From NCBI GenBank assembly GCA_030739585.1, contig JASLYX010000001.1, forward strand, positions 186,001 through 250,000: a DNA stretch of 64,000 nt, in the 5' to 3' direction. The first letter of the stretch is position 1. Every line of letters starts with the position of its first letter. Shown piece after piece: positions 1-64,000 of this stretch. The stretch is from Candidatus Bathyarchaeota archaeon (GTDB lineage Archaea; Thermoproteota; Bathyarchaeia; TCS64). The notes under the pieces are model-generated. The model was not told where the DNA came from and searched no databases. It worked only from the letters and a program-made list of their open reading frames with translations. A program made the translations under genes and the position numbers.

Positions 1-219
1 CTCCAGGCTCTTCATTAAGCCCACGTGGGGGGGATCCTGGGTTACCGATCTGTCTTTATCCACTTCGTAGCCTGAGAACGTCTTCAGGTTCTTGTGTCCT
101 TTAAAATCAAACTCGTCCAATGTGACGAGGTCCCCCTCAAGTGTTAATATATGCCATTGGGATTTTAGACTCTCCTCGGCCTTGAGGGCCTCGGAGACGA
201 CTTCCTGCTTCTCACTCAT
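1..219 (-). CDS. thrS: Threonyl-tRNA synthetase, N-terminal part (cut by left window edge)
   Basis: Charges tRNA-Thr in the cytoplasm. The first 73 codons are present. They match the linker just before the class II catalytic core of archaeal ThrRS, including the DPPHVGLMKSLE stretch that corresponds to EPPHVKFIKEKE in methanogen enzymes. An in-frame TGA sits three codons before the ATG, so the protein starts here. It therefore has no room for the roughly 150-residue N-terminal editing domain found in most euryarchaeal ThrRS. This resembles the editing-less ThrRS-cat of some Crenarchaeota, where editing is done by a separate protein. The rest of the gene lies outside the window. Confidence 0.8.
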   Translation of the reverse strand, partial: MSEKQEVVSEALKAEESLKSQWHILTLEGDLVTLDEFDFKGHKNLKTFSGYEVDKDRSVTQDPPHVGLMKSLE

Positions 220-358
220 ACTTTTTCACCTGTCTCACATCGTATTTAGGTATGGCTAGTACCGCAGACTAGACATCTAGAACAGGCTGCCATTTGTAAG
301 GTTGCCGAGAACATAAAGATTGTAGACTCGAGTTGGTCAGGGTCTTATGACCTGTGCT

Positions 359-396
359 GATTGGCGGGAGTTCACTGTAGTCCGCTCCGGCCAATC
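359..396. terminator. Imperfect hairpin between dph6-like gene and thrS
   Basis: GATTGGCGGGAG (359-370) pairs with CTCCGGCCAATC (385-396) over 12 positions with one mismatch and a 14-nt loop. It lies about 25 bp past the stop codon of the leftward Dph6-like gene and upstream of thrS. It could end the first transcript or be part of the thrS leader. There is no following T-tract in the leftward direction, so the terminator role is only a guess. Confidence 0.3.
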
Positions 397-421
397 CTGA
401 TCAGGCCATCCTTTTCAATCT

Positions 422-1102
422 TTATACAATTCTGGGATTAGGAACTAATCTTGCCCTTTCTACAACGTAGCTGCCCCTAACCCCATCCCATTCATTTCGC
501 GCCTTGACTATCTCGAGTCTCTTCCTGAACCATGGGGCATCCACTACAAGGGTCTCCAACTCCCCTCCCTCTCCGCAGACATCGAAGCCGTAGCGCAGAC
601 CCAGCTCCTTAAGCTCAACGGCCGAATCCCAGTCCAAAACCCTACCTAGCCATCGCATATCAAGCCCCATTGCCGCTACTGTTGTCACCACGACCTTCAT
701 TCCCTCCTTGATAACCTCATCCAAGAGCTCTGGGCTGGGCCTCCCCCACAAAGGAGAGACGTGGGCAAGACCGAGTTCATTACATATAGCGTCAACCCGT
801 TCCTTTTGATAGCTCGATGCGATAGCTCCGGTGACGATTCCGTCGATATCCAAGACTCCAAGGGCCTGCTTTAGGTCCTGGAGCTCCTTCTCCTTCTCGC
901 CTCCAGATTCAACAGTAACCAGCTTGAGTTCCTGGGCCTCTGCTAGGAGGGGCACGAGATGTAAGTTCACGGTGTGGAACATCCAGCTGTCATCTCGTCT
1001 CGGATTAATAGTGACAAGGTACGCTAGCTCCCCCTCCTGGGAGGCGAGAAAGGTGGCATAGACGCTATCCTTGCCTCCGGAGAATAGCGATGCTAGGCGC
1101 AT
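422..1102 (-). CDS. dph6: Diphthine--ammonia ligase (Dph6 / MJ0570-type PP-loop ATPase)
   Basis: Predicted to carry out the last step of diphthamide synthesis on elongation factor 2, the ATP-dependent amidation of diphthine. The PP-loop motif SGGKDS is at residues 8-13. The C-terminal GEGGELETLVVDAP segment is typical of the Dph6/MJ0570 family. At 226 residues it is the usual length for the archaeal single-domain form. It starts with ATG directly before the PP-loop strand. It lies upstream of thrS on the same strand, with 200 bp between them holding a hairpin. An alternative is a related ATP-pyrophosphatase of unknown substrate, but the C-terminal signature favours Dph6. Confidence 0.85.
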   Translation of the reverse strand: MRLASLFSGGKDSVYATFLASQEGELAYLVTINPRRDDSWMFHTVNLHLVPLLAEAQELKLVTVESGGEKEKELQDLKQALGVLDIDGIVTGAIASSYQKERVDAICNELGLAHVSPLWGRPSPELLDEVIKEGMKVVVTTVAAMGLDMRWLGRVLDWDSAVELKELGLRYGFDVCGEGGELETLVVDAPWFRKRLEIVKARNEWDGVRGSYVVERARLVPNPRIV

Positions 1103-1275
1103 GATTACGGATGGTCTCCGTTGCGCCTATAAGAGTTGATCTCCTAGGCCTGTAGATGGATCGGAGGTGTCGACCGTTACCTGTTAATCATTGTGCGATT
1201 GAACTCCTTCACCTCGAGCCTATTTAGTCCCTACATCCGGACTAGGTCCAAGTTGTTTAATTTAGTGATTCATGT

Positions 1276-1290
1276 TGATAGTCACTATCA
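1276..1290. promoter_or_regulatory. Perfect 15-nt dyad upstream of the HtrA-like gene
   Basis: TGATAGTCACTATCA is a perfect inverted repeat of two 7-nt arms around one C. It lies in AT-rich DNA about 140 bp before the favoured start of the protease gene. Its position and symmetry suggest an operator for a dimeric regulator; no regulator is known for it. Confidence 0.35.
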
Positions 1291-1427
1291 TTCATCCTCA
1301 TTTAATCATATACTTTCATATGACGATATTAATTATTTGGGGGGGGACCTAATCCCAAATTCTATCGATTGTGATAGATAAGAGAGAATTTATTATACGA
1401 ATGGGACTTTGTTCTGGAGCATTCGGT

Positions 1428-2642
1428 ATGGGAGAGGAATGGTTTTACGAATCGAGGCGTGGCAGAAAGACAAGCCTCAGCTGGATACCCTTTTTTATAA
1501 TCGCCCTTGTGGTCATCAACGGCATAGTAATATCATTCTACGTCGGTAAGGCCAACAAAAAAGTGACTAGGCTCGAGGTGGATCTTGATGCCCTCGAGTT
1601 CCAACTAAACTCAGCCACCTACGAGATCGCGAGGCTCAGAGACTCAATCTCCATAGAGAACCAGGTGAACGCCTCTCGGAACCTAGGGCTTACACTGATC
1701 TATAACAACACCAGAAACTCAGTGGTCCTCATAGGGGTAAGCAGACCGGAGGGGAACGGCCAAGGATCGGGGTTCGTTTATGACATGGAGGGGAGAATAA
1801 TAACTAACAACCACGTCGTTGAGGACGCCGATGAGATCCAAGTCACATTCCTTGACGGGACCATAGTGGATGCCACGTTGGTGGGCACCGATCAATACTC
1901 TGATATGGCGGTGATCGATATCGACGTTCCTGAGTCTCTCTTGTTCCCCGTAACTTTTGCCCCCTCTTCGGAACTTTTGGTGGGTGAGCAGGTGATTGCG
2001 CTAGGTAACCCCTTCGGGCTTGAGAACACCATGACCCAGGGAATCGTGAGTGCGACTGGCCGCCAAATGGGGGCCCCAGGACGCTATGCAATAATAGACG
2101 TGATCCAGACGGACGCTGCAATCAACCCGGGAAACAGCGGGGGCCCCCTTCTGAACTCAGTGGGGAGTGTAGTTGGGATGAACACGGCCATCCTTAGCGA
2201 GACCGAGCAGTTCTCAGGGATAGGCTTCGCGATCCCCTCCGATACAATCCTCCGGGAAATCCCCCTTATTATCGAGGAAGGGGGATTCGACCATGCCTAT
2301 ATGGGCATCACCGGGACTGATCTCATGCCAGAAATCAAGGATCTCATGGGATTTGACGAAACCATCAAAGGCGTCCTCGTCACTGACCTCATTGAAGGGG
2401 GGCCTGCAGACACCTCTGGTCTTAGGGGGGGCACACATGAGGTGTCCCTCGACGGGTTCTTGGTAAGTATCGGGGGGGACGTAATCATTGGTATTGAGAA
2501 CACACCAGTCAGAAACTTCTATGACTTGATAGTGATCCTTGAGCGTAACTATAGACCAAACGAAGTGATCACTCTCACAGTAATCAGAGATAATGAGATG
2601 ATCGAGATAGATCTAGAGCTCGGGACAAGGCCCCATTCCTGA
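1428..2642 (+). CDS. Membrane-anchored HtrA/DegP-like serine protease (S1C) with PDZ domain
   Basis: Trypsin-fold protease likely acting on misfolded proteins outside the membrane. From the ATG at 1428 it is 404 residues. A short basic N-terminus is followed by a membrane segment, then a predicted coiled coil, then the protease domain. The triad is visible as H129 (NNHVVED), D159 (SDMAVID) and S237 (GNSGGPL), with spacing typical of the family. One PDZ domain occupies the C-terminal third. A GTG at 1371 and an ATG at 1401 are in frame, but GGAG at 1416-1419 is well placed only for 1428. The membrane anchor with the protease outside is the usual archaeal arrangement. Confidence 0.88.
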   Translation: MGEEWFYESRRGRKTSLSWIPFFIIALVVINGIVISFYVGKANKKVTRLEVDLDALEFQLNSATYEIARLRDSISIENQVNASRNLGLTLIYNNTRNSVVLIGVSRPEGNGQGSGFVYDMEGRIITNNHVVEDADEIQVTFLDGTIVDATLVGTDQYSDMAVIDIDVPESLLFPVTFAPSSELLVGEQVIALGNPFGLENTMTQGIVSATGRQMGAPGRYAIIDVIQTDAAINPGNSGGPLLNSVGSVVGMNTAILSETEQFSGIGFAIPSDTILREIPLIIEEGGFDHAYMGITGTDLMPEIKDLMGFDETIKGVLVTDLIEGGPADTSGLRGGTHEVSLDGFLVSIGGDVIIGIENTPVRNFYDLIVILERNYRPNEVITLTVIRDNEMIEIDLELGTRPHS

Positions 2643-2650
2643 TTAGTCCC

Positions 2651-2996
2651 CTAATCGAGGAACTGCCTCTCGCATTCGATCCATTTTATCCCAGTGACAT
2701 TCTGTTCGATCTGCTAAATTCCCCTGTAAGTTCCATCGTCGTCCTTAATGGCAAAATATCCGATGTACAAGAATCCGCCCGGTAGCTTATCTATAAATCT
2801 GCCACCTCTCTGATTGCGTTCTTGAATTTTTTCACTATCTTCTGAAGGATGCAGACGCTCACGTCCGTACCCTACAAATTATTAGGGGAGGCTAGATATC
2901 TCGCCTGGAAAGATCTGATCCTTCTTCCGGAGGTAGTGCATCTCAAGCTCTGAGAGGCGGGAGACTAGATCCACTAGAGGCTTTTTGTGTGTTGTG
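2651..2996 (-). pseudogene. Decayed DUF438 (hemerythrin-like plus PAS) gene
   Basis: One leftward reading frame, interrupted by stops, preserves two conserved parts of DUF438 proteins. The first is a hemerythrin-like helix (ELEMHYLRKKDQIFP). After a deletion and two adjacent TAA codons comes the PAS part (LHPSEDSEKIQE, then FLYIGYFAIKDDDGTYRG, an in-frame TAG, then QIEQNVTGIKW). Intact proteins of this family are about 400-500 residues; only about 110 codons remain, so a large internal stretch is gone. No start codon or complete domain survives. The strength of the match to the family's known C-terminus makes chance unlikely. Confidence 0.75.
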
Positions 2997-3120
2997 ACTG
3001 CCTCTTATTATGGACACCGCCCTAAATTACGCCCTCGTACTTTGAAGAGTTGGTGGAGAGAATCTCAATAAAGTGGGATGGTCCGTGAGTAGGTGTTCTA
3101 GTATATCTAGCGTGAACTGG

Positions 3121-4023
3121 TTAGTCGTTAAAGGCGGCCTCTAACTCCCTGAGCCGATTCCTAAGTGAGACTGTGGAGATCCCAGCTGCATCGGCCAGCT
3201 TTTTTTGGGTCATCTTTATCTTCAGGGGTTTGGACGCCATGTAAAGGGCTGCAGTGGCCATGGACCGAGGGTCCTTTCCGATGAGGAGTTTTTTATCGCC
3301 CGCTCGCTGGAGGATCTCAATGGTCTTTTTCTCGGTTTCGAGATCTATACCAAGGGATGCGGCTATCCTAGGCACGAACTTCATAGGGGTGTCCACGGGC
3401 ATCCTCAGCTTTAGGGATCTCACGAGGAGCCTGTATGTCCTTGAGATGTCCTTCACGGAACGCCCACTCACTTCAGATACGTTGGCTAGTGACTGGGGGA
3501 CCTTAGACTCCCTGCAAGCAGCGTAGATAGCTGCCGTGACGAAGTCTGATATGGTACGCCCCCTGATGAGGTCTTCCTTGAGGGCCCTCCTGTATATGAA
3601 GAGGGCCTTGTCCTTTATCCCCCGGGGAAGGTGGAGCCTGTCCGTATACCTTTCCGCCTCGACAGTCGCCTGATTGAGGTTGCGGACCTTGTTGTCATCA
3701 GACTTTGTTCTGAAATCAAACCTTCGGAGCCTCTTCCACTTTTGGAGCTGCTCGGGCGGGAGCCTGGATCCATTTGCGTCCCTGCCTTCTCTGAATCGGG
3801 TGTACATCCCCCCTTCGAAGGCAGAATAGGGGGTCGGGGTCGCCCTCTCCCTTGAGGAACTCTCGCCAAGAGTGAATGCCCGCCATTCAGGACCAAGGTC
3901 AACGATGTCGTCAGAGCGTACCAAACCACATTTGGTGCAGACGGTCTCCCCGTTAACCCCATCGTGAATCAACTCTGAGCCATCGCAGACGTTGCACGAT
4001 GGTTGTTGGTGTATTACCTCCAT
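3121..4023 (-). CDS. tfb: Transcription initiation factor TFB
   Basis: Archaeal TFIIB homologue that bridges TBP-bound promoter DNA and RNA polymerase. An N-terminal zinc ribbon (CNVCDG and CTKCGLV) is followed by the B-reader/linker region and two cyclin-like repeats. The last helix-turn-helix (KKLADAAGISTVSLRNR) is the BRE-contacting element. From the ATG at 4023 it is 300 residues, normal for TFB. An ATG at 4047 is also in frame, but GGAGATGAG just before 4023 favours the downstream start. It overlaps the end of the upstream small gene by about 10 nt, so the two are probably co-transcribed and translationally coupled. Confidence 0.95.
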   Translation of the reverse strand: MEVIHQQPSCNVCDGSELIHDGVNGETVCTKCGLVRSDDIVDLGPEWRAFTLGESSSRERATPTPYSAFEGGMYTRFREGRDANGSRLPPEQLQKWKRLRRFDFRTKSDDNKVRNLNQATVEAERYTDRLHLPRGIKDKALFIYRRALKEDLIRGRTISDFVTAAIYAACRESKVPQSLANVSEVSGRSVKDISRTYRLLVRSLKLRMPVDTPMKFVPRIAASLGIDLETEKKTIEILQRAGDKKLLIGKDPRSMATAALYMASKPLKIKMTQKKLADAAGISTVSLRNRLRELEAAFND

Positions 4024-4361
4024 GATCTCATCTCCTCTGATTTCCATTCTGTGGATTCATACTTATCTCCCTGTTCCAGAGTCAGTTCCTCTAGATCTGG
4101 ATTGCTTTGCTTCAGAGCGCGTCTGTAGCCGTGATTCTCGGGTGGGCGTTCGATTTGGTCCATCGTTTCTGGTTTCACCATTATAAAGATGGATCCACCT
4201 CTGTCTAGGTGGAGGAAGAACTCCTCAAAATCTATGCTGCTCGCCTCCCTAAAAGTTACGTCATCGTCTTCGGAGCCGAGATACAGGAGGGAAAGGTTCG
4301 TGTCAGCCCAGGTTACCGTGGGCCATAGCCGCTCCTTTCCCTTAATTACTAGGGTCTTCAT
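4014..4361 (-). CDS. Small acidic protein of unknown function upstream of TFB
   Basis: About 115 residues, not recognised. It has a short beta-rich N-terminus (MKTLVIKGKERLWPTVTW), an acidic middle (SEDDD, then FEEFFLHLDRGGS) and a charged C-terminal tail. AAGGAGGTG lies 9 nt before the ATG at 4361, which decides this start over the ATG at 4382. It shares the TFB transcript and its last codons overlap the TFB start. The coupling suggests a role tied to transcription or to TFB level, but that is inference from position only. No cysteines, membrane segments or known motifs were seen. Confidence 0.65.
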   Translation of the reverse strand: MKTLVIKGKERLWPTVTWADTNLSLLYLGSEDDDVTFREASSIDFEEFFLHLDRGGSIFIMVKPETMDQIERPPENHGYRRALKQSNPDLEELTLEQGDKYESTEWKSEEMRSWR

Positions 4362-4410
4362 AGGCTTACACACCTCCTTCATACTACGTTTAGGATAATC
4401 TTAAATATGT

Positions 4411-4424
4411 AACAAATGTTTGTT
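4411..4424. promoter_or_regulatory. Dyad 1 in the TFB / TrmB-like divergent promoter
   Basis: AACAAATGTTTGTT is an inverted repeat of two perfect 6-nt arms around TG. It lies midway between the two divergent genes and 4 nt from a second dyad that shares the sequence ATGTTTGT. It is a likely operator, possibly for the adjacent TrmB-like regulator. Confidence 0.45.
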
Positions 4425-4427
4425 CAT

Positions 4428-4442
4428 AATGTTTGTAACATT
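4428..4442. promoter_or_regulatory. Dyad 2 in the TFB / TrmB-like divergent promoter
   Basis: AATGTTTGTAACATT is an inverted repeat of two perfect 6-nt arms around TGT. It lies just upstream of a TATA-like stretch (catatatt, about 4450-4457) that could serve the rightward gene. Together with dyad 1 it gives two sites spaced about one and a half helical turns apart, centre to centre. Confidence 0.45.
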
Positions 4443-4493
4443 AGTTCGTACATATATTGAAATTACTGACTATCAGTTGGAGATAATGAGAAT

Positions 4494-6128
4494 ATGGCAC
4501 TAAATAGCCTCAGCGAGAAGCTCATAAACTTCGGCTTCACAAAAGAGGAAGCGGAGGTATACGTCTTCCTCTCCTCCATGGGTCCCTCTCCTGCCAGAGT
4601 GGTCTCCCGGAGATTCGACGTCAACAGAATGAGGGCGTACCGTACACTAAAGTCCCTAGAGGACAAGGGGCTAGTGGAGAGGGTTATTGGGAGACCAATG
4701 CGTTTCGTAGCAAATCCCCTCCAAGAGGCCCTGGGCAGGTACATCGATGGGTTCCGAGAGAGACTCACCCTCCTCGAGGCCCGAGAGGAGGAAATTGTAG
4801 AGGACTGGACCCGGATCTCTGAGGCAACCAGCAAACAGGCGGAAGAGCCCCGGTTCAGGATCTTCGAGGGGAGGCAGCAGATCTATGAGCTCCTAATCCA
4901 GATGTTCGAGAGAGCCAGAGGCGAGGTCTGCATTGTGACCACAAAGAGGGACCTCTACCGCCTCTCCCTCATGGGTATCGACGATAGGCTCAGGGCGGCC
5001 CACAACGAGGGCATCAGCGTGAGAGTGCTCACCCAGGTGGAGGGCCCAGATTTCGCCGAGATGGAGTCTTTTAGAGACTTTGCCAATATTCGCCACGTCC
5101 CTCTCCCGACCCCAGTACGGTTTGTGACCATTGACGAGAGGGAGACACTGACGACCACGTCTATGGAGGACACCATGAGCCTTACCACCCATGAAGATGC
5201 AGGGCTTTGGACCAACGCACCAAGCTATAACTCAGCGATGAAGATCTTCTTTGACGCCCTATGGAAACTAGCCACTAAGGCCAGCGTAATTATGGAGGCA
5301 TTCCAGACAGGGATAACCCCCCAGGAGATCAAGACTGATCAGGACTTCCAGGAAACCTTCCTATCAATGATAACCAAGAGCAGAAAATCTGTGAATATTA
5401 TGACGAGTAAGATCAGCGATCTTCCCTTCACTATGGAGGAGATAAAAGGGGACATCGGGGAGAGGGCTGATGTTAGGATCATAACTCACTTGGATTTGGA
5501 CGGTCTCAGGGATACAGACGAGTTCTTCAAGGAGGCGGACGTCAAGCATAGCCTAAGCCCCTTCGACCTCCAGCTCCTTCTTGTCGACGAGAAAGAGGCA
5601 CTTATGAATATCCCATCATTACAAAGGCTAGATAGGGCGGTTTGGTCGAACTTGGATCCCTATGTCGATACGTTGATGAGAGTCTTCGAAGACTATTGGA
5701 CCCAGGGGGAGCCCGCTGATAACATCATATCGAGGCTAACCTCTCAGAGAGATTACCTAAAGAACCTGAACGAGGTAAAAACGGCTATGGAATTGACGGG
5801 ATGGCAAGTCAAGTCCGCGGGAGTATTGAACGGTCAATCAGGCGTCGAACATACGTTCAACCTTTTAGCATCTAATCCTAGGGATCCTGAGCATGTACTG
5901 GCCATAGATGTCCTCCTCGAAGATACAGCGTTCAACCACATTATCCGACTTGGCGCGAGGAAAATGGATCTAAAGCCCCAGACCCTAATACTTGTATCCC
6001 GCAAAAGATTCGGGAAACAGGAGGCGGAGTTGGCTCAGCTATACGGTATCGAGCTGGTTTACAACGAGAACGCTGAAAATCTTGCTAAACAGATAACGCG
6101 CACGCTATGGCCAAAAGTCCTTCGGTAA
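4494..6128 (+). CDS. TrmB-like transcription regulator fused to PLD-like and nuclease-like domains
   Basis: A 544-residue protein. Residues 1-75 form a TrmB-type winged helix (NFGFTKEEAEVYVFLSSMG). A coiled coil follows, then a TrmB-type PLD-like effector domain (about 115-265) and a second related domain (about 275-400). The last 130 residues carry GVEHTFNLLAS (450-460) and AIDVLL (470-475), a pattern like archaeal restriction-endonuclease-like (PD-D/E-XK fold) domains. Ordinary TrmB proteins end after the effector domain at about 250-350 residues, so the C-terminal module is an addition. It is divergent from the TFB operon over a promoter with two dyads, which suggests autoregulation. The ligand is unknown. 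The N-terminal part is secure, the nuclease assignment less so. Confidence 0.8.
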   Translation: MALNSLSEKLINFGFTKEEAEVYVFLSSMGPSPARVVSRRFDVNRMRAYRTLKSLEDKGLVERVIGRPMRFVANPLQEALGRYIDGFRERLTLLEAREEEIVEDWTRISEATSKQAEEPRFRIFEGRQQIYELLIQMFERARGEVCIVTTKRDLYRLSLMGIDDRLRAAHNEGISVRVLTQVEGPDFAEMESFRDFANIRHVPLPTPVRFVTIDERETLTTTSMEDTMSLTTHEDAGLWTNAPSYNSAMKIFFDALWKLATKASVIMEAFQTGITPQEIKTDQDFQETFLSMITKSRKSVNIMTSKISDLPFTMEEIKGDIGERADVRIITHLDLDGLRDTDEFFKEADVKHSLSPFDLQLLLVDEKEALMNIPSLQRLDRAVWSNLDPYVDTLMRVFEDYWTQGEPADNIISRLTSQRDYLKNLNEVKTAMELTGWQVKSAGVLNGQSGVEHTFNLLASNPRDPEHVLAIDVLLEDTAFNHIIRLGARKMDLKPQTLILVSRKRFGKQEAELAQLYGIELVYNENAENLAKQITRTLWPKVLR

Positions 6129-6196
6129 TTATGTGGAAGAAAGCATGAATCTGGGTGGGCTGTTAATCAGGAACTACAATCACTCTAAATCAAAAA

Positions 6197-6206
6197 TCGC
6201 GCGCGA
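6197..6206. repeat. CG-alternating palindrome TCGCGCGCGA
   Basis: A perfect 10-nt palindrome 70 bp after the TrmB-like gene, in an otherwise AT-rich spacer. Similar blocks of three to four CG steps recur in other intergenic spaces of this window, for example at 6786-6793, 20278-20285 and 51158-51166. Confidence 0.5.
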
Positions 6207-6399
6207 GAAAATCCCTTCACCCTGCGTTTAGGAAAAACGCTTCAAAGGGACCATTGTCTTCTTTACAATGAATAATTACCTCCGACCCCACGAGACCATG
6301 GAGGCTCTGCTAGAATCGCTGCCATTCATTGACACTATACTAATTGCATTAGTTTCGGATGTCTCGGGTGTTGAGCATGATATCTTTACTTTCCACGGG

Positions 6400-6747
6400 T
6401 TAGCTGATAATAGTCTTAATGTTTTCTGGATTAGACCTACGGGGGTCGCTAAGATAGATCTCATGATGGTATCCCCTCATCCTGTATCCCTCATTCATGA
6501 TGAACTCTTGGAGTCTCATAATGGTGGGGTTTTCTTCATTGTAAGGGCTCCTGTGCATGATTTGGGCGCAAAGCCCCTCATGGAAAATCTCCAAGACGGC
6601 AAGGTCAATGGTTGACCCCCTCTTCTCCCTGACCTCAGACCGGACCTCCTTTAACATCCCCATATTTACAAAGTCGGGCTGCCTGATCATGGACTTCCAG
6701 TACCACGAAATAAACTGTAATATTGTACCTCTTTGGTGTAATTGCAT
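6400..6747 (-). pseudogene. C-terminal fragment of a GyrI-like (effector-binding) domain protein
   Basis: The frame gives the C-terminal half of a GyrI-like small-molecule-binding protein: a MIRQPDFV segment, then FHEGLCAQIMHRSPYNEE, then the signature HHEIYLSDPRRS near the end. Whole proteins of this type are about 200-210 residues; only the last 115 or so are here. The first residues before MIRQP do not match the family, and no strong ribosome site precedes the ATG. The missing N-terminal part may be the fragment at 7835-8077 on the same strand. It could still be made as a short protein, but loss of function is more likely. Confidence 0.75.
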
Positions 6748-6785
6748 CTAGGACTAAATAGAAAGGGAAGTGCCCAATCATTTAA

Positions 6786-6793
6786 GCGCGCGC
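6786..6793. repeat. CG-alternating palindrome GCGCGCGC
   Basis: A perfect 8-nt palindrome in the short spacer between the GyrI-like C-terminal fragment and the zinc-ribbon fragment. It belongs to the same class as the block at 6197. Confidence 0.4.
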
Positions 6794-6803
6794 AAGGTTT
6801 TTC

Positions 6804-7121
6804 TTAGTTTCTACGTTGCCTACGTTCCCTGTAGCAATAAGGACAACCAGTACCACGTGTCCTGCTTTTTACCATTGCTTCCCATTCATGCCCTCGGCTG
6901 CATCTCCACCAGACCTTCTTACCACTTCCTGGAGTAACCTGAGCTGGCGTCAAATCCCCATTCTTGATTGGATGCCATTCCTTGGCTAGCTCAGGGTTTC
7001 TGTCTGCCAGGCTTCCGACTCTTCTCCTTGATGTATCCGTTATGGAGCATCCATTCCATGTTCTCGTCTGATTTTTCCTTAGGAGTATAGCCATACAGAT
7101 CCTTGGATCGTTTGATGACAA
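6804..7121 (-). CDS. Zinc-ribbon protein, single DUF4379-type repeat (possibly truncated)
   Basis: The C-terminal 60 residues match one repeat of treble-clef/zinc-ribbon proteins: SLADRNPELAKEWHP, then GSGKKVWWRCSRGHEWEA, then TGCPYCYRER. The two CxxC/CxxH-like pairs (RCSRGHEW and CPYC) should bind zinc. In known proteins this unit occurs several times in tandem, often in proteins linked to DNA or homing endonucleases; here there is only one. The first 35 residues do not match anything and no clear ribosome site is seen, so this may be the tail of a longer decayed gene. It sits among other gene fragments. Confidence 0.5.
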   Translation of the reverse strand: MSSNDPRICMAILLRKNQTRTWNGCSITDTSRRRVGSLADRNPELAKEWHPIKNGDLTPAQVTPGSGKKVWWRCSRGHEWEAMVKSRTRGTGCPYCYRERRQRRN

Positions 7122-7296
7122 TATCGGTGGTACTGTTCTTCCCTTATTCAGAATTCAGACTCTTTATCGCGACTGTATCCTAGAAACGTTACTGATAAAT
7201 AAGGCGCAAGTCTCCAGCACGTACAAGAGCGGGGCATGCGGGAATGAACGAAAGCATCTTGGCACCCTGCGCTGAACACCGTGCGAGGCTTCAATA

Positions 7297-7560
7297 ATGA
7301 ATGATAGAAAAGGTTTGATTCTGAGTTACCGAAGAGGAGAGCATGCCCAGTATACCAATCAATGCCTGATGAGAGTCATAGATTCAGGGCAGTCAGATGC
7401 GAATCGGATGGTTGGACTGAGGGTAGGATGGCCTCTTAGTGAACCAAAGATATATGGAAAGATCGTTGGCACCCACGGTAAGAAAGGAGTTTTGAGGGTC
7501 AAATTCAAGAAAGGTCTTCCTGGGCAAGCCTTAGGCACTCATGTCAAGATCGTTAAATGA
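7297..7560 (+). CDS. rpl35ae: Ribosomal protein eL33 (L35Ae)
   Basis: Large-subunit ribosomal protein of 87 residues, the normal length. The start of the domain (GLILSYRRGEHAQYTNQ), the central IYGKIVGTHGKKGVLRVKF and the end LPGQALGTHVKIV are the family's conserved blocks. GAGG lies a few bases before the ATG. It stands alone on the plus strand between fragments of leftward genes, and its frame is intact, so it appears to be a working gene in a decaying neighbourhood. Confidence 0.9.
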   Translation: MNDRKGLILSYRRGEHAQYTNQCLMRVIDSGQSDANRMVGLRVGWPLSEPKIYGKIVGTHGKKGVLRVKFKKGLPGQALGTHVKIVK

Positions 7561-7834
7561 GATTAAAACGTGGACAAGACTGTCCGTATGCCCCTCATTG
7601 ACTATAATGAGTCGCATGAATAGTTGATCAGAGTTGACAAAGAACCCTGACTTTTCAGATTAGAGACCCTTTGTCCATGAAATTATTAAAAGAAGGGAAA
7701 TGTCCGTGGTAGCTCTATCAAGGCTTAGTGCTACAATATACCTTACAATATCAACAATTATCGGTGACATTATGAATAATAAACAGGATTTAACAAACGG
7801 TCTGGACTAGGTGGTTGAGGAGTAACTCTTCCCC

Positions 7835-8077
7835 CTATTTTTGTTCAATCTGTTGAACCTTATGACCTATTGGACTGTTCAATTCTAAGCCAAATATCTC
7901 GCGAACGAGACTATCAGAGATTTGATAATGAGTTAAAAACATGAACGTAGACCTCGCCCCAGGTTCCCCCTTGCCGATGATAGTGAGAAAATTCCCATGT
8001 GGGATCTCGACGAGCTCGGGTTTCTTTTTCGCTGAGTAGAACGGCCTCAACTTTTTCTTGAGGTCGAGCTTTTCCAT
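7835..8077 (-). pseudogene. N-terminal fragment of a GyrI-like domain protein
   Basis: The first 50 residues (MEKLDLKKKLRPFYSAKKKPELVEIP, with GKGEPG after it) match the N-terminus of GyrI-like proteins, which begin with MEKLDLKKEL and carry a GKGDP motif. After GKGEPGARS the sequence no longer matches. A shift to the neighbouring frame gives GGEVYVHVFNSL, closer to the expected helix, before stops appear. So a frameshift after about residue 50 is likely. The C-terminal half at 6400-6747 lies downstream on the same strand. They may be one gene split by about 1.1 kb, or two separate eroding copies. Confidence 0.65.
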
Positions 8078-8385
8078 AGTCTAATCTCTTGAATTTTACT
8101 AATTAAAACTGTGCACATGATATTTCTAGTTTCACTGAGACATACCACATGCGATGTCTTCGATAGGGAATGCATTAATGTCACTAAACAGAACAAGAGT
8201 GACCTGGATAGAGTTATCCACACTCGCGTGGGTGTCGGCTACGAGGACTGACCATCTGCGTGGATGGTTTTCAAAGCGAGCCTCGTCGATGACAAGGAAG
8301 CGTTTTTATTCATGCTCAGGGAACCCTGAAATAGTCTATTTTTTCTCCAATAGCCTTCAGGTTGGATAGATATTCATATAAATGT
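8078..8385. other. Spacer with a possible leftward coding remnant
   Basis: No intact gene is visible. On the minus strand, 8132-8290 reads as an open frame with protein-like composition (FENHPRRWSVLVADTHASVD and further, ending at TGA 8132-8134), but it has no start codon and matches nothing I recognise. TATA-like sequences (attcatataaat, about 8371-8382) lie just before the queT leader. Confidence 0.3.
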
Positions 8386-8466
8386 GCTGGGATTCTATCG
8401 CAGGTGGCGGGTGAGTGGGGCCTCCCACCCGTTCCGCCATATAAATCCCGGAGAAGGGAGGCAAAA
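8386..8466 (+). ncRNA. Structured 5' leader of queT-queC (riboswitch candidate)
   Basis: Three nested helices can be drawn. P1 pairs GGGATT (8389-8394) with AATCCC (8444-8449). P2 pairs TGGCGG (8405-8410) with CCGCCA (8434-8439). P3 pairs GTGGG (8415-8419) with CCCAC (8424-8428) around a GCCT loop. The ribosome site GGGAGG (8456-8461) follows P1 by 6 nt and ends 5 nt before the queT ATG. The location ahead of a queuosine-precursor transporter and preQ0 synthase suggests sensing of preQ0 or preQ1. It does not match the known preQ1-I, II or III layouts that I can recall. If transcription starts 25 bp after the TATA at 8371-8382, P1 would be partly lost, so the start site matters. Confidence 0.5.
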
Positions 8467-8949
8467 ATGGAGATAAACACGAAGGACGTAACTCTGGTGG
8501 CCATCTTCGCGGCTCTTTATGCCGTGCTAGGAGTGGTCTTCGCACCTATCGGTTTCCTAGCACTACAGTTCAGGATCGCGGGGATTATCAGGCCGGCCGT
8601 AGCTAAGAAGCCTATCCTCATCGTTGGTTACACTATCGGGGTGTTCATCACGAATCTTTTCAGCCCTTTCACGGGCTTCCTCGAACTTGTCTTCATGCCG
8701 TTGATGAGCCTCGTGGCTGGGCTCGCAGGATACTATGCTGCTAAATTTTTCGGAAAGAGCTACATGGTTGCTGGGGCCGTCATCGCAGTTATCATACCTA
8801 TCAGCGTTAGCTGGATGCTAAACCAGCTCTTCGAGCTCCCGATTGTTGCAACGCTGCCAGGGCTCATTGTGAGCGAGCAGATAGTGAACGGCCTCGGGTC
8901 AATCCTCTTCATGGCAGTAGCTTCTAGATACAGGTGGTACGAAGGATAA
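8467..8949 (+). CDS. queT: QueT-like queuosine-precursor transporter
   Basis: Integral membrane protein of 160 residues with about five hydrophobic segments. The order of an N-terminal helix (TLVAIFAALYAVLGVVFAP), the LQFRIAGIIRPAVA stretch and the TNLFSPFTGFLELVFMPLMS segment fits QueT, the substrate-binding (S) component of an energy-coupling-factor transporter for queuosine precursors. The ATG at 8467 is preceded by GGGAGG; the longer open frame from 8362 runs through the structured leader and is not used. It overlaps queC by 16 nt. No ECF ATPase or T component is nearby, so it would share a common module encoded elsewhere. The substrate is probably preQ0 or a related deazapurine. Confidence 0.8.
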   Translation: MEINTKDVTLVAIFAALYAVLGVVFAPIGFLALQFRIAGIIRPAVAKKPILIVGYTIGVFITNLFSPFTGFLELVFMPLMSLVAGLAGYYAAKFFGKSYMVAGAVIAVIIPISVSWMLNQLFELPIVATLPGLIVSEQIVNGLGSILFMAVASRYRWYEG

Positions 8950-9590
8950 AGTGCGTCGTAGTCTTCAGCGGAGGCCCCGACTCGGCTAGCGCGGCATACT
9001 GGGCGAAGGATAAGGGATTTGATGTTCACCTTATCACTTTCGACTACGGTCAGATCGCTAAGATCGAGATCGAACACGCGAGGAGGATAGCCCAGGAAAT
9101 GGGCGTGACCCATAAGGTGGTAGACCTCTCCGCCCTCGAAAGGGTTTACTTAGGCATTACATCTCTGGTGGACACTGGCATCCAGATGACCCAGGAGTTC
9201 AGCGCTCCCATAATCGTCCCATTCAGGAATGGCGTGTTTCTCGCCGTGACCGTTGCGTACGCGGCTTCCGTCGGGGTGGACACGATCCTGTACGGGGCTC
9301 ATGGTTCCGATGAGGAAAACTACCCGGACTGCCGGAGAGAGTTTTACAAGGCCTTTGAGGCTACTGCGAGACTGGGCACCGAGACGCAAATCACAATTGA
9401 TGCCCCCTTCAGCAACATAACCAAGGCGGAAATGCTCAAGCGGGGATTAGGGCTAGGGGTCCCTCTCCATCTCACCTGGTCTTGCTACAGGAACGGACCC
9501 ATCCACTGCGGGACCTGCGAGTCGTGCAACAATAGAAGGAAGGCCTTCAGGGAGGCTGGGATCCAAGATCCCACGGAATACAAGACCTGA
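8934..9590 (+). CDS. queC: 7-cyano-7-deazaguanine (preQ0) synthase QueC
   Basis: Converts 7-carboxy-7-deazaguanine to preQ0 with ATP and ammonia, supplying the base for archaeosine in tRNA. The PP-loop SGGPDS lies near the N-terminus. The C-terminal zinc site is visible as CYRNGPIHCGTCESC, four cysteines. At 218 residues it is normal length. The start is a GTG at 8934 inside the last codons of queT, so translation is probably coupled. Pairing a transporter with a biosynthetic enzyme suggests the cell both makes and salvages the deazapurine. Confidence 0.93.
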   Translation: MVRRIKCVVVFSGGPDSASAAYWAKDKGFDVHLITFDYGQIAKIEIEHARRIAQEMGVTHKVVDLSALERVYLGITSLVDTGIQMTQEFSAPIIVPFRNGVFLAVTVAYAASVGVDTILYGAHGSDEENYPDCRREFYKAFEATARLGTETQITIDAPFSNITKAEMLKRGLGLGVPLHLTWSCYRNGPIHCGTCESCNNRRKAFREAGIQDPTEYKT

Positions 9591-9627
9591 ACCTAAAATC
9601 CTTGAAAAGAGAGACTCTTTCATTTAA

Positions 9628-9688
9628 CCGGTGTCCACGTTGAACGTCCAGCTTCTCAGGTTATACGGCTGGTTTCCCGAGACACCGG
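9628..9688 (+). other. Inverted-repeat element after queC
   Basis: CCGGTGTC (9628-9635) pairs perfectly with GACACCGG (9681-9688). Inside lie ACGTTGAACGT and the pair CCAGC (9648-9652) with GCTGG (9668-9672), so a three-helix junction can be drawn. It ends 4 nt before the ATG of the broken membrane-protein gene. The same bases also read as a plausible peptide in that gene's frame (VERPASQVIRLVSRDTGG), so the symmetry may be coincidental within former coding DNA. Confidence 0.3.
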
Positions 9689-9692
9689 GGGA

Positions 9693-10022
9693 ATGATCTA
9701 CCGGGAGGTTCACATCGCATTCTTTGTGACCCTTCTGGTATCGGTGATGAACATCACCATCATATTCATCAGGAGAGGTTACAGGGAGCTGGGAGCCCCG
9801 GGGATCGTTGCGAGTTCGCTTGCCCTCACAGTCTAGACCCTGAGTTGGGACGGTATCGCGATCCCGGAAGCGTTCTCCGCGGCCTCAAGTGGGGGCTGGT
9901 TCATTGTCACGGGTGTCTGGATAACGAGGTACATAGAAAAAGGCCGGTTGACAACCTCACCTTCTACACTTTCGACAAGCACACCTTCAACCGCGACCCA
10001 ATGTGGTTGAGTCCCTAGTTCA
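9693..10022 (+). pseudogene. Broken gene for a small membrane protein
   Basis: From the ATG at 9693 the frame gives two or three hydrophobic segments (HIAFFVTLLVSVMNITIIF, then GGWFIVTGVWI). An in-frame TAG is at 9834-9836. Near 9950 the sense appears to move by one base: the alternative frame then reads DNLTFYTFDKHTFNRDPMW and stops at TAG about 10015-10017. One stop plus one frameshift points to a dead gene. The family is not recognised. It follows queC at 100 bp and could once have belonged to the same operon. The 200 bp after it hold nothing else I can name except a CG-alternating block at 10114-10122. Confidence 0.5.
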
Positions 10023-10235
10023 CAGACAAGGCATTTATTGACTCACCCAAAGGAAGCGCGGCAGGATAATGGGGCTAGGTTTGTGTCTAGAGACTGGGCT
10101 GCCGTGGGACACATCGCGCGCGGGAAGGACTCCTTGATGCATTGTAACAACTGGAGATCCTTTTGGGGTTCAGATCCACCAATCGATATGTTCGCACGTT
10201 GGGAGGGACTTTTCCCCTGTATTTCCTGCTAGAAT

Positions 10236-11234
10236 TCAGGCTAATACGTTATCCGGAACTTTTTGGATTAGCCGGTTGAAAGTTGTTGTGTTAATGTTCC
10301 TACTCGTGATGACTAGCACCACTTTCTTATTCTTCAGTTCGATCTTCCCCGCCAGCAAAGCGGCAAGTCCCACAGAGGATGCGGGTTCGGCCATCACCTG
10401 CTCATCCTGCTGGATGGCAACCATGGCCTCAATGATCTCCCGATCGTCTACAAGGAATGTGTTGTCCAAGGTGCGCTTGCAGATCTCGAAGGGAAGTCGT
10501 CCGAAGCCCCCGAGGAGGCCACTCGCGATGCTCACGTCGATGTCCAGGGTCTCATAGCACTTGTCCTCTCTGAGAGACTTGTAGGCTCCCGGGGCCGCGG
10601 TCGGCTCGACACCATATATCTTAGTTTCGTCTGAGAGGGTCTTTACGGCGGTTGAGATGCCTGAGATGAGCCCTCCCCCACCCACAGGGACGATTACGGC
10701 GTCCGCCTCGGGGAGGTCTTCAATGATCTCGAGGCCTATGGTACCCTGTCCTGCAATGACCTTGGGATCGGCGTGGCTGTGGATGAATGTCATGTTGTTT
10801 TCTCTGGTGTATTGCATGGACTCCTCATAGGCCTCCTGAAATCCTTGGCCATGGTATACGAGGTCGGGGCCCCAAAAGAGGGCCCTTCTCACCTTAGCGG
10901 GATCAGCATTTTCGGGGACGTATATCCTGGTGGGGCGGATGCTAAATAGATTCGCGGCGTAGGCTATTGCCAGGGCGTGGTTTCCGCTGGAGGCGGTAAC
11001 GAGGCCCCTGCTCCTCTCCTCTTGGGTGAGGGAGGAGGTGGCGTTGAGTGCGCCCCGTACCTTGAAGCATCCACATCGCTGCCAGCATTCCATCTTGAGA
11101 TAGATCTGGTTCCCCGTCCTCTCGCTGAGGGCGTGGGAGTGGATCAGGGGAGTCCTGTAAACAAGACTTGATATTCGGTGACGCGCCTTTAAGATCTCCC
11201 CGGGGTCAAAGACTTCTTCAAGATTAAGAGGCAT
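10236..11234 (-). CDS. Threonine/serine dehydratase-like PLP enzyme (fold type II)
   Basis: 332 residues, the length of catabolic threonine dehydratase and serine racemase types, with no C-terminal ACT domain. The PLP lysine lies in CFKVRGA, the substrate loop is SSGNHA, and the phosphate-binding glycine loop is GGGGLISG. The usual SGGN motif near the end, whose serine contacts the PLP ring nitrogen, reads TSRNIN here, so the ring contact is changed. Likely reactions are deamination of L-threonine or L-serine, or action on a related hydroxy amino acid. It is monocistronic on the minus strand, about 115 bp after the start of... the AsnRS end is at 11351, so the two are in tandem. Confidence 0.8.
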   Translation of the reverse strand: MPLNLEEVFDPGEILKARHRISSLVYRTPLIHSHALSERTGNQIYLKMECWQRCGCFKVRGALNATSSLTQEERSRGLVTASSGNHALAIAYAANLFSIRPTRIYVPENADPAKVRRALFWGPDLVYHGQGFQEAYEESMQYTRENNMTFIHSHADPKVIAGQGTIGLEIIEDLPEADAVIVPVGGGGLISGISTAVKTLSDETKIYGVEPTAAPGAYKSLREDKCYETLDIDVSIASGLLGGFGRLPFEICKRTLDNTFLVDDREIIEAMVAIQQDEQVMAEPASSVGLAALLAGKIELKNKKVVLVITSRNINTTTFNRLIQKVPDNVLA

Positions 11235-11350
11235 GTTATCCTCCTTTATTCATCTTCAATTTAAGATCTCACGCGAGGATTTCGACCATTTAAAAAGGGA
11301 AATAACAAAAACGTTCTGGACTAGGTGGAAGGAGTTCAATCAATGATATG

Positions 11351-12652
11351 CTAGGGGAAGACCCGTCTCATGTCCCTGGGGAACGGGATCGTGTCTCGTA
11401 TATGCTCCAGCCCCAGCATCCACATGATCACCCTTTCCACCCCTAAACCAAAGCCGCTGTGAGGTACAGTTCCCCACCTCCTCAGATCCATATACCAGCT
11501 ATAGTTGTCTGGATCCAGTCCATCGTCATGTATTCGCTGTAGCAGCTGATCGTAATTGTGGACCCTCTGGCCTCCACCGATGATCTCCCCGTATCCCTCC
11601 GGCGCCATCAGGTCTCCAGACATTGTTACCTCAGCACGGTCCGGGTCAGGCATATGGTAGAACGGCTTGATCCCGCTAGGGAACCCGATGACCCAGAACG
11701 GTGAGTCGAACTTGCGGGTCAGGGGGCCTTCCTGCTGCCAGCCGAAGTCGTCCCCCCACAACATCTCCACCCCCTCTCCTTGCACGAGCTCTACCGCCTC
11801 ATCGTAGCTGATTCGGGGGAACGGCGCATCCAGCTTCAAGAGCATCGACGGGTCCCGACCGACCCGCCTCACTTTCTCCGGAATCTCATTCGCGAGCGTA
11901 TGCGCAATATGAGTTACCAGGGCGTCCCCGGTGCGCATGATCCCCGCTAGATCCGTCCAAGGCTCTTCCACTTCTAGATGCCAGAACTCACTGAGATGCC
12001 TCCGGGTCCTGTGCGGTTCCGCCCTGAAGCTCGGCGCGATGGTGTAGATCTTACCTAGACTGCTGATCATCGCCTCAGCATAAAGCTGCCAGCTTTGGGT
12101 GAGGTAAACCCCCTTTCTCTCAAAATACTCCACGTTAAACAGCGTAGAGCCCCCCTCTACACTTGCAGTCATAAAGCTGGGGCTCTGGGTCTCGGTGTAG
12201 CCCTGATCTCGGAACCAGTCCCGGGCAGCCTCCATAAACTTTGCCCGGATCTGGAAGATGTTCTGTAGCCTAAGGTCTCTAACATAAATATGCCTGTTGT
12301 CAGCGAGGAACTCCACGCCGTGCTCCTTCTTCACAAGGGGATAGTCAGCCTTCGCCGGGTAGATCGCACCGGTCCCTGACACAGAGAGCTCCCAGCCCCC
12401 GGGGGCTCTTCCGTCCTCCCGGATCATCCCTGAGAGCTCCAGAGCAGACTCCAGGGGAAGATTCTCCAGCGTCCGATAAAGTTCATTCTCTATTGCCTCC
12501 CGCCTTACGGTACACTGAAGGAGGCCAGATCCATCTCTTAGCAATATGAACATGATCCCCCCGCTGCTCCTGCTGTTATTGATCCAACCTCTTACCGAGG
12601 TCTCCCCTGAGATCTTACCGGAGAGGACATCAGCGACGCTTACGAAAACCAT
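11351..12652 (-). CDS. asnS: Asparaginyl-tRNA synthetase
   Basis: Class IIb synthetase of 433 residues. An N-terminal OB-fold binds the anticodon (SVRGWINNSRSSGGIMF). The catalytic core shows motif 2 (FRAEPHRTRRHLSEFWHLE) and motif 3 (GFGLGVERVIMWM). The FLADNRHIYVRDLR linker and the PFYHMPDPD stretch are typical of archaeal AsnRS and AspRS. No discriminating aspartyl signature was seen, and motif 2 with HLEVEEPW favours asparagine. An AspRS or a tRNA-less paralogue such as asparagine synthetase AS-AR is less likely, given the intact OB domain. It precedes the dehydratase-like gene on the same strand. Confidence 0.85.
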   Translation of the reverse strand: MVFVSVADVLSGKISGETSVRGWINNSRSSGGIMFILLRDGSGLLQCTVRREAIENELYRTLENLPLESALELSGMIREDGRAPGGWELSVSGTGAIYPAKADYPLVKKEHGVEFLADNRHIYVRDLRLQNIFQIRAKFMEAARDWFRDQGYTETQSPSFMTASVEGGSTLFNVEYFERKGVYLTQSWQLYAEAMISSLGKIYTIAPSFRAEPHRTRRHLSEFWHLEVEEPWTDLAGIMRTGDALVTHIAHTLANEIPEKVRRVGRDPSMLLKLDAPFPRISYDEAVELVQGEGVEMLWGDDFGWQQEGPLTRKFDSPFWVIGFPSGIKPFYHMPDPDRAEVTMSGDLMAPEGYGEIIGGGQRVHNYDQLLQRIHDDGLDPDNYSWYMDLRRWGTVPHSGFGLGVERVIMWMLGLEHIRDTIPFPRDMRRVFP

Positions 12653-12800
12653 TCTAGACCAAACACTCTTCTAGAGTGGATATTAATGACTCTTTTCCTG
12701 GGAGCCCCGAAAGAAACCTCCAAGTCTTCATCCACAAACGAGTTATAATGAGGGGGCGATGTACGTGCGATACAACCCCTGTCAGGCAGGGAGAGTCTTC

Positions 12801-13067
12801 TTATTTCAAAACTCTGAAGGTCTGGAACTCTCCTCTCGGTCTTTGCTTGGAAACCTCGACTCCCCTCACGATCGCGAGAGGTGGTCCCTTATGGCACCAC
12901 CTAATGAACTCCTTAATATTTTCCTCATTCCCCTCTACGACAGTTTCAACTCTCCTGTCAGGGAGGTTTCTCACCCAACCCTTTAGCCCCAGCTGCAGTG
13001 CCTGGTTCACTGTGTTCCTGCGAAAGTAGACCCCTTGGACCCGCCCTGAAATGTAGATATGAGCTCT
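12801..13067 (-). CDS. acyP: Acylphosphatase
   Basis: Small alpha-beta enzyme that hydrolyses carboxyl-phosphate bonds. From the ATG at 13067 it is 88 residues, the family length. The phosphate loop with catalytic Arg is GRVQGVYFRRN and the catalytic Asn lies in GWVRNLPD. The usual GVGFR is GVYFR here, a modest change. An upstream ATG at 13115 would add 16 residues with no family counterpart. It is a single gene on the minus strand, upstream of asnS. Confidence 0.9.
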   Translation of the reverse strand, partial: RAHIYISGRVQGVYFRRNTVNQALQLGLKGWVRNLPDRRVETVVEGNEENIKEFIRWCHKGPPLAIVRGVEVSKQRPRGEFQTFRVLK

Positions 13068-13170
13068 CATCTTGTCAGATCCAGCGCGTGCGGTCCCCTC
13101 TGAGAAACTCTCCATCGCCGTTTGACCGTACCTAGTTTTATTCTAATCTAATCCGTGATTGAGGCGATCC

Positions 13171-13338
13171 ATGACGAGTACTTTTCTTGGTATCTCTTCT
13201 ATCCTTGCTATCTTAGCAAGTCTTGCTATAAATGCTATATCCGGAAATACTATTGCAAACGAGATGGTTTTTCTTTTTGGATCGGGAGATATCTCCTCCA
13301 TTTTGATACACCACTTAATGAATGTAGATTATAAATAA
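13171..13338 (+). CDS. Possible small membrane peptide (55 residues)
   Basis: A short open frame with a hydrophobic N-terminal half (FLGISSILAILASLAINAIS) and a polar end. GAGG at 13161-13164 lies 6 nt before the ATG. Its codons are A/T-rich and unlike those of the neighbouring genes. It falls between two leftward genes in a 300-bp spacer that otherwise holds nothing. It may be chance; no family is recognised. Confidence 0.3.
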   Translation: MTSTFLGISSILAILASLAINAISGNTIANEMVFLFGSGDISSILIHHLMNVDYK

Positions 13339-13417
13339 AAAATAGACTTATTATGATCTGTTTATAATAGTAACTCAGTCATAAATAGTAGGCTCTGGCA
13401 TCCCTCTTCTAGTACAA

Positions 13418-13702
13418 TTAGGAGTCATCCACGTCGATCCTGACGCCCCGGTCCCTCTCGAACCTAATTGTGAGTCTATTGAAAGTGGCCTCGTAGATCC
13501 TGATCTTCCCATACCTCTTCTCCTTGAGGAGCCCCAGCTCCCTGAGGGCCTCTAGATGACGCTCTACGCTGGTGTAGTTCATTCCTGTGCGCCGTCCTAC
13601 CTCGCTGATGTTCATCTCCCTGGTCTCCGAGAGGACGCGTAGGACCCGGACCCTGCCTCGGGAGCCTATGAGCGCCTCAACCTCGATCTTATTATCTCCC
13701 AA
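13418..13702 (-). CDS. Winged-helix DNA-binding protein overlapping orc1
   Basis: 94 residues. An ArsR-like winged helix occupies residues 8-70: VEALIGSRGRVRVLRVL, then the HTH NISEVGRRTGMNYTSVERHL, then a wing with KRYGKIRIYE. The start lies within the last codons of orc1 (11-nt overlap), so the two proteins are made from one message. No metal or ligand residues are apparent. Its link with a replication initiator suggests a role at the origin or in controlling orc1, but this is inference. Confidence 0.8.
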   Translation of the reverse strand: MGDNKIEVEALIGSRGRVRVLRVLSETREMNISEVGRRTGMNYTSVERHLEALRELGLLKEKRYGKIRIYEATFNRLTIRFERDRGVRIDVDDS

Positions 13703-14864
13703 TGATCTTCACTATCCTCTTCTCAAGCTCCCCGGCCGGCATTTTTTGGAGTCCAATGAGCTGGGTTCTCCCCTTCTCTGAGGCGTTGAGCTCCGTCGAG
13801 ATGGCTCCGAGACTGCTCAACGCGTTAAGGTACTTCCAGAATTGGGTGTGTCCTCTAGGCTCCTCCCCATACTCCTCACAGACCACCCTGTAGCTCGTCT
13901 CCGCTTCCCCCGTTGTCGCCTTAGCCTCTCGGTTGTGGAGGAAGAACCGAGCGATCCCCAGGAGGGTGAGCTGCTCATGGCGACTCATCCCCCGGAGCTC
14001 CTCGGGCCTGATTGCTGGGAAGAGGCCTGCCGCGGCCTTCCGGACGTGCTCTGGAAGCACCTCCTGGGAGTACAATATGTTAGCGTGCATCCCCGATCCA
14101 TAAAGGAGGTCAATAGCGTATCTAGCATCCCCTCTTTCTGAGGCGGCTAGTTCTCCAATGAAGTCAATGATATTCGGGGACATCGCGCCAGGTCTGAACG
14201 CCCTCTCTACTCTGCTAATTATGATGGCTGAGAGCTGGGAAGTGGTGTACTCCGACATCCGGATCACGTTCCTCTGGAGAGTGCTTAGGGTGCTTCTGTC
14301 TAGCTTCCTGAAGATCTCCGAGCTTTTGGAGATGAATATGATGCTGAGGCGTCTCGGCCCGTCCAGCCTCTCTTCCTGGACCCTGCTGAGATTGTAGATG
14401 GCGTCCCCTCCCTCTTTCTCGATGAGGGCGTTCACCTCATCAAGGCAGAGTACGAGCTGGGTGTCCTCCTCATCGAGGATTTTCATCAATGTGTCCAAGA
14501 TCTCGTTGGAGGAATATCCCCGGTCGGGGAAATTGGGACGGAAGCGCCTCAACGCCCTCTGAAGTACCATGAAGAGGCTTCCGCGGCTCTCCCGACAGTT
14601 GACATGAACGTACTCGGCCCTTACTCTGCGGCGCTTCGCCTTTTCGAGGAGATCGAGACCGAATCTTTGGGCCAGGGCTGTCTTACCGCTCCCGACTCCC
14701 CCGATGATGAGGGCCCTTTGGCTCATCTCATAGGGGGCATCCACAATGAACTGGAACAGACTGGAGAGGAACTTAGCCTCGCTATCTCTATGTATTAGTC
14801 TCTCGGGGACATAGTTGAAGTCTAGAACCGTCTTATCAATAAAGACGCTTTTGAAACGGCTCAT
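13692..14864 (-). CDS. orc1: Orc1/Cdc6-type replication initiator
   Basis: AAA+ ATPase that binds origins and loads the MCM helicase. Walker A is GGVGSGKT (residues 55-62) and Walker B is LVLCLDEVNAL. The N-terminal FNYVPERLIHRDSE is the usual entry to the AAA+ core. The lid follows, and the last 100 residues form the winged-helix domain. At 390 residues it is normal. The next gene downstream overlaps it and encodes a second winged helix. The 200 bp upstream hold no clear origin-recognition-box repeats, so an origin cannot be placed here. Confidence 0.92.
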   Translation of the reverse strand: MSRFKSVFIDKTVLDFNYVPERLIHRDSEAKFLSSLFQFIVDAPYEMSQRALIIGGVGSGKTALAQRFGLDLLEKAKRRRVRAEYVHVNCRESRGSLFMVLQRALRRFRPNFPDRGYSSNEILDTLMKILDEEDTQLVLCLDEVNALIEKEGGDAIYNLSRVQEERLDGPRRLSIIFISKSSEIFRKLDRSTLSTLQRNVIRMSEYTTSQLSAIIISRVERAFRPGAMSPNIIDFIGELAASERGDARYAIDLLYGSGMHANILYSQEVLPEHVRKAAAGLFPAIRPEELRGMSRHEQLTLLGIARFFLHNREAKATTGEAETSYRVVCEEYGEEPRGHTQFWKYLNALSSLGAISTELNASEKGRTQLIGLQKMPAGELEKRIVKIIGR

Positions 14865-15011
14865 GTTCTCTCCAACTTTGGAGTCTTTCAGTCATCAATT
14901 TATATTTTGTGTCCGTTCTAGCAGACTGTATGAGGAGGGGTGGGTGAAAGTACTCTTCAATCCAGAAAAAAATGTATATTGTTTCAGATTCGCTATATCT
15001 CAGGTAAGCGA

Positions 15012-15064
15012 CCTTAAAATAGGCGTTTCGAGACAGATACTAGTTAACCATTAACTGTGGGGAG
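15012..15064 (+). promoter_or_regulatory. glmS promoter and ribosome binding site
   Basis: A TATA-like cttaaaata (about 15012-15020) lies 50 bp before the glmS ATG, and GGGGAG (15059-15064) is 8 nt before it. Confidence 0.4.
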
Positions 15065-15072
15065 CGAATAAC

Positions 15073-16896
15073 ATGTGCGGAATTTTTGGTGGCGTACTCA
15101 AGAAAGGGGCGATCGCCCCTCTTATTCACGACGGTCTCAAGAGGCTAGAGTACCGAGGATACGACTCGGTGGGCTTCGCGACCATAGATGCTGGTACACT
15201 CCAGGTGAAAAAGGACGCGGGGCGCATTGACGACGTCGTTCGGAGGCTAAAGATGAACAACATGCCAGGCTCGATGGGAATAGGTCACACACGGTGGGCC
15301 ACCCACGGAGCCCCAGAAATGGTGAACGCCCACCCTCATACGGACTGTAATGGGAACCTTGCCGTCATCCATAACGGGGTAATAGAGAACTTTATGGAGC
15401 TTAAAGAGGAGCTCCTCAACAAGTCGCACATCCTCAAGTCTAGGACTGATACCGAGATAATCGCCCATCTCATTGAGGAGGAGCTTAAAGGTGATATATC
15501 CCTCCAAGAGGCAGTTCTCAAATCCATCAGACGCCTTGAGGGATCCTACGCCATCGCTGTGATATCCACCTTGGACCCTGGCAAGATCCTAGTAGCTAGA
15601 AACGAGAGTCCACTTGTCCTAGGGGTCTCCAAGGACGGTACTTACTGCGCCTCTGACGTCCCTGCTATGCTTCCTTACACCAACCAAGTGGTTTACCTCA
15701 GGAACGGGGAGTTCGCGATACTAGACCAGGACGGATACGAGATCCGGCTGGTGAGTGACAGCACCGTTGTGGAGCGGAGCCTTGAGGAGATCACCTGGTC
15801 CCAGGAGATGGCCGAGAAGCATGGCTACCCCCACTTCACGATAAAGGAGATCAATGAGCAGCCTACCAGCCTTAGAGGTGCTCTGAGGCTTCAACCACAA
15901 TACTTGGGTCTCCTCACAGCACTCCTTGATAGGGGGAGGGAGGTTTTCCTTTTAGCTGCAGGTACCTCTTATCACTCATGCATTGCAGCCTCCTATATGT
16001 TCTCTAGGCTCGCCCGGATAACTGCCTTCCCCGCTATCTCTTCAGAGTTTATCGAGCAGTACGGATCATCCGTTGGAGTTGATTCCGTCGTTCTCTGTGT
16101 GAGCCAGTCAGGTGAGACATATGATACATTGAAGGCTATTGACTATGCCAGGATGAAGGCGAGCACTGTCCTCGGCATCACCAACTCCGTAGGGTCAACT
16201 CTTACCAGGGTATCCAGGGCCTATATTATACAGCAGTCGGGCCCAGAGATTGGAGTCGCCGCCACCAAGACCTTCACCTCCCAGCTCATGGTTCTCGCCC
16301 AGCTAGCTCTTAGACTAGCTCTGATGAAAGGAAAAATATCTCAGGACGAGGGAGACGACTTCAGGGAGAACCTTCTAAGGATCCCCGATGTGGTGGAGGA
16401 GACGCTTAACCGAAACAAGACGCACGTCATGGACCTCGTTGATAAATACGGGGGGGAACAGCTTTTCGTGTTCCTCGGGAGGGGGATAAGCTCTTCGACA
16501 GCCCTCGAAGCAAGGCTGAAGCTCCTCGAACTCACATATGTGCCCTCCCTTGCTTACCCGGCGGGTGAGAGCAAGCATGGTCCCATAAGCATTATTGAGG
16601 AGGGGGTCCCCGTGATATTCCTTTGCCCGAGGGGGGAATCTCGGAAGGGTATCGTGGGAGGCATCATGGAGATGAAGGCTCGAGGAGCCCGGATTATATC
16701 GGTGTGTGAGGAGGGGGATCATGAGATCATAGGTCTTTCCGACGACGTTATCGAAATGCCCAAGGGGATAAAGGACATTTTCTCGCCGATACCATATGTG
16801 GTGCCTCTCCAGCTGTTTTCGTACTACTTGGCTGTTCAGAAGGATCTGGATCCCGACATGCCCCGGAACTTAGCGAAGAGTGTCACAGTCCCTTAG
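15073..16896 (+). CDS. glmS: Glutamine--fructose-6-phosphate aminotransferase (isomerising)
   Basis: Makes glucosamine-6-phosphate for sugar nucleotides and glycans. Cys2, exposed after Met removal, starts the glutamine amidotransferase domain (CGIFGG), followed by two SIS sugar-isomerase domains. GHTRWATHG, HNGVIENF and SRTDTE are seen in the first domain; QSGETYDT and ATKTFTSQ lie in the first SIS domain. The end is PRNLAKSVTVP, the typical C-terminus. It is full length at 607 residues. Its stop lies 5 bp from the end of a convergent small gene. Confidence 0.96.
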   Translation: MCGIFGGVLKKGAIAPLIHDGLKRLEYRGYDSVGFATIDAGTLQVKKDAGRIDDVVRRLKMNNMPGSMGIGHTRWATHGAPEMVNAHPHTDCNGNLAVIHNGVIENFMELKEELLNKSHILKSRTDTEIIAHLIEEELKGDISLQEAVLKSIRRLEGSYAIAVISTLDPGKILVARNESPLVLGVSKDGTYCASDVPAMLPYTNQVVYLRNGEFAILDQDGYEIRLVSDSTVVERSLEEITWSQEMAEKHGYPHFTIKEINEQPTSLRGALRLQPQYLGLLTALLDRGREVFLLAAGTSYHSCIAASYMFSRLARITAFPAISSEFIEQYGSSVGVDSVVLCVSQSGETYDTLKAIDYARMKASTVLGITNSVGSTLTRVSRAYIIQQSGPEIGVAATKTFTSQLMVLAQLALRLALMKGKISQDEGDDFRENLLRIPDVVEETLNRNKTHVMDLVDKYGGEQLFVFLGRGISSSTALEARLKLLELTYVPSLAYPAGESKHGPISIIEEGVPVIFLCPRGESRKGIVGGIMEMKARGARIISVCEEGDHEIIGLSDDVIEMPKGIKDIFSPIPYVVPLQLFSYYLAVQKDLDPDMPRNLAKSVTVP

Positions 16897-16900
16897 AGTG

Positions 16901-17044
16901 CTATTTAACAAATCTTGAGGGGGCTTTCTCGAAAGAGAGTTTGCACCTTTCTTTGCAGAAAAAGTATCTTTTTCCCTCGTGTTCGCTGGTCCATTTGGCC
17001 GTCTCTTCGTTCACGGTCATCCCACATATCGGATCTCGCGCCAT
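16901..17044 (-). CDS. YHS-domain protein (47 residues)
   Basis: A very short gene whose whole length is one YHS domain. It reads DPICGMTV near the start and RYFFCKERCKLSFEKAP near the end, so the three conserved cysteines are present. Free-standing YHS proteins are thought to bind metal, often copper or other heavy metals, and occur beside metal transporters or oxygenases; no such gene is adjacent here. It is convergent with glmS. Confidence 0.8.
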   Translation of the reverse strand: MARDPICGMTVNEETAKWTSEHEGKRYFFCKERCKLSFEKAPSRFVK

Positions 17045-17178
17045 ATTAGTTCGAATTGTGTACTTATCGGTGGCTTTCAAGTGTTTCGTATGGATGCGAC
17101 TATTCCAAGGTAGTCTCTTTCTTCATTGGGCTGGATTGGTTTCAGTTATGACGCTATATGCGCTAATTTTCTATTGAT
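17045..17178. other. Spacer before the SerK-like gene end
   Basis: No gene or clear signal seen. The rightward open frame spanning 16941-17177 is the opposite strand of the YHS gene and is not counted. Confidence 0.4.
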
Positions 17179-18042
17179 TTACTTGAATAGATAGATTGCT
17201 TCTTCATAGCGGCGGGAGCCCCATCGGTAACCTGGAGGAATTCTCCGTATGGACTTATTCTCAAGCAATATTGATAGTTGGCGGTTTGCTTCTGCAATGC
17301 TGATCACTTTGTCCTTGAGAAGTTCAATAGGTACATCAATACCGAAGGGGCGTGCCGGGATGATATGGCGTGTCGCCTTCGGAGGGAATACACTCCCCGA
17401 TATACTTATCTCGATGACATGTTTTTTTTGGATAGCGGGAGGGCAAAGCACGAATCCTGCCTCACGTTGTTTAAGCATCCTAGTAGCGTCCCTCTCCGTC
17501 TCGTAGCGTATAGTGTGACCTTTCCGGCGCAGCCATGCTTCTATGTTGGTTACAGTCGCAAAACCTGAGATGATCCCATTTTCATGAGTCGTCACCTTGT
17601 AGTAGCCCTCCTCTAACATCAGCATAAGACTCTCCCCTTCGCTGGCAGAACTTACCGTTCTGGTGACGACTCCGAGATCTCCAAAGTCGGTAATTATCTC
17701 CTCAATAGGTATCTGAGACAAGACGACCCTACACCAGCGGTCAATCTTGATCCTTGGGCTCATATAATCAACGAGGCAGACACACATGAACCTGCAGCCC
17801 ATATTTTTTAAGACCTCTACCCTGTGCATACCATCGAGGACCACAAGGAACTCCCTGCCCACGATGACAGGAGACTTTAGGATTCCAGTTCTTTCGATCT
17901 CCGCGAAAAGCTCATCCACGTTTTTTTGGATCGTCTCCTCGTGGAGAAGTAATTTATTGATTTCGACTAAGGCGATATCTAGTTGGATTCCGTCACCATT
18001 AATGGTATATGAAACGGGACGGGAGGAGATCACATTGTTCAA
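17179..18042 (-). CDS. ParB-fold protein related to free serine kinase (SerK/SbnI-like)
   Basis: 287 residues. The N-terminal part has the ParB/SerK pattern: KLLLHEET, a conserved ILKSPVIV, then LVVLDGMHRVEVLKNMGC, followed by CLVDYMSPRIKIDRW. In archaeal ADP-dependent serine kinases the corresponding motif is DGHHR; here the first His is Met. The rest of the core, including the LVDY strand, is well kept. Serine kinase feeds O-phosphoserine into cysteine synthesis. The altered motif may mean another substrate or a weak enzyme. It is upstream of no obvious partner; the eS17 gene precedes it on the same strand. Confidence 0.65.
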   Translation of the reverse strand: MNNVISSRPVSYTINGDGIQLDIALVEINKLLLHEETIQKNVDELFAEIERTGILKSPVIVGREFLVVLDGMHRVEVLKNMGCRFMCVCLVDYMSPRIKIDRWCRVVLSQIPIEEIITDFGDLGVVTRTVSSASEGESLMLMLEEGYYKVTTHENGIISGFATVTNIEAWLRRKGHTIRYETERDATRMLKQREAGFVLCPPAIQKKHVIEISISGSVFPPKATRHIIPARPFGIDVPIELLKDKVISIAEANRQLSILLENKSIRRIPPGYRWGSRRYEEAIYLFK

Positions 18043-18109
18043 GAGAATTAGGCTCTTGTAGTTATATGTATGATGAATGAAATGATAAAGACCGTTCCAT
18101 CAAAAGAAC

Positions 18110-18319
18110 TTAGATCTCTAGGGTCGCCTCGATCGTCATAATCCTGGTCACGTAGCCGGCGATCTTGTTTCTCAGCTTCTTGGATACATCCAAGCCGATC
18201 TCTTTGAGGAACTGCTTATTCGGCTCAAACTCCGTTGTGAAACTCCTCTCGTAATTATCGACGAGTTTATGGCTGATCCGTTTGATCATTTCTGTCCGTA
18301 CTTTACCCAATTTAGTCAC
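18110..18319 (-). CDS. rps17e: Ribosomal protein eS17
   Basis: Small-subunit ribosomal protein of 69 residues, the normal archaeal length. GKVRTEMIKRISHKLVDNY, the FTTEFEPNKQF segment and the basic KKLRNKIAGYVTRIM are the conserved blocks. The start ATG at 18319 gives the usual N-terminus. It is separate from other ribosomal protein genes, as is common in archaea. Confidence 0.93.
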   Translation of the reverse strand: MTKLGKVRTEMIKRISHKLVDNYERSFTTEFEPNKQFLKEIGLDVSKKLRNKIAGYVTRIMTIEATLEI

Positions 18320-18634
18320 CTTGGTAGATATCCGGGTTGTGCGGAGATATGGAAACCTCCCCGGGTTTTAAAGATTACCGTTTGATTCGAGTTCTTCTCG
18401 CCACAAACATAGACAATGGGTAAAGAAACACTTTCAAAAATTAAAGTAGCGATCCTGATTAAATAAGGTAATCCTCCTCACAGGCATGAATGACTATGCA
18501 TTTAATCCATGAATTGTATTAGAAAAATCAGATAGGATTAATTTTCTTTATTGGGGCTCTTATGTTCGATAACTTCCTATGGGGATATGTCTTTATGAAA
18601 GAAGCCTTTACCTGAGCCTCCTTGGGAAAATGGG

Positions 18635-18650
18635 CGAAAGAATTAAATAT
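18635..18650 (+). promoter_or_regulatory. Histone gene promoter (BRE and TATA)
   Basis: CGAAAG followed by AATTAAATAT fits an archaeal BRE plus TATA box. It lies about 40 bp before the histone ATG, so transcription would start close to 18672. GAAGGG upstream of the ATG is the likely ribosome site. Confidence 0.5.
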
Positions 18651-18686
18651 TTCCCAAGAAAAAACATAAAAATAGAAGGGTCTCAA

Positions 18687-18905
18687 ATGACGAACGAAAT
18701 TAAGGTTGCGCCGATGCATAAGCTGATTAAACGGGCAGGAGCAGCACGGGTAAGTGAGGAGAGCGCCACAGCCTTGGGAAGAGCCTTAGAGGAAATCGGT
18801 GTTAAGGTAGCTCAGGAGGCCATCGATTACGCTCGACACGCCGGTCGCAAAACCGTGAAAGCTAGAGACATTGACATAGCCGCTAACAAGGTTTTAGGTC
18901 GATAA
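18687..18905 (+). CDS. Archaeal histone
   Basis: Histone-fold protein of 72 residues that wraps DNA as dimers or longer stacks. The three helices are visible: the first (MHKLIKRAG), the long central one (EESATALGRALEEIGVKV) after ARVS, and the last (KTVKARDIDIAANKVLG), which contains the RD clamp. The frame is open from 18579, but the BRE/TATA and ribosome site place the start at 18687. There is no long tail at either end. Confidence 0.95.
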   Translation: MTNEIKVAPMHKLIKRAGAARVSEESATALGRALEEIGVKVAQEAIDYARHAGRKTVKARDIDIAANKVLGR

Positions 18906-18945
18906 TATAATATACTTCCTATCTTGGGTCTGTGGATGATTTGCC

Positions 18946-20139
18946 ATGCGATCAATAGAATGTGATATCGTAGTTGTAGGAGCCGGGCCTGCTGGGAGCC
19001 TCGCTGCACGAGTTGCAGCGGAGAACGGAGCCTCCACAATTCTTCTTGAGGAGCATCAAAGAGTGGGGCATCCCATTTACTGCGCGGAAGGTCTCAGCTT
19101 AGGAGGCCTTAAGGACGCGGGGATTGAACCGAAGCCTCCTGTCGTCTGCCAGGAGATAACTAGGGCGAAAGTCTTTGCTCCCAACAGAAACTATCTCGAA
19201 CTTACAACCAAAAACTGGAAAGGTTACACCCTCAATAGGGAGGTCTTTGACAGCCTACTGGCAGAAATAGCGGTTGATGCGGGGGTTGATCTTTTCACTA
19301 GTACTAAAGCCACCGATTTGATCCAAAAAGATGGAATCGCTGTGGGTGTGAAGGCAGTCTCAAAAGAGGAGGAGTTCGAAATATCTGCAAAGGTAGTCAT
19401 CGGAGCGGATGGGCATGCCTCCATGGTCAGAAGGAAGGCCGGCCTCGGTGAATGGTTCCCTGATGTCGTTACATGCGCTCAATATAAGCTTGGAGGCCTC
19501 AAACTCGAAGATCCAGGGGTTAATGAGTTCTACCTCGGAAGAGAGATCTCCCCGGGAGGATACGCTTGGGTTTTCCCAAAGTCAGCCGAGGTGGCCAATG
19601 TAGGCCTCGGAGTACGCAAGATCCATACCGAATCACCCATAAAATACCTTAAACGGTTTGTCGCGAACGACCCACGCTTCAAAGACGCTGAGATACAGCT
19701 GGTGAATGGGGGCATCTGCCCCGTTTCCGGTGCACTCGAAAGAGCCGTTAGCGACGGACTGATGCTCACCGGAGACTCGGCAGGCCAGCTTATACCCACC
19801 ACCGGGGCAGGCATCCATTCCGGGTTAGAGTCCGGGAAAATGGCCGGAGAGGTCGCGGCTAAGGCTGTGGAGGAGGGAAACGTCTCTGCGGAGAGACTCT
19901 CTGAATACGAGAACCAGTTCAATAGCTACTGGGGAGAGAGGATCAGGAACAGCCGAAAGGTTGTTGAGATGTTAGACAAGTTCTCAGATGAGAATCTGAA
20001 CACCCTCGCGAATGTCATAACCAACGAGGACGTGCTCAACCTCGCGAATGGCACATCGGTGGTTAGAACCCTTACGAAGGTCATAGCTAGGTCTCCCCGA
20101 GGGATAATTGGCCTGATGTCAGCCTATCTCGCGCAATAA
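18946..20139 (+). CDS. Geranylgeranyl reductase (archaeal lipid saturation)
   Basis: FAD-dependent enzyme that hydrogenates the isoprenoid chains of membrane lipids. The dinucleotide site GAGPAGSLAAR is at the N-terminus, the YCAEGLS motif of this family follows, and the second FAD contact GDSAGQLIPTTGAGIHSG lies in the last third. At 397 residues it is typical. It follows the histone gene by 40 bp on the same strand and may be read through from that promoter. Confidence 0.92.
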   Translation: MRSIECDIVVVGAGPAGSLAARVAAENGASTILLEEHQRVGHPIYCAEGLSLGGLKDAGIEPKPPVVCQEITRAKVFAPNRNYLELTTKNWKGYTLNREVFDSLLAEIAVDAGVDLFTSTKATDLIQKDGIAVGVKAVSKEEEFEISAKVVIGADGHASMVRRKAGLGEWFPDVVTCAQYKLGGLKLEDPGVNEFYLGREISPGGYAWVFPKSAEVANVGLGVRKIHTESPIKYLKRFVANDPRFKDAEIQLVNGGICPVSGALERAVSDGLMLTGDSAGQLIPTTGAGIHSGLESGKMAGEVAAKAVEEGNVSAERLSEYENQFNSYWGERIRNSRKVVEMLDKFSDENLNTLANVITNEDVLNLANGTSVVRTLTKVIARSPRGIIGLMSAYLAQ

Positions 20140-20392
20140 TCATAAAAAAACGAGTGCACGGAAATATGAGGGAACAAATCGATTTTCAATCTAAATTCAA
20201 CTCTCTGTCCTCTGACAAAGGCGAAGTAATATCACGCGCGTAATGCACATAGTCTTCTTTGTTTATTCAATCTTTATCGCGCGCGTTTCCAATGACTTAT
20301 TCCTTTTATTCGATTCGTCTACCCATTCCTAATTTTTCAGAGGGTCTGCGCGACCGGCAATATCTGGTAGGGGAAAAGGTTTGTTGAGAGAC
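20140..20392. other. Spacer with two CG-alternating blocks
   Basis: No gene seen. ACGCGCGT (20234-20241, a perfect palindrome) and CGCGCGCG (20278-20285) lie 44 bp apart in otherwise AT-rich DNA between two converging genes. Confidence 0.5.
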
Positions 20393-21838
20393 CTATTCCT
20401 CATAGCCGGCTGGTGGCTTGAAACCCCCAAATAGTCGTTTTGTCCTAGTTGCAAAGTCAATGGGGGTGGCGTCTTCTAGATAGGGCCCAATTATTTGGAT
20501 GCCAATGGGCAAGCCGGAAGATGAGGATCCTATTGGTGCTACGGTAGCAGGGAGCCCGGTGAGAGTGGCGAAAGTGATCCAAAAGTAGATATCTTCATAG
20601 GTCCTTGGCCCCTCCGGAGTAGGAATCTCCCGTTGCCACTGTGGTTCGCTGTGATCATGAGGGAAAGCTGTGGTAAAAGAGGCGGGGAGGAGAAATACGT
20701 CATGAATCTCGAAGAATTTCTGCCAGGCGGCCTGGGCCTTCGCGCGGTCTGCCATGGCCTTATGGTAGAGCTTCATAGGCGCCGTCCACCCCAGGGCCAT
20801 GAAGGCCTCGTGGCTACCGTCCTGGTCTTTGGCCCTCACCTTTAGCTCATTGAACTCCTCATCTTTGAGAAATGAAGCATAGACTGAGGCATGGAGGAAC
20901 CTGTAGTTAATGTACTGCTTGACGGGGTCTACTCCTTGCGGCCATCCCTCTTCTAGAGTCGAAACCTCCCCCCTCAATTTATCTACTGCTACCCTGACGG
21001 CCTCTTTTACCTCTTTGGTCAAAGGGCAGTTAGGGTGGTCTAGGACGTATCCGATCTTGTACTCCGAGAGGGAACCATGTCTTGAGGTGGGCAGTGCCCA
21101 ACTGTATGCCCTAGCCTCCTCTCTATCTGGTCCCCCCATCACTTCCAGGGCCAACTTGAGGTCCTCGGGGCACCGGGCAATGGGTCCCGCAACCGTTAGG
21201 AGGGGAGTGTGTCGCCGGGGAATGTGTCCACGATAAGGTAGGATCTTTATAGTGGGTTTGTGACCATAAAGCCCGCAGAAGATTGAGGGCACCCTGATTG
21301 AACCCCCAATGTCACTCCCCAGGGAGATGAAGCTAAGTCCTGCGGCAACTGCTGCTGCTCCGCCTCCTGTGGATCCCCCTGGGGTCATATCTAGGTCCCA
21401 GGGGTTGCTAGTGGTCCCAAAGATCTCGTTGTAGCTCTGCCAGTCTCCGGCGTAGACGGGGACATTAGTCTTCCCCAATATCACGGCGCCTGCACCCCTT
21501 AGGCGGGATACTGTTGCCGAGTCCTCCTTTGGGACGTATTCGGAGAGTTTCTCCGCCCCGGCGGTAGTTCGAACGTCCGCAACTTCAAAGCAGTCTTTTA
21601 TTGTTATCGGGACGCCATGGAAGGGACCTAAGGATTCTCCTCTTGAGAAAGCCTCGTCTGCAGCTTTTGCCTGGGCTAAAGCCTCCTCCTTAGTGAACGT
21701 CACGATGGCGTTAATGGCCGGATTGTGCTTCTCGATGCGTCGGACAAGGTGCTCTGTGAGCTCTAGGGATGTTATTTTGCCATCCCTAATCATCTTTGCC
21801 GCGTTCTTAAGTGATGAGAAAGTGAGTCTTACTGCCAT
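20393..21838 (-). CDS. Amidase-signature family amidase
   Basis: 481 residues from the ATG at 21838. The Ser-cisSer-Lys triad region is visible: Lys in TIKDCFEV, the glycine-rich GGSTGGGAAA and the nucleophile in GSDIGGSIRVPS. The C-terminal half (PIGIQIIGPY) is standard. It lacks the features of GatA-specific partners, and no gatB or gatC is near, so it is probably a hydrolase of small amides rather than a tRNA amidotransferase subunit. GGGAGGT before the second ATG favours 21838 over 21850. The substrate cannot be read from sequence. Confidence 0.88.
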   Translation of the reverse strand: MAVRLTFSSLKNAAKMIRDGKITSLELTEHLVRRIEKHNPAINAIVTFTKEEALAQAKAADEAFSRGESLGPFHGVPITIKDCFEVADVRTTAGAEKLSEYVPKEDSATVSRLRGAGAVILGKTNVPVYAGDWQSYNEIFGTTSNPWDLDMTPGGSTGGGAAAVAAGLSFISLGSDIGGSIRVPSIFCGLYGHKPTIKILPYRGHIPRRHTPLLTVAGPIARCPEDLKLALEVMGGPDREEARAYSWALPTSRHGSLSEYKIGYVLDHPNCPLTKEVKEAVRVAVDKLRGEVSTLEEGWPQGVDPVKQYINYRFLHASVYASFLKDEEFNELKVRAKDQDGSHEAFMALGWTAPMKLYHKAMADRAKAQAAWQKFFEIHDVFLLPASFTTAFPHDHSEPQWQREIPTPEGPRTYEDIYFWITFATLTGLPATVAPIGSSSSGLPIGIQIIGPYLEDATPIDFATRTKRLFGGFKPPAGYEE

Positions 21839-22317
21839 CAAACCTCCCATAATTTCACCAATCTCACCTTGCCGGTGAAAGTGATAAAATTATTCATGGC
21901 AGCAGTTGAATTATCTTTGATCCCCCATCAACTGGGGAACTTGTCCTTCTACTCCATAGACGGAGCTTCACTATATTCCCGCATCTGAGGGATACTTCGG
22001 AGAAACTTTCTCTTGAATCTAGTACGATGTGGCGGGTTAGGTTAGAAGAATAAAGTGATCAAGTTTCTCGCGATCTCTCCCGCGCATCAGCGCAACGAAA
22101 AGCCTGATCGGGGTTGATATCTTCATAGTGACGCAGTCGATCTAGTCTATCAGGTGCGCGATTTTAAATCTACTATAACATAGTTTTAATTAACTATTTG
22201 AATAAATTAACTGTGGCTCCATTTTTGTCGATTAGAAGTAGTTTTTCCCTTGAACAAGAATCTTTTTTATTACTGGGATGTAAAGAAGGGTGATAAAATA
22301 CACCGAGAAGATTCAAG
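21839..22317. other. Long divergent spacer between amidase and amidohydrolase
   Basis: No intact gene. A leftward stretch near 21950-22010 reads IPQMREYSEAPSME before stops, possibly a small coding remnant. The last 150 bp are AT-rich and should hold the promoter of the amidohydrolase gene. The amidase promoter must lie just before 21838. Confidence 0.35.
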
Positions 22318-23769
22318 GTGCCAGGACAAAAATATGAGAGCATATTTATCAAAAATGGATTCATCCTTACCATGACCGGTAAGGGGGTAGGCATGGTTGA
22401 GGACGGTGCTGTCGCAATAGTGGGGGACCAGATAGTCGCCGTAGGTAAGACGAGGGATCTCGAAAAGGAACACCGAGGATCGGAGAAGGTCTTTAATGCT
22501 AGGGGGAAGGCAGTTCTCCCAGGGTTTGTGGATGCCCATGTCCATACTTCCAACACCATCAAGAGGGGTATGGGGCAGGATGTCCCTGAGATCGAGTGGA
22601 TGCTTAAGACTGCCTCGCCTTTCACTCAATACACAAAGCCTGAGCACATAATCCGGGGCACAGCCCTTGGTGTCCTGGAGGAGATCCTATCTGGGACCAC
22701 ATGTATCGGGGAGATTGGGGGAGACCTGACCTCTGTTGCAGAGAAGGTCTTCGCCCCCTCTGGGGTCAGGGCCCATATGGCGAACACAATCAACGAGATC
22801 GGCGCCGGCTCGAGGCCAGACGCTCGGGAGCCCTACATCTTCTTCGAGGACATTGGGGAGAGGAAACTCCGTAATGCCATTGATTTCCTCGATAAATGGC
22901 ACGGAGCAGAGGGAGGACGGATCACCTGCATGTTCAGCCCTCACGCAGCTGACATGATGAGCAAGGAGCTGCTTCTCAGAGTCAAAAAGGAAGCAAACAG
23001 TCGGGGGATGATGAGTCATATCCATGTAGCCCAGGGCGGGCGAGAGGCCATCCAGATCGACCTCCGATTTGGTACCACTACAGTCCAGTACCTTGATGAT
23101 ATCGGCTTCCTTGACGACACTATCATTGCTGCCCACTGCCATCAGACCACAGACGAGGAGGTTGCCATCCTAGCCGACAGAGGCGTTCGATACGCGAGCT
23201 GCCCTACGAGCATTGCTATCATCGACGGGATCACCCCACCCCTCGCACTCTACATTAAGCTGGGGGGAAAGAGCGCTGCAATCGGCTCAGATCAGGCCAA
23301 CGGTAACAACTCTCACAACATGCTGGTTGAGATGAAAGTTGCCGCTCTCCTTAACAAGTCTAGGCACAGAGACCCCACTGTTCTTCCCTCTTGGAAGATG
23401 CTTAGGATAGCCACCATTGAGGGGGCCGAGACCATCGGTCTTGGAGACCGCATCGGGAGCCTTGAGCCCGGGAAAAAGGCTGACCTTATCCTCTTGGACC
23501 TGAAGGTTCCTCATATGACTCCTGTACTCTCCCGCCCCGTCAGGAACATCACCCCCAACATAGTCTATAGCGCCCGAGGCGACGAGGTGGAGACCGTGAT
23601 CATCGACGGGAGAGTCATCATGGAAAACCGGGAGGTCTTCACCATGGATGAGAGGAGGGTGATCATGGAAGCTCAGCAGGCCGCTGAGGATGTCTGCAAC
23701 GCAGCCACGGAGGATTATATGAAGGCGGACTCTCAACTTGCAAGGATGGCTAAAAGAGGCCTACTCTAA
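22318..23769 (+). CDS. Amidohydrolase, MtaD/TrzA-like deaminase or hydrolase
   Basis: 483 residues of the metal-dependent amidohydrolase superfamily. The metal ligands are visible: HVH (DAHVHTSN), a His in SHIHVAQ, a His in AHCHQT and an Asp in GSDQAN. The sequence ends with the composite beta sandwich (GKKADLILLDL). Relatives deaminate S-adenosylhomocysteine, 5-methylthioadenosine, guanine or chlorinated triazines. The GSDQA motif differs from the usual GTDG/A, and EIGGD replaces the common DM pattern, so the substrate is uncertain. The start is a GTG at 22318; no better ATG lies upstream. It is divergent from the amidase gene. Confidence 0.85.
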   Translation: MPGQKYESIFIKNGFILTMTGKGVGMVEDGAVAIVGDQIVAVGKTRDLEKEHRGSEKVFNARGKAVLPGFVDAHVHTSNTIKRGMGQDVPEIEWMLKTASPFTQYTKPEHIIRGTALGVLEEILSGTTCIGEIGGDLTSVAEKVFAPSGVRAHMANTINEIGAGSRPDAREPYIFFEDIGERKLRNAIDFLDKWHGAEGGRITCMFSPHAADMMSKELLLRVKKEANSRGMMSHIHVAQGGREAIQIDLRFGTTTVQYLDDIGFLDDTIIAAHCHQTTDEEVAILADRGVRYASCPTSIAIIDGITPPLALYIKLGGKSAAIGSDQANGNNSHNMLVEMKVAALLNKSRHRDPTVLPSWKMLRIATIEGAETIGLGDRIGSLEPGKKADLILLDLKVPHMTPVLSRPVRNITPNIVYSARGDEVETVIIDGRVIMENREVFTMDERRVIMEAQQAAEDVCNAATEDYMKADSQLARMAKRGLL

Positions 23770-23938
23770 ATCCCTTTTTTAACAATGGCCTAATATTTTA
23801 GCTTTGAACGTGCGCGTAACGGGTATAGAGATCCTATTTAATCTAGCCCAAGTTCCTAGGTCGTTTCCAGTCCATTGGAGGAACGACCGTTCGCACGTGC
23901 AGGAGGGAGAACGAAAGAGGGAATGTTTGAGTTTTGGA
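23770..23938. other. Short convergent spacer
   Basis: No gene seen. It contains aacgtgcgcgtaacggg near 23807-23822, a CG-rich block like those elsewhere. Confidence 0.3.
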
Positions 23939-25522
23939 TTATATGTTCTTTTCAGGGAGGCGCTTAGAGACGTAGGCTCCGTCCCTCGTGTATCCCCACT
24001 TGGCGTAGTACTCTTTTGTTCCTAGGGCGCTCATCACATATAGCTTCTTGACACCGTGCTCCTCTAATACGACTTTCTCTGCTTCTTCAAGTAGCCTCCT
24101 GCCCCACCCCATGTGCTGCCATCCCGAGTCGATGCGGGTGCCTACGGGGACCATCCGACCGTATACATGGAGCTCCCTAATGATTGCTGATAAAGGCCCC
24201 TCATCAGGCTGAAGAGGGCTGTCCGAGGGGATCCTGAGCCTGATGAATCCCACGAGGATATCCCCTCCTATTTCTTCCACGGAGATCAAGTGCTCGATGC
24301 CAGCTGAAGCCTTATAGGTCCGCTTCCTAACTTCCAGAGCTTCAGGAACATAGTCCCCACCATCCTTGTGGCCTACCTCCCTACAGCGGATGCAGATGCA
24401 TCGCTTTCCTCGTCGATCTAGCTCCTCGTGTACTAGCTGTCTCAGGTTAGTCTTATCTACACCGGCTTTGATTATTGTGCTTGGAATGTCCCTCCCAACT
24501 CGCATTATCCTGACCCACGGGGGTACAGACTCCTTCATATCAGCAACTAGTTTCACTGCCTGAGCTGTCGTGAGGGGAATATAGGATCCATCTTTCCACC
24601 AATCGTAGAGCTTGGTCCCACAGAGAACCAGTGTAGGGTAGATTTTTATCATGTCTGGCTTGAAGGCCGGATTCTCCAATGTCTCTCTAAATCCGTCTAG
24701 ATCCCTATCAGGGCTGGATCCGGGGAGACCCGGCATCATGTGATAACAGACCTTGAGGCCTAAGTCCTTAAGTAGCCTTGTCGCATCCATCACGTCCTGA
24801 ACTGTGTGGCCCCTATTGACGAGCTCGTAGATATCGTTGTAGACGTTCTGGACTCCCAGCTCTACCCGGGTTACCCCGAGCCCCAGGAGCCTATAGATCT
24901 CTGCGGGATCCAGAGAGTCGGGGCGGGTCTCCACCGTGATGCCCACGTTGCGGACTGCAGCTCCCTCCGCGTAGGCCTTCGCCTCGGTCAGAGTGGATGA
25001 GCGTCTCTTGTTCAGGGCATCCAGGCATCCGTGGATGAAGAATTCTTGGTATCCAGGTGGTGAGGCCGGGAAGGTACCGCCCATCACGATAAGGTCGACC
25101 TTGTCCACCTCGTGACCAATCTTCCTTAGCTGCTCGATACGACCTGTCACCTGTTTGAATGGGTCGTAATCGTTCTGGGCTCCTCTCATAGAGGCCGGCT
25201 CCCGGCCGGTGTAGCTCTGGGGGGTCCCATCGTCAGGGCCGCCCGGGCAGTAAGAGCACCTCCCGTGGGGGCAAGCCCTGGGCTCAGTCATCGCAGCGAC
25301 TACGTTGATGCCACTTAGTGCACGAGCCTCTTTTCTCCTTAAGACGTTGATAAGAAAACGTTTCTCCTCTGGATTGAGGGATGCTATGATCTCAGCGTTT
25401 CCCGGTATCCCAGGAAGGCTGTGTTCTCGGCTCACCTCTATCTTGATTCTCTCAACGTCCCTTCGGTTGGGGGAGGAAATGGCGAGAAGCCTTTCTATGA
25501 TAAGCCTATGAGGGGTATCCAA
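23939..25522 (-). CDS. elp3: Elp3-type tRNA uridine(34) acetyltransferase / radical SAM protein
   Basis: Modifies the wobble uridine of tRNA at carbon 5. It has a radical SAM domain with the cluster motif CPHGRCSYC near residue 83, the preceding AMTEPRACPH, and a C-terminal GNAT acetyltransferase domain (MGWGRRLLEEAEKV, then YYAKWGYTRDG). At 527 residues it is the length of single-subunit archaeal Elp3. The start is a TTG at 25522; no ATG lies nearby. It follows the eS30 gene with a 44-bp gap, so the two are probably one operon. Confidence 0.95.
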   Translation of the reverse strand: MDTPHRLIIERLLAISSPNRRDVERIKIEVSREHSLPGIPGNAEIIASLNPEEKRFLINVLRRKEARALSGINVVAAMTEPRACPHGRCSYCPGGPDDGTPQSYTGREPASMRGAQNDYDPFKQVTGRIEQLRKIGHEVDKVDLIVMGGTFPASPPGYQEFFIHGCLDALNKRRSSTLTEAKAYAEGAAVRNVGITVETRPDSLDPAEIYRLLGLGVTRVELGVQNVYNDIYELVNRGHTVQDVMDATRLLKDLGLKVCYHMMPGLPGSSPDRDLDGFRETLENPAFKPDMIKIYPTLVLCGTKLYDWWKDGSYIPLTTAQAVKLVADMKESVPPWVRIMRVGRDIPSTIIKAGVDKTNLRQLVHEELDRRGKRCICIRCREVGHKDGGDYVPEALEVRKRTYKASAGIEHLISVEEIGGDILVGFIRLRIPSDSPLQPDEGPLSAIIRELHVYGRMVPVGTRIDSGWQHMGWGRRLLEEAEKVVLEEHGVKKLYVMSALGTKEYYAKWGYTRDGAYVSKRLPEKNI

Positions 25523-25566
25523 CTCGAAAATATCTCTAAGAAGGGGGCGTTAAAAGGTTAAAGGAG

Positions 25567-25746
25567 CTATCTTCTCCGACGCCTTCGTCCACGCTGGGAG
25601 AATGGGTCTGGGGCTGCAAGGACTCTCTTTTTGTAGTTTGATCTGTTTTTCCGCCTAGGTGGGAGTTGTTTTCGTACTATACCCACAATCTTGGGGGTTT
25701 GGGCCCGGACCTTGCCCGCTTTCGTAAGTGAGCCATGTGTAGGCAT
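25567..25746 (-). CDS. rps30e: Ribosomal protein eS30
   Basis: Very small basic ribosomal protein, 59 residues. The N-terminus MPTHGSLTKAGKVRAQTPK is the family's conserved start. It continues with a basic middle (PRRKNRSNYKKRV) and ends in six arginines. It overlaps nothing and has its own ATG at 25746. In other archaea it is also found near translation or tRNA-modification genes; here it leads elp3. Confidence 0.9.
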   Translation of the reverse strand: MPTHGSLTKAGKVRAQTPKIVGIVRKQLPPRRKNRSNYKKRVLAAPDPFSQRGRRRRRR

Positions 25747-25969
25747 ACAATTACCAAGAGTCCTTCAGTGCAGGGCTCTATAAACCTTTCCTGACCCAAA
25801 GCGCGTGATCGAAGTTCTCAGGATGGACGTGATGGGTTACTGGATGCCGAGGACAGGGGTCCTCCTGTGATCTTAATGCATATGTAGAAGCAGTTGAATA
25901 GGATGTTTACCTCAGTTTTCTATCGACCAAACCTATAATTTGAGATCATTAGTTACGACACGTGCAGTC
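25747..25969. other. Spacer between eS30 start and pyrK end
   Basis: No gene seen. It must hold the promoter of the eS30-elp3 unit just right of 25746. Confidence 0.4.
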
Positions 25970-26764
25970 CTAATGGTTCACCCTTACGATTTTCCCCGTC
26001 GGGTCCATTTTGCGGATGCCAAAGTCCTCTCTGATCTCCCGGAGCTTCTCCGAGTCGAAAACGGGGCCATCCATGCATACCCTGTAGGGGCCGATACCAC
26101 AGCTACCGCAGAGACCGTGGGCGCACTTGATATACCTCTCCAGACATGCCTGGACGGGTATCCCCCGGGACTCAGCCTCGTCAAAGATGGAGACCATCAT
26201 CAACTCGGGGCCGCACGTATAGACGATGTCGTAGCTACCCCTATCCATTAGCCTGACTGCGTACTGGGAGGAGAAGCCATGGAAACCAAAGGAGCCGTCA
26301 TCTGTGGCGAGGAAAATACTGTCACCCAAAAGTTTCTCCAACCTGCCCCTGAATCCCAGATCCGCCTCGGTTCTTACTCCCAGGATAAAATCCGGTTTTA
26401 TACCTCTTTCCATAAACGCCTCAGCAAGAGGAATAAGAGACGCTATCCCTGATCCCCCGGACACGATCAATGGCTGCTTTCCGATTAGCGTGAATCCTCT
26501 CCCAAAAGGCCCCCTCACGCCGATCTTCTCCCCTTTCTTCATGTTACATAGGATTTTAGTGGTGTCCCCAATCTCCCTTACTGTCAGAGAGGAGTTGCCC
26601 GCAGAGCTTATGGTTGAGAGGGACATAGGAATCTCTTCGCCTCCGGGTATCCAAATCATAGCGTACTGGCCCGGTATGGCCTTGGAACAAGCCTCATCCT
26701 CGAAGTAGAGGGTTACCATGTCCGGTGAATTACGCTTCACCCAGTTTATCGTAACCGTCCTCAT
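25970..26764 (-). CDS. pyrK: Dihydroorotate dehydrogenase electron-transfer subunit
   Basis: Flavin and iron-sulfur subunit that passes electrons from PyrD to NAD or another acceptor. A ferredoxin-reductase-like FAD domain comes first (PMSLSTISS), then an NAD domain (IVSGGSGIASLIPLAE). The 2Fe-2S site lies in CAHGLCGSCGIGPYRVC, four cysteines. At 264 residues it is normal. The ATG overlaps the pyrD stop as ATGA, so translation is coupled. Confidence 0.93.
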   Translation of the reverse strand: MRTVTINWVKRNSPDMVTLYFEDEACSKAIPGQYAMIWIPGGEEIPMSLSTISSAGNSSLTVREIGDTTKILCNMKKGEKIGVRGPFGRGFTLIGKQPLIVSGGSGIASLIPLAEAFMERGIKPDFILGVRTEADLGFRGRLEKLLGDSIFLATDDGSFGFHGFSSQYAVRLMDRGSYDIVYTCGPELMMVSIFDEAESRGIPVQACLERYIKCAHGLCGSCGIGPYRVCMDGPVFDSEKLREIREDFGIRKMDPTGKIVRVNH

Positions 26765-27684
26765 AGTTTAGCCTCCTTTGCGAGTCCTACGATCTCACGG
26801 ACACTTCTGAAACCGTTAGCCTCGAGATAGCCCTTGATCCCCCGGGTTAGTTCACTATAGACGCTGAAACCCCGCTCTCTAATCGCGGTTCCGACTTCTA
26901 CTGCAGAGGCCCCAGCGAGCATGAACTCCACGGCATCTTTCCAGTTTGTGATACCACCGCAGCCTATCACGGGCACTTTAACGGCATTCGCCACGTCCCA
27001 GACGCATCTTAAAGATACTGGTTTCAGAGCGGGCCCCGAGAGCCCACCTGTTACATTAGTGAGGATAGGCCTCCTGAAATCAGTGTCGATGGCTATACCC
27101 TTGAGAGTGTTCACCGCCGTGATGGCGTCAGCCCCTCCTCTCTCAGCGGCCCTCGCGATCTCGGCTATATCTGTGACGTTAGGGGAAAGCTTCACGAAGA
27201 CAGGTGGTTTGGAGACCTCCTTCACCGCCGCCGTGACTCTTTCTGTATTAAGGCAGTCTGCCCCCAGCATGCCCATCTCCTCTTGGACATTGGGGCAGCT
27301 GACGTTTACCTCTAGCGCGTCCGCACCTGCTTCGGAGAGGAGTTCAGCTACATCTCGGAAATCCTCTATGGATTCCCCGAAGAAGCTAGCAACCACTGGT
27401 ACACCGTCTGCCTTGAGCGCCTTTATGGTTTCCACGAAATATTCGGCCCCTGGATTCGGTAACCCCATCGCGTTAAGAAACCCTCCCTCTACGATCACCA
27501 TGGTCGGGTTTAGATGCCCTTGTCTGGCTTTAGGCCCTAAGCTCTTGGTTACTACGGCCCCAGCTCCTCCGTCGTAGACCCGCTTCAAGAGAGGCGCTGA
27601 TATTCCCAAGACTCCTGCTGCATTCATGGTCGGGTTCCGCAGTCTTAAACCTGCGACGTCCACTGATAGGCTTAATTGGGACAT
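26761..27684 (-). CDS. pyrD: Dihydroorotate dehydrogenase, class 1B catalytic subunit
   Basis: Oxidises dihydroorotate to orotate in pyrimidine synthesis. TIM barrel with FMN. The catalytic Cys lies in EVNVSCPNV, which marks class 1B, and the FMN phosphate loops are IGCGGITNW and SAVEVGTA. From the ATG at 27684 it is 307 residues, normal for the class. The open frame extends to 27825, but that part has no family counterpart and runs into the divergent nop5 gene. It forms an operon with pyrK. Confidence 0.95.
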   Translation of the reverse strand: MSQLSLSVDVAGLRLRNPTMNAAGVLGISAPLLKRVYDGGAGAVVTKSLGPKARQGHLNPTMVIVEGGFLNAMGLPNPGAEYFVETIKALKADGVPVVASFFGESIEDFRDVAELLSEAGADALEVNVSCPNVQEEMGMLGADCLNTERVTAAVKEVSKPPVFVKLSPNVTDIAEIARAAERGGADAITAVNTLKGIAIDTDFRRPILTNVTGGLSGPALKPVSLRCVWDVANAVKVPVIGCGGITNWKDAVEFMLAGASAVEVGTAIRERGFSVYSELTRGIKGYLEANGFRSVREIVGLAKEAKL

Positions 27685-27736
27685 CCTGTTGTCATCTACG
27701 TACGCATACGTTTGAAAAACCTTTGGAGTTGCACGA

Positions 27737-28897
27737 TTGAACAGAAATGCTGATCCATGTAGTAGGGTCCATATTGTCGAGACGCTGATAGGGATCTTTG
27801 CAGTCAACCATGACAACGATATCATCGAACGTATCCTCTACCCTCGGGACGCAAAGCAGGTCAACGCAGCTCTCGAGAGGCATGCCTCAGGAGAGCCCTC
27901 CAGAGAGATGTCTGAGATGCTTGAGAAGCTTACTCAGATGGGCTTCAAGACGGTGATCCTATCAAATGAGCCCTTAGCTTACGCCCTGAGAGGCACCGGG
28001 ATGAACGTCGAGGTCATAAAGGGATCTGAGCCCGAATCCTTCATCAGAGAGAACATAGAGAGCATCGCAGTTGACTTTAGGGCAGTTGCGAACAGGAGCC
28101 AGTATTACGCGCTTAGCCGGGAGGTCTCCGTCCTTAGGACTATGCAAAATGTGCGAAGGGCCCAGTCGGAGCGAGGGTCAACAACTATCCACACAGTGCA
28201 GCTCCTCAATGAGCTTGATAAGTCCTTGAACGTGCTCTCAGGAAAGCTCCGAGAGTGGTACGGTCTCCACTTCCCTGAGCTAAACCGTGTAATTAATGAT
28301 CATGAAATCTACGCTCTACTAGTTGATAGACTCGGGAACAGATCCCGCTTCTCACCCGAGAGGTTGGGAGAGCTCGAGCTGGGGCATAGTGTAAATGAGA
28401 TTCTTTCCGCAGGAAAGAATTCCATGGGAGCATCCCTAGTCGCTGAGGATGAGAATCACCTTAGGGGTCTTGCCTCCAACCTTATCTCTCTTTACTCCTA
28501 TAGATCGTCCTTGGAAACGCTCATCAAACAAATCGCTGAGGAAACTGTCCCAAACCTCTCCGAAGTGGCCGGCTCCGTGCTCGCTGCGAAGCTCATAGAA
28601 AAAGCTGGGGGGCTCAAAAAGCTCGCGATGATGCCCTCAAGTAGGGTGCAGGTCATAGGGGCCGAGAAGGCTCTATTCCGATCAAAAAAGACCGGAGCCA
28701 ATCCTCCAAAGCACGGTCTCATTTTCCAGCATCCCTACATCCACGCCAAGCCCCGCAAACTTAGGGGTAAGGCGGCCAGGACCCTAGCTGCTAAGCTCTC
28801 CCTAGCAGCTAGGGCTGATGCCTTTTCGGGGAACCTCATAGGGACCGAGTTAAGAAGGCAGCTGGATGAAGGGTCAGAACCACGGGATACAGAGTGA
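27737..28897 (+). CDS. nop5: Nop5/Nop56-type C/D box RNP core protein
   Basis: Scaffold of the archaeal box C/D RNP that places 2'-O-methyl groups on RNA. N-terminal domain (VETLIGIFAVNHD), then a coiled coil, then the Nop domain with NLSEVAGSVLAAKLIEKAGG and GAEKALFR. The end is a basic tail. The only workable start is a TTG at 27737. Its partner fibrillarin lies 770 bp downstream on the same strand, with two small genes (one broken) between them; in many archaea the two are adjacent. It is divergent from pyrD across about 50 bp. Confidence 0.93.
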   Translation: MNRNADPCSRVHIVETLIGIFAVNHDNDIIERILYPRDAKQVNAALERHASGEPSREMSEMLEKLTQMGFKTVILSNEPLAYALRGTGMNVEVIKGSEPESFIRENIESIAVDFRAVANRSQYYALSREVSVLRTMQNVRRAQSERGSTTIHTVQLLNELDKSLNVLSGKLREWYGLHFPELNRVINDHEIYALLVDRLGNRSRFSPERLGELELGHSVNEILSAGKNSMGASLVAEDENHLRGLASNLISLYSYRSSLETLIKQIAEETVPNLSEVAGSVLAAKLIEKAGGLKKLAMMPSSRVQVIGAEKALFRSKKTGANPPKHGLIFQHPYIHAKPRKLRGKAARTLAAKLSLAARADAFSGNLIGTELRRQLDEGSEPRDTE

Positions 28898-28899
28898 GT

Positions 28900-28906
28900 G
28901 CGCGCG
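28900..28906. repeat. CG-alternating block GCGCGCG
   Basis: A 7-nt alternating CG block directly after the nop5 stop codon region. It belongs to the same class as the block at 6197. Confidence 0.35.
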
Positions 28907-28938
28907 TATCAAGTCTTCCGGGTGTCATAAACTTCAAT

Positions 28939-29213
28939 CTACCTCTTCGGCTTGGTTAACTGAATCAAAAAAGTTAAGACATTCTACTCTGCGCTTGATT
29001 TTCCGAGCTCCTTCTTACCTATGTTTATGGCACCGATTTTGAGTTCGGTGAGGCAGCTTCGTTTGGTCACCTCAGCCACATCGAAGGCGCTGGTTGTGGC
29101 TTTCCATTTGACCATGATTCTGATATTGTCTGATTCGGAGAGGTAGATGACCGCAGCCGTCATATACGTTAGATAGGCTTCGAATCCACGTAGACTCTTT
29201 TCCCTTTAGGCAT
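28939..29213 (-). pseudogene. Broken Alba chromatin-protein gene
   Basis: Starting from an ATG at 29213 the frame reads KGKRVYVDSKPI and hits a stop. In the next frame it continues with TYMTAAVIYLSES, then TTSAFDVAEVTKRS, then LKIGAINIGKKEL. After an in-frame TAG (28984-28986) come NVLTFLIQLTKPK and a second TAG. Laid end to end this follows Alba throughout: the VFIGKKPVMNYV start, the RAISRAVDVAEVVRN middle, the KIGTEEL strand and the NVSTIEIVL end. A one-base loss near 29172 and one stop kill the gene. The protein part is also divergent from typical Alba, as expected for a gene no longer under selection. Confidence 0.7.
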
Positions 29214-29367
29214 TTCAAACCGTTTAGTGGATTCGTTACATATACTCCGAATATACTGAAGGGAAATTTGCGCATGGAAACCCCGAAAAACAATTGTTGA
29301 ACCTTTATACAGTTAAGTATAAATCCAATGATCATAGATTACAAATATAACTTATAAAAAAGTCTCA
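29214..29367. other. AT-rich spacer and likely promoter of the Cys-rich gene
   Basis: No gene seen. Stretches such as tacaaatataacttataaaa (29340-29359) could contain the TATA box for the rightward gene starting at 29368. Confidence 0.35.
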
Positions 29368-29625
29368 TTGGGTGTGGATGGGTTGACGACGCTATCAGAG
29401 GCCTTTCAGAAGAAGCTTAACAGGAAAGATTGCCCATATCTCCACGACTGCGGCATTTACATCACCGGCGACTTCTTCAGAAGGATATGCAACAGCCCTT
29501 CCTACCTCAACTGTCATCACTTTGCGAAGAGGGTGGGGGAGCTCAGACCACCCATGGCGTGGCTCCAAAAGCTCGCGGTTGACCAGGCCAAGATTATGGA
29601 GCAGCAGGTAGAGGCCGAGGCCTGA
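29368..29625 (+). CDS. Small Cys-rich protein between nop5 and fibrillarin
   Basis: 85 residues, unrecognised. Four cysteines are spaced as CPYLHDC, then RRICNSPSYLNC, with a following HH pair, which could bind zinc or an iron-sulfur cluster. The C-terminal part is helical (WLQKLAVDQAKIMEQQVEAE). The start is a GTG or the region just before it at 29368. Located 40 bp before fibrillarin on the same strand, it is probably co-transcribed with it. That suggests a role near RNA modification, by position only. Confidence 0.65.
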   Translation: MGVDGLTTLSEAFQKKLNRKDCPYLHDCGIYITGDFFRRICNSPSYLNCHHFAKRVGELRPPMAWLQKLAVDQAKIMEQQVEAEA

Positions 29626-29666
29626 ACTGGCAAGGAAATCATATTTTACCAAGCAGACACATCACA

Positions 29667-30359
29667 ATGGCTGATTTGAGTCTCAGACGCATATTCCCTG
29701 GGATCTATAGGCTAGAAGGTGAGACAGGGAGTGCTCTCGCCACGCTAAACCTGACCCCTAGCAGGAGGTTCTATGGTGAGCAGCTCATTACATTCAAAGG
29801 AAATGAGTACCGAAAATGGACCCCTTTCAGGAGCAAGCTAGCTGCGGGCATCGTCAAAGGCCTAAAGGAAATACCATTATCTCTTGGGGACAATGTGCTG
29901 TATCTTGGCGTGGCCTCTGGGACCACATGCTCTCATATCTCAGACATCATCGGAGTCGATGGCCACGTCTGGGGGGTAGACTTCGCGCCCCGCCCCATTA
30001 GAGACCTCGTGGAGGGCCTGGCCAAGCACAGGGAGAACGTCTCCCCTATCCTCGGGGATGCCAGGCTACCCAGAACCTATGCCCTCATCGTTCCAAGGGT
30101 CGACGGGATCTACGCGGACATCGCCCAGCCAGATCAGGGGAGAATCGTAGTGGAGAACGCTCAGGTATTTCTAAAGTCGGGGGGCTGGGTAGTTATGGCA
30201 ATAAAGTCTAGGAGTATAGACGCGACAAAGGACCCCCTTATAATATACCGAGCTGAGATCAAAAAGCTTACGGCAGGGGGTTTTGATATCATTGAGTCTT
30301 TGGAACTTGACCCCTTTGAGAAGGATCATGCGTTGGTAATAGCGATGTTCAAGCCCTAG
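29667..30359 (+). CDS. flpA: Fibrillarin-like rRNA/tRNA 2'-O-methyltransferase
   Basis: SAM-dependent methyltransferase of the C/D box RNP. The SAM site reads VLYLGVASGTTCSHISDI, followed by GVDFAP and ILGDARLP. The catalytic lysine is in AIKSRSID and an Asp in YADIAQPDQ. At 230 residues it is complete. ATG start. It works with Nop5, encoded upstream. Its stop overlaps the end of the convergent rnhB by 4 bp. Confidence 0.95.
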   Translation: MADLSLRRIFPGIYRLEGETGSALATLNLTPSRRFYGEQLITFKGNEYRKWTPFRSKLAAGIVKGLKEIPLSLGDNVLYLGVASGTTCSHISDIIGVDGHVWGVDFAPRPIRDLVEGLAKHRENVSPILGDARLPRTYALIVPRVDGIYADIAQPDQGRIVVENAQVFLKSGGWVVMAIKSRSIDATKDPLIIYRAEIKKLTAGGFDIIESLELDPFEKDHALVIAMFKP

Positions 30360-30997
30360 CCCTGGTAAGTATATTTCTTGATGGTCTTCCAGGAGCCTCT
30401 CATATAAGGAGGCGGCTGGTCGTTTTCTTTGAACCATGCCTCTATAAAGGCCACAGTTTTAGGATCACTAGGGTATCCCGAGCCAAAGTCCCCATGGATT
30501 TCTCTAAGGTCCGAGACTAGGAGATCTCGCCTCACTTTAGCCAGGATAGACGCCGCGGATACAACCGGATAGTTGACGTCAGCCTTCTTTTCACAGACTA
30601 TATGAGGCCTCCAGCCTAGAACCTTCAAAATATCTTCCCTAAATCTGTCGGGGAGCACGTCCGCGGTGTCCACGTAGACCTCGTCTGGGTGGAGGTCTCT
30701 GATCGCTTTTGCCATAGCAATCGCCTCAAGATAGTTTAGCTTCCTGAGCTTCAGACCGCGGTTTACCACCTTATCGATTACCCAGGGCTGAAGCACGAAG
30801 TATGAGTGCCCTTCTGAGACCTCCTTGATTTCTGCTTCTAGGGAGTCCCTCCTCCTAGCTGATAGAGCCTTGGAGTCTCTCACCCCCATAGAGAATAGGG
30901 AATCTACTGCAGGCCCTTGGAAGCTCACTGCCGCAACGACGAGGGGGCCTATGGCTGGGCCCCGCCCAGCTTCGTCAACGCCGGCGATAACAACCAT
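30356..30997 (-). CDS. rnhB: Ribonuclease HII
   Basis: Removes RNA from RNA-DNA hybrids and single ribonucleotides in DNA. Catalytic acidic residues are visible: DEAGRGPAIGP near the start, then DSKALS and a C-terminal YVDTADV. GSGYPSDPKT is the archaeal type. At 213 residues it is normal. It converges with fibrillarin. Confidence 0.95.
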   Translation of the reverse strand: MVVIAGVDEAGRGPAIGPLVVAAVSFQGPAVDSLFSMGVRDSKALSARRRDSLEAEIKEVSEGHSYFVLQPWVIDKVVNRGLKLRKLNYLEAIAMAKAIRDLHPDEVYVDTADVLPDRFREDILKVLGWRPHIVCEKKADVNYPVVSAASILAKVRRDLLVSDLREIHGDFGSGYPSDPKTVAFIEAWFKENDQPPPYMRGSWKTIKKYTYQG

Positions 30998-31334
30998 GAT
31001 GGTTTCAAAGCATCATCGATGTAAAGAATATTAAATGTGTGACCTTCTCTTTCAGATGCAACCCCGCGCGCGAACTCTATGACTTTACCTTGGTGGCTTT
31101 TTTTTAGACTAGTTTACATGCATGAATCAGACCCATAAACTATAGAACCTCAAAAAGTCGTCGGAAGAGCGATCCCTCGTAGAATCAGACGAATCCCCGC
31201 CCATTATCCTTAAGTTCCGCGTGCGTGAAAATCGTTTCCCAGGGTCGACGCCCCTGGGGAATATTATAATGTCCGCAGGATCTTCCCTGCTCGCGCTCGG
31301 CATGGTTTTGAAATTGGCTTCTGAGAATGGGTTC
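30998..31334. other. Spacer with CG block and a hairpin
   Basis: No gene supported. CGCGCGCG lies at 31065-31072. Near 31229-31257, TTCCCAGGG and CCCCTGGGGAA can pair with one bulge around TCGACG, a strong hairpin. A rightward open frame beginning at 31221 overlaps most of ogt from the opposite side and is rejected. The spacer lies past the end of ogt and before the start of rnhB. Confidence 0.4.
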
Positions 31335-31904
31335 CTAGTCCTCGAAAAACCTGGTAAGGTCCATCTCTTTTTCGGGATTTCCTTCTACATAGGGAAGGAC
31401 TCCCTCGGTCATGAGGAGCTTTCTCTTATTGGTTATCTTCTCAGTCTCGAATCCACCCCCGAATCCCCCTATTCCCCCATTGGATAAGATGACTCTGTGG
31501 CATGGTATCACGATGCCGCATGGGTTGGCCCCCACGGCATTCCCAACGGCCCTCACCGCCTTGGGCTTACCGATGGCCTCGGCCAGCCGTTTGTAGGATG
31601 AGAGCTTTCCGTGAGGTATCCCCTGAATGGCACGCCAGACCTCCATCTGGAACTCCGTGCCCCTTAGGTCCAAAAGTAAGTCGAAATCCACCGGTTTCCC
31701 GTCGGCCCATTTTCTGAGCTGCTTCTCGAGGGCTTTAAAAACGGTGGGGTCCTCGATGTAATTCCCGGGAATCTTCCGGGTCATCTCTGAGATGAAGCCG
31801 TCTTTCTTGCAGTTAGTGTGGACCTGCACTACCCCTTTCTTTGTTTTGGCGACCCAGACGGTGCCGACGGAGGTCTTGATCCCGGCGAAATAGATTCTCT
31901 CCAA
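31335..31904 (-). CDS. ogt: Methylated-DNA--protein-cysteine methyltransferase
   Basis: Suicide enzyme that removes alkyl groups from O6 of guanine. The acceptor cysteine lies in IVIPCHRVI, preceded by GNAVGANP, and the DNA-reading helix is SSYKRLAEAIGKP. The protein is 189 residues with an N-terminal subdomain, the usual archaeal form. It is monocistronic. Confidence 0.93.
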   Translation of the reverse strand: MERIYFAGIKTSVGTVWVAKTKKGVVQVHTNCKKDGFISEMTRKIPGNYIEDPTVFKALEKQLRKWADGKPVDFDLLLDLRGTEFQMEVWRAIQGIPHGKLSSYKRLAEAIGKPKAVRAVGNAVGANPCGIVIPCHRVILSNGGIGGFGGGFETEKITNKRKLLMTEGVLPYVEGNPEKEMDLTRFFED

Positions 31905-31992
31905 GTGTCAATCATCCTTTTATCCAGAGTTGATTCCAGTGAAGTGGGGGAGCATATATCTAACCTATTAAAAAATCGTGTTGTCTTCATCC

Positions 31993-32250
31993 TCATCCAC
32001 ATGACATAAGCTGATAATAGGACTCCTGCTTCCTCTTCACCATGTTCTCCTCAAAAGCGTTGAAGAGATATAGAGAGGTGATCCCAGGGATATCATCACG
32101 GGGAACGTATTACCAAGGCGTAAAAGGTTCCAGGTAGTTTAGGCAATGTGTGTATCCTCTTGCTGTCCAGACCGCGATTAATGCTGGGGGGATTCGACTT
32201 GGAAACCTGATCTTTGGCCCGCCCGAGGATATATTTAGAGTCGGATATAG
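31993..32250 (-). pseudogene. Unrecognised coding remnant
   Basis: A single leftward frame has protein-like composition on both sides of one TAA. Before the stop it reads RIPPALIAVWTARGYTHCL and NYLEPFTPW; after it, YVPRDDIPGITSLYLF, NAFEENMVKRKQESYY and a TGA at 31993-31995. No start codon or known motif is present. I judge it the tail of a lost gene; the family is unknown. The rest of the ogt-to-transporter spacer holds two palindromes. Confidence 0.35.
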
Positions 32251-32251
32251 T

Positions 32252-32266
32252 CTATATATTATATAG
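32252..32266. promoter_or_regulatory. Palindrome 1 upstream of the Na/Pi transporter
   Basis: CTATATATTATATAG is a perfect inverted repeat of two 7-nt arms around one T. Its content resembles a TATA element, so it may be both promoter core and repressor site. Confidence 0.4.
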
Positions 32267-32324
32267 AAATTAGCTTTTTATTCTATAACTCAGCGATTTA
32301 AGGGATACACTTGAGGCCTGTTTC

Positions 32325-32342
32325 TAGGGGGATATCCCCCTA
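32325..32342. promoter_or_regulatory. Palindrome 2 upstream of the Na/Pi transporter
   Basis: TAGGGGGATATCCCCCTA is an 18-nt perfect palindrome 83 bp before the transporter ATG. It could be an operator. As RNA it could also form a short stem in the 5' leader if transcription starts near 32290. Confidence 0.5.
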
Positions 32343-32424
32343 TATAATTCGATACATTGGTGTATTTTCTTTATTGGTGGCTGCTATGCAACTCCCAAAC
32401 CAAGCCCATGGATGTGCATAGTGG

Positions 32425-33627
32425 ATGTCCAGGAGAGGTTTGGACTTGGACGAAGTTCCTATCCCCTCCAGCAGGAAGGTGCGTCTCCTTATTGTCCTGG
32501 TTTTCGGTATCTTTCTCTTCATCTCCTCCTTAGAGGGGGTAAAGAGCGGTTTCAAGCTCATCTTCTTCGAGTGGCAGAAGAGTATCCTCACAATGATCAC
32601 GGACAACACTGCCCCTCTCACGGGGCTTGCAATTGGGATCCTGAGCACAGCCTTGGTCCAGAGCAGTAGCGCCGTGATAGCAGCGACTATGGTATCTATG
32701 TCTGGAATGGTGGCGAGCGGCCTCCCCATGGTGGACGCCATGAGGTTCGGGGTCCCCATGGTGCTGGGCGCAAACATCGGGACCACGGTTACCAATACCA
32801 TCGTGATCTTCGGTGTGAGGCGGGGGATGACCATGAATGAGTTCGGGGACACCATCCCTGGGGTCATCGTCGACGACGTCTACGAGGCCCTTACCATTGG
32901 TATCTTTTTCATTTTAGAGATGACCACGGGGGCTATCAGTAAGACCACACTCAGGATTGGCGAATATCTCTCAAGCTCCCTGGGGCTTAAAGCGGTCCTT
33001 GCCTCCTTCGACAAGACCATCATCGACATCGTCATCAAGGAGCCTTTAATCAATCCCCTGAAAAACCTCATTGTGGATTTTACAGGGCAGAGAATCGGTG
33101 GTGTTGTCCTGTTCGTCTTCTGGTTCCTGACCATCATTTTCTCCATGGGGCTCATTACCAAGGGTCTTGAGAACCTTATTCAGACGGACTGGGAGGAAAA
33201 GATTAAGATGGCCTTCAATAGCCCCGCGAGGAGCTTCTTTACAGGATTCTCTATCACCTGGCTTGTGGGTAGTAGTAGCATTGGGACCTCCTTGATCATT
33301 CCTTTCTTGGCGACGAAGGTGGTAGATCTCAAGAAGGCTTACCCATACCTGTGTGGGTGCAATATGGGGACCACAGTGGATCTATCCCAGATCTACGGAT
33401 ACCTCGCTGGGGGGATGGTGGGGGTAATGCTAGGGTTGGCCCACGTTATGCTCAACATAGTTGCTCTGTTGCTATGGCTGGTGTCTCCTTTGCGCTTTGT
33501 TCCCGTGAGGATCGCAGAGTGGATAGGGGCTATTATCCAGACCAATGAGAACGCCGCTATTAGACTCGTTATCTGGGTCATTGTACTATTCTTCCTGCTT
33601 CCCATTGTGCTCATCTATATCGTGTGA
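32425..33627 (+). CDS. Na+/phosphate cotransporter family protein (NptA/PF02690)
   Basis: Inner-membrane phosphate importer of 400 residues. It has two repeated halves with the QSSSA motif (TALVQSSSAVIAAT) and, in the second half, a matching SSSIGTSLIIPF. About eight to nine hydrophobic segments are visible. Unlike bacterial forms it has no fused PhoU domain. Instead, two PhoU-like genes follow on the same strand. ATG start at 32425. Confidence 0.9.
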   Translation: MSRRGLDLDEVPIPSSRKVRLLIVLVFGIFLFISSLEGVKSGFKLIFFEWQKSILTMITDNTAPLTGLAIGILSTALVQSSSAVIAATMVSMSGMVASGLPMVDAMRFGVPMVLGANIGTTVTNTIVIFGVRRGMTMNEFGDTIPGVIVDDVYEALTIGIFFILEMTTGAISKTTLRIGEYLSSSLGLKAVLASFDKTIIDIVIKEPLINPLKNLIVDFTGQRIGGVVLFVFWFLTIIFSMGLITKGLENLIQTDWEEKIKMAFNSPARSFFTGFSITWLVGSSSIGTSLIIPFLATKVVDLKKAYPYLCGCNMGTTVDLSQIYGYLAGGMVGVMLGLAHVMLNIVALLLWLVSPLRFVPVRIAEWIGAIIQTNENAAIRLVIWVIVLFFLLPIVLIYIV

Positions 33628-33686
33628 TGAATCTGAAATAATGGTCAAAGCTTTTATTGTAGACGGGAAAACGAGGAGAACTGAGT

Positions 33687-34355
33687 ATGAGTGAACGCCT
33701 GAGAAGATGGTTCGGAGACTATAGGAACCAGATAGTCCTAGATATGGTCAGGGAACACCTGACTCTCACCAAGAACGCTGTCTACTCCCTGTACGAAATG
33801 GTGAGCGCCGCGGGTGTTGACTCTTCCAGCAAGAAGACGATCTACAATAAGGTGTCGGACTTCGAGAAGAGGGCGGATGAGCTTCGCAGGGGAATGATCG
33901 TAAGACTCACTGAGAGAGACATTTTTCCCTCAGAGCGGGAGGATCTTATGGAGTTAGTGAGGTCCGTGGACTGGGTAGCTGACTGGTCCAGGGAGGCGGG
34001 GAGGATCTTGCTCATCATCCCTTTCGATAAGTCCCCCGAGGAGGTGAGACAAAAGGCCCTTGAGATGAGCAAGGGCCTCATCACGAGCGTAGACATTCTG
34101 GCGGAATGCATTAGCATCCTGTCTGAGGATGGACTCAAAGCCATAGCCCTAGCGGACCAGGTCGAGCTCCTCGAGGAGGACATTGACGATCTCTACAGCC
34201 AGGCAAGAATAAGTATTGCCACCCTGGAGTTTCCAGACTTTAGCCGCGGCGCGTTGTTACTCCTCAACGAGTTTTTCGACGCCCTTGAAACGGTGGCTGA
34301 TTGGTGCGAAAACACCGTTGATGTCGTTCGTGCAATTGCTGTGAGGATCCAGTAA
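33687..34355 (+). CDS. PhoU-like (DUF47) protein, copy 1
   Basis: All-helical protein of 222 residues in the DUF47/TIGR00153 family, thought to regulate phosphate uptake. LTLTKNAVYSLYEMV, the acidic EKRADELRR and VELLEEDIDDLYS with DWCENTVDVVRAIA are the metal-binding and helix-core motifs. It starts 60 bp after the transporter gene, with AGGAG before the ATG. Probably made in one transcript with the transporter. Confidence 0.88.
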   Translation: MSERLRRWFGDYRNQIVLDMVREHLTLTKNAVYSLYEMVSAAGVDSSSKKTIYNKVSDFEKRADELRRGMIVRLTERDIFPSEREDLMELVRSVDWVADWSREAGRILLIIPFDKSPEEVRQKALEMSKGLITSVDILAECISILSEDGLKAIALADQVELLEEDIDDLYSQARISIATLEFPDFSRGALLLLNEFFDALETVADWCENTVDVVRAIAVRIQ

Positions 34356-34635
34356 GCCTTAGGGTTTTATCACTTATTGTTACAAGTTGTGGGATGTCTC
34401 TTATTCTTCTCGCTAAACCAATAGGCCTATTTAAGCGCCAACCGTAATATACTCTGGTCTTCATCATCGCCATCCTCAGTATCTTCTCTAGAACTTCCTC
34501 AGCCACTTTAATAGTGGAGACCCTAACCGAAATTATCGTTTCTTTGTCAGGGGCACAAGCAGACTGCGCGAGCAGACTAGTGATTTGATGCGTGGACCAT
34601 ATCCCCGACTCTGGGAGGCTGTCATTGACCTTCAT
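34264..34635 (-). CDS. Doubtful leftward gene between the two PhoU-like genes
   Basis: 123 residues from an ATG at 34635. The first 85 lie in the 430-bp spacer and have ordinary protein composition (TIISVRVSTIKVAEEVLEKI, then RVYYGWRLNRPIG). The last 30 are antisense to copy 1. It has no recognised family. It may be a decaying gene whose real end is lost, or chance. Confidence 0.25.
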   Translation of the reverse strand: MKVNDSLPESGIWSTHQITSLLAQSACAPDKETIISVRVSTIKVAEEVLEKILRMAMMKTRVYYGWRLNRPIGLARRIRDIPQLVTISDKTLRLTGSSQQLHERHQRCFRTNQPPFQGRRKTR

Positions 34636-34748
34636 CGTGATATTTCATTTTTACCTAACTTTGTAATGTTAGTGTATATCTTCTAATATTGGGATCTGAA
34701 TAGGTAAATATTTAATCGATTGTTAAAATTAATAATGAGGCTGTACTG

Positions 34749-34787
34749 ATGGACCCTGATAATGCTGTAAAGGAGGGTATTGATTGA
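34749..34787 (+). CDS. Possible leader peptide overlapping PhoU-like copy 2
   Basis: A 12-codon frame (MDPDNAVKEGID) with GAGG 8 nt before its ATG. Its stop overlaps the TTG of copy 2 as TTGA. The ribosome site of copy 2 (AGGAGGG, 34771-34777) lies inside it. It could couple the two or be chance. Confidence 0.3.
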   Translation: MDPDNAVKEGID

Positions 34788-35497
34788 GTCCACGTTTATC
34801 CAGCTTCCTTCAATTTAAGATTCAAAGTACAAGGAGACTATTAGGATGGATAACTCCTAAGCGGGGGGAGGACGTTCTCAAAATGGTGGAGGATCACCTT
34901 GAGCTCACCAAGAACGCTGTCAGTAGTCTCTACAAACTTGTGGAGTCGGCGAGCGAAGATGGGGAAGACACCAAGCGGCTCTATAACAGTCTATCAGCTC
35001 TCGAGATGGAGGCCGATGACCTGAGGCGTCAGATGGTGCAGGAGCTTACCAAGGGGGAGATGTTTCCTGAGGAGAGGGAGGACCTCATGGAGCTCGTCAG
35101 GGCGGTTGACTGGATCGCGGACTGGTCTAAGGAGGCTGGCAGGATACTGATCGTCATCCCCTTTAGGAAGAGCCCTCAGGCGATGAAAAAGGCCGCCCAG
35201 GATATGTGCAGGGCGAACCTAGACTGTGTCACCGTCCTTGCAAAGTGTATACACGAGCTCCACGCCAACAATCACAAGGAGGCCCTCAACCTCGCAAACC
35301 AAGTGGAACTCCTCGAGGAGGATCTGGACGAACTATACAGCATTGCCAGGGGATACTTGGCTATAATGGAGTTCACCGATTTCAGCACGGGATCCCTCAT
35401 CCTGCTCAACATGTTCCTTAACGCCCTGGAGACTATAGCGGATTGGTGTGAGAACACCGCCGACATCGTGAGGGCTATAGCCGTCAGGATCCAGTAA
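34784..35497 (+). CDS. PhoU-like (DUF47) protein, copy 2
   Basis: Paralogue of copy 1, 237 residues, with the same blocks: LELTKNAVSSLYKLV, MEADDLRRQM, EREDLMELVRAVDWIADWS and DWCENTADIVRAIA. It has a basic N-terminal extension (SFLQFKIQSTRRLLGW). The start is a TTG at 34784, 6 nt after the strong ribosome site AGGAGGG. Two PhoU-like proteins with one transporter suggest different partners or a heteromer. The two C-termini are almost identical, so a fairly old duplication under conservation is likely. Confidence 0.88.
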   Translation: MSPRLSSFLQFKIQSTRRLLGWITPKRGEDVLKMVEDHLELTKNAVSSLYKLVESASEDGEDTKRLYNSLSALEMEADDLRRQMVQELTKGEMFPEEREDLMELVRAVDWIADWSKEAGRILIVIPFRKSPQAMKKAAQDMCRANLDCVTVLAKCIHELHANNHKEALNLANQVELLEEDLDELYSIARGYLAIMEFTDFSTGSLILLNMFLNALETIADWCENTADIVRAIAVRIQ

Positions 35498-35553
35498 GCA
35501 ATCTCTGGCAAGAAAATATAAAAAGAAAAAGTATGCCCCTTAAGGTTTCAGGA

Positions 35554-35757
35554 TCAATCTTCGACGATGATAGCCTGGGTGGGGCAAGCACTGACGCATG
35601 CCATGCACTGGATGCAATCCTCTTCGCGCGGAGCGAACGATTTGTCTTCATTATTATGTTCTGCTGAAGGCAGTATGTCGAAGACATTCATAGGGCAAAT
35701 ATCCGCACAGATGCAGTCTCCGTTACAAAGGTTTCGGTCCACGATAACTCTAACCAT
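35554..35757 (-). CDS. Ferredoxin with two 4Fe-4S clusters
   Basis: 67 residues. The two cluster motifs are CNGDCICADICP and CIQCMACVSACP. The protein has 8 cysteines in ferredoxin spacing, with a longer loop between them. It is divergent from the 2-oxoacid oxidoreductase and is its probable electron acceptor. ATG at 35757. Confidence 0.92.
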   Translation of the reverse strand: MVRVIVDRNLCNGDCICADICPMNVFDILPSAEHNNEDKSFAPREEDCIQCMACVSACPTQAIIVED

Positions 35758-35968
35758 TTTTTACACCGCTAGTGGTCGAAGAAGAGTATTTTTCGCAGTC
35801 TTTAAATCTTTTCAATTTTTTCAATTACCCAATATAGTTTTTTCCAGGAGTATATTCGAAATAAGTGGTGATGAATTTTAAATTTCTTTTAAATACAAGC
35901 TTATTGAGCGGAGTTAAAGATATTCACCCATATAGGCTACCGATTTAATTGGATAGGTTAGAAGACTG

Positions 35969-37717
35969 TTGTTGGGCTTTCCACAGAAATTAAAGAATAG
36001 AGTAACGTTTCGCATCGGGGGGGAGGCAGGACAGGGGATCACCAGGGGAGGCTCTGTCCTTGGGCTGGCTCTCACCAGGGCTGGACTCAACGTCTTCGGG
36101 GCCAATGAATTTCCATCAATCGTCCGTGGTGGGCACAACTCCTACACCCTCACGGTCTCCAAGAAGGAGGTATACGCCCAGGATGACTTGATTGACATCG
36201 TCATAGCCCTTAACAAAGAGACGGCGCTCCTGAACCGTCATGAGATTCAAAAAGGGGGAGGGGTCATCTACGATGAGAACATCGATTTCGGGGAGGGGGA
36301 GTTATCTCGGGAAGGTGTTAGACTCTTCCCGATACCCCTGACAGAAATCGTCAAAGAGATCGGTGGACCTATTATCATGAGGAACTCGGTTGCCATGGGC
36401 GCCGCTATAGCCTACTTGGGACTCGACTCAGGACCCCTAGAGGGGGTGATCACTGAGGTCTTCACCGGGAGACCGAACGTGGTAGAGTCCAACGTGAGGG
36501 CAATCCGGATGGGACATAATTATGCAAGGGAGTACCACAAGTTCAACGGAGGATTGAAAGCCGAGGAGTCGAGCACCAGCCGGATAATGGTGACGGGAGG
36601 CGAGGCAATTGCCCTCGGGGCGATTGGGGCCGGATGCTCGTTCTACTCGGCTTATCCGATGACGCCAGCTAGCGGACTTCTCCACTACTTCATCTCCAAG
36701 GAACAGGAGGCTGAAATGGTTGTCCTTCAGGCTGAAAGTGAGATAGCAGCGGTCACAATGGCTGTAGGAGCCGCATACGCAGGGCTAAGGTCGATGACTG
36801 GGACATCTGGGGGAGGATTCTGCCTCATGACCGAGGGATTTGGCCTTGCCGGGGCCACCGAGACTCCCATTGTGGTCATGCTTGGGCAGCGCCCAGGCCC
36901 CAGCACTGGGATGCCCACATATACTGCTCAGGCCGACCTCCTCTTCGCGATCCACTCCTCCCATGGAGAATTCCCCAGAGTTGTCGTCGCCCCAGGTGAC
37001 GTTGACGACTGCTTCACCCGCACCGTGGAGGTCTTTAACCTCGCCGAGAAATATCAAATTCCTGCTATAATCCTCGGAGACAAATATCTCTTAGAGAGCC
37101 ACAAGTCTACATATCCATTTGACTCAGGAAATATTGAGATCGAGCGGGGAGGACTTATCAACAAATGGAAAGGGGAGAAGTATAAACGATACGAGATCAC
37201 AGAGAGCGGAGTCTCCCCCAAGGTCATATTGGGAACTCAGGGGGCTACAATGCTTGCTAACGGGAATGAGCACGATGAATATGGGTTTACAACCGTTGAT
37301 CCCGTAAGGGTAGTGGCCATGGCAGACAAACGCTTTAGGAAGAGAAGACACCTTGTTGATGATATTAACGGACTTGACCCTGTGAAGGTGTTCGGGGAGG
37401 TCGACTCCGATGTGACCCTCATAGGCTGGGGGTCCACGAAAGGGCCTACTCTTGAGGCACTCGGGCTCCTAAAGAGGGAAGGGATCAATGCGAGATTTAT
37501 CCAGATTGTTTACATGGAGCCCTTTCCTGCAGAGGCGTTCAATAAAGCGATGGAGGGCCGAGGTAGATCCATGTTACTGGAGACTAACATCACAAACCAA
37601 CTCGGGAGGCTCATCAGGGAGCACACTGGCCATGGGTTCGATATGACCTACGCCAAGTATAATGGGCGGCCCTTCAATCCAAGGGAGATCACCGCCGAGG
37701 CAAGGAAGTTGATTTGA
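35969..37717 (+). CDS. korA: 2-oxoacid:ferredoxin oxidoreductase, fused gamma-alpha subunit
   Basis: 582 residues. The N-terminal gamma domain (RIGGEAGQGITRGGS, then GHNSYTLTVS) is followed by the pyrimidine-binding alpha domain (SAYPMTPASGLLHY, then TGTSGGGFCLM) and a C-terminal domain (IGWGSTKGPTLEAL). This fused form with a separate beta subunit is the crenarchaeal-type two-subunit enzyme. It oxidises 2-oxoglutarate, pyruvate or other 2-oxoacids to acyl-CoA. The start is a TTG at 35969. The substrate cannot be told from sequence alone. Confidence 0.92.
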   Translation: MLGFPQKLKNRVTFRIGGEAGQGITRGGSVLGLALTRAGLNVFGANEFPSIVRGGHNSYTLTVSKKEVYAQDDLIDIVIALNKETALLNRHEIQKGGGVIYDENIDFGEGELSREGVRLFPIPLTEIVKEIGGPIIMRNSVAMGAAIAYLGLDSGPLEGVITEVFTGRPNVVESNVRAIRMGHNYAREYHKFNGGLKAEESSTSRIMVTGGEAIALGAIGAGCSFYSAYPMTPASGLLHYFISKEQEAEMVVLQAESEIAAVTMAVGAAYAGLRSMTGTSGGGFCLMTEGFGLAGATETPIVVMLGQRPGPSTGMPTYTAQADLLFAIHSSHGEFPRVVVAPGDVDDCFTRTVEVFNLAEKYQIPAIILGDKYLLESHKSTYPFDSGNIEIERGGLINKWKGEKYKRYEITESGVSPKVILGTQGATMLANGNEHDEYGFTTVDPVRVVAMADKRFRKRRHLVDDINGLDPVKVFGEVDSDVTLIGWGSTKGPTLEALGLLKREGINARFIQIVYMEPFPAEAFNKAMEGRGRSMLLETNITNQLGRLIREHTGHGFDMTYAKYNGRPFNPREITAEARKLI

Positions 37718-38574
37718 TGGCTTCGATACGAGAGCTAGACACCGGTCAGAAGAATTATTGGTGCCCTGGTTGCGGTAACTTTGGCCTCCTCAACGGCGTA
37801 AAGAGGGCTATCGCACGGCTCAGGCTCCGCCAGGATCAGATTACCGCGGTGACGGGGATAGGATGCCACGGAAAGACTACTAACTACTTCGCCGTCAACG
37901 GTTTTCATGTCATCCACGGCAGGGTCCTCCCCGTTGCCACCGCAATCAAGCTCGCTAACAAGGCTCAGACGGTAGTTGGCTTCGCTGGGGATGGGGACGC
38001 TTACGGGATCGGAATGGGGCACTTTCCTCATGCCGCCCGTAGGAATCCGAACATCACCCTTCTAGTTCATAACAATCTCATATACGGCCTCACCACAGGA
38101 CAGACCAGCCCAACCACCACGCCTGGCCATATCACCAAAACCTCCCCGAAAGGCGCGTTTGAAGAGGCCATTAACCCCATCTCTACGGCCCTCGCAAGCA
38201 ACGCCAGCTTCGTCGCCCGTGGCTATGTCGGGGAGATGGATCATCTCGTGGACCTCGTAGAGGAGGCACTTAGGTTCAGGGGCTTCGCCCTCGTGGACAT
38301 TCTTCAGCCCTGTATAGCGTGGAACCGCATCAATACCTACCAATTCTATAATGAAAGGATCTACAAACTCGGGGAGAGCGGCCACGATCCCACTGACCTC
38401 CAAGTCGCCTACAAACGGGCGGAAGAATGGTCCAAACGGATTCCGATAGGGGTCTTCTACAGGGTGGAGCGCCCCACGTACGGGGATAACTTCCCTGTGC
38501 TTGCCGGGAAGCCCATGGTCCGGAAGAGACCAGACGGAGGGATAGTCTCCAAGCTGATCTCCGAGTTCACCTGA
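37717..38574 (+). CDS. korB: 2-oxoacid:ferredoxin oxidoreductase, beta subunit
   Basis: 285 residues. TPP and Mg binding lies in GFAGDGDAYGIGMGHF, and the cluster cysteines are in YWCPGCGNF and a later VDILQPCIAW. The ATG overlaps the stop of the alpha gene as TGATG. It forms one enzyme with the upstream subunit and presumably reduces the ferredoxin encoded at 35554. Confidence 0.93.
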   Translation: MASIRELDTGQKNYWCPGCGNFGLLNGVKRAIARLRLRQDQITAVTGIGCHGKTTNYFAVNGFHVIHGRVLPVATAIKLANKAQTVVGFAGDGDAYGIGMGHFPHAARRNPNITLLVHNNLIYGLTTGQTSPTTTPGHITKTSPKGAFEEAINPISTALASNASFVARGYVGEMDHLVDLVEEALRFRGFALVDILQPCIAWNRINTYQFYNERIYKLGESGHDPTDLQVAYKRAEEWSKRIPIGVFYRVERPTYGDNFPVLAGKPMVRKRPDGGIVSKLISEFT

Positions 38575-38677
38575 TTAAGGCAAGCGCTAGACTCCTTGAT
38601 AGAGCTTGTTCGGAAGTTCAGAACCTGATATGTTTGTAAAACATTTTGGCAGATCCGACGATCTGGTTTAGGTTTCC

Positions 38678-39637
38678 TCATCCGCTTACTGGATAGTCCG
38701 GGGTCTCCCCTTTCAGCACCTTGAGGACGCCCTCAGCCACCTGGACCGCCATTCTTTTCATGGCCTCCTCGCTGCTAGCTGCTAGATGGGGAGTGAGGAC
38801 AACATTATCCATGGAAACCAAGGGGTTTCTAGGATCCAAGGGCTCCTCCGCAAAGACATCGAGCCCCGCCCCTGCAATCTTCCCGTTGTTCAACGCCGCG
38901 ATAAGCGCCACTTGGTCGATGATCTGGCCCCTTGCGGTGTTTACAATATAGACGCCGTCTTTCATCGCAGCTATTCGTCTCGCGTCGATGAGGTGGTGGG
39001 TCTCCCTGGTGTAGGGGAGGCTGAGGCTAATGATGTCGCTCCGCTCGATGAGGGAATCGAGGGTAGCGTACTCGATGCAAATCTCCTGCTCTAGATCAGG
39101 CTTCCTCGTTCGGGAGTGGTACAGGAGTTCTACCTCAAAGGATTTCAGTCTCCTCGCCGTTGCAGCCCCAATCTTACCGAGACCAACGATCCCCACTGTC
39201 TTTCCCATGACTTCTATCCCCCACAGGTCACTATATTTTCTGTGCCATTCTCCTGCCCTAACAGCCTTGTCAGCACTTACTATCCGCCTAGATAGAGCGA
39301 AGAGCAAGGCGACGGCCATCTCAGCAACGGATTCGGAGAGGGCGAAGGGGGTGTTCAGAACAATTTTACCCAGGTCTTTAGCGGACTCAAGGTCGACGTG
39401 ATCGCAGCCTATACCATGGACCCCCACCGCTTTCAGCAGCGGAGCGGACTCCATAAATCCCCGGGTGACTTTGATTCCTCCACGGGTGATGAGGGCGGCT
39501 GCCCATGGGGCTTCGGCCTTGAGGGTCTCCTCGTTGGAGCTTGGCGGGAGCTGAACGACCTCAACTCCCTTGCTCTCCAGGAGCTTGATGCCTGCTTTAT
39601 GGATGGGCTCAGTTACTATGACTTTGTGCGCTGGCAT
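38678..39637 (-). CDS. 2-hydroxyacid dehydrogenase (phosphoglycerate dehydrogenase-like)
   Basis: NAD-dependent D-2-hydroxyacid dehydrogenase of 319 residues. The Rossmann motif is GIVGLGKIGAATARRL. Catalytic residues lie in NTARGQIID (Arg), DVFAEEPLD (Glu) and TPHLAAS (His). It lacks the C-terminal ACT domain, so it is either a short SerA or a broad 2-hydroxyacid dehydrogenase. There is no serB or serC next to it. Confidence 0.85.
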   Translation of the reverse strand: MPAHKVIVTEPIHKAGIKLLESKGVEVVQLPPSSNEETLKAEAPWAAALITRGGIKVTRGFMESAPLLKAVGVHGIGCDHVDLESAKDLGKIVLNTPFALSESVAEMAVALLFALSRRIVSADKAVRAGEWHRKYSDLWGIEVMGKTVGIVGLGKIGAATARRLKSFEVELLYHSRTRKPDLEQEICIEYATLDSLIERSDIISLSLPYTRETHHLIDARRIAAMKDGVYIVNTARGQIIDQVALIAALNNGKIAGAGLDVFAEEPLDPRNPLVSMDNVVLTPHLAASSEEAMKRMAVQVAEGVLKVLKGETPDYPVSG

Positions 39638-39888
39638 GGGAGTCTTCCTTTGATCATTCTCACCACGGTAAAAAGGTGATCATGGCTGTAATGCCTTGAC
39701 TTTCTCCGTCTGAGGCTCTCTGGGGTTTCGGACTTGCTCCTATGGATGGCCTCCCCTAGACGAATAGAAAGCACATCAAAGGCCTCAAGGAGGTCCCAAG
39801 CCCCGGCCTCAGTGTTGACCTGATCCGCCTGGCCCAGGGCCCGTCCTGTGAGTTCGTAACGGGTTTTTTCTCCCCTTAGCTGGGATCG
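39616..39888 (-). pseudogene. Unrecognised remnant between the PPC relic and the dehydrogenase
   Basis: An open leftward stretch without a start codon, directly continuing the frame of the PPC relic after its TAG. It reads TRYELTGRALGQADQVN, AWDLLEAFDVLSIRLGEAI and ESLRRRKSRHYSHDH, then runs 20 bp into the dehydrogenase gene. Composition is protein-like, but no family is recognised. Confidence 0.3.
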
Positions 39889-40396
39889 CTAAATTCTGAT
39901 GGAGACCTTAGTGATATTGGGCCTAAACCGTCTGGTTCTCTTGACGACTCGCATGAACTTTGCCTCGGCGGTTGCCCTCCCGAAAAAGTATTCCTCCGCC
40001 ATCTCCATTATAGCGAACTCCAAGAACCAAAAGACCAAGTATCCCCAAATAATGTGGTCCCCGATGACGCTGATCTCGTCCCCTTGGCCAGAGGAGAGGG
40101 TGGAGATGGGCTTGGACAAGGGGCTCTCCTTTAACTAGTGTGACGTTCCCGGAGATAGATAGGATCTCTAGGGGTTTCCAAAATGAGATGAAGGACCCAT
40201 TGACGTCTAATATTGGGTAATCCATGGGGAACTTCTTGCAGTTTCTTGGCCTAATTTGCTTCAGGAGACCTGCACCAGCGAGAGCAACTCTTAACGTGAT
40301 CCCCTCCTCGACCGCGATTTTTTGGAGGCTGCGGAGGAGGGTGCCCTCAGGTTTAACCCTCGTGATTATGACTCAGTTAGGCTGCCCTGTTCTCAC
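39889..40396 (-). pseudogene. Broken PPC-domain (DUF296) DNA-binding-type gene
   Basis: The leftward frame reads IITRVKPEGTLLRSLQKI, AVEEGITLRVALAGAGLL, YPILDVNGSFISFWKPLE, ILSISGNVTLVKGEPLVQAH. It then changes frame near 40090 and continues as SGQGDEISVIGDHIIWGYL, then EFAIMEMAEEYFFG. This follows the PPC/DUF296 fold (PLEILSLSGN, HAH, GGHL, E/AE) from end to end. The frameshift, a TGA before the IITRV part and changes in conserved GGHL and HAH residues show a dead gene. Intact PPC proteins are often nucleoid or regulatory proteins. Confidence 0.75.
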
Positions 40397-40514
40397 GATG
40401 TATCTGTTGGTTACACTTAATCACTTTGAATGCCTGTATTCTAGGGGATATAAAAAACGCTGATTGGGTTGGGGAAGAGATTAATAGTTTACGGTACCCT
40501 TCATAGATGTCCCT

Positions 40515-42056
40515 GTGGGAACTTTATTGAGCAGAGACCAACCTTCCGAAGACAAAATTGATCATAGAGCGGAGAACAGAAGGCAGGAGAAGGCCTCTGC
40601 GGAGCGCCAACATGCAAAGGGTAAGCTCACAGCGAGGGAGCGGATAACTATTCTCCTGGATGAAGGAACCTTTGTGGAGCTTGATCCCTATTTGAAGCAT
40701 CGGGCCATAGCCTTTGGGATGGACAAAAGGAGGTGGCTTGGAGACGGCGTGGTCACCGGATCTGGCACCCTGGATGCGAAACTGGTCTACGTTTACTCTC
40801 AGGACTTTGGTTTTATGGGGGGGAGCCTCGGGGCGGTCCATGCAGAGAAGATTTGCCGAGTCCTTGATCTCGCCATCCGGAACGGCGCGCCAATAATCGG
40901 GTTCCATGACTCTGGGGGCGCCCGGATCCAGGAGGGGGTAGCTTCCTTAGGGGGTTATGGGGAGATCTTCAGGAGGATTGTTCGGGCCTCGGGAGTGATT
41001 CCCCAGATTGCTGTGATCGCTGGGCCCACGGCTGGTGGCGCGTCTTATTCCCCGGCCCTCATGGACTTCACCCTCATGGTGCAGGGTGTCGCGACTACAT
41101 TCATCACCGGCCCTAGAGTGGTGAAGCGAGTGACTGGGGAGGATGTGGACTCTGAAACCCTAGGAGGGGCCGACGTTCATGGATCCATTTCTGGAGTGGC
41201 TTCCCTCACTCTTAGCTCAGAGGCGGAGGCGGTGGAGTCCGTCAGAGCGATCTTGAGCTATCTTCCTGCGAACAACCTCGAAGACCCGCCGCGGGGTCCA
41301 TCAGTAGAGCCCTCTAGGGATGTTATGAGTGTCATCCCAGTTGAATCATGCCAGGTCTATGATACCTACCATCTTATTGAGGCCATAACAGATGCGAGGA
41401 GCTTTTTCGAGATCCAGTCTACCTACGCGACGAATGCGGTGGTGGGCTTCGGGAGGCTCGGGGGAAAAAGCATTGGGATCATCGCTTCTCAGCCCTCAGT
41501 TATGGCGCGGACCATGACCATTGACTCCTCCGATAAGATATCCCGCTTCGTGAGGCTCTGCGATGCCTTCAACCTCCCAGTTTTCACCCTCCAGAACGTT
41601 CCTGACTACATCTCCAGCTTAGACCAAGAGCACGGGGGCATCATCCGCCACGGGGCTAAAGTGATCTACGCATACTCGGATGCTACCGTTCCCAAGGTAA
41701 CGGTAATCCTCGGAAAGAGCTACGGGGGCGCCTACATTGCCCTGGGGAGCAAGCATCTGGGGACCGACTTCGTTTACGCCCTGCCAGGGGCTGAGATCGC
41801 CGTCATGGAAGCTGAGGGGGCGGTGGAGATCGTCTACAGGAGGGAGATTGCGGCAGATCCCAAGAAAAGATGTGAATTTATCACAATGTATCAGGAGGAG
41901 TTCTCTAATCCCTCGCAGGCGGCGAAACTTGGGTTCATCGACGACATCATAGAGCCAGAAGAGATCAGGCCCAGAGCTATCGCTGCATTCGAATTGCTCT
42001 CAAAGAAGCGGATGAAGGTTCAGTCCCCCCGTAAGCACGGAAACATGCCGGTCTAA
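40515..42056 (+). CDS. Acyl-CoA carboxylase carboxyltransferase subunit (PccB/MmdA type)
   Basis: 513 residues with the two crotonase-like halves of the beta subunit. HDSGGARIQEGVASLGGYGE and IAGPTAGGASYSPAL form the first active site; SYGGAYIALGSK and AVMEAEGAVEIVY the second. Members carboxylate propionyl- or acetyl-CoA, or decarboxylate methylmalonyl-CoA. No biotin carboxylase or biotin carrier is in the window, so its partners lie elsewhere. The start is a GTG at 40515; no better ATG is nearby. Confidence 0.92.
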   Translation: MGTLLSRDQPSEDKIDHRAENRRQEKASAERQHAKGKLTARERITILLDEGTFVELDPYLKHRAIAFGMDKRRWLGDGVVTGSGTLDAKLVYVYSQDFGFMGGSLGAVHAEKICRVLDLAIRNGAPIIGFHDSGGARIQEGVASLGGYGEIFRRIVRASGVIPQIAVIAGPTAGGASYSPALMDFTLMVQGVATTFITGPRVVKRVTGEDVDSETLGGADVHGSISGVASLTLSSEAEAVESVRAILSYLPANNLEDPPRGPSVEPSRDVMSVIPVESCQVYDTYHLIEAITDARSFFEIQSTYATNAVVGFGRLGGKSIGIIASQPSVMARTMTIDSSDKISRFVRLCDAFNLPVFTLQNVPDYISSLDQEHGGIIRHGAKVIYAYSDATVPKVTVILGKSYGGAYIALGSKHLGTDFVYALPGAEIAVMEAEGAVEIVYRREIAADPKKRCEFITMYQEEFSNPSQAAKLGFIDDIIEPEEIRPRAIAAFELLSKKRMKVQSPRKHGNMPV

Positions 42057-42183
42057 TGCGAAAAACGATAGTTTACCGCGGACATAGATTTTTCTAGAGT
42101 CAATGGGGCCAGGGCTTATCAGCCATGGAGAGATGGCGATGTCCTAGACCGAGAATTTCTCAGTTTATTATTACATTTCACGC

Positions 42184-42190
42184 ACGCGCG
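42184..42190. repeat. CG-alternating block ACGCGCG
   Basis: A short alternating block in the 195-bp spacer between the convergent carboxyltransferase and GPN genes; no other signal seen there. Confidence 0.3.
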
Positions 42191-42251
42191 AAAATACAGA
42201 ATTTGAGTCTTCTGGGAGGATATCTATCGGAAATTCGCTTTGAAAAGCAAG

Positions 42252-43010
42252 TCATGTTGTGAATGGTTCCCCAGCCATGAAGACCCGTGTCATCTCAGAG
42301 TAGAGCCTAGTGAACCCTAGGTTGCCCCTAGTGGAGACCGGTATGGGGTTGAACTCGACCCCGAGTCTATTGATAATCTCTATCATGTCCTGACTCATAA
42401 GCCTGTTCATTCCGGTGAGCCGATTATCGATGGCTGTCTCCAGGAGCATCGGGTCCTCCCCCCACGCCTCTAACTCCTCGAGCTCCTCACCAAGGAGGTC
42501 AGCCTTGGAGAGGACGGAGATCTGGGGCAGTTGAAACCGGGTGTTAATGGCAGAGGCTAGGAACATGCTCATCACGTAGTTCAGTGGGTCTCGGCTGAAC
42601 CCTGCGTCGATGAGGTAGATCATTCCCTTCCCCTCGTCGCTGATCTCTTCGGCGATCCGGGCCCCTACATCCCTGAATGCGAACATTTCCATCTGTCCCG
42701 GGGTGTCCAGGATCGCAATATCGGGTCCAAAGTCGTCGAGGTCCGAGGAGAGCTGATCTACGATCTCCAGCATCATTTCCGAGGCTAGCATTAGTCCCCC
42801 GTTGGGGCCCAGACAGTATTCCTCCATTAGGCTTTCAACCCGGATATAGTCCCGGACATTGACGTTCGCAGAGTAGGGGAGGGATATTGCCCCGGGATCG
42901 AGGTTTACCGCCATCGCGTTCTCCCCTTGGAACTCGAGCCATCGGGTGAAGACCCCTGTAAGCTCCGATTTCCCGGAGCCGGCGGTCCCTAAGACGAATA
43001 AAAGATACAT
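42252..43010 (-). CDS. GPN-loop GTPase
   Basis: 252 residues. The P-loop is GTAGSGKSELT, the GPN signature is GPNGGL, the switch II is ILDTPGQMEMF, and the base motif is SKAD. Eukaryotic members help import and assemble RNA polymerase; archaeal ones form homodimers and are linked to the transcription machinery. It is the last gene of a leftward run after rimI and ino1, with a 15-bp gap. Confidence 0.92.
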   Translation of the reverse strand: MYLLFVLGTAGSGKSELTGVFTRWLEFQGENAMAVNLDPGAISLPYSANVNVRDYIRVESLMEEYCLGPNGGLMLASEMMLEIVDQLSSDLDDFGPDIAILDTPGQMEMFAFRDVGARIAEEISDEGKGMIYLIDAGFSRDPLNYVMSMFLASAINTRFQLPQISVLSKADLLGEELEELEAWGEDPMLLETAIDNRLTGMNRLMSQDMIEIINRLGVEFNPIPVSTRGNLGFTRLYSEMTRVFMAGEPFTT

Positions 43011-43025
43011 GGTATCACACGCACA

Positions 43026-44069
43026 CTATTTTGCAAAGTCCCTGAAAATCCTGTAGGCCTCGGTGAGCCCCTTTCTCTTTTGGGGGCGCTTAAAGCCGTA
43101 GGCGCAGATGGGGCTTATCGGACCGGATAGACCTTTATCCGAGGCGATCTTAAGCCCCCTTACTACGTCCAGAAGGATGGCCCCCGCATTAGGGGCATCC
43201 ACAGTGTTGAGCTTCACATCCATTGAGAATGGGGTGCCTCCAAAATAGCTCCCCTTGAACCAGAAAAAGCTCTCCCGCTTGTTACCAAGAAAGTCAACAT
43301 AGTCGGTGGAGCCAGAGACTAGGGGAAAGTCATAGGGGACGCTTCCCCCGACGGCAGTTGTCTTGATGCCTCGTTTGAGTCTCCGAGTTTTCCATAGGGT
43401 ATTCACCGACTCGGCTCCGCCCCCGACATCGAGTTGATAGCTCTCGTCAATTGTAGCGCCTCTGGAGTGAAGGAACTCCAAAAGCGCGATATGGGTAACA
43501 GTTGCACCAATTTGGTCTAGGAGGTCATCACCCGCGATGGGGATCTCCGCTTCTACGAATCTCTTTACCATCTCATCATCATTAACTATTGGGGAGGGCG
43601 CGGCGTTTAGGAAGGCGCATTCCGCCTCTAGGGCTGCCTCGGCGTATTGCCTAGATGCTTTCAGGGCACTCCCGGAGATAAGATTCACTAGGACGTTGGC
43701 CCCGCTCTCCCTAAGTACACCCGCGACGTCTACGGGATCCTTGCTGTACGAAGGGTCTAGTAGGCCTTCCCCGCTGTTTTCAAGGCTGTCCGCAATGATC
43801 CCCATCTGGACCACGATGCCTAAACACTTTATCTTTGTGATCTGGGGGGTCTTGTTGGGGTCACTCATGATGGCATCTGCAAGGTCTAGCCCCACTTTCC
43901 TCCTGTCGATGTCAAAGGCCGCCACGAGCTCAATGTCGTTGACTGTATAACCTCCCAATGTCTTGTGGAGAAGCCCCTGCGCCTCCCCGTTGTTGTAGTG
44001 ATGAATTCCTTGGACGAGGGCCGAGCAGCAGTTGCCCACTCCTGCTAGGGCTACCTTGATCTTTGTCAT
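43026..44069 (-). CDS. Myo-inositol-1-phosphate synthase
   Basis: Converts glucose-6-phosphate to inositol-1-phosphate for archaeal inositol phospholipids. 347 residues. The NAD motif GVGNCCSALVQG is at the N-terminus. Active-site lysines and the family motif SGSTDYVDF with the following KGSYFGGTPFSMDVKL are present, and NAPNAGAI is seen as DAPNAGAI. Located between rimI and the GPN GTPase on the same strand. Confidence 0.93.
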   Translation of the reverse strand: MTKIKVALAGVGNCCSALVQGIHHYNNGEAQGLLHKTLGGYTVNDIELVAAFDIDRRKVGLDLADAIMSDPNKTPQITKIKCLGIVVQMGIIADSLENSGEGLLDPSYSKDPVDVAGVLRESGANVLVNLISGSALKASRQYAEAALEAECAFLNAAPSPIVNDDEMVKRFVEAEIPIAGDDLLDQIGATVTHIALLEFLHSRGATIDESYQLDVGGGAESVNTLWKTRRLKRGIKTTAVGGSVPYDFPLVSGSTDYVDFLGNKRESFFWFKGSYFGGTPFSMDVKLNTVDAPNAGAILLDVVRGLKIASDKGLSGPISPICAYGFKRPQKRKGLTEAYRIFRDFAK

Positions 44070-44126
44070 TTAAGATCTCCTTCTTGAGTATGATATGGGG
44101 AGGACTCGAATATTTAACGGAGGTGC

Positions 44127-44657
44127 TTATCCGATGGCCCTGCTGAAGGTCTTACACATTACGATGGCGTCCTCGTTTGGGTAGTACGCCTTGACGCGCC
44201 TGATTTTACTAAAGCCCAGGCTACTGTAGAAGCCTTGGGCGCCGAAGTTGGATTCCCTAACCTCAAGGGTGACTTGTGTTACCTCGGCCTCTTGGAACCT
44301 AGCCTCGATTTCAGCCATGAGCTTGGTCCCAACCCCCCTCCTTCTTCTCCTTGGATTCACAGCGATATTGAGAATGTGTCCCATCTTTGACATGTATCTC
44401 CGGCCACTGAACATCTTCTCTCGGAGCTCTCCAACCACATATCCCAGCAGCCCCTCAGAATCCTCTGCGACAAGGAAGAGCTCTGGGGCCTTTCCGTGAT
44501 TGTAAGTGAAGAAGGTGTTGGGCCAGGCATCAGTAAAGGAGACCGTCTCGATTTTGGCGGTCTCGAGGAGATCGTTCTCAGTAAATTGCCTGAGCTTTAA
44601 AGACAAATCGATCACTGTTTTAGGGTCTTGGTGCCGCCTTAAGACTTCTGAGGGCAT
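44127..44657 (-). CDS. GNAT N-acetyltransferase, RimI/Ard1-like
   Basis: 176 residues. The acetyl-CoA loop reads NPRRRRRGVGTKLM, between LNIAV and the helix. LEVRESNFGAQGFYSSLGF is typical of RimI/Ard1-type N-terminal acetyltransferases. A 25-residue N-terminal extension precedes the domain. It lies 57 bp upstream of ino1 on the same strand and is likely part of that transcript. Confidence 0.88.
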   Translation of the reverse strand: MPSEVLRRHQDPKTVIDLSLKLRQFTENDLLETAKIETVSFTDAWPNTFFTYNHGKAPELFLVAEDSEGLLGYVVGELREKMFSGRRYMSKMGHILNIAVNPRRRRRGVGTKLMAEIEARFQEAEVTQVTLEVRESNFGAQGFYSSLGFSKIRRVKAYYPNEDAIVMCKTFSRAIG

Positions 44658-44812
44658 TTAGCTATTTCGCGGAGCCCCTGATGATGGGGAACTAAGATCT
44701 CATCGGAATAGTCGATCATACTCTCTTTGAGGAGGGGGAGATCGCTTGGGTTAAAATTCACAAGGTAGTCCAAGATAGATGGCGGTGTGAAGCACGCGAA
44801 GCTGTCGCTCAC
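44639..44812 (-). pseudogene. Unrecognised remnant overlapping the RimI-like start
   Basis: From a GTG at 44812 the frame gives 57 residues (SDSFACFTPPSILDYLV, LPLLKESMIDYSDEILVPHH) and stops inside the first codons of the acetyltransferase. The frame stays open with plausible sequence (HEIYWTAQ) upstream to a TAA. It may be the C-terminal end of a lost gene. No family recognised. Confidence 0.35.
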
Positions 44813-45075
44813 CTGAGCTGTCCAATAGATTTCATGTTGGAGGCGTTAGCGTCATCAAAGGTGCCATAGTGACAGATGAATATATAATCGGACTTTTTCA
44901 TATTCATATTATTTCCGTTGAATCCATTATTGAGACGGACGAGGTGCTATCCGATAAAAGTTGAGGTTAATGCTTGGTTTCTCCTGAATTTTGATGGTCA
45001 TTCCAGGATGAATCTCAACCATTGCCTCAATCAGCTTATCTTCTTATAGATGAAGAGTTTTTTCTGATAGTGAGA
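44813..45075. other. Divergent spacer before the UPF0104-type gene
   Basis: No gene supported. tgaatatataatcgg (about 44877-44891) is a good TATA candidate but is far from the gene. Several short repeats of cattattga-like sequence are present without clear pattern. Confidence 0.35.
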
Positions 45076-46110
45076 ATGAGGGCACTGAAGAGCCGACGGT
45101 GGCTACTCCTCACGTCCATAGGACTGATCCTCTTTGCAGCCTATCTTGCCTATACCAACCCGTTCCAGGTTCTTATGGAGGTGGGGCGCTTCGATGTCTG
45201 GGCCTTCACACTCGCCCTCGGAATTAACTACTTAGGGATGTTTTTCCTCGCGGCATCCTGGTACCTTGTGCTCCGGGTCTTGGGGGTAGGGGTGGGGCTC
45301 TGGGAGGCGGTGCAGGCGATGTTTTTGAGCCTCTTTGTGGTCTGGTTGATACCTATCCCTGTAGGTACCGAGGTCATTCGAGCCTATATGGTCAAGGACA
45401 AGGAGAACTCTGATTTTGGGAAGGCCATCACCTCAGTAGTGGTTCACAAGGCCTATTACAACATCAGCTTCGGACTCATCATCGCCTTTGCCTCCCTCAT
45501 GGTCACTATCTTCTGGAGGGGACCAATGCCCGTAAGTCCCGGCTTTATCGCTCTCGTTATCCTCTTCGCCCTAAGTTCCAGCATAATATACGGCCTCTTT
45601 CTTAGCCCCATAACTCTGTTGACGTTCTACAGGAGGAGCCCGGCCTGGCTTAAGAGGAACCTCTTCGACAGGCTCGTAGATAATAGTCATGATGAAGAAG
45701 GGTTTCCATCCGTTGTGAGGGAGATCGAATCTGCCATAGGGATTTTGAAGAGAAATCCTCTCCAAAACTTTTTGTCGATCCTTATGGTAGCGTTCCACTG
45801 GAGCACCGGGGCGATAACTGCCTATCTTATTGCCCTGAGCCTGGGTTGGCCCATCGATTTCTGGGTTATCGTGCTTATATATGCCCTCATAGAGTTCATC
45901 CAGCAGCTAAATATATTCATCCCCGGGGGCCTAGGGATCATCGACGCGAGTCTCACTGGCGCCTTTGTAGTTCTTGGTGTTCCGCTGTCCATGGCCTCGG
46001 CAATCTCCCTCCTGACCCGTCTTGCTACTTATTGGCTGGAGCTGGTTTTGGCGGCTACAGTGAGCTTCCTTTATGGTTATCATGAGGGGTTGGGGGAGTA
46101 CCTCCGTTAG
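45076..46110 (+). CDS. UPF0104-type integral membrane protein (LPG synthase TM / AglD-like)
   Basis: About 344 residues with eight or more membrane segments. The pattern LGINYLGMFFLAASWYLVLR, WLIPIPVGTEVIRAYMV and FIPGGLGIIDASLTGAF is that of the PF03706 family (lysylphosphatidylglycerol synthase TM region), seen in archaeal glycosyltransferase-linked flippase-like proteins. The ATG at 45076 starts the first helix; a TTG at 45022 would add 18 residues and is possible. It may translocate or handle lipid-linked sugars. A small membrane protein gene follows. Confidence 0.82.
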   Translation: MRALKSRRWLLLTSIGLILFAAYLAYTNPFQVLMEVGRFDVWAFTLALGINYLGMFFLAASWYLVLRVLGVGVGLWEAVQAMFLSLFVVWLIPIPVGTEVIRAYMVKDKENSDFGKAITSVVVHKAYYNISFGLIIAFASLMVTIFWRGPMPVSPGFIALVILFALSSSIIYGLFLSPITLLTFYRRSPAWLKRNLFDRLVDNSHDEEGFPSVVREIESAIGILKRNPLQNFLSILMVAFHWSTGAITAYLIALSLGWPIDFWVIVLIYALIEFIQQLNIFIPGGLGIIDASLTGAFVVLGVPLSMASAISLLTRLATYWLELVLAATVSFLYGYHEGLGEYLR

Positions 46111-46194
46111 TTTCCTTAATTATGAATATCGCTAGAGATTGATTTATATACTCCCAGCAACTCCGATATCACTAGAGATATAGGTGAATTTATT

Positions 46195-46446
46195 ATGGAA
46201 TGGTACATCAACACACTTATCGCATTCTGCAGCTACCTTCTCGGCATGGCCTTTGCCGGGAGTTTCCTAGGCAGGAAGTGGATGGGGAGCGCTGACGTCT
46301 ACCTCCACAAGCTCTTCAAGAAAGAGGTGACCATGAGTAAGTACCTGGTTTGGAAGCACTTCTACTGTATAGACAACCCTCCAAAGCCCCGGAGCCTTAC
46401 GAAACCAGTCACCCTGAGCGAGTTTATCCTTGCTAAGCTTTTCTAA
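46195..46446 (+). CDS. Small membrane protein of unknown function
   Basis: 83 residues. The N-terminus is one hydrophobic segment (TLIAFCSYLLGMAFAGSFLG), followed by a basic soluble part with VWKHFYCIDNPPKP. No family recognised. ATG preceded by TATA-like ctagagatataggtg. It lies between the UPF0104-type gene and the Gfo/Idh/MocA gene on the same strand. Confidence 0.6.
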   Translation: MEWYINTLIAFCSYLLGMAFAGSFLGRKWMGSADVYLHKLFKKEVTMSKYLVWKHFYCIDNPPKPRSLTKPVTLSEFILAKLF

Positions 46447-46501
46447 CCTCAGAGACGGCTCTGGAAGACTAATAAACTTCAACCAGCACCAATGAGTTGG
46501 T

Positions 46502-47509
46502 ATGCTCCGGCTGGGTATCATCGGCTGCGGGAAAGTAACCACCATGTTCCACCTCAAATCTATCAAGGAGGTGGAGGATGTCACAGTAACGGCTGTCGCA
46601 GACTTAAACCAGAAGCGAATGGAGAACGTCCGCGGGAAGGCGGGTGCCTTGAAGGGTTACACCTCTCCTGAGGAGCTTCTGACAGACCCCGATGTAGAGG
46701 TCGTCGCCATTAACACCCCGCCCCGATTCCACGAGACCCTAGTCCTTAAAGCTATTGAGGCCGGAAAACACGCCCTGTGTGAGAAGCCATTGGCCCAGAC
46801 CCTAGAGGGCTGCAAGAGGATTGGCGAGGCCCAGACTAATACGGGACTGGTGGTTCTCCCAGTTCACAACTACGCTTTTACACCCTGCCTCATCACAGCC
46901 AGGGAGCTGATCGAGAAAGGAGAGATAGGAGCCCTCCAAGAGATCGACGTCAAGTTTGACAACAACCTTTGGAGCTATGGATCCAAGACTGATTTCAGGA
47001 CCAAAGTAGCCTATGGCCTCGTAGAGGATATACTCCCCCACGCCCTCTCAGTGGTCCAAGTGCTCTCAGACCCCGTTTCTGAAGTTGCCGAGGCCGAGGG
47101 CTATATGAGGAGATACCAGGTCCTGGACAACATCAGGCTCATTATGGCAACCGGAAGCGGCGTCACGGTCCGGGGGGAGATGAACTGGACCAGCCTCATC
47201 CCAGGCTTTAAGGTTAAGGTCTCAGGGGATGAAGGTACCATCCAAATCGACCTCATGAAAGCCCCTCAAGGGGGGACCTTAAAAACCGAAAGAGGAAGCA
47301 AACGTATAGGCGGGATGAACTTAGGTCAGTACCTTGACCTCATCCTACTCAAGCACCCCGCCTTTGTGGGTCAATACGAGCATCTGGTTTCCACCGTCAG
47401 GGGTGATGCGGAGCCCTTGTTCACCGTGGATGACGAGATCCTGATGATGGGTGTCCTCGAGGACGTCGTCAGGATCCTATCCAATGATGAAAAGGGGGAG
47501 AAAAAGTGA
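46502..47509 (+). CDS. Gfo/Idh/MocA-family oxidoreductase
   Basis: 335 residues. NAD(P) fold with GIIGCGKVTTMFHLKS, then the conserved CEKPLAQT (lysine for the sugar C-H) and HDxxH-like DILPHALSVV. Members oxidise or reduce sugars, inositols or their derivatives. The end overlaps the DUF362 gene as GTGA, so the two are translated together. Substrate unknown. Confidence 0.88.
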   Translation: MLRLGIIGCGKVTTMFHLKSIKEVEDVTVTAVADLNQKRMENVRGKAGALKGYTSPEELLTDPDVEVVAINTPPRFHETLVLKAIEAGKHALCEKPLAQTLEGCKRIGEAQTNTGLVVLPVHNYAFTPCLITARELIEKGEIGALQEIDVKFDNNLWSYGSKTDFRTKVAYGLVEDILPHALSVVQVLSDPVSEVAEAEGYMRRYQVLDNIRLIMATGSGVTVRGEMNWTSLIPGFKVKVSGDEGTIQIDLMKAPQGGTLKTERGSKRIGGMNLGQYLDLILLKHPAFVGQYEHLVSTVRGDAEPLFTVDDEILMMGVLEDVVRILSNDEKGEKK

Positions 47510-48378
47510 TCCGCGAAAGGGTCTCTCTCGTCGAGGCGGGAGACGATATCCAGAAGGCTGTGACAAGATCTATTGATCTAATAGGCGGACTGGGGCTCAA
47601 GGGCGGCGAACGGGTTGTTGTCAAGCCCAACCTTTGCAACGCTAAGAACCCCTACGGAATGGTGACAACCGACTTCGCCATTCTGGAGGCAGTCCTCTGT
47701 CTCGTTAGAAAGGAAACTGATAACATCACCGTGGTAGAGTCTGACAACATCTCCGATACCGCGGATAATCGGGCAGCCAGATCGGGGCTCCTGGATAAGC
47801 TGGATGATCTCAGTATCAGCTTCATGAACCTCACCCGGGACGATCACGAGGTCCATGAGGTCGCGGGTAAAAAGCTCCGGCTCCCCCGGACTGTTCTTGA
47901 CGCTGATTATTTTGTGAACCTCCCAAAGATCAAGACCGAGGGCCACGTCTCAGTTACCCTCAGCATAAAGAACCTTTTTGGGGTCCTTCAGAGGAGGAAG
48001 AAGAGCGTGCTCCACAGAAGGCTTAACGAGATCCTCCCATACCTTGCCAAGACCGTGAGGCATGACCTCATTGTTGTTGACGGTCTCGTAGCGATGGAGG
48101 GCAACGGGCCTATCATCGGGACACCCAGAGAGATGGGAATTGTTATTGCGGGGCGAAATCCTGTATCGGTGGACGCCTTCTGCGCGCGGTTGATGTGTTT
48201 TGATCCCTATGAGATCCTCCACATTATAAAATCTCATGAGATGGGGCTGGGTGAATTGGATCCAGAAGTTCTAGGGGACAGCTGGCAGAGATTTGTTTGC
48301 GAGTTCGATAGGCCCTACTCGTTGAAGGCCTCTTTGAAGTCTATTGGGTCCATCAAGAAAGTCTACTTCCCGGGATAA
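47506..48378 (+). CDS. DUF362 protein, copy 1
   Basis: 290 residues of the DUF362 family, whose role is unsettled; many members carry iron-sulfur motifs. VVVKPNLCNAKNP, the LPKIKTEGHVSVTLSIKNLFG block and AGRNPVSVDAFCARLM are family markers. This copy lacks an added ferredoxin domain. The GTG start is in the stop of the Gfo/Idh/MocA gene. Co-translation suggests a shared pathway. A related protein is encoded at 53179. Confidence 0.85.
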   Translation: MIRERVSLVEAGDDIQKAVTRSIDLIGGLGLKGGERVVVKPNLCNAKNPYGMVTTDFAILEAVLCLVRKETDNITVVESDNISDTADNRAARSGLLDKLDDLSISFMNLTRDDHEVHEVAGKKLRLPRTVLDADYFVNLPKIKTEGHVSVTLSIKNLFGVLQRRKKSVLHRRLNEILPYLAKTVRHDLIVVDGLVAMEGNGPIIGTPREMGIVIAGRNPVSVDAFCARLMCFDPYEILHIIKSHEMGLGELDPEVLGDSWQRFVCEFDRPYSLKASLKSIGSIKKVYFPG

Positions 48379-48459
48379 ACCACCACGCGCTTAAAAAATA
48401 CCGGAGACGTTGAAAGGCTTAGTCTCAACTGAAGAACCTGAGCTTCTACGTTATGGATA

Positions 48460-48600
48460 AGCCGCCTATGTTTTCTATAGGCCTCACAAAGTAGAACGAG
48501 ATTGCGGAGTATGGCGGACACCGAGAATACGTTGAACGCGAACTTGTAGCTGTCGTATAGTTAAATATGTAGCCGGCAAATATGGGACCTACTTGCTTTG
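48460..48600 (-). pseudogene. Remnant of an MFS transporter C-terminus
   Basis: Three short leftward pieces in different frames read VGPIFAGYIFNY, then SYKFAFNVFSVSAIL, then ISFYFVRPIENIG. Together they follow the last two helices of an MFS protein (GPxxAGYxxD, xFxVxAxL, FxxRPI). Two frameshifts within 50 codons show a dead gene. The remainder is lost. Confidence 0.45.
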
Positions 48601-48780
48601 TGCAAAATAGGAATTAAGTGAAATTTTCAAATACTCGATTATCTTCTCACACGCTATTTCCAGAATGAAAGTAATCTATGGCAAACTGATCTTACTCAAC
48701 GGACTACTAACAAAGATCTGTGTAGGAACTGGCACTAAACTCCAACTTTTCTATATTTAGACCGGGAAAAGCTCCAAGCT

Positions 48781-49020
48781 TCAACCATCATATCTCTGGG
48801 GTTGTCCAAGAACTTCAGTCCGTAACCCATCATAAGCAACTAACGAAACACAAACATCCTGACGAGGAGAAGCGCCACGTAATATCAAATCAACGTCTTC
48901 AGGAGAAGGAACCTTTTCCCGTTTAGATTCGGTACGACCGATCTTTATTCTATGTCGAAGATCTACGTCATTGTAAGATAGCCATCTACGAACACGGCCA
49001 CGCCAATCACAGGAGTGACA
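48781..49020 (-). pseudogene. Remnant of an archaeal tyrosine recombinase (integrase)
   Basis: A leftward frame reads RWLSYNDVDLRHRIKIG, then EKVPSPEDVDLILRGASPRQ, then DVCVSLVAYDGLRTEVLGQ, and stops at TGA 48781-48783. The ASPRxxVxxSxxAxxGLRxEVLG pattern is the start of the catalytic domain with the first active-site Arg in GLR. The other active-site residues are missing. CGT and GTT codons dominate, unlike neighbouring genes, so it probably came with a mobile element. It lies between the DUF362 gene and the TIGR00300 gene, next to the MFS relic. Confidence 0.6.
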
Positions 49021-49118
49021 ACTATAGCAGCACCGCCTACTGGTACCAGACAGAGCCCCACAAGCCCCTACAGAAGCTCCTTCCCGTCAAGGAAAGGATT
49101 CTGAGGGAGAACAACTCC

Positions 49119-50363
49119 CTAAGCGGGGGCTTGGCTTTTCTCGAGGGCCTCCACAAGGAGGGAAAGGAAGGGGCCCACGTCGGTCACCACGCCGATTGCC
49201 TGGCTTGTACCCCGGTCGCTGAGCTTGGTCACCACTGCGGGGTTGATGTCCACGCAGGCGATCTTGACCCGGGAGCTCAGCATGTTCCCCACAGCGATGC
49301 TGTGGAGCGTCGAGGCTAGCATCACGACATAGTCGGCGTCCCTTACTAGCTCCCTGTACAGGCTCTGGGCCTCCACGGAGCTCTGGATCACCTCGGGGAT
49401 GGGACCGTCGTCCCTTATGGAGCTGGCCAGCGCAAAGGGAATATTGTTCACGATAAGCTGATAGAAGATGCCCTTGTCAAGCTTCCCCTTCTCTACCATG
49501 AGCTTCATGGAGCCCGCCTTCATCACTTCGTTGATCGCTGCGATATGGTTCCTGGACTCCCTCCTACCGGAGACACGACCCAGCTCAACACCGAGGCTCG
49601 TGCCAAAAAGGGCACACTCCACGTCGTGGACAGCCAAAGCGTTCCCCGCGAGGATGGCATCGACGTAGCCCATCTGGATCATCTTCGCGAGAGCAGGCGA
49701 GGCTCCAGTGTGGACCACTGCGGGTCCCGCTACCACGACGATCTTGCCGCCTCTCTCAGAGGTCCTGCGGAGGTCTTCGGCGATGTTCTTGATTATCAGG
49801 GTGGAGGGTTTCTCGGAGGATGCATCGCTGGTCATGAACTCGAATATACCCATGCCCTCCCGGGGTCGCTCAGGGAGCCTTATTCGGATGCCCCGCTCCC
49901 CAGTCACCACAAGATCCCCCTTCTCAACCAGCCTGATAGGCTTACACCGGACCCTTCCAGTAATGGGATCCACGACTATTTGCTTGTCCATCATGAGTTC
50001 CTCAACCTCTACCCAGCGACCGCCTATGTAGACAGAGGTGGAGTGATGGGTGGTGGAGTAGAAGTCGTCGGGGAGCACCATGTCCCGGGGCGCTGGGGAG
50101 TAGCTTACCTCAAGGGTCTCAGGAACCGTGGCCCCGAAGCGGAAGACATTACTCAGTATCGAATCCAGATGCTCCTGACTCTCCCCATAGACATCGATCC
50201 GGGCGTAGCTTTGATCCTCCTTCCGCTTCCCCACGTTGAACTCAAGGATCTCGAAGGATCCCTGGAGGTCCATGATGGCGTCCAGTATCTTTGTCAGAAT
50301 CATGGAGTCGATGAGATGTCCCTCAACCTCGATCAACTGGGAGAACGCATCAGTAATACCCAA
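49119..50363 (-). CDS. TIGR00300-family enzyme (archaeal ornithine cyclodeaminase type)
   Basis: 414 residues. The N-terminal ACT-like domain (LIEVEGHLIDSMILTKILD) and the middle/C-terminal Rossmann-type part (AGNALAVHDVECALFGTSLG, then VKIACVDINPAVVTKLSDRG) match the LOR/SDH-like TIGR00300 family. A methanogen member has been reported to convert ornithine to proline. It is full length. The start is ATG at 50363. It is a single gene. Confidence 0.82.
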   Translation of the reverse strand: MGITDAFSQLIEVEGHLIDSMILTKILDAIMDLQGSFEILEFNVGKRKEDQSYARIDVYGESQEHLDSILSNVFRFGATVPETLEVSYSPAPRDMVLPDDFYSTTHHSTSVYIGGRWVEVEELMMDKQIVVDPITGRVRCKPIRLVEKGDLVVTGERGIRIRLPERPREGMGIFEFMTSDASSEKPSTLIIKNIAEDLRRTSERGGKIVVVAGPAVVHTGASPALAKMIQMGYVDAILAGNALAVHDVECALFGTSLGVELGRVSGRRESRNHIAAINEVMKAGSMKLMVEKGKLDKGIFYQLIVNNIPFALASSIRDDGPIPEVIQSSVEAQSLYRELVRDADYVVMLASTLHSIAVGNMLSSRVKIACVDINPAVVTKLSDRGTSQAIGVVTDVGPFLSLLVEALEKSQAPA

Positions 50364-50488
50364 GAGTACCCCTTGTTCCGGTTTTCATCGCGAACCCTGT
50401 ATCCATCTGCAGGTTCATAAAGAATATCCACGGCAGAATCACATGTTCAAACGCGTGAATACATACAGCCAGGTGAAAATTGCGGTGA

Positions 50489-50770
50489 TCACGCTCGGGA
50501 ATATCGGATCGCCCGCATCCAGTAGATTTCCAAGGAGAAAAATGGGGAAAGCCCGAACAGGACTATCATGACCAACGCCAATCCCCGTACGACCTTCAGC
50601 ACACCACGCCGCCTGTCACCGGATTCGTAGAAGAACTCCCCAGCTCCGAGGGCGTGGAGGATAACGCTGATCAGGAGGACCCAGTATCCGTAGAACACCC
50701 CCAATCGGCTCCTTATTCCTCGGTCGCCTAGCATTGGTTCATCACCATGCGAGGAGAGCAAATAAGTCAT
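50489..50770 (-). CDS. Small membrane protein, unknown
   Basis: 93 residues with two hydrophobic segments (YGYWVLLISVILHALGAG and VRGLALVMIVLFGLSPFFS) separated by a charged loop (YESGDRRRG). A second ATG at 50734 is also possible. No family recognised. It lies between a long AT-rich spacer and the TIGR00300 gene. Confidence 0.5.
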   Translation of the reverse strand: MTYLLSSHGDEPMLGDRGIRSRLGVFYGYWVLLISVILHALGAGEFFYESGDRRRGVLKVVRGLALVMIVLFGLSPFFSLEIYWMRAIRYSRA

Positions 50771-51229
50771 TAACGACCGCAGGAAAAGACACAGATTTCA
50801 GACTATAAGATCATCCTTCAATATCTCCGGATTGTCTCAGTGATCAATTCTCCAAAATTTATGATTATTCTACTAAACAAGGGTCCTGCTCTATCCATGA
50901 AAACTATTCCTCAATAACTCTTGAACGGGAGGATAACTCGCCTAAACCTATTGATTCTATAGATCTTTCTGCCCATCAAAAATGGAGAACTTTACCTTCT
51001 AAGTTAATACGAATACTTCTCAAACTAACCCTATCAAACAAGCCGACATAATTTAAAAAACATGAAAAAATTTGGTTTTGAATCATTGTTAGTGTTTGCT
51101 AACCATCCCTAATTACACACTACTCTGAATTATTGGTAAACCAAGTCTCTCAATGAGGCGCGCGCGTGCTCACTGTAGGAAACGCGTATACAACTTTAAT
51201 GGAGTTAAATGTATCGCAGTCATAGCTCC
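50771..51229. other. AT-rich spacer
   Basis: No gene supported. GCGCGCGCG lies at 51158-51166, in sharp contrast with the surrounding AT-rich DNA. The rightward frame at 51153 overlaps the MFS gene's end and is rejected. Confidence 0.45.
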
Positions 51230-52468
51230 TCATTCTGCAAAGTGTTCCCGCTCGGAGTTGAGTGTGTCCGGGATAGAGTTTAGGAGGGGCATCCTGACAA
51301 GAACATCCACGATAAGGGGGATGATGAAGACAAGGGCTGGATTAAAGTTCTCATAGATGTAGCCCCCAATGAGGATCGAGGGGATCCTTAGGAGGTTCTG
51401 GAAGAGGCTGACGAACCCCGTCCACCGTCCCCTGTACTCAGCAGGCACCATCTCCATGTTCATCATGTTGAAGGCGTTGGAGCTCATCATGATTCCCCTG
51501 CAACCCCAGGCCAAAAGGAGCATCCACGAGGTATCTATTGGGGAGAAAATTAGGAGAAGAGTGCTGAGGTAGTAGAAGGGACGGGTGATGAAGATTATGA
51601 ACTTCCTTCCTCTGGTATCGGCCAGGTTTCCGATAGGAATGGCGAGGAGCATCGAGACGATGATGAATGAGGTCCCCATATAACCAATGGTGAGGGAGTT
51701 GGCCCCCTTGATCTCTGCAACGTAAACAAAGATGAAGGGCCTGCTCATCCCCATGGTGATGGAGCCCAGAGCCTGGACTAGGGCGAAACGTCCTAGGTTC
51801 TCCCCTGCTTCCAACATCTCTCTGAATTGACCTATCATTTTGTTTGTTTGGGCCTTCCCCATAGGCCTAGTGTCTTTTAGATTGCGGGCTACGTAGAAAG
51901 ATATGACCGCGAAGCCGACGAGCTGGATGAAATAGAGAGGACGGATTCCATCAATGGATATACCCCCGGATAGGTAGACGAGGGCCCCCCCAATGGTAGG
52001 GGCAAAGATGGCAAGGACCTGTCTTAACATAGTTCTGATAGCGAATCCCGTGGCCCTGTTGTGGTCGGTGAGGCTATTAGCGATAATTATATTCTGTATT
52101 CTGAAGACTAGGGTCATAGTGAGAGTGCCAAAGATTATTGCCGTAAAGATCCACTGCCAATTTTTAGCGAAGGCGTAGCATATGATTGAGATGAGTTGAA
52201 GGGACATCCCGAGGATCATGATTCTCTTGAGGCTGTAGACATCGGATAGCCACCCGGCCGGGATTGACACTATGGCGCTGGCTCCGGCCCCCACCGCCCT
52301 GACGACGCTGAGCTGGATGGGCGTAGCGCCGAGCTCTACAATATAGATGTTGGTAAAGTTTTCTACCATCTGCCGAAGAAAGGTGGCTACTACGCTCCGA
52401 GTGAGGAGGATTTTGTAGTTGCTGGTCTGAGATTGCATAAAGTCACGGAGTCGTTTCAGGAACGCCAA
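51230..52468 (-). CDS. Major facilitator superfamily transporter
   Basis: 412 residues with about twelve hydrophobic segments. The loop after helix 2 (GWLSDVYSLKRIMILG) and the corresponding second-half loop (GNLADTRGRKFIIFITRP) are the MFS signature motifs. It has no other identifying features, so the substrate is unknown. Start ATG at 52468. It is on its own, away from regulators. Confidence 0.9.
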   Translation of the reverse strand: MAFLKRLRDFMQSQTSNYKILLTRSVVATFLRQMVENFTNIYIVELGATPIQLSVVRAVGAGASAIVSIPAGWLSDVYSLKRIMILGMSLQLISIICYAFAKNWQWIFTAIIFGTLTMTLVFRIQNIIIANSLTDHNRATGFAIRTMLRQVLAIFAPTIGGALVYLSGGISIDGIRPLYFIQLVGFAVISFYVARNLKDTRPMGKAQTNKMIGQFREMLEAGENLGRFALVQALGSITMGMSRPFIFVYVAEIKGANSLTIGYMGTSFIIVSMLLAIPIGNLADTRGRKFIIFITRPFYYLSTLLLIFSPIDTSWMLLLAWGCRGIMMSSNAFNMMNMEMVPAEYRGRWTGFVSLFQNLLRIPSILIGGYIYENFNPALVFIIPLIVDVLVRMPLLNSIPDTLNSEREHFAE

Positions 52469-52655
52469 ATAATGTTCACTCGGAAAGTATTAGGAGGCAT
52501 ACCTCCTCTCTGTATATAACTGTAAATAGCTGCCGGGAGACTTTCTGCGAACTAAAGTCCCCACTGGGTAACCCAAAGTAGATATACAGCTATGAAAGTG
52601 GCTATATGCAAGGATACACCAGCCCGCTGAGTATCAGGAGAATTTCGGTTATAAA

Positions 52656-52913
52656 ATGACTTTCATTCAGGCCCCGAAAGAGAACTACTGCCCAGGGATA
52701 GAGGATTTTGTAAGGCCAAGCGTTGCATATGAAGTCTGTGTCTCCTGTGGCGGCCGCGTCGAGATCTGGAGCGACGAGGAAACAGGAGAGTGCCTAGATT
52801 GCGGTGCAGAGGGAGGGAAGAAAGAGAAGACGCCTTCCTGCCTCGAGTACTGCGAATATGCAGACAAGTGTAATGGCATAATCATGATGAAGCGTGCTCA
52901 GATACCAAAATAG
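52656..52913 (+). CDS. Small zinc-ribbon protein
   Basis: 85 residues. The core is CVSCGGRVEIWSDEETGECLDCG, a zinc ribbon, followed by the second motif SCLEYCEYADKCNG. This pair of motifs is shared by a group of small archaeal proteins near 85 residues of unknown role. ATG start at 52656. It lies upstream of the second DUF362 gene on the same strand. Confidence 0.75.
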   Translation: MTFIQAPKENYCPGIEDFVRPSVAYEVCVSCGGRVEIWSDEETGECLDCGAEGGKKEKTPSCLEYCEYADKCNGIIMMKRAQIPK

Positions 52914-53134
52914 CTTCCTCACACGAAGAATTAAAGCTGAATCCCATGGAAAATGGTTTCTCTATGCGCGCTCAACCCCCTACTATCATATAATATATCC
53001 ACGTTGAATGCTGTACTTGTAAGGCACATTTAACTCTAGAGGAGAATGCTGAGGCAATTAGAGGCTCTCAGACCCTAAGCCTTTTCTCTCAACTAGGATC
53101 TCGTTGATTTACACCCTCACTGACGAAAAGCGCT

Positions 53135-53142
53135 ACGCGCGT
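53135..53142. repeat. CG-alternating palindrome ACGCGCGT
   Basis: A perfect 8-nt palindrome just upstream of the favoured start of DUF362 copy 2. Confidence 0.3.
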
Positions 53143-53178
53143 GTGATTAAGGATAATACCCGCGGTTCCTATTTTTCC

Positions 53179-54048
53179 ATGGGTTATGTGATGGATACAG
53201 TCGCTCTGGTAGGGTGCAAGGATAATTTCAAGGAGGCTCTAGAGAAGGCCATCAACCTCATAGGGGGCCTTGGGGATCTATGTTTCCCTTTAATCCTGAA
53301 GCCAAACATGTGCTCTGGGAAGGATGTTACGGGACATGCCAATGTAGAGGTGGGAGTCATAGGGGCCCTGGTGGACCGAATCCTCGAGGATAACCCAGAG
53401 GCATCACTTAGAATAGTTGAGTCTAACAGCGTTGGAAAGTTCGCGAATAAGGCCTTTACACGGTTCGGCTACAGGACCTACGTAGATGAGCTGAGTGACC
53501 GGGGGATTGACATCTCACTCCACAACCTGAGCAAAGAACCGTTGGTACCGACCGATTACGATGGCTACTATTTAAAGAGACCTGAAATGCCTAGCCTCCT
53601 AATGGATGCAGGGGGGCTCATCTCTGTAGCGTTGGCCAAGACCCATGGCCTCACCTTTGTGACGGGGGCGCTTAAGAATCTCTTCGGACTGCTCCCGAGT
53701 AAAGGGAAGGGGATCTATCATCCTGAGATCCACAAGGTGATATTAGATCTAAATCTGATATTTAGGAGTAGGTTGTCCCTCATTGATGGGAGGGTGGGAC
53801 TAGAAGGTGTGGTGAAAGGAACCCCCCGGGAGCTGGGGTGCATTATTCTAGGAAGAAACCCTGCCTCGGTGGATGCTACGATGGCCCGGGTGATGGGTTT
53901 TGATCCCAGGAGAATCCGACACATAGTGGAGGCGGTTGGGCATGGGCTAGGGAGTCTGGACCCTGTGGTGGTAGGAAGCGACGTTGGGTCCCACGTGGTG
54001 GAGTTCAGGGAGGCTAAAGGATTGAAGGCCAACGCAGTGCTCGGGTGA
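53179..54048 (+). CDS. DUF362 protein, copy 2
   Basis: About 290 residues of the same family as the protein at 47506. ILKPNMCSGKDVTG, the SVALAKTHGLTFVTGALKN block and LGRNPASVDATMARVM are the parallel markers. The ATG at 53179 gives an N-terminus close to copy 1. The frame is open from 53104, but that part has no counterpart. It carries only one or two cysteines in the usual cluster regions, so it probably does not hold an iron-sulfur centre. Confidence 0.82.
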   Translation: MGYVMDTVALVGCKDNFKEALEKAINLIGGLGDLCFPLILKPNMCSGKDVTGHANVEVGVIGALVDRILEDNPEASLRIVESNSVGKFANKAFTRFGYRTYVDELSDRGIDISLHNLSKEPLVPTDYDGYYLKRPEMPSLLMDAGGLISVALAKTHGLTFVTGALKNLFGLLPSKGKGIYHPEIHKVILDLNLIFRSRLSLIDGRVGLEGVVKGTPRELGCIILGRNPASVDATMARVMGFDPRRIRHIVEAVGHGLGSLDPVVVGSDVGSHVVEFREAKGLKANAVLG

Positions 54049-54180
54049 TGCTTTGCCTGCTACTAATTTACTTTTCCTCATCCGTGCTCATTAGTTGAGG
54101 AGGTTTGTGTCTTTGGCTTTCTTGTTTTATGATAACACTGGTGCACTTCTAATTTGTAAGTTCAGAATAATATAGGTATA

Positions 54181-55299
54181 TCAGGGGAGTCTAACAATCC
54201 TCACGATTAGGTCATCTTCATCTCCAGGGACTCCTCTCCCGTCCCTGTTGCTGGTACAAAAGTAAATGTAGCCGTTGGGGTCTTGGGTGATGTCTCTGAT
54301 CCTGCCCAGGGCTCCCTCGTAGAGGGCTGCGGTAGACTCGACACTGGTATAGTCGAGGGTTAGGGTGACCACCCTGATACTATTTCCCCTGAGGGTAGCT
54401 ATGAGAAGCTTGTTCTGCAACTGGGGGTATCGACTGCCATGGTAGAAGGTGGCCCCAGAGGGGGCCCACGTGACCTTACCCGTGTGATAGAAGGGATCTA
54501 TGTATCGGGGGTCGCCTCCGTCTCCCACGACATAAGGCCAACCGTAGTTGTTCCCGGGCTCTATGAGGTTTATCTCGTCGTGGGCGAAGCGGAGCCCTTC
54601 ACCACTGGGACCGTGCTCTGTGGAGTAGAGGCTACCTGTCTCGGGATGCCATGTTAGGCCCTGAGGATTCCGGTTACCGTAGCTATAGACTAGGGAGCCA
54701 GGGAAAGGGTTGTCTCGGGGGACGGTGCCATCGGAGTTCATCCGCAGGATCTTACCTCCAAGGCTATCTAATTCCTGGGCCAGGGCGCCACTGAAAGTTT
54801 CCCCTGTGGTGGCATAGAGTTTGCCGTCTGGTCCGAATTTGATCCTTCCGCCGTTGTGGAAATCCCCCGCAGGAATGTGGTCTAGGATGATGGTCGGGTC
54901 AGTAAGGGCATTCCCTGAATCCGTATATCGGGATATACGGTTCCATCTTTTGCTCTCTTTGTCCCTATATGTGTAGTAGACATAGACATGCCGGTTCTCA
55001 GGGAAGTTGGTGTCTAACTCTATGCCAAGGAGACCCCCCTCGCGGCCGGCGCTAGCTGCTACATCAAGGGTTAGGAGTGTATGGATTTCGCCGTCCTGAA
55101 TGACATTGACCCTGCCGGGGCGCTCCGTAAAATAGAGTGTGCCATCGGAGCTGAAGGTGAGGCTCCAGGGTGTCTCGAGTCCGCTAGCAATGATATCTAG
55201 GCCGTCCGAGGTGTCCCTAGGGTTGATGATTTGTGTTCTCGTGAGGACGAGCCCCAGCGCGATGATAGCGGCTGCCCCGATGATTATTCTGCGCTTCAT
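54181..55299 (-). CDS. Secreted PQQ-dependent sugar dehydrogenase-type protein (aldose dehydrogenase family)
   Basis: 372 residues with a basic and hydrophobic N-terminal segment (IIIGAAAIIALGLVL), so it is exported or membrane anchored. The domain is a six-bladed propeller: LETPWSLTFSSDGTLYFTER, GREGGLLGIELDTNFP, GDFHNGGRIKFGPDGKLY, YSYGNRNPQGLTWHP and YSTEHGPSGEG are the family blocks. It could use PQQ or a related cofactor, which most archaea do not make, so it may have lost the cofactor. It is single. Confidence 0.88.
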   Translation of the reverse strand: MKRRIIIGAAAIIALGLVLTRTQIINPRDTSDGLDIIASGLETPWSLTFSSDGTLYFTERPGRVNVIQDGEIHTLLTLDVAASAGREGGLLGIELDTNFPENRHVYVYYTYRDKESKRWNRISRYTDSGNALTDPTIILDHIPAGDFHNGGRIKFGPDGKLYATTGETFSGALAQELDSLGGKILRMNSDGTVPRDNPFPGSLVYSYGNRNPQGLTWHPETGSLYSTEHGPSGEGLRFAHDEINLIEPGNNYGWPYVVGDGGDPRYIDPFYHTGKVTWAPSGATFYHGSRYPQLQNKLLIATLRGNSIRVVTLTLDYTSVESTAALYEGALGRIRDITQDPNGYIYFCTSNRDGRGVPGDEDDLIVRIVRLP

Positions 55300-55865
55300 G
55301 CTTCCTCCTCTGGAACGGCATTTCCCTGATCCTGTGCTCCCTAGTATTGTTTTTCTGAGAGGGGATTTAAAGGTTCATAAAGTAGACCTTTGCACCAGTT
55401 TTCAACCCCGGTCTGGTAGATACCGAGAGGAGATGGGTCGATACTTGTTGATTCAAGGCTCTCATTAGCTGGAACGCCTCGTCAATTGCTATCACCATAG
55501 CTCTCCCTCAGCTATTTGCTGCTTCATCCCCGGTGGCGTTCTCCACATAGTTTCAGCTAAAGTCAAAGTTGACCGACAAGTAATCACAGTTTCTCGCCCC
55601 ATGGATTTTGTATATCGAAACGTGTATGTGTGGGCTTGAAGCTAAGTTGTCATAACATTGATAGAAATCACTGATACGAGTGAATTATAACTATACGAGC
55701 GCGCCGACCCACCCTGATTCCAGTCAGAAACACAAGTTGTTCCATAACCACGAAATATCAGAAAAAACGGTGCAACTCCGGAAACCATCTCATGAATCAA
55801 GCGCCGACCCGCTTCACACTCAGACTTAATAAGCCGTACAACCCCAAACCAATACCGAAAACATC
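55300..55865. other. Long spacer before glyS
   Basis: No intact gene. A leftward frame of 43 codons near 55375-55510 (AIDEAFQLMRALNQQVS) has protein-like composition but no recognised family. GCGCCGACCC occurs at about 55701-55710 and again at about 55801-55810, a short direct repeat. Confidence 0.35.
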
Positions 55866-57383
55866 ATGCCCCAGACCATTCACGACACTATTACTGCCAT
55901 TGCCAAACGCCGCGGCCTCTATTGGCCCAGCTTTGAGATCTACGGGGGAAAAGCCGGCTTCATCACCTATGGCGACCCCGGCACTAAGCTCAAACGGAAT
56001 ATCGAGGACTGTTGGCGCACCTACTTTACTAGTCGCCAGGATATCCTCGAGATCGAGGCCCCTCTTATCAACCCGTCCAGCGTATTCGAGGCCTCGGGAC
56101 ATATCGAGAACTTTAAGGAGCACAGCACCACATGCACTAAGTGCAGTCGCAGCTACAGGGCAGACCATCTTATCGAGGAGAAAACAGACCTAGAGAACGT
56201 CGAGGCCCAGGGTGGACCGGCTATCAACCATCTCCTCAGGGAGCACAAGATCAAGTGCCCCCGGTGCGGGGGGCAGCTCGCCGACCCCACTCGCATTCTC
56301 ACTATGTTTGAGACACGGATAGGCTCTGTTAATGGAGAGACAGGCTACGCCCGCCCCGAGACTGCCCAGGGCATGTTTACCAACTTTAAGCGCGCATACC
56401 TTCACGCCCGGAAAAAGACCCCTTTTGGTATTGCCCAGAAAGGTAAAGTCCTCCGTAATGAGATCAGTCCTCGTCGAGGTATGACCCGCATCCGGGAGTT
56501 CACTATAATTGAGCTCGAACTATTCTTCGATCCAGAAAAGCCTGACTGCCCATTCATTAACGAGGTCGCAGACACCCCCATCAAGATCATCACAGAGAAG
56601 ATGCTCGAGGACAACAACACAATGCCCTTCAACACCACAATTGCCAAGGCCCTCGAAGACGGTCAGATCCTTACACCCTGGCAAGCCTATTACATGGGCG
56701 TTAGCCAACGATTCATTACCAGCCTAGGGGTTCCACCTGGGAAACAGCGTTTCAGGGCCCACCTCCCAGAAGAGCGGGCCCACTATAGCGCCCAGACCTA
56801 TGACCATGAGGCCCAGTTGGAGTGGGGATGGCTTGAGGTCGCCGGCCATGCCTACCGTACGGACTACGACCTTAAGGCCCACGCCGGGGTTCAGGAACCC
56901 ACTATTCTCCGATTAGACGGCACCCGTTACGTTCCACACGTTGTGGAGCCAAGCTTCGGCCTCGACCGACTATTTTATACAACCCTCGAGCATGCTTACG
57001 AGCGCAGAGGCAAACGCAACATATTTCGGATACCTCGTAACATTGCCCCTACCAAAATCCAGGTCAACCCCCTCGTAACCCGGGATGGGCTGCCTAAACA
57101 GGCCCGCGTTCTCCACCAGACCCTCCGAGACCGCGGATACGCTGCGACCTACGACGAATCCGGAAGCATTGGCCGACGCTACGCCCGGGCAGACGAGATC
57201 GGCACACCCCTCAGCATTACTATCGATTATGACACCGAGGCACGCCAGTCCATCACCATCCGCGACCGGGACACCTGGGTTCAGGTACGCACCCCTATCG
57301 AGGCACTATTGAACAGGCTTAGAGACTATTTCGACGGCCGCCTCGAGATCCACGACCTTGGCGAGAAGATAGAAAAAGACTAA
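55866..57383 (+). CDS. glyS: Glycyl-tRNA synthetase
   Basis: Class II dimeric GlyRS of the archaeal/eukaryotic type, 505 residues. Motif 1 lies before PLINPSSVFEASGHIENF, a zinc site is formed by CTKCS and CPRCGG, motif 2 is GKVLRNEISPRRGMTRIREF, and motif 3 is VEPSFGLDRLFY. The anticodon-binding domain ends the protein. It is somewhat shorter than the 560-580 residues of most archaeal forms because of a compact insertion. Arginine codons are mostly CGC and CGG; AGG and AGA, common in the neighbours, are rare here. Confidence 0.94.
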   Translation: MPQTIHDTITAIAKRRGLYWPSFEIYGGKAGFITYGDPGTKLKRNIEDCWRTYFTSRQDILEIEAPLINPSSVFEASGHIENFKEHSTTCTKCSRSYRADHLIEEKTDLENVEAQGGPAINHLLREHKIKCPRCGGQLADPTRILTMFETRIGSVNGETGYARPETAQGMFTNFKRAYLHARKKTPFGIAQKGKVLRNEISPRRGMTRIREFTIIELELFFDPEKPDCPFINEVADTPIKIITEKMLEDNNTMPFNTTIAKALEDGQILTPWQAYYMGVSQRFITSLGVPPGKQRFRAHLPEERAHYSAQTYDHEAQLEWGWLEVAGHAYRTDYDLKAHAGVQEPTILRLDGTRYVPHVVEPSFGLDRLFYTTLEHAYERRGKRNIFRIPRNIAPTKIQVNPLVTRDGLPKQARVLHQTLRDRGYAATYDESGSIGRRYARADEIGTPLSITIDYDTEARQSITIRDRDTWVQVRTPIEALLNRLRDYFDGRLEIHDLGEKIEKD

Positions 57384-57428
57384 CCCTCCCCCGCTGGTAT
57401 TACAATAGGCGAAGGATCCCTGTCATCA

Positions 57429-58259
57429 TCACGAACGCCTCCCCACGGAATCTAGGATTAGGATGCCCCCAACCTCCCCAAGGCGCCGGTCGAATTCCGC
57501 TAGGACATTCTCTAAGGTCACCTCGCACTCATCTTGGTTTTCCCCTTTCACTACAACGTCCACAGTGATCTCCTTCACCCGTGCGCGCTCTTCTGGGCCC
57601 TCCGGAGACGTTCCCGCATTCTTAATGTAGACATCAGGGTAATCCGCCTGCATCCCTCGATAAACTGGAAAAAAGTCCTTAAAAACTACCCGGGCTACGA
57701 CCGTGTTTGCCACGAACCGTAACGCGGTCCCCCCCTCAATGAGGGGAGCCGCGTACGCGTCGAACATTGCCTTCATCTCCCCCGGGACCCCCGGGAAAGC
57801 CATGACTGTGGTATCTCCCTCTACTATCTCTATCCCTGTTGCCATCCCCACCACGTTCTCCAGCGCCCTGGATCCATCCACTATTCTAGCCATTCTCTCT
57901 ACTCTAGTCGTGACTTGGATTCCTCTCTCCCTATACCTCCTCCGGATCCGCTCTACGGCCTGTTGGTCGAAAATCACTTTACGTCCTAGGGCGAGCCCGA
58001 TTGCCACCATCGTCAGATCGTCCTTTGATGGCCCCAGCCCCCCCGTAAATATAATGAGGTCCGGCCTCCGTTCCAGAGCCTCTAATAATACTCCAGAGAT
58101 CTCTCCTAAGTCATCCCCCACACTGGTCACCCGTCTCAGAGGAGCCCCTAGCTCCGCCGCCCTCCTCGCGATCCAGGCCGAATTCGTATCAACGATTCGC
58201 CCGAACAGGATCTCATCTCCCGTAGAGATCACCTCCACCCAGAATCCCTCTCCCCGCAT
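57429..58259 (-). CDS. CinA N-terminal-type MoCF-domain protein
   Basis: 276 residues. The molybdopterin-binding-like fold is seen in VEVISTGDEILFGRIVDTNS and FTGGLGPSKDDLT, followed by PGVPGEMKAM. This is the CinA N-terminal domain, which in some proteins acts on ADP-ribose; there is no nicotinamide-mononucleotide deamidase domain. The end is a small COG1058-type extension. Converges with glyS across 45 bp. Confidence 0.85.
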   Translation of the reverse strand: MRGEGFWVEVISTGDEILFGRIVDTNSAWIARRAAELGAPLRRVTSVGDDLGEISGVLLEALERRPDLIIFTGGLGPSKDDLTMVAIGLALGRKVIFDQQAVERIRRRYRERGIQVTTRVERMARIVDGSRALENVVGMATGIEIVEGDTTVMAFPGVPGEMKAMFDAYAAPLIEGGTALRFVANTVVARVVFKDFFPVYRGMQADYPDVYIKNAGTSPEGPEERARVKEITVDVVVKGENQDECEVTLENVLAEFDRRLGEVGGILILDSVGRRS

Positions 58260-58305
58260 GAATATCTCAACCGGGAATCATTGATATTATGCCTTTCTTC
58301 GGGGC

Positions 58306-59481
58306 TCAGCAGTGACCTAGAAGAGCCTCCGTCGCTTGGTTTGTCCTGTACACGATGAAATCATGGAACCCCAGTGCTTCCGCCTTTGTCATTCTCCCCG
58401 AGGCTATCTCAACTACCTCCTCGAAGATCCTTCTCCCCACTGAGTTTAGCGACTCCCCCCCGTCCAGAATTGTCCCCGCATTCACATCAATGTTATCTGA
58501 GAGATTCCTGTATGTCTCGGGATTTCCAGTCACCTTCAACACCGGGGAGATTGCATGGCCCGTCGTGGAGCCCCTCCCAGTTGTGAACACAACGACCTGT
58601 GCCCCCGCCGCTACCATGTGTGTTATTGAAGGCACATCCCATCCGGGACCGTCTTGGAGCCAGAGTCCAGACCGCCCTGGCGAGCCCAATCCCTCCCGGT
58701 CGTTCCTAAGCACCCCCTGAATGGGACGGGTGCCCCCCTTTCGGATAGCTCCCAGACTCTTCTCTTCGAGGGTGCTGAGCCCCCCATCCTGGTTCCCCTT
58801 AGACATGTACCTGCTATCAATGCCCATGGCCTGCAGTCGGGCCTCCTGCCTCTCTACCATATCCATGATATCCTTTGAAACTTCGCTGTTAACGGCCCGG
58901 AGGGCTAGGATGTGTTGGGCCCCTATCATTTCTTGGGTTTCTCCGAACATTACCTTCCCACCTCTATCAATAAGCTCATCCGCAGCGACACCCACGGCGG
59001 GGTTCGCGGCAAGCCCAGATGTGGCATCAGAGCCCCCGCACTCTACAGCAAGAGTTAGCTCCGACAAAGGGAAGGATTCCCTCTCAAGCTCCGCGACTTC
59101 CTTAGACATCCTACGGAGGATCCGAACACCCTTCTCCGTGGTCTTTATTGTGCCTCCCTCTTCCTGGATGATCAGGGTTTCCATGGGCTTCCCGGTTGAC
59201 TTGATGCCCTTTGCAATGTTCTCACATGTTATGGATTCACAACCTAATCCGACAAGTAGTACTCCGGCAACGTTAGGGTTCTTTCCAGTGCCTATGAGAG
59301 CGTTCTCTATCATTGAGTCGCTTCCGCATCCGTGATGCTGGGTCACAGCGATAGCCCCCTCTACCTGAGCGGCGATCTTCCGAGCCGGCTCGATACTACA
59401 ATCCATTGGAGTCAGCACCAAGAGATGGTTTCTGATCCCCACCGATCCGTCCTCTCGTCCATAGCCGTAGAACTCAGTCAT
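58306..59481 (-). CDS. UxaA-family hydrolyase, large subunit (altronate dehydratase / sulfolactate lyase type)
   Basis: 391 residues. The start (GYGREDGSVGIRNHLLVL), QHHGCGSD, VGLGCES and the ECGGSDATSGLAANPA block are the family core, with cysteines that can hold an iron-sulfur cluster. Members remove water from sugar acids (altronate, galactarate) or sulfite from 2R-sulfolactate (SuyB). The ATG overlaps the stop of the SAF gene as ATGA, so both subunits are made together. Confidence 0.9.
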   Translation of the reverse strand: MTEFYGYGREDGSVGIRNHLLVLTPMDCSIEPARKIAAQVEGAIAVTQHHGCGSDSMIENALIGTGKNPNVAGVLLVGLGCESITCENIAKGIKSTGKPMETLIIQEEGGTIKTTEKGVRILRRMSKEVAELERESFPLSELTLAVECGGSDATSGLAANPAVGVAADELIDRGGKVMFGETQEMIGAQHILALRAVNSEVSKDIMDMVERQEARLQAMGIDSRYMSKGNQDGGLSTLEEKSLGAIRKGGTRPIQGVLRNDREGLGSPGRSGLWLQDGPGWDVPSITHMVAAGAQVVVFTTGRGSTTGHAISPVLKVTGNPETYRNLSDNIDVNAGTILDGGESLNSVGRRIFEEVVEIASGRMTKAEALGFHDFIVYRTNQATEALLGHC

Positions 59482-59786
59482 GCCTTTGCCTCTTTTAGCC
59501 TTGATGTGGGAACCATGATGCTCTCCACGTTATGGGTGTGGATCCATTCACCTGTTTCAATGCTGGTTGATGCAATTCCGATGACTTCCCCGTATTTTCT
59601 GATGGCCTCCCCCCGAGAAAGATCTTTGAGTGCTATCTTGTGACCAATGGCAACATCGTCCAACGCCTCAGAACGTATTAGGATCGATCCCCCCGAGGAC
59701 AGAACCTCAATATGTTCTCCCTTTGAGACCTCAGAGGCTACTGTAGCGACATTATCTTTATTATCTATCTGGATCGCTTTCGCCAT
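59478..59786 (-). CDS. SAF-domain small subunit of the UxaA-type hydrolyase
   Basis: 102 residues from the ATG at 59786. The SAF fold is seen in VATVASEVSKGEHIEVL and IPYGHKIAL-like AIGHKIALKDLSRGE, and the family end YGEVIGIASTSIETGEWIHTHN carries the metal/substrate histidines. In separate-subunit enzymes such as SuyA/SuyB it is encoded just before the large subunit, as here. The frame is open to 60062 but that part has no counterpart. Confidence 0.9.
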   Translation of the reverse strand: MAKAIQIDNKDNVATVASEVSKGEHIEVLSSGGSILIRSEALDDVAIGHKIALKDLSRGEAIRKYGEVIGIASTSIETGEWIHTHNVESIMVPTSRLKEAKA

Positions 59787-59916
59787 CCCAATCACCCATA
59801 TGGTCTGTATGGATGTAAGTAAATATACCGAGAAACCACCGCGTACGCGAGTGGGGGTCACACACCGATCTCGAACGCCCTTCGGTTTGTCTGGTTCGTT
59901 TAAAGGCTGATGGAGG

Positions 59917-61176
59917 TTAGAGGGAATCGAGCACTTTCTCCGGGATTCCAGAGGTTCCGTCTGGGAGCACTGCGACCCTAGACCCATGGTCGTGGTATTT
60001 CTCAAGCTCCTCGATAACATCGTCCCACTCCTTGATCCACGTGGTGGTTTCAGGGTTCCCAAGCCTCATCTCCTGACTCCTGTACCGTGGACCGTGGATG
60101 ATGAGCCTAGCCCCTTTTCCAACTTCTCTTGCTTTCCCATTCCAGAGGCTGGAGCCGGTGAATTTGCCATGATGGTTGAAGAGCCAGTGGTTGATGTCTC
60201 CTTCGGGGTCCATGGCGATGAGAACCACTGTGCCGTCCTCAGTCACTGAGTTTAATGCAGGCCAGAATCCGAGGAAAGGCTCATTCTCCCTCATATAACT
60301 ATTCACCACCACGATCTCAGCCTCAGGGGATTCACATCGATGCCATTTCATGGAGCCAGCCGCGGCCCTACGCTGGGTCGCCACAAAGTCCCCAGCGTGG
60401 ACCTCGAGGGGATCCCTCTCTAAGTTTAGAACGGTGTCAACCTTAAAGTCAAGCCCTGCCATCCGCGCGGTTTCCTCGGCGTCGAGGCGCATAATGTTCC
60501 CCTCATTTTTCAAGTAGCCAGTAGTCTCGTGAGGTGTGAGATCAGGACCGAAGCCTCCGAGAGGGCCATGGTTGTGGCGGATCGTTACCATCCCGGCCAC
60601 CCCTGGGCTGATGATCTTTCCTCCTCCGCTGAGTCCCATGAGCCTGTGGAATAGGGTGGTGCCAATCCCGATCTTGAGGTCACACCTCATTACCTCGCTG
60701 TTGACATATACAGGGGTACCGTAGCTAGTCTCCCCGAGGTAGTCAAGCATCTCGTAAGGGTTATGGTTATAACACTGGTACTCGTCCACGATCTCCTCCC
60801 CGAGCTTTTTCACGAAATCTAGGCGTCCATATGTTCCGTGGGTTCCCGGGGAGATAATGAAACGGATGTTGTCCCTGGGTATCTCTGCCTCGTTGAGGAT
60901 CTCCAGAATAGGAACGGCGTACTGGTAAGACTTGGTAGGTCGTGTCATGTCGTCAATTATGATGACCACCTCTTGTGCCCCATCGGCGAGGCGCTTAAGT
61001 GTAGGCGATTCAACTGGGTTATGAATTGCAGCTCGGATCTCTTCTTGCGACATGCCAGGATGACCTTCACATGCCATTCTGCACCTTTTGATCTCCCATT
61101 TAGCCGGGAATGTCAGTGTCAGCGACTTATCCCCATGCCATTCAAGGCTCGGGAGGGTTACCTCTATTCTTTTCAT
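59917..61176 (-). CDS. LarA-family nickel-pincer racemase-like protein
   Basis: 419 residues from the ATG at 61176. The LarA marks are all present: DDMTRPT (75-81), THG with H113, FHRLMGLSGGGK with H177 and K187, and NH with H203. The 10- and 16-residue spacings H177-K187-H203 are those of lactate racemase, where Lys binds the nickel-pincer nucleotide and the His coordinate nickel or act as acid/base. It should therefore racemise or epimerise a 2-hydroxyacid. LarB, LarC and LarE, needed for the cofactor, are not in the window. First gene of a leftward unit with the SAF and UxaA subunits. Confidence 0.88.
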   Translation of the reverse strand: MKRIEVTLPSLEWHGDKSLTLTFPAKWEIKRCRMACEGHPGMSQEEIRAAIHNPVESPTLKRLADGAQEVVIIIDDMTRPTKSYQYAVPILEILNEAEIPRDNIRFIISPGTHGTYGRLDFVKKLGEEIVDEYQCYNHNPYEMLDYLGETSYGTPVYVNSEVMRCDLKIGIGTTLFHRLMGLSGGGKIISPGVAGMVTIRHNHGPLGGFGPDLTPHETTGYLKNEGNIMRLDAEETARMAGLDFKVDTVLNLERDPLEVHAGDFVATQRRAAAGSMKWHRCESPEAEIVVVNSYMRENEPFLGFWPALNSVTEDGTVVLIAMDPEGDINHWLFNHHGKFTGSSLWNGKAREVGKGARLIIHGPRYRSQEMRLGNPETTTWIKEWDDVIEELEKYHDHGSRVAVLPDGTSGIPEKVLDSL

Positions 61177-61261
61177 GGTAGAACCCCTATTATCATTCAC
61201 AGGAGTTTCACCCTACTTTAACCTTATCTGGGCCTTGGAAAACGTTATCAGCCTGAGGGGG

Positions 61262-62449
61262 ATGATGGGGGTGGTGGACTATTTGGGAAACGAGCGTGAA
61301 CTTTTGATGATTCCGGGACCAACTATGGTCTCCCCACGGGTTCTTAGAACCCTAGCAAAGCCCATCCTCAGCCACGTCAGTGGCGAATTCGTGGAAGGCT
61401 ACGTTGAGGCCCTAAGGCTACAAAAAGAGCTCTTCGGCACGGATGGTACGCCTTTCATGCTTTCTGGCAGTGGAACCCTAGGGATGGAGGCCGCAATTGC
61501 CAATCTCGTGGAGAGGGGGGACAAAGTCCTCTGTATTGAAAACGGCTTCTTTGGGGAGAAATGGGAGGAGATCGTTGAGGCCCATGGTGGCGTCGTGGAC
61601 AGGATCAGATTTGAGTGGGGCGAGGCCCTCGATCTCAAGCGGATCGAGGAGAAATTATCCTCCAACATTTACAAGGCATTCACCGTGGAGCACGTGGACA
61701 CTTCCACAGGGATCGCAAACCGGATTGATAAGGTGGGGGAACTCGCGAAAAACACGGATGCTCTCTATATCGTGGATAGCGTTTGTGGTGTAGCGGGGAT
61801 GCCTCTAAAGATGGATAAATGGAACATCGACTATTGCCTTACTGGAAGCCAGAAAGCGATCGCCGCCCCCCCAGGAACATCAATGTTCTGTCTCAATGAG
61901 AACGCGTGGACGGCTATTGACAGGCGAAAGACTCCTATTGACAACTATTACTGCAACCTTGCTAGGTGGAAGCCCGTCATGGAGAACCCAAGAGGCTACT
62001 TTGCTACACCAGCCACAGGTAACGTACTCGGGATGTTAGAGGCCCTAAGGATCATCCATGAGGAGGGGATCGAGGCTCGGTGGAGACGCCATGAGATCAT
62101 CTCCGATGCCTTCAAGGCTGGAATTGAAGCCTTGGGTCTGGGGCAGTTCCCTGCGAAGGACTCGGAGGCCCACACCCTTTCAGTGCCCAAGATCCCAGCT
62201 GGGATCGACGACGGTGACATGAGAGGATTGATGAGGACCAAGTACGGGGTGATCATCGCAGGAGGTCTAGGGAAGCTCGGGGGTAAGACGGTAAGGGTAG
62301 GCCATATGGGCAACGTAACGAATAATGATATCATCGCGACCTTATCAGCCCTCGAAATGAGCCTCATGAAACTTGGCTATGATATGGAGCCCGGATCTGG
62401 TCTGGGTACAGCTGAAAAGATTCTCACTTCGCACAAAACCGAGGCTTGA
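61262..62449 (+). CDS. Class V aminotransferase, alanine-glyoxylate / serine-pyruvate type
   Basis: About 395 residues. The N-terminus (LLMIPGPTMVSPRVL) is typical of the serine-glyoxylate group. The substrate loop SGSGTLGMEAAIAN and the PLP lysine in TGSQKAIAAPPG are visible, and the Asp that holds the PLP ring lies in YIVDSVCGVAG. GAGGGGG lies just before the first ATG (61262); starts at 61265 or GTG 61271 would have a better spacing. Divergent from the LarA gene by 85 bp and probably of one regulon. It could feed a 2-oxoacid to, or take one from, the hydroxyacid pathway. Confidence 0.88.
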   Translation: MMGVVDYLGNERELLMIPGPTMVSPRVLRTLAKPILSHVSGEFVEGYVEALRLQKELFGTDGTPFMLSGSGTLGMEAAIANLVERGDKVLCIENGFFGEKWEEIVEAHGGVVDRIRFEWGEALDLKRIEEKLSSNIYKAFTVEHVDTSTGIANRIDKVGELAKNTDALYIVDSVCGVAGMPLKMDKWNIDYCLTGSQKAIAAPPGTSMFCLNENAWTAIDRRKTPIDNYYCNLARWKPVMENPRGYFATPATGNVLGMLEALRIIHEEGIEARWRRHEIISDAFKAGIEALGLGQFPAKDSEAHTLSVPKIPAGIDDGDMRGLMRTKYGVIIAGGLGKLGGKTVRVGHMGNVTNNDIIATLSALEMSLMKLGYDMEPGSGLGTAEKILTSHKTEA

Positions 62450-63038
62450 CGCCTCACTTTTCCTTTACAACTTTTCTAGATAAGCCAATACAAAGTCCTC
62501 CAGGTCTTGGCCTTGATTTTTCCCAATCTTGGACCTAACAAAACAACCATGAGCCAATCCCACCTGCTCCAAGATATCCTATAAGAGTTTTACGTCCTCG
62601 TTGGAAAATGGCTTTCCTAGTCCTGGATACTGGGATGGTTACCCCGACGTTCGCCATGACCATAGGGGAGGCAGCGAGCTGTGTGATGTATTATATTTGG
62701 TCTAAATCGCCTGGCTGCCAATCAAATCTCGTTCTCGGATGAGGGAACTGCTGAAGCCTCGCGCGCTGCTCCATGTCTAAGAGGGAGATGTTAAGGGACT
62801 CAGACAGGCGTATCACGCTGTGGATATCCTGGGAAACCGGGACGCTTACATCCTGGCGGATGCTATCCATGAAGCCCCTAGATGGATCAATCAATCCTTA
62901 TCGTCCACTTCTAACGATTGATTCCTCTCAACCAAACTGGGCCCGGGTCAGGTGATGTCTGGAGGGATTTTCTTAAAATAGTAAACTCGAAGGCCTCAGA
63001 CATGCTTGTAATCAGATCCAATCCTATAGGTACTAGAC
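62450..63038. other. Spacer between the aminotransferase and archease, with remnants
   Basis: No gene is firmly supported. A leftward open frame at 62691-62894 (VPVSQDIHSVIRLSESL, SLLDMEQRARLQQFPHPRTRF) has protein-like composition and stops at TAA. In the same frame after that stop come LAASPMVMANVGVTIPVS and RKAIFQRGRKTLIGYLG, so it looks like a longer gene broken by one stop. The family is not recognised. TCGCGCGCT lies near 62759-62767. Confidence 0.4.
62691..62894 (-). pseudogene. Unrecognised remnant upstream of the aminotransferase end
   Basis: Part of the broken leftward frame described for this spacer. About 67 codons remain before the stop, with about 35 more coding-like codons after it. 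Both parts have a mixed hydrophobic and basic make-up, unlike random sequence. A start ATG at 62894 or 62868 is possible but has no ribosome site. Confidence 0.3.
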
Positions 63039-63467
63039 TCAGGTGTCCAGGACGACCCTGAGGTTCCAGCCTTCATCCGTCTGCTCAATTTTCATCATGT
63101 GAAAAGTGACTGCCTTTATTGCGATTCCTTGGGTATGGCGAGTCAGGTCAAAGGACTCACCGTGACAGACCGCCTTGAGGGTAAATCTTTCCTGGTCGAT
63201 CTCCAAGTCAAAACCCGAGAATACAATAAGGTCTATCTCCTGAAGGTATAGAAGCTCATCTAAGAAGTTGAAGAGGAGGGCCTCAAGATCGTGTCCTTCT
63301 ACCTCGAATTCTCGAGTCTCATTTCTGCTGATCCCCTCAATGGGGGTGATCGCGTTGAACAGCGCGATTGCGGACTGCTGGAAGACGTCGTCCAGAGTCC
63401 CTCCCCATGCATCAACTGTGAGATCAGCTGTGGGACCATCCTCGGCATAGCTAAAGCCTGGTGTCAT
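63039..63467 (-). CDS. Archease (RtcB activator / protein chaperone)
   Basis: 142 residues. Archease accelerates guanylylation of the RNA ligase RtcB and its release of product. The start [19 protein letters not shown], then [22 protein letters not shown] with the Ca-binding acids, and the end [26 protein letters not shown] are all conserved. The start ATG overlaps the stop of guaA as ATGA, deciding 63467 over GTG 63473. rtcB is not in the window. Confidence 0.93.
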
Positions 63468-64000
63468 TCCCACTCTATTGTAGCGGGTGGTTTATGAGTG
63501 ATGTCATAAACAACCCGGGTGACCCCTGGGATAGAGTTGGTTATACGGGTAGATATTCGCTCTAGGACTTTCCAGGGGGCCTTGGAGAAGTTCGCGGTCA
63601 TCCCGTCGACGCTCTCCACGATGCGGACTGCGCAGGTGAGGCCGTAGTCTCTTTCGTCCCCCTTAACCCCCGTGCTTCTGGTGTTCGTGAGGATGGCGAG
63701 ATACTGCCAGGCAGAATCCCTGAGGCTTGAGGTCTCTACTTCTTCACAAACTATTGCATCGGCCAGTCTTACGGCTTCAACCTTCTCTAAAGTAACCTCC
63801 CCTATGATCCTTATGGCAAGGCCGGGTCCCGGGAAGGGAGGCCGCTCGATTATGAAGGGAGGCATGTTGAGGCGGGCTCCGAGGGCTCGGACTTCATCCT
63901 TATAAAAGTCTCGGAGGGGTTCGATGATCCCTTTGAACTTGATATCTGAAGGGATGCCACCGACGTTGTGGTGGGTTTTAATTGTGTCTGATCCGCTACG
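63464..64000 (-). CDS. guaAB: GMP synthase, ATP-pyrophosphatase subunit, C-terminal part (cut by right edge)
   Basis: Makes GMP from XMP. About 178 residues up to the right edge are seen; the N-terminal PP-loop part lies outside. The segment [12 protein letters not shown], the [20 protein letters not shown] stretch, the [17 protein letters not shown] block and the end [19 protein letters not shown] are those of GuaA. In most archaea the glutaminase is a separate gene, so this is the GuaAB-type subunit. Its stop overlaps archease. Confidence 0.93.

Follow-up and report, generated by a model that had tools for sequence, protein, structure and literature searches.

Three preQ1 riboswitch classes are covered by a 2024 review in which no word containing "archae" occurs (PMC11625349), and a 2021 paper counts a single natural archaeal riboswitch, that for fluoride, as established by experiment (PMC8241225). 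Among the preQ1 classes, preQ1-II lies upstream of queT in Streptococcaceae/Lactococcus and forms a pseudoknot that includes the Shine-Dalgarno (SD) sequence; preQ1-I (types I to III) is a compact H-type pseudoknot, with type III occluding the SD sequence by Watson-Crick pairing; and preQ1-III is also found upstream of queT (PMC11625349). The fluoride (crcB) riboswitch of Thermococcus kodakarensis presumably acts on translation (PMC8241225).

Here, we describe a leader RNA from an archaeal assembly of 1.69 Mb, of which a stretch of 64,000 nucleotides (the window) was analyzed. Like preQ1-II, the leader places an SD-including pseudoknot before queT, in the same pathway, but preQ1-II is confined to Bacillota, has a P1-P4 architecture, and senses preQ1, whereas the present motif is archaeal, has another consensus, and lacks an Rfam match. 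The extra hairpin that precedes the SD strand in preQ1-II is likewise absent: the CCCGG of the linker mostly lies 8 nt past P1 (linker length usually ∼8 nt), with no conserved hairpin between them. The proposed pseudoknot helix P3 recalls the SD occlusion of preQ1-I type III, but preQ1-I is bacterial and differs in conserved bases and size, while preQ1-III is known from Ruminococcaceae and metagenomes and has an expression platform distant from the pocket; the motif has no Rfam match to either class. The fluoride riboswitch, although natural to archaea, is a different RNA with another ligand and other genes, and it occurs in bacteria too.

Searches with Rfam 15 at gathering and relaxed thresholds yielded only a chance match of the window leader to an unrelated lncRNA (E values up to 10) and no match for 17 divergent homologous loci (E values up to 1), in agreement with the remark in an earlier note on this DNA that the fold is unlike the known preQ1 classes. 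No description of the motif was found in the openly licensed literature. Because the element fails the sequence-structure membership of each preQ1 class, we assign it to a new class of this functional type. We consider it probable that the queT-queC mRNA carries in its first ∼60 nt a translational OFF riboswitch of a non-Rfam class that senses a 7-deazaguanine, most likely preQ0. With somewhat less confidence, we regard the class as archaea specific and possibly very old (TACK and Asgard), the first for the archaeosine pathway, and among very few natural archaeal riboswitches. If so, archaea, including Asgard archaea, would have evolved metabolite-sensing RNAs of their own, the archaeosine pathway would gain a regulator, and a natural preQ0 sensor would be at hand.

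A conserved RNA element precedes queT and queC

The strongly conserved motif spans positions 8406 to 8462 and reads GGCGGGUGAGUGG-n-CCUCCCACCCGUUCCGCC-n-AUAAAYCCCGG-n-GGGAGG. Helices stopping shortly 5′ of GGGAGG (8456 to 8461), ahead of queT-queC, had been reported in the earlier note, and our analysis bears out an inverted-repeat structure there, a QueT gene behind it, and the overlap of this gene with a QueC gene. The features are as follows.

8406-8410, plus strand: P1 5′ strand, GGCGG (covaries)
8411-8413, plus strand: invariant GU(G/A) 3′ of the P1 strand (GTG in 142 and GTA in 15 of 157 copies)
8415-8419, plus strand: P2 5′ strand, GUGGG
8420-8426, plus strand: P3 5′ strand, GCCUCCC, an anti-SD sequence in the hairpin loop
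8424-8428, plus strand: P2 3′ strand, CCCAC, overlapping the P3 5′ strand
8429-8433, plus strand: conserved CCGUU separating P2 from P1 (CCGTT in 143 of 157 copies)
8434-8438, plus strand: P1 3′ strand, CCGCC (pairing and double changes as for the 5′ strand)
8441-8451, plus strand: conserved linker AUAAAUCCCGG (AWAAAYCCCGG in nearly all copies)
8456-8462, plus strand: P3 3′ strand, GGGAGGC (complementary and covarying), holding the SD sequence GGAGG (8457-8461)
8467-8949, plus strand: queT, S component of an ECF-type transporter (Pfam QueT PF06177, E = 2e-17)
8934-9590, plus strand: queC, 7-cyano-7-deazaguanine synthase (PF06508, E = 1.7e-62; TIGR00364 above the cut-off), its start overlapping the end of queT (8934 versus 8949)

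Alignment of the window leader with queT-orthologue leaders from 26 other loci showed no variation in 20 columns and gave the consensus GGCGGGUGAGUGGGnCCUCCCACCCGUUCCGCCnUAUAAAnCCCGGAGUAGGGAGG. When the window leader was folded alone, z was −1.31 and 20 of 200 shuffles were equally good; folding energy therefore tells little. As judged from the sequences compared, the significance of the structure comes from conservation and covariation and not from the folding energy of a single sequence. The near-invariant core segments yield no covariation signal.

Covariation supports a pseudoknot that sequesters the Shine-Dalgarno sequence

P1 comprises 5 bp, the first of which occurs as GC, AU, CG, or UA and the fifth as GC (149 copies) or CG (8 copies). 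In alignment A2, pairing holds in 98.7% of the P1 cells; double changes number 12, versus 1.9 after shuffling, and sliding the partner abolishes the signal. P2 joins GUGG(G) (8415 to 8419) to (C)CCAC (8424 to 8428) and takes the alternative forms CCG/CGG (L150) and CGG/CCG (L008); its covariation is modest (partner score, 13.10 versus 12.54 ± 0.13 for shuffled partners). The hairpin loop GCCUCCC (8420 to 8426) is fully complementary to GGGAGGC (8456 to 8462), and this pairing constitutes the pseudoknot P3.

P3 had been overlooked in the earlier note, which proposed three nested helices. The inner two are P1 and P2 and are conserved. The outer helix, formed by CUGGGAUU (8387 to 8394) and AAUCCCGG (8444 to 8451), is absent from leaders of the same genus (L002 and L003) and, with its 5′ strand ahead of the predicted transcript start, is probably untranscribed. 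The overall architecture appears to be that of a pseudoknot rather than of three nested helices.

The mean true-partner score of P3 was 17.36, compared with 15.65 ± 0.17 in 200 shuffles (maximum, 16.04), statistics that carry no phylogeny correction, as partner shuffles leave relatedness in. Partner shuffling was used to handle the additional 16S rRNA constraint on GGAGG, which raises the apparent conservation of P3. That P3 has changed in lineages far apart speaks against shared ancestry as the cause: the covarying pairs include ACAUCUC/GAGAUGU, UUUCCGAC/GUCGGAAA, ACCUCG/CGAGGU, UCUCC/GGAGA, and CUCGCA/UGCGAG, and UUUCC/GGAAA and CUCGC/GCGAG are likewise kept with a remodelled SD sequence. 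P3 is retained even in lineages that no longer have GGAGG (L142, with GGAAA, and L210, with GAGAUGU).

Three other pairings were rejected. Pairing of the invariant CCCG with CGGG of the P1 5′ strand shows no covariation, since CCCCGG or UCCCGG persists in eight copies that have GGCGC. An extra helix between CCG(UU) and the CGG of CCCGG is invariant or broken (CCCCAAAA in L225 to L227) and thus unsupported, and a local CCC...GGG hairpin over the SD sequence, present in the minimum free energy fold, is lost when the SD sequence changes.

Positions 8424 to 8426 of the window belong both to P2 and to the full P3. A 5-bp P3 (GCCUC/GAGGC) is compatible with a 4-bp P2, whereas the 7-bp P3 is not. The predicted energies, with pseudoknot loop costs left out, are approximately −9.6 kcal/mol for the P2 gain versus approximately −13 kcal/mol for the P3 duplex. 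The shared nucleotides and comparable energies therefore suit a bistable switch whose balance a ligand could tip. P3 alone could mask the SD sequence, and the energies are moderate, two points in favor of ligand-free masking that is either constitutive or temperature dependent (an RNA thermometer). We find this hardly credible, as such a device would need neither the invariant GUG, CCGUU, and AUAAAYCCCGG segments nor the restriction to one pathway. Three features generally looked for in a riboswitch are seen here: a covarying structured RNA in the 5′ untranslated region, regulated genes that share one metabolite, and an SD-overlapping platform with alternative structures.

The motif is predicted to form the 5′ end of the mRNA

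The promoter was located with a profile over 146 leaders.

8366-8383, plus strand: BRE/TATA promoter region around GATATTCATATAAAT

Relative to P1, the leaders are A rich at −40 to −35 and show a TATA peak at −34 to −28, with 92% A+T at −30; the window sequence ATATAAAT sits a few nucleotides 3′ of the TATA position in the profile. The spacing from the TATA box to the start site in archaea is usually about 25 nt. The transcript is therefore predicted to begin ∼3 to 6 nt 5′ of P1, at about 8400 to 8405, and the motif would thus be the 5′ end of the mRNA. A transcript start after 8400 was taken in the earlier note to count against a riboswitch; the start probably does fall there, yet the idea stands, as no part of the conserved core lies 5′ of 8406.

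The near-palindrome GGCGGGTG...CACCCGTTCCGCC adjoins the TATA box, and an inverted repeat just past the start site could be a DNA operator bound by a dimeric repressor. We give this explanation very little credence. An operator cannot explain why the loop and the SD sequence covary in P3 where the SD sequence itself has changed, the loop length ranges from 14 to 27 nt across copies, and the conserved linker AUAAAYCCCGG lies outside the palindrome.

Downstream genes and distribution

Among 158 copies of the motif, a number that includes a few loci fetched twice, the gene directly 3′ is queT in 140, queE in 10, queC in 2, and an unnamed membrane protein gene in 5, and 1 copy abuts a contig end. 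Every downstream gene with a name acts in the synthesis or uptake of preQ0. The gene that comes after queE in thaumarchaeal bins is gat-queC, which encodes a fusion of QueC with an amidotransferase.

Archaeal leaders can be controlled by proteins, and the conserved unpaired bases could touch one; TGT or an enzyme of the que pathway, for instance, might stabilize P3 and so repress the pathway to which it belongs. However, no candidate protein is tied to the motif, the RNA core stays constant while the downstream gene varies (queT, queE, queC, or the new membrane family), and the association with a small-molecule pathway is complete, so that a protein-binding site seems improbable. A riboswitch governing access to GGGAGG, as proposed in the earlier note, is favored by the gene association, the covarying SD-sequestering pseudoknot, and the lack of an Rfam match.

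The unnamed membrane protein (232 to 239 amino acids) follows the motif in L067 (1567 to 2262), L190, L208 (1569 to 2288), L160, and L167. The L067 protein has no match in Pfam or NCBIfam and is 41% identical to that of L208; in both loci, a small Cys-rich, zinc-ribbon-like protein comes next. As a marker, the motif singles out this family as a likely preQ0-pathway transporter, and we regard it as a candidate new family of such transporters.

With a covariance model that used P1 only, the motif was detected in 185 of the 257 Bathyarchaeia genomes (the class of the window) and in 80 of 398 genomes of a phylum sample. The genome sample, limited in size, covered TACK and Asgard archaea. A pattern scan of GTDB genomes gave at least 120 matches. 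Nearly all of the matches listed were archaeal (Bathyarchaeota, Methanomethylicia, Nitrososphaeria/Thaumarchaeota, Odinarchaeia, Njordarchaeum, and another Asgard bin), and among these, relatives with the same leader were mostly named Candidatus Bathyarchaeota. Sixteen of 228 genomes matched in the phylum of the Odinarchaeia bin, where most weak matches precede QueT-like proteins and are clearly diverged forms of the same motif; about three look like chance. The bacterial pattern matches (Synechococcus, Lysobacter, Rhodopila, Spirulina, Chloroflexi, and a Proteobacterium) found no confirmation with the covariance model and were set aside as chance. The pattern scan of viral contigs gave no match.

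preQ0 is the likeliest ligand

The genome containing the window encodes an archaeosine-type TGT (TIGR00432; 551 bits, cut-off of 350), as do its relatives. Among the 61 genomes comprising this genome and its relatives, QueF was found in none and QueD in 4, with the window's genome having neither; the search for QueE returned only generic radical-SAM similarity in the relatives and nothing in the window's genome. Given the archaeosine-type TGT and the absence of QueF, archaeosine made from preQ0 is therefore the expected end product, and any preQ1 would not be QueF made. By this gene content, preQ1 is unlikely to be the natural ligand. Because the TGT is of the archaeosine type, whose substrate base is preQ0, QueF is absent, and QueD and QueE are mostly absent, preQ0 appears to be the likeliest ligand; it is also the only base common to all motif contexts (queE, queC, and queT).

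The same architecture could instead serve another ligand, namely, 7-carboxy-7-deazaguanine (CDG), preQ1, queuine or the archaeosine base, or guanine. Functionally related bacterial riboswitches do sense preQ1 (PMC11625349), and genomes with queT-queC but without QueD and QueE may import CDG. We nevertheless think a different ligand unlikely: without QueF, preQ1 is not made by the known route, and the motif is retained in many genomes that have queT but no true QueC, where CDG would be unusable.

The conservation, the P1/P2/P3 pairing, the promoter position, and the gene association were computed; the identity of the ligand, the ligand-binding state, and the sign of regulation we infer. Without ligand, the P1/P2 hairpin would leave the SD sequence accessible. 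preQ0 would bind to the conserved GUG, CCGUU, and AUAAAYCCCGG segments and thereby favor P3, in which the GCCUCCC loop pairs with GGGAGGC, masking the SD sequence and blocking initiation. Plentiful preQ0 would in this way shut off its own uptake and synthesis.

The queT-queC pair occurs in genomes without QueD and apparently without QueE, and a true QueC mostly adjoins queT in the sampled relatives. When QueT is at least 45% identical to that of the window, queC comes next in 24 of 24 cases, while in 82 of the 94 other cases it does not. This pattern suggests that the window-type QueT clade may import CDG, which QueC would convert to preQ0, and that QueC-less genomes may import preQ0 itself.

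A thaumarchaeal bin, G586, carries three copies of the motif (L073, L164, and G586:C11:168939-168999), at least two of them before queE, which may reflect gene duplication or a mixed bin. In L026 (1365 to 1430), an intact motif precedes a broken queT with two stops, and the second motif of the same genome precedes an intact QueT-like gene (L064). The variant copies in L225, L226, and L227 (about 1501 to 1563), in which CCCCAAAA replaces CCCCGG and P3 is kept, have possibly changed their ligand specificity.
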